The notes below the pieces were generated by a model that saw nothing but the letters and a program-made list of their open reading frames with translations, had not been told where the DNA came from and did no database searches. From contig WQRL01000059.1 of the NCBI GenBank assembly GCA_009786775.1, forward strand, positions 3,511 through 8,627: a stretch of DNA of 5,117 bases, given 5' to 3'. The DNA is from Oscillospiraceae bacterium (GTDB lineage: Bacteria > Bacillota > Clostridia > Oscillospirales > Oscillospiraceae). Below are positions 1 to 5,117 of this stretch, in pieces. Positions within the stretch are counted from its first letter, which is position 1; every line of letters begins with the position of its first letter. Made by a program: the position numbers and the translations under genes.

Positions 1-2341
1 GATCTACGCTTCCGTCCACTGCGTCTGGGCGCTCAAAGCTCAGGGATTCGATGTGGTCATAGCCAATAATAACCCGGAAACAGTTTCCACCGACTATGAC
101 ACGGCGGATAGGCTCTACTTTGAACCTCTTACAAACGAAGATGTCCACAATATAGTAAAGACTGAAAAGCCTTATGCGGCAGTGGTTGCGTTCGGAGGCC
201 AGACCGCTATTAAACTAACTTCGCATCTTCAGAAAATTGGCGTGAAAATTCTGGGGACACAGCCTGAGAGCATTGATGCAGCCGAAGATAGGGAGCGTTT
301 TGATGCCCTTCTTGAAGAGCTTAAGATACTCAGGCCCGAAGGCTACACAGTTATGACCGAAGAAGAGGCCCTAAACGCAGCCGGCCGCATAGGTTACCCT
401 GTGCTAATGCGCCCGTCATATGTCCTGGGCGGCCAAAACATGATCATAGCGTACTCCGAGGATGATATACGTGAGTATATGGAAATAATACTCAGGCAAA
501 ATATTGAAAATCCCATACTGATAGACAAATACCTCATAGGCACAGAGCTAGAGGTGGATGCCATTTGTGATGGCACCGACATATTGATCCCCGGCATCAT
601 GGAGCATATTGAGCGCGCAGGCGTCCACTCAGGGGACTCAATTGCAGTTTACCCTGCATGGAATGTGGACGACTACATGCAAAACAAGATAATCGACCAC
701 ACAAAGCGCCTTGCCATGGCTTTGAAGGTTAGCGGTATTGTGAATATTCAATATCTTCTAAGCGAGGGTGAGCTTTATGTGATCGAAGTAAACCCGCGTT
801 CATCCCGCACTGTGCCCTATATAAGCAAGGTAACCGGTGTGCCGATGATTGAACTGGCCACCCACTGCATGCTGGGTGGTAAGCTCAGAAATATGGGGTA
901 CGGCACAGGAGTTGCCAAGCAGCCCCCATATGTGGCGGTCAAAGTTCCCGTGTTCTCATTTGCAAAGCTCTTGGATTTAGATATACAGCTGGGGCCAGAA
1001 ATGAAGTCCACAGGCGAGGTGCTGGGCATAGCATCCACACGCGAAGAAGCCCTCTACAAGGGTATGCGGGCTGCAGGATATAATATGAACAAAAAAGGCG
1101 GCATTTTCATCTCCGTAAAAGATCCGGACAAAGCTCAGATGATTCATGTCGCACACAAATTTGCAAAGCTCGGCTTCAAACTTTATGCCACAGGCGGCAC
1201 GGCGAACAAATTAAAGAGCGTGGGCTTGGAGACTGTATCCGTCGGCAAAATTTACGAGAGCGATGATAATATTTTGCCCCTAATTGAAAGCGGCAAAATA
1301 AGCTATGTAATCTCCACCTCCACCAAGGGGCGCGACCCCGACAGGGACAGCGTAAAGATGAGGCGCAAGGCAGTTGAGCGCTCCATTCCATGCCTGACCT
1401 CAGTGGATACGGCCAATGCCATAGCCGACTGCCTCATGAGTAAGTACTGGGATACTACTATTGAGCTGGTGGACATTAACAAAATGCGCACAGGCAAGAG
1501 GAAGCTCAGCTTCACCAAGATGCAGGCCTGCGGCAATGACTATATCTACTTTAACTGCCTGGACTTCAAGAAAATCACAGACCCCGAGAGCCTTAGCATA
1601 AAGCTCAGCGACCGCCACTTAGGCATAGGGGGTCACGGTGTTGTACTGATTAAGCCCGCACATAACGCAGATGCCCGCATAAGGATTTACAATATGGACG
1701 GCACCCCGGGCGGAGTCGGTGGCAATGCTCTATGCTGCGTGACTAAGTATTTATATGACGAGGGGATTGTCCGCAAGCCGGAAGTCACAATAGAAACCGA
1801 GGGTTTCTTACGGCGCATCCAAGTTACCACAACAGAGGATGTGGCGACAAAGCTCACGGTGGATATGGGTCCCGTGGACTTTAGCCCATCTAGCATCCCT
1901 GTTGAAATTGGCGGGGAGAAAATAATTAACAAACTCACCACAATAGGCGGGGAAGAGTACCATGTGACATGCCTGAATATAGGCAACTCACATGTAGCGG
2001 TGTTCTGTGATGATGTACATACACTGGACCTTCAAAAGATTGGGCCGGATTTTGAGGCCGACCGGATATTCCCTGACCGGATAAATGCCAACTTTATACA
2101 GGTTCTCGACGAGTCGTCCATAATGCTACGGGTCTGGGAGCGGGGCAATGGCGAAACCCAAAGCTGTGGTACTTGTGCTTGTGCAGCCGCAGTGGCGGCT
2201 GTCGAAAACGGGCATTGCGAAAAGAATACAGACATAACTGTCAAAATGCAAGGCGGGGATTTGGTAGTACGCTATGATGGCGAACGGGTGTATATGACGG
2301 GGTCTGCTACTAAGTGTTTTGATGGGGTTATAGAGATTTAG
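1..2341 (+). CDS. carB: Carbamoyl-phosphate synthase large subunit (C-terminal half) fused to a diaminopimelate epimerase-like domain; 5' partial
   Basis: The frame is open from nucleotide 2, so the gene starts upstream of the window; the GTG at 53 is internal. Of 779 visible residues, about 1-495 match the second half of CarB. They include the segment with NNNPETVSTDYDTADRLYF near the start, the ATP-grasp motif RPSYVLGGQ (about 137-145), MEHIERAGVHSGDS (about 200-213), the metal/ATP-binding stretch IEVNPRSSRTVP (261-272), and an MGS-like allosteric domain from about 363 (KKGGIFISV) to VDINKM. CarB makes carbamoyl phosphate from bicarbonate, ATP and ammonia supplied by CarA, feeding pyrimidine and arginine synthesis in the cytoplasm. 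The visible half lines up with the family without gaps of note and appears functional. Instead of stopping after VDINKM, the frame continues through RTGKRKL into a complete DapF-like domain (503-779). The fusion is the odd feature; a sequencing error is unlikely because both parts share one uninterrupted frame. Confidence 0.95.
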   Translation, partial: IYASVHCVWALKAQGFDVVIANNNPETVSTDYDTADRLYFEPLTNEDVHNIVKTEKPYAAVVAFGGQTAIKLTSHLQKIGVKILGTQPESIDAAEDRERFDALLEELKILRPEGYTVMTEEEALNAAGRIGYPVLMRPSYVLGGQNMIIAYSEDDIREYMEIILRQNIENPILIDKYLIGTELEVDAICDGTDILIPGIMEHIERAGVHSGDSIAVYPAWNVDDYMQNKIIDHTKRLAMALKVSGIVNIQYLLSEGELYVIEVNPRSSRTVPYISKVTGVPMIELATHCMLGGKLRNMGYGTGVAKQPPYVAVKVPVFSFAKLLDLDIQLGPEMKSTGEVLGIASTREEALYKGMRAAGYNMNKKGGIFISVKDPDKAQMIHVAHKFAKLGFKLYATGGTANKLKSVGLETVSVGKIYESDDNILPLIESGKISYVISTSTKGRDPDRDSVKMRRKAVERSIPCLTSVDTANAIADCLMSKYWDTTIELVDINKMRTGKRKLSFTKMQACGNDYIYFNCLDFKKITDPESLSIKLSDRHLGIGGHGVVLIKPAHNADARIRIYNMDGTPGGVGGNALCCVTKYLYDEGIVRKPEVTIETEGFLRRIQVTTTEDVATKLTVDMGPVDFSPSSIPVEIGGEKIINKLTTIGGEEYHVTCLNIGNSHVAVFCDDVHTLDLQKIGPDFEADRIFPDRINANFIQVLDESSIMLRVWERGNGETQSCGTCACAAAVAAVENGHCEKNTDITVKMQGGDLVVRYDGERVYMTGSATKCFDGVIEI
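1508..2338 (+). other. dapF: DapF-like domain at the C-terminus of the CarB fusion, first catalytic Cys replaced by Gly
   Basis: About 277 residues, the normal length of a whole DapF, which interconverts LL- and meso-diaminopimelate for lysine and peptidoglycan synthesis. Family landmarks in order are FTKMQACGNDY, DRHLGIGGHG, RIYNMDG, KYLYD, GNSHVAVF, RINANF, WERGNGET and CGTCACAA, ending in VYMTGSAT..FDG. The Asn residues expected to bind substrate, the Glu-Arg pair of WERG (2138-2143) and the second catalytic Cys (codon 2165-2167) are present. The first catalytic Cys, normally in M-C-G-N-G/A, is Gly (codon GGT at 1718-1720, one base from TGT). The surrounding loop is also altered: GTPGGVGGNALCC where relatives have roughly GSEGxMCGNAIRC; the usual GADG/GSDG is GGHG. 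Two-base epimerisation should therefore be impaired or absent (inference). ATG at 1484, preceded by GGTGG, could allow separate translation of this domain. Confidence 0.9.
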
Positions 2342-2366
2342 AAAGATAATAAACCATCTGTACTGT

Positions 2367-2415
2367 AACCATCCGTCGGACACGGGCAAATGCTCTGTGG
2401 AAAAGTGAAGCGGCC
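2367..2415 (-). repeat. Repeat copy A (inverted relative to B and C)
   Basis: A 49-bp stretch starting AACCATCCGTCGG and ending GAAGCGGCC. Its reverse complement matches copy C (2803-2851) at 45 of 49 positions without gaps, all four differences being transitions. The inner 40 bp (2376-2415) match the reverse complement of copy B (2482-2521) at 33 of 40. A nine-base partial echo of its end (AACCATCTG, 2352-2360) lies just outside. It behaves like the arm of an interspersed palindromic or MITE-like element; no target-site duplication is evident. Confidence 0.85.
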
Positions 2416-2481
2416 TTCGTCAGTCACGTCTACATTGGCAGAGACTTGGAATCTTGGACAAAACTTGTGTTCCAGGACTGC

Positions 2482-2521
2482 GGCCGCCCCACTTTCCCTC
2501 AGAGCACCTGCCCGGGTCCGA
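2482..2521 (+). repeat. Repeat copy B
   Basis: A 40-bp copy beginning GGCCGCCCCACTTTCCC and ending GGGTCCGA, GC-richer than the other copies. It is inverted relative to copy A with 66 nt between them (33/40 identity), so A and B can fold into a long stem-loop, and direct relative to copy C (31/40). It lies just upstream of the AAGGAGG site of the relic small gene. Confidence 0.75.
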
Positions 2522-2550
2522 CTGGCAGGGTGCGCTGAAGGAGGATTTTC

Positions 2551-2761
2551 ATTAAGCCCAAGAGTCAAATAAAACATTTCAAAGCTCTGGAAAGGCGCCA
2601 GGCATGATGGAATGAATGCTAGAATTGCGGAGCTGAAACTTGTGTAAAAGAAAATCGGCGACGTTATAGCTGAAAATAATAACACAAAAGAACTAAAAAT
2701 CAGAAATGACGAGAAATTCAATGTTTTATACTCTAAGAGGCCCTCGGAACCGTCAACCTAA
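2551..2761 (+). pseudogene. Relic of a small Lys/Glu-rich, probably helical protein gene (function unknown)
   Basis: A perfect AAGGAGG (2538-2544) is followed after six bases by ATT at 2551 where ATG is expected. From there the frame reads (M)KPKSQIKHFKALERRQA and stops at TGA 2605. Shifting by one base near 2599-2602 continues it as RHDGMNARIAELKLV, then an in-frame TAA at 2645, then KKIGDVIAENNNTKELKIRN and on to a stop at 2759-2761. The restored product would be about 68 residues, charged and amphipathic, likely coiled-coil. I do not recognise the family. The spacing of the ribosome binding site, coherent composition across both lesions and position between repeat copies argue for a decayed gene, possibly cargo of a former mobile element (inference). 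Confidence 0.5.
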
Positions 2762-2802
2762 TCAGCAAATAATTGGCAACCTAAAAAGAGGTGGATTTCG
2801 CG

Positions 2803-2851
2803 GGCCGCTTCGCTTTCCCACAGAGCATTTGCCCATGTTCGACGGATGGTT
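2803..2851 (+). repeat. Repeat copy C
   Basis: A 49-bp copy from GGCCGCTTCGCTTTCCC to GACGGATGGTT. It pairs with copy A as an inverted repeat (45/49), the two arms enclosing 387 nt that contain copy B and the relic gene. Its end lies 38 nt before the -35 box of the putative gatC promoter. Confidence 0.85.
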
Positions 2852-2889
2852 TAGACCGAGCAGTCACATAAAAATCCTTGAATCATTAT

Positions 2890-2918
2890 TTGACTACACA
2901 TAGTGTATATGGTATTTT
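2890..2918 (+). promoter_or_regulatory. Putative sigma-A promoter for gatC
   Basis: TTGACT (2890-2895, five of six to TTGACA), a 17-nt spacer, and TATTTT (2913-2918, four of six to TATAAT) preceded by TGG, which supplies the TGn of an extended -10. Transcription would begin near 2925, giving a leader of about 40 nt before the gatC ATG. It is the best promoter-like sequence in the gap and makes gatC the start of its own transcript rather than part of a carB operon. Confidence 0.6.
2895..2907. promoter_or_regulatory. 13-bp palindrome in the promoter spacer, possible operator
   Basis: TACAC-ATA-GTGTA is a perfect 5+3+5 inverted repeat lying between the -35 and -10 boxes of the putative gatC promoter, where a bound dimeric repressor would block RNA polymerase. 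The half-sites are short, so chance occurrence is possible. Confidence 0.35.
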
Positions 2919-2953
2919 ATCCTGGGCGGTAACGCTCAGATTTTTCAATATTT

Positions 2954-2960
2954 GGGGGGA
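2954..2960 (+). promoter_or_regulatory. G-rich ribosome binding site of gatC
   Basis: GGGGGGA ends five bases before the ATG at 2966. It is an unusual, pure-G variant of GGAGG, but correctly placed, and it fixes the gatC start. Confidence 0.6.
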
Positions 2961-2965
2961 AACTA

Positions 2966-3241
2966 ATGCTTGAAATATCTCAATATGAAGCAATGGCCAT
3001 GCTGGACTTGCAAGAAGGTGAGCGTGAAATGCTCGCGGAGCGTCTTAATTTGCTTTTTGAAGGATTTGCAAAACTTGAAAGTGCCGATGTTGAGGGTGTT
3101 GAGCCTTTAGTGTCGGTTATAGACAGATATAATGTGCTGCGGGAGGATGTTGCGGAGAAGATTATTACTAGAGATGAGCTTCTAGCCAATGCCCCGGAGC
3201 AGTATGACGGTTATTTTCAGGTGCCGGGGACATTGGAATAG
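2966..3241 (+). CDS. gatC: Aspartyl/glutamyl-tRNA(Asn/Gln) amidotransferase subunit C
   Basis: A 91-residue protein, the usual size of GatC. GatC is the small subunit that wraps around and holds GatA and GatB together in the cytoplasmic GatCAB complex, which converts Glu-tRNA(Gln) and Asp-tRNA(Asn) to Gln-tRNA and Asn-tRNA. The C-terminal third is highly typical: LREDVAEKIITRDELLANAP followed by EQYDGYFQVPGTLE matches the family signature (LREDxV..RxELLANAPxxxDGYFxVPxxLE). The N-terminal part forms the expected two-helix segment. The ATG at 2966 is preceded by a G-rich ribosome binding site and a good promoter. The stop codon lies within the first copy of a 14-bp tandem duplication. Nothing in the protein suggests decay, in contrast to the gatA-like gene downstream. 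Confidence 0.93.
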   Translation: MLEISQYEAMAMLDLQEGEREMLAERLNLLFEGFAKLESADVEGVEPLVSVIDRYNVLREDVAEKIITRDELLANAPEQYDGYFQVPGTLE

Positions 3242-3262
3242 GCACTGAGGAATAGGCACTGA
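3235..3262 (+). repeat. 14-bp tandem duplication across the gatC stop codon
   Basis: GGAATAGGCACTGA occurs twice back to back without mismatch (3235-3248 and 3249-3262). The gatC stop TAG (3239-3241) lies in the first copy. Either copy's GGCACTGA can pair perfectly with TCAGTGCC at 3306-3313 downstream, so the duplication also duplicates one arm of a potential leader hairpin. Confidence 0.9.
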
Positions 3263-3412
3263 AATGGGCAGACAGGTGAGTAAGACTGGGCTGAAAAGTT
3301 AAAGGTCAGTGCCCTAGGCGAAGGGCCGGCAATAATGTAACAATAATTTGAAATCTGAAGCGAGAGGGGTCTGGCTGGTGTCAAATTGCTTCTTGTGAGT
3401 TTGGAGGGAAGA
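3242..3412 (+). other. gatC-gatA gap with potential leader hairpins
   Basis: The gap is 171 nt, unusually long for a gatCAB operon, where the genes normally abut. It sits where the missing N-terminal coding part of gatA would be, but no frame here translates into the expected amidase N-terminus, and TGA 3356-3358 closes the gatA frame upstream. Besides the GGCACTGA/TCAGTGCC pairing, a competing short stem GCCC (3311-3314) / GGGC (3323-3326) shares bases with it. No gene seen. Confidence 0.5.
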
Positions 3413-4540
3413 GTGGAGTATTTCGTAACGAAATTTGATGAGAGTGTCCCCGCCGGTGCAAAGCGTGCGGTTGTGGATGATTCGATAATGATTAAAGGAA
3501 GTCCGGCGGCTGCCGGATCGAAAATTTTTGGGAATTTCATCTCGCCGGTTGAGGCAGAGGCAGTAAGAAAGCTCAAAGCTGCCGGGATTGTGATTGCCGG
3601 AAGAACTTTGATGAATGAGTTCGGAACGAACGGATTATTTGAGCTAAAGAACTCCAAATACGGTCTGGAGAACTCGTTAGAACGTCTTGAGATCGTGAAC
3701 TCTGGAGCTGTTGCGGCAGTAGCAGAAAACGCTGCCGACTTCGCTTTGTGCAATGATTACACAGGAGCGGTTAGCCTTGAAGCAGCCGAGCACGGGCTCT
3801 ATTATATACATCCAACATACGGCACAGTGTCCAGATACGGCCTTATTCCTTCGGTGCAATCCATGGATCAAATTGGCGTGGTTTGCAGGTCTCCGAGTGA
3901 AGGTTTTCAAATCTTGGAGATTATCTCAGGGCATGACCCTAAAGATGGCGCGATGATTGACCCCGATTGCGCAAGTGGCAGACAGGAAATGGAAAATGTA
4001 AGATTAGATGGCGCAGATATCAAAATTGGTATTCCGTCCAACATAGAAAATGGACTCTGGGAATCTGCCACAGCCGTCAGCCTTCTTGGCTTTGCGCCGG
4101 GGGTTGAAACAGTTGACACAGAGCTAAAACATTTTGAGTACTGTAATCCTGTAATGCAAATCCTCTGTTGTGCCGAACTTTCAAACAATATAAGCCGGTA
4201 TGACGGAATCAAGTTCGGATATAGGGCGGAGGGTTATGGTGATCTGCGGGAGCTATATACGAAAACACGTTCGGCCTTCGGGCCTCACGTAAAACTTGCA
4301 GCGATGGCCGGTGCGCTGGTTCTCTCACATGATAATTACTTAAAGTTCTACGACAAGGCTATGAGGGTGAGAAGGCTAATTAGGGACTCTCTGGAATTTA
4401 ATAAATATGACGCAATTGTTGTACCCACCCCAGGCATAGCCAGGCTTTGCGGGATTCCCGCAGTTACAATGCCACTGATGACAATAGCTGCAGCTCCCGG
4501 TCGTGAAGATATCTTAATGGCAATTACCGGAAACAAGTAG
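3413..4540 (+). CDS. gatA: GatA-like amidase-fold protein lacking the catalytic triad (probable pseudoenzyme)
   Basis: Position between gatC and gatB and clear alignment identify a GatA homologue; GatA normally hydrolyses glutamine and channels ammonia to GatB. Retained family wording includes FGNF..P..AEAVRKLK, LMNEFG, HPTYGTVSRYGL, SMDQIG, ISGHDPKD, ISRYDGIKFGYR, LYTKTRSAFGP.VK and KAMRVRRLIRD. The catalytic Lys of VAIKDN is Asp (codon 3476-3478), the cis-Ser of GGSSGGS is Val (3695-3697), and the nucleophilic Ser of SDTGGS is Ala (3767-3769). The whole Gly/Ser loop is gone, and KRR of the substrate-binding helix is KLA. About 60-70 N-terminal residues and some 27 residues after the APT-like VPTPG are missing: about 375 aa against roughly 485. 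The start GTG 3413 is chosen for GGAGG at 3403-3407, five bases upstream; TTG 3386 is in frame but lacks such a site. The frame has no internal stops, so it may still be made. Glutaminase activity is not expected. Confidence 0.85.
   Translation: MEYFVTKFDESVPAGAKRAVVDDSIMIKGSPAAAGSKIFGNFISPVEAEAVRKLKAAGIVIAGRTLMNEFGTNGLFELKNSKYGLENSLERLEIVNSGAVAAVAENAADFALCNDYTGAVSLEAAEHGLYYIHPTYGTVSRYGLIPSVQSMDQIGVVCRSPSEGFQILEIISGHDPKDGAMIDPDCASGRQEMENVRLDGADIKIGIPSNIENGLWESATAVSLLGFAPGVETVDTELKHFEYCNPVMQILCCAELSNNISRYDGIKFGYRAEGYGDLRELYTKTRSAFGPHVKLAAMAGALVLSHDNYLKFYDKAMRVRRLIRDSLEFNKYDAIVVPTPGIARLCGIPAVTMPLMTIAAAPGREDILMAITGNK
4267..4290 (+). other. Stem-loop with UUCG tetraloop inside the gatA-like gene
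   Basis: ACGT (4267-4270), TC, GGCC (4273-4276), TTCG (4277-4280), GGCC (4281-4284), TC, ACGT (4287-4290) form a symmetrical hairpin. It has eight base pairs, a 2x2 internal loop and the very stable C(UUCG)G tetraloop. It is coding (TRSAFGPHV region). It is not followed by a T-run on the + strand, so it is not an ordinary terminator; function unknown and possibly incidental. Confidence 0.4.
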
Positions 4541-4542
4541 TG

Positions 4543-4548
4543 GGAGGT
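4543..4548 (+). promoter_or_regulatory. Ribosome binding site of gatB
   Basis: GGAGGT, in the larger run GGGAGGTGA, begins two bases after the gatA stop codon and ends nine bases before the gatB ATG at 4558. This tight coupling indicates gatA and gatB are co-transcribed. Confidence 0.85.
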
Positions 4549-4557
4549 GAAAAGCAT

Positions 4558-5117
4558 ATGAAATATGAAGTTGTAATGGGTCTGGAAGTCCATGTGGAAC
4601 TGTCCACGGAGTCAAAATTATTTTGCTCATGCAGCGCGAAGTTTGGCGCGGATCAGAATGAAAACGTTTGTCCTGCATGTGCCGGGATGCCGGGAATGCC
4701 TGCTGTCACAAACAAAGGGGCAGTCGATTTAGGAATTGCTGCCGCAATTGTGACAAACAGTGAGATAACCCCCATGATGACATTTGACAAAAAGAACTAT
4801 TTTTACCCCGACCTCCCAGCGGGATATCAGATAACACAGTTATTTGCGCCCATATGCACAAATGGCTGGGTGGATATCAGCACGGCGGAAGGGGATAAGC
4901 GCATTACACTTAAGCAAATTCACATTGAAGAAGATGCCGGGAAGCTCGTCCACGACCCCCGCACTCGCTCAAGCTTGGTGGATTTTAACCGTACCTCGGT
5001 GCCCCTTGTGGAAATAGTTTCAAACCCCGATTTTAAAGCAGCGGAAGAGGTCACGGCTTACCTGGACAAGCTGCGCTCGCTGCTGAGCTTTGCGGGAGTT
5101 TCCGACTGCAAGATGCA
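4558..5117 (+). CDS. gatB: Aspartyl/glutamyl-tRNA(Asn/Gln) amidotransferase subunit B; 3' partial
   Basis: The first 186 residues are visible; the gene runs off the window. GatB phosphorylates the misacylated Glu or Asp on the tRNA and amidates it with ammonia delivered from GatA. Clear family motifs are MGLEVHVEL at the start, the zinc-binding cysteines C23, C25, C38 and C41 (FCSC and CPAC), KKNYFYPDLPAGYQITQ (about 78-94), IHIEEDAGKLVHD, VDFNRTSVPLVEIVS and GVSDCKM. No frame lesion or obviously missing catalytic element is seen, although the usual PKGYQ is PAGYQ. It follows the gatA-like gene by 17 nt with a strong ribosome binding site. An intact GatB beside a GatA without a glutaminase centre raises the question of its ammonia source. 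Confidence 0.96.
   Translation, partial: MKYEVVMGLEVHVELSTESKLFCSCSAKFGADQNENVCPACAGMPGMPAVTNKGAVDLGIAAAIVTNSEITPMMTFDKKNYFYPDLPAGYQITQLFAPICTNGWVDISTAEGDKRITLKQIHIEEDAGKLVHDPRTRSSLVDFNRTSVPLVEIVSNPDFKAAEEVTAYLDKLRSLLSFAGVSDCKM

Follow-up and report, generated by a model that had tools for sequence, protein, structure and literature searches.

Gene Organization of the Locus

The window, by which we mean the whole stretch of 5117 nucleotides that was analysed, corresponds to positions 3511–8627 of contig C59 of an Oscillospiraceae genome (G000) that is 69% complete and consists of 345 contigs. It contains the following features, all on the forward strand:

2–2341, + strand: C-terminal part of carB, fused to dapF
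2966–3241, + strand: gatC of the pseudo-GatA operon, 91 aa (TIGR00135, 73.4 bits against a cut-off of 47.1; PF02686)
3413–4540, + strand: pseudo-gatA, 375 aa, GTG start (PF01425, 137.5 bits; TIGR00132, 212.7 bits)
3476–3478, + strand: Asp31 (codon GAT), at the place of the catalytic Lys in the alignment
3695–3700, + strand: Val104-Asn105, either of which may occupy the cis-Ser place, depending on where a one-residue gap is put
3767–3769, + strand: Ala128 (codon GCG), at the place of the nucleophile Ser, inside a new motif, LCNDYTG
4223–4225, + strand: Arg280 of YDGIKFGYR, taken by motif as the Arg that holds the glutamine carboxylate
4558–5115, + strand: first 186 codons of gatB (TIGR00133, PF02934), cut by the contig end

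The longest pseudo-gatA frame runs from a TTG start at 3386 to 4540 (384 codons). The GTG at 3413 is the likelier start, judging from a database protein of 375 aa with 100% identity and from the GGAGG ahead of the start codon. The identical 375-aa protein (P0050) is present on two contigs, the longest of which has 52,298 bases. gatC, a GatA-type gene and gatB occur together in the window and in 13/13 loci fetched from the same genus.

Between carB-dapF and gatC lies an inverted repeat with 65-nt arms (2367–2431 and 2787–2851) that are 83% complementary and 355 nt apart. The repeat is perhaps a small mobile element, and no copy of it was found in the other loci compared. Just before the window, carB is split into two overlapping frames (L033 1788–3572 and 3563–5851) near an ambiguous base, whereas relatives carry carB as a single long frame; the split is perhaps an assembly join.

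Loss of Catalytic Residues in GatA

GatCAB is the textbook example of a tRNA amidotransferase that depends on glutamine and channels ammonia through a tunnel. We take its catalytic residues to be the Lys, cis-Ser and Ser of Staphylococcus aureus GatA. The original prediction was of a GatA homologue in which all three are replaced, and this was borne out by both MAFFT and HMMER alignments to the genome's own canonical GatA and to solved GatA chains. The predicted Asp and Ala were found at the Lys and Ser places (Asp31 and Ala128), as were the structural motifs that had been named. The predicted Val at the cis-Ser place is uncertain, as this position aligns with Val104 (3695–3697) in MAFFT and with Asn105 (3698–3700) in HMMER, the letter being unclear because one residue is missing from the Gly/Ser loop. 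Nor is the alignment close to gap-free, as had been thought, since the protein lacks about 60 residues at the N terminus and a segment ahead of the last strands. On the NCBIfam gatA model (TIGR00132), pseudo-GatA, as we call the protein, scores 212.7 bits, well under the cut-off of 481.1, and the canonical GatA of the same genome scores 586.3.

The Lys is absent from 13/13 orthologues in the genus, each at the same locus and with the same replacement, and from 120/120 nearest homologues, which indicates that the change in sequence is not due to chance. The nucleophile column is still Ser in two of the 13 genus orthologues (L037 and L041). Yeast GatA binds glutamine with an Asp at the amide and an Arg at the carboxylate (PMC4027206, excerpt). 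The presumed amide-holding Asp, whose place was assigned by motif, is gone in 120/120 nearest homologues. The presumed carboxylate Arg (Arg280, equated with yeast R334 by motif) is kept in 119/120 of these and in 120/120 homologues of a second group described below.

It is very improbable that pseudo-GatA still cleaves glutamine by a rebuilt chemistry, for example with the Cys of LCNDYTG as nucleophile. Such chemistry would fit the retention of this Cys in 115/120 and of the Asp of the motif in 120/120 nearest homologues, and the Ser that stays at the nucleophile column in 14/120. It is opposed by the absence of both the Lys and the presumed amide-holding Asp throughout the 120, and by variation at the Cys place in the second-group rows compared, where Ala, Gly or (in L048) Cys is found.

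Our literature search found no paper on a GatA that lacks catalytic residues, a weak negative because the search was limited to open-licence PMC papers. Genes of this kind are labelled amidase or GatA in databases, and such annotations should be read with caution.

Conservation, Selection and Predicted Fold

Orthologues of pseudo-gatA are present in 13 of the 18 other genomes of the genus, with identical gene order, and an open frame is seen both in the window and in 13/13 genus loci. The dN/dS ratio was low, 0.17–0.21, in the one unsaturated pair; other pairs were mostly unusable, their synonymous sites being saturated or yielding no estimate. AlphaFold2 predicts the GatA (amidase-signature) fold for the protein, with a pTM of 0.88. 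Together with the retained residues of GatB (see below), these sequence and model data support the original view that pseudo-GatA is a retained pseudoenzyme.

Decay as a pseudogene is ruled out by the conserved orthologues, the open frames and the dN/dS ratio, and the wider proposition of either decay or an assembly error is hardly credible. What speaks for it is that pseudo-GatA ranges from 250 to 453 aa in length and evolves faster than gatB, and that gatB of one genome, G008, has an in-frame stop. What speaks against it, besides the evidence above, is the existence of two groups with 120 homologues each and of an identical protein on a 52-kb contig. The stop in G008 is a TAA (gatB at L043 336–1794); the pseudo-gatA of that genome is open.

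In total, 102 GatA-like frames from 100 loci were compared. Lys-Ser-Ser is intact in 75 of them and not in the other 27, a number in which fragments and repeated genus members are counted. Two candidates were set aside: the degenerate amidase gene of L050 (G037) has no match to gatB or gatC next to it, and L051 (G038) keeps all three catalytic residues and was excluded from the pseudo-GatA set.

GatB Partners of Pseudo-GatA

A tree of 70 GatB rows (67 different) placed the 35 partners of pseudo-GatA on one side and 35 canonical GatB on the other, and the branch dividing them had support of 100/99 and appeared in every one of 200 bootstrap trees (100%). The canonical side includes 28 rows sampled at random from a bigger collection, and in a few cases one genome contributes more than one row. 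The tree indicates that the GatB partners of inactive GatA form one clade. The window's GatB was left out as too short (186 aa); over that length it is 88% identical to GatB of G016 and at most 61% identical to any canonical row.

The GatB active-site residues compared (ATP/Mg, kinase) are kept in 34/34 or 35/35 partner rows. The sole deviation is a Ser/Thr exchange that canonical rows show as well, and the window's GatB keeps the residues compared up to the contig end.

Amidases and Routes to Asparagine in the Genomes

Searches of 19 genomes of the genus with PF01425 found pseudo-GatA only in 11, both kinds of GatA in three (the window's own genome, G003 and G014), canonical-type GatA only in three and neither in two. 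Canonical-type was assigned by score, and that of G018 lies in two frames. The window's own genome has a canonical GatA in a separate gatC-gatA-gatB cluster (contig C38), but 11 of the 19 genomes have no other amidase, meaning no second PF01425 match at the threshold used in incomplete assemblies. Help in trans from a canonical GatA would be impossible where none was found, within the completeness of the assemblies. Of 21 further genomes with degenerate GatA, nine have it as sole amidase, 11 have a canonical-type GatA in addition and one (G047) has an extra fragment.

GlnRS was over the cut-off in 11/11 genus genomes that have pseudo-GatA alone, and Gln-tRNA is therefore an unlikely target. 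G003 has no GlnRS over the cut-off, but it also has a canonical GatCAB. AsnRS was found in 10 of the 11 sole carriers, the exception being G013, which is 64% complete. AsnA was found in one of the 19 genomes (G011, which has no Gat) and full-length AsnB in two (G012 and G017), with short or weak AsnB matches in 12 more. Because AsnA and full-length AsnB are absent, 10 of the 11 sole carriers have no other predicted route to asparagine. Outside the genus, AsnB was matched over most of its length in 10/21 genomes, among them six of the nine sole carriers, so that asparagine need not come by this route there.

These data bear on the proposition that the complex no longer amidates, and that pseudo-GatA, GatB and GatC together bind tRNA or AspRS or act in regulation. 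The lost glutaminase, the presence of AsnRS and GlnRS in most genomes and that of AsnB in some would all be compatible with such a role. We nevertheless consider it decidedly unlikely, as the GatB active-site residues, which every partner row compared retains, would be dispensable in a purely structural complex, and as nearly all sole carriers in the genus would be left with no predicted asparagine route.

Two classes of AspRS were distinguished. Class A has the motif RDLG in 10/10 fetched copies and aligns with Thermus thermophilus AspRS; class B has RDHGG in 10/10 fetched genus copies and aligns with chains named Asp/Asn ligase. We assume RDHGG to be a mark of a non-discriminating AspRS; our literature search found no support for the motif in this sense. 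AspRS linked to the pseudo-GatA operon was class B in 8/8 cases examined, a class call that rests on the one motif. The only AspRS copy seen in G011 is class A, and a class B AspRS is present in G015 even though these searches detected no Gat and no asparagine synthetase in that genome.

A tRNA-Asn pattern was matched in 12 of the 19 genus genomes. The pair U1-A72 was present in 11 of the 12 genes called by ARAGORN, the twelfth (G002) having a degenerate 5' half. The two-step route is described as requiring this pair (PMC4206432, excerpt). It does not discriminate here, because G011, a genome devoid of Gat, carries it as well.

A Second Group in Gut and Rumen Clostridia

A second group of pseudo-GatA was found outside the genus, in gut and rumen Clostridia. 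At the three catalytic places its members have Asp; Leu or Ile; and Ala, Ser or Thr. For one member, the nearest homologues have Asp in place of Lys in 120/120 cases; at the nucleophile column, 72 of these have Ala and 48 have Ser.

An AspRS frame lies directly upstream in 16 of 19 second-group loci; at L070 and L103 the contig starts too close, and at L068 no AspRS was matched. In the genus loci, aspS does not adjoin the pseudo-GatA operon. A family scan showed AspRS and GatC to be one protein in L049. AspRS frames of 691–723 aa with no separate gatC in eight other loci (L075, L093, L097, L099, L110, L118, L130 and L144) are read from their sequences as the same fusion.

A T-box leader ahead of aspS exceeded the Rfam gathering score in two of 11 second-group loci (L127 and L138), and a laxer Rfam search gave T-box matches of 40–52 bits, against a cut-off of 93, in 5/5 second-group loci. 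At gathering scores, the window and L035, L036, L038, L044, L046, L048 and L049 gave no T-box match. The presumed specifier triplet of L127 and L138 is AAC, an Asn codon, its place having been set from the Rfam consensus and the usual T-box layout. By the rule in PMC2494555 (excerpt), the specifier lies 1–5 bases before GAG, which would put it slightly later than AAC in both loci. T-box-like motifs are present in L048, L049, L076 and L097. The leaders ahead of aspS in L075, L093, L099, L110 and L144 have a clear T-box antiterminator and, ahead of it, a conserved part in poor agreement with the Rfam model. These leaders are perhaps a variant T-box, and their sequences gave no readable specifier triplet.

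Behind gatB in L049 is an asparaginase-like gene (3323–4354), and a related gene is found in L103 (2617–3705). These two genes, and the canonical GatA that three genus genomes also possess, would suit an arrangement in which another amidase supplies ammonia in trans, docked on the pseudo-GatA scaffold or nearby, so that amidation would still depend on glutamine or asparagine. This appears unlikely. Among the loci compared, L049 and L103 are the only two where such a gene adjoins the operon; no recurrent glutaminase gene is found beside the genus operons; and 11/19 genus and 9/21 other genomes have no second PF01425 amidase at threshold. Of the two ammonia sources in the original prediction, free ammonia would be better supported than another glutaminase.

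Inactive CarA and a Possible Ammonia-Rich Habitat

On the window's contig, carA, which encodes the glutaminase subunit of carbamoyl-phosphate synthetase, lies upstream of carB, outside the window (L033 689–1801). Compared with the Escherichia coli small chain and intact homologues, the Cys, His and Glu of its product are replaced by Gly, Asn and Thr. The Cys is missing from 73 of the 120 nearest CarA homologues, and the other 47 have Cys, His and Glu. Five genus genomes were examined for carA (G000, G016, G004, G013 and G012). CarA is also inactive by this measure in G016 (L035 17796–18914) and G004 (L036 15262–16347); in G013, the carA frame (L037 5092–5571) stops after 159 aa at the start of carB and lacks the glutaminase part; and CarA of G012 keeps its Cys. 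With free ammonia as the donor, one would predict just such a loss of two glutaminases that are unrelated to each other.

The fusion of carB to dapF was seen in the window (2–2341) and in L035, L036, L037 and L040. All five copies have GGVGGN where a Cys, presumably the DapF active-site Cys, would be expected, and the fused DapF domain may be a pseudoenzyme too. CarB of G012 (L041) has 1065 aa and no DapF domain. A tblastn search of about 2.1 of the 2.2 Mb of G012 with E. coli proteins (L210–L329, pieces that overlap a little) did not find guaA, pyrG or glmS; purF (with its Cys, judged by motif), guaB and eno were found.

G016 and G002 match genomes from the humus-feeding termite Embiratermes neotenicus. 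Termite guts are reported to be rich in ammonia, with 68.7 to 899.6 µmol per g dry weight given in PMC4675541 (excerpt).

Proposed Function

We propose that this GatCAB likely amidates Asp-tRNA(Asn) with free ammonia and not with ammonia derived from glutamine. The sequence evidence behind the proposal is the lost catalytic residues, the low dN/dS, the single clade of GatB partners with retained active-site residues and, outside the genus, the linkage to aspS. Counting against it are the AsnB of most sole carriers outside the genus, the AsnB and Cys-bearing CarA of G012, the class B AspRS of G015, and the genus loci, where aspS is not adjacent and those searched showed no T-box. Class B AspRS would put Asp onto tRNA(Asn), GatC and pseudo-GatA would keep GatB and the tRNA together, and GatB would activate the tRNA-bound Asp using ATP. 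Ammonia from the surroundings of the cell, perhaps entering via the old glutaminase pocket and tunnel, would then attack the activated Asp. The product would be the asparagine supply of the cell, a suggestion based on the genomes having GlnRS and mostly lacking asparagine synthetases. Amidation driven by ammonia is chemically possible, since NH4Cl can substitute for glutamine with yeast GatFAB, and truncation of that enzyme lowers its use of glutamine and raises its use of NH4Cl (PMC4027206, excerpt).

A wider scenario, plausible though falling a little short of probable, is that an ancient GatCAB branch in Clostridia dropped glutamine, its GatA becoming a scaffold whose former glutaminase pocket, remodelled about LCNDYTG in the window's genus, admits ammonium for asparagine formation on tRNA, that in the termite-gut genus this same change of nitrogen source also killed the unrelated CarA, and that both enzymes there run on ammonia from the gut of the host. 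If the proposal is true, it would show that amidation can persist when its nitrogen source is exchanged, and these complexes would offer natural material for studying how ammonia reaches GatB and why GatA stays as a structure. In combination with the inactive CarA, it would link the disappearance of glutaminases to a habitat rich in ammonia.

Comparison with Known Systems

Compared to canonical bacterial GatCAB (2df4, 3h0l, 4wj3 and 3al0), pseudo-GatA lacks Lys-Ser-Ser and the amide-holding Asp, falls below the TIGR00132 cut-off and has a GatB partner from a separate clade. Clostridium acetobutylicum has an extra, T-box-controlled AspRS and GatCAB for tRNA-dependent asparagine formation (PMC4206432, excerpt). 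L127 and L138 share this kind of layout; the excerpt does not call the GatA of that set non-catalytic. Bdellovibrio has AsnRS, GlnRS and GatCAB without AsnA or AsnB, and the sets of Bdellovibrio, Deinococcus and Thermus resemble ours in combining AsnRS, GlnRS and GatCAB with asparagine synthetases mostly absent; their GatCAB is treated as an ordinary amidotransferase (PMC4206432, excerpt), whereas here the glutaminase is dead by sequence.

In archaeal GatDE, GatE is a relative of GatB, as profile matches show, and works without a GatA-type amidase. Its partner GatD is a working asparaginase-type amidase, whereas no GatD-type gene is linked in the genus loci. A glutaminase-type domain that has lost its Cys is known from mitochondrial CPS1. 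This synthetase (6uel and 5dot) keeps the domain and uses free ammonia; being another enzyme with another fold, it is a parallel to pseudo-GatA and a true relative of the dead CarA.
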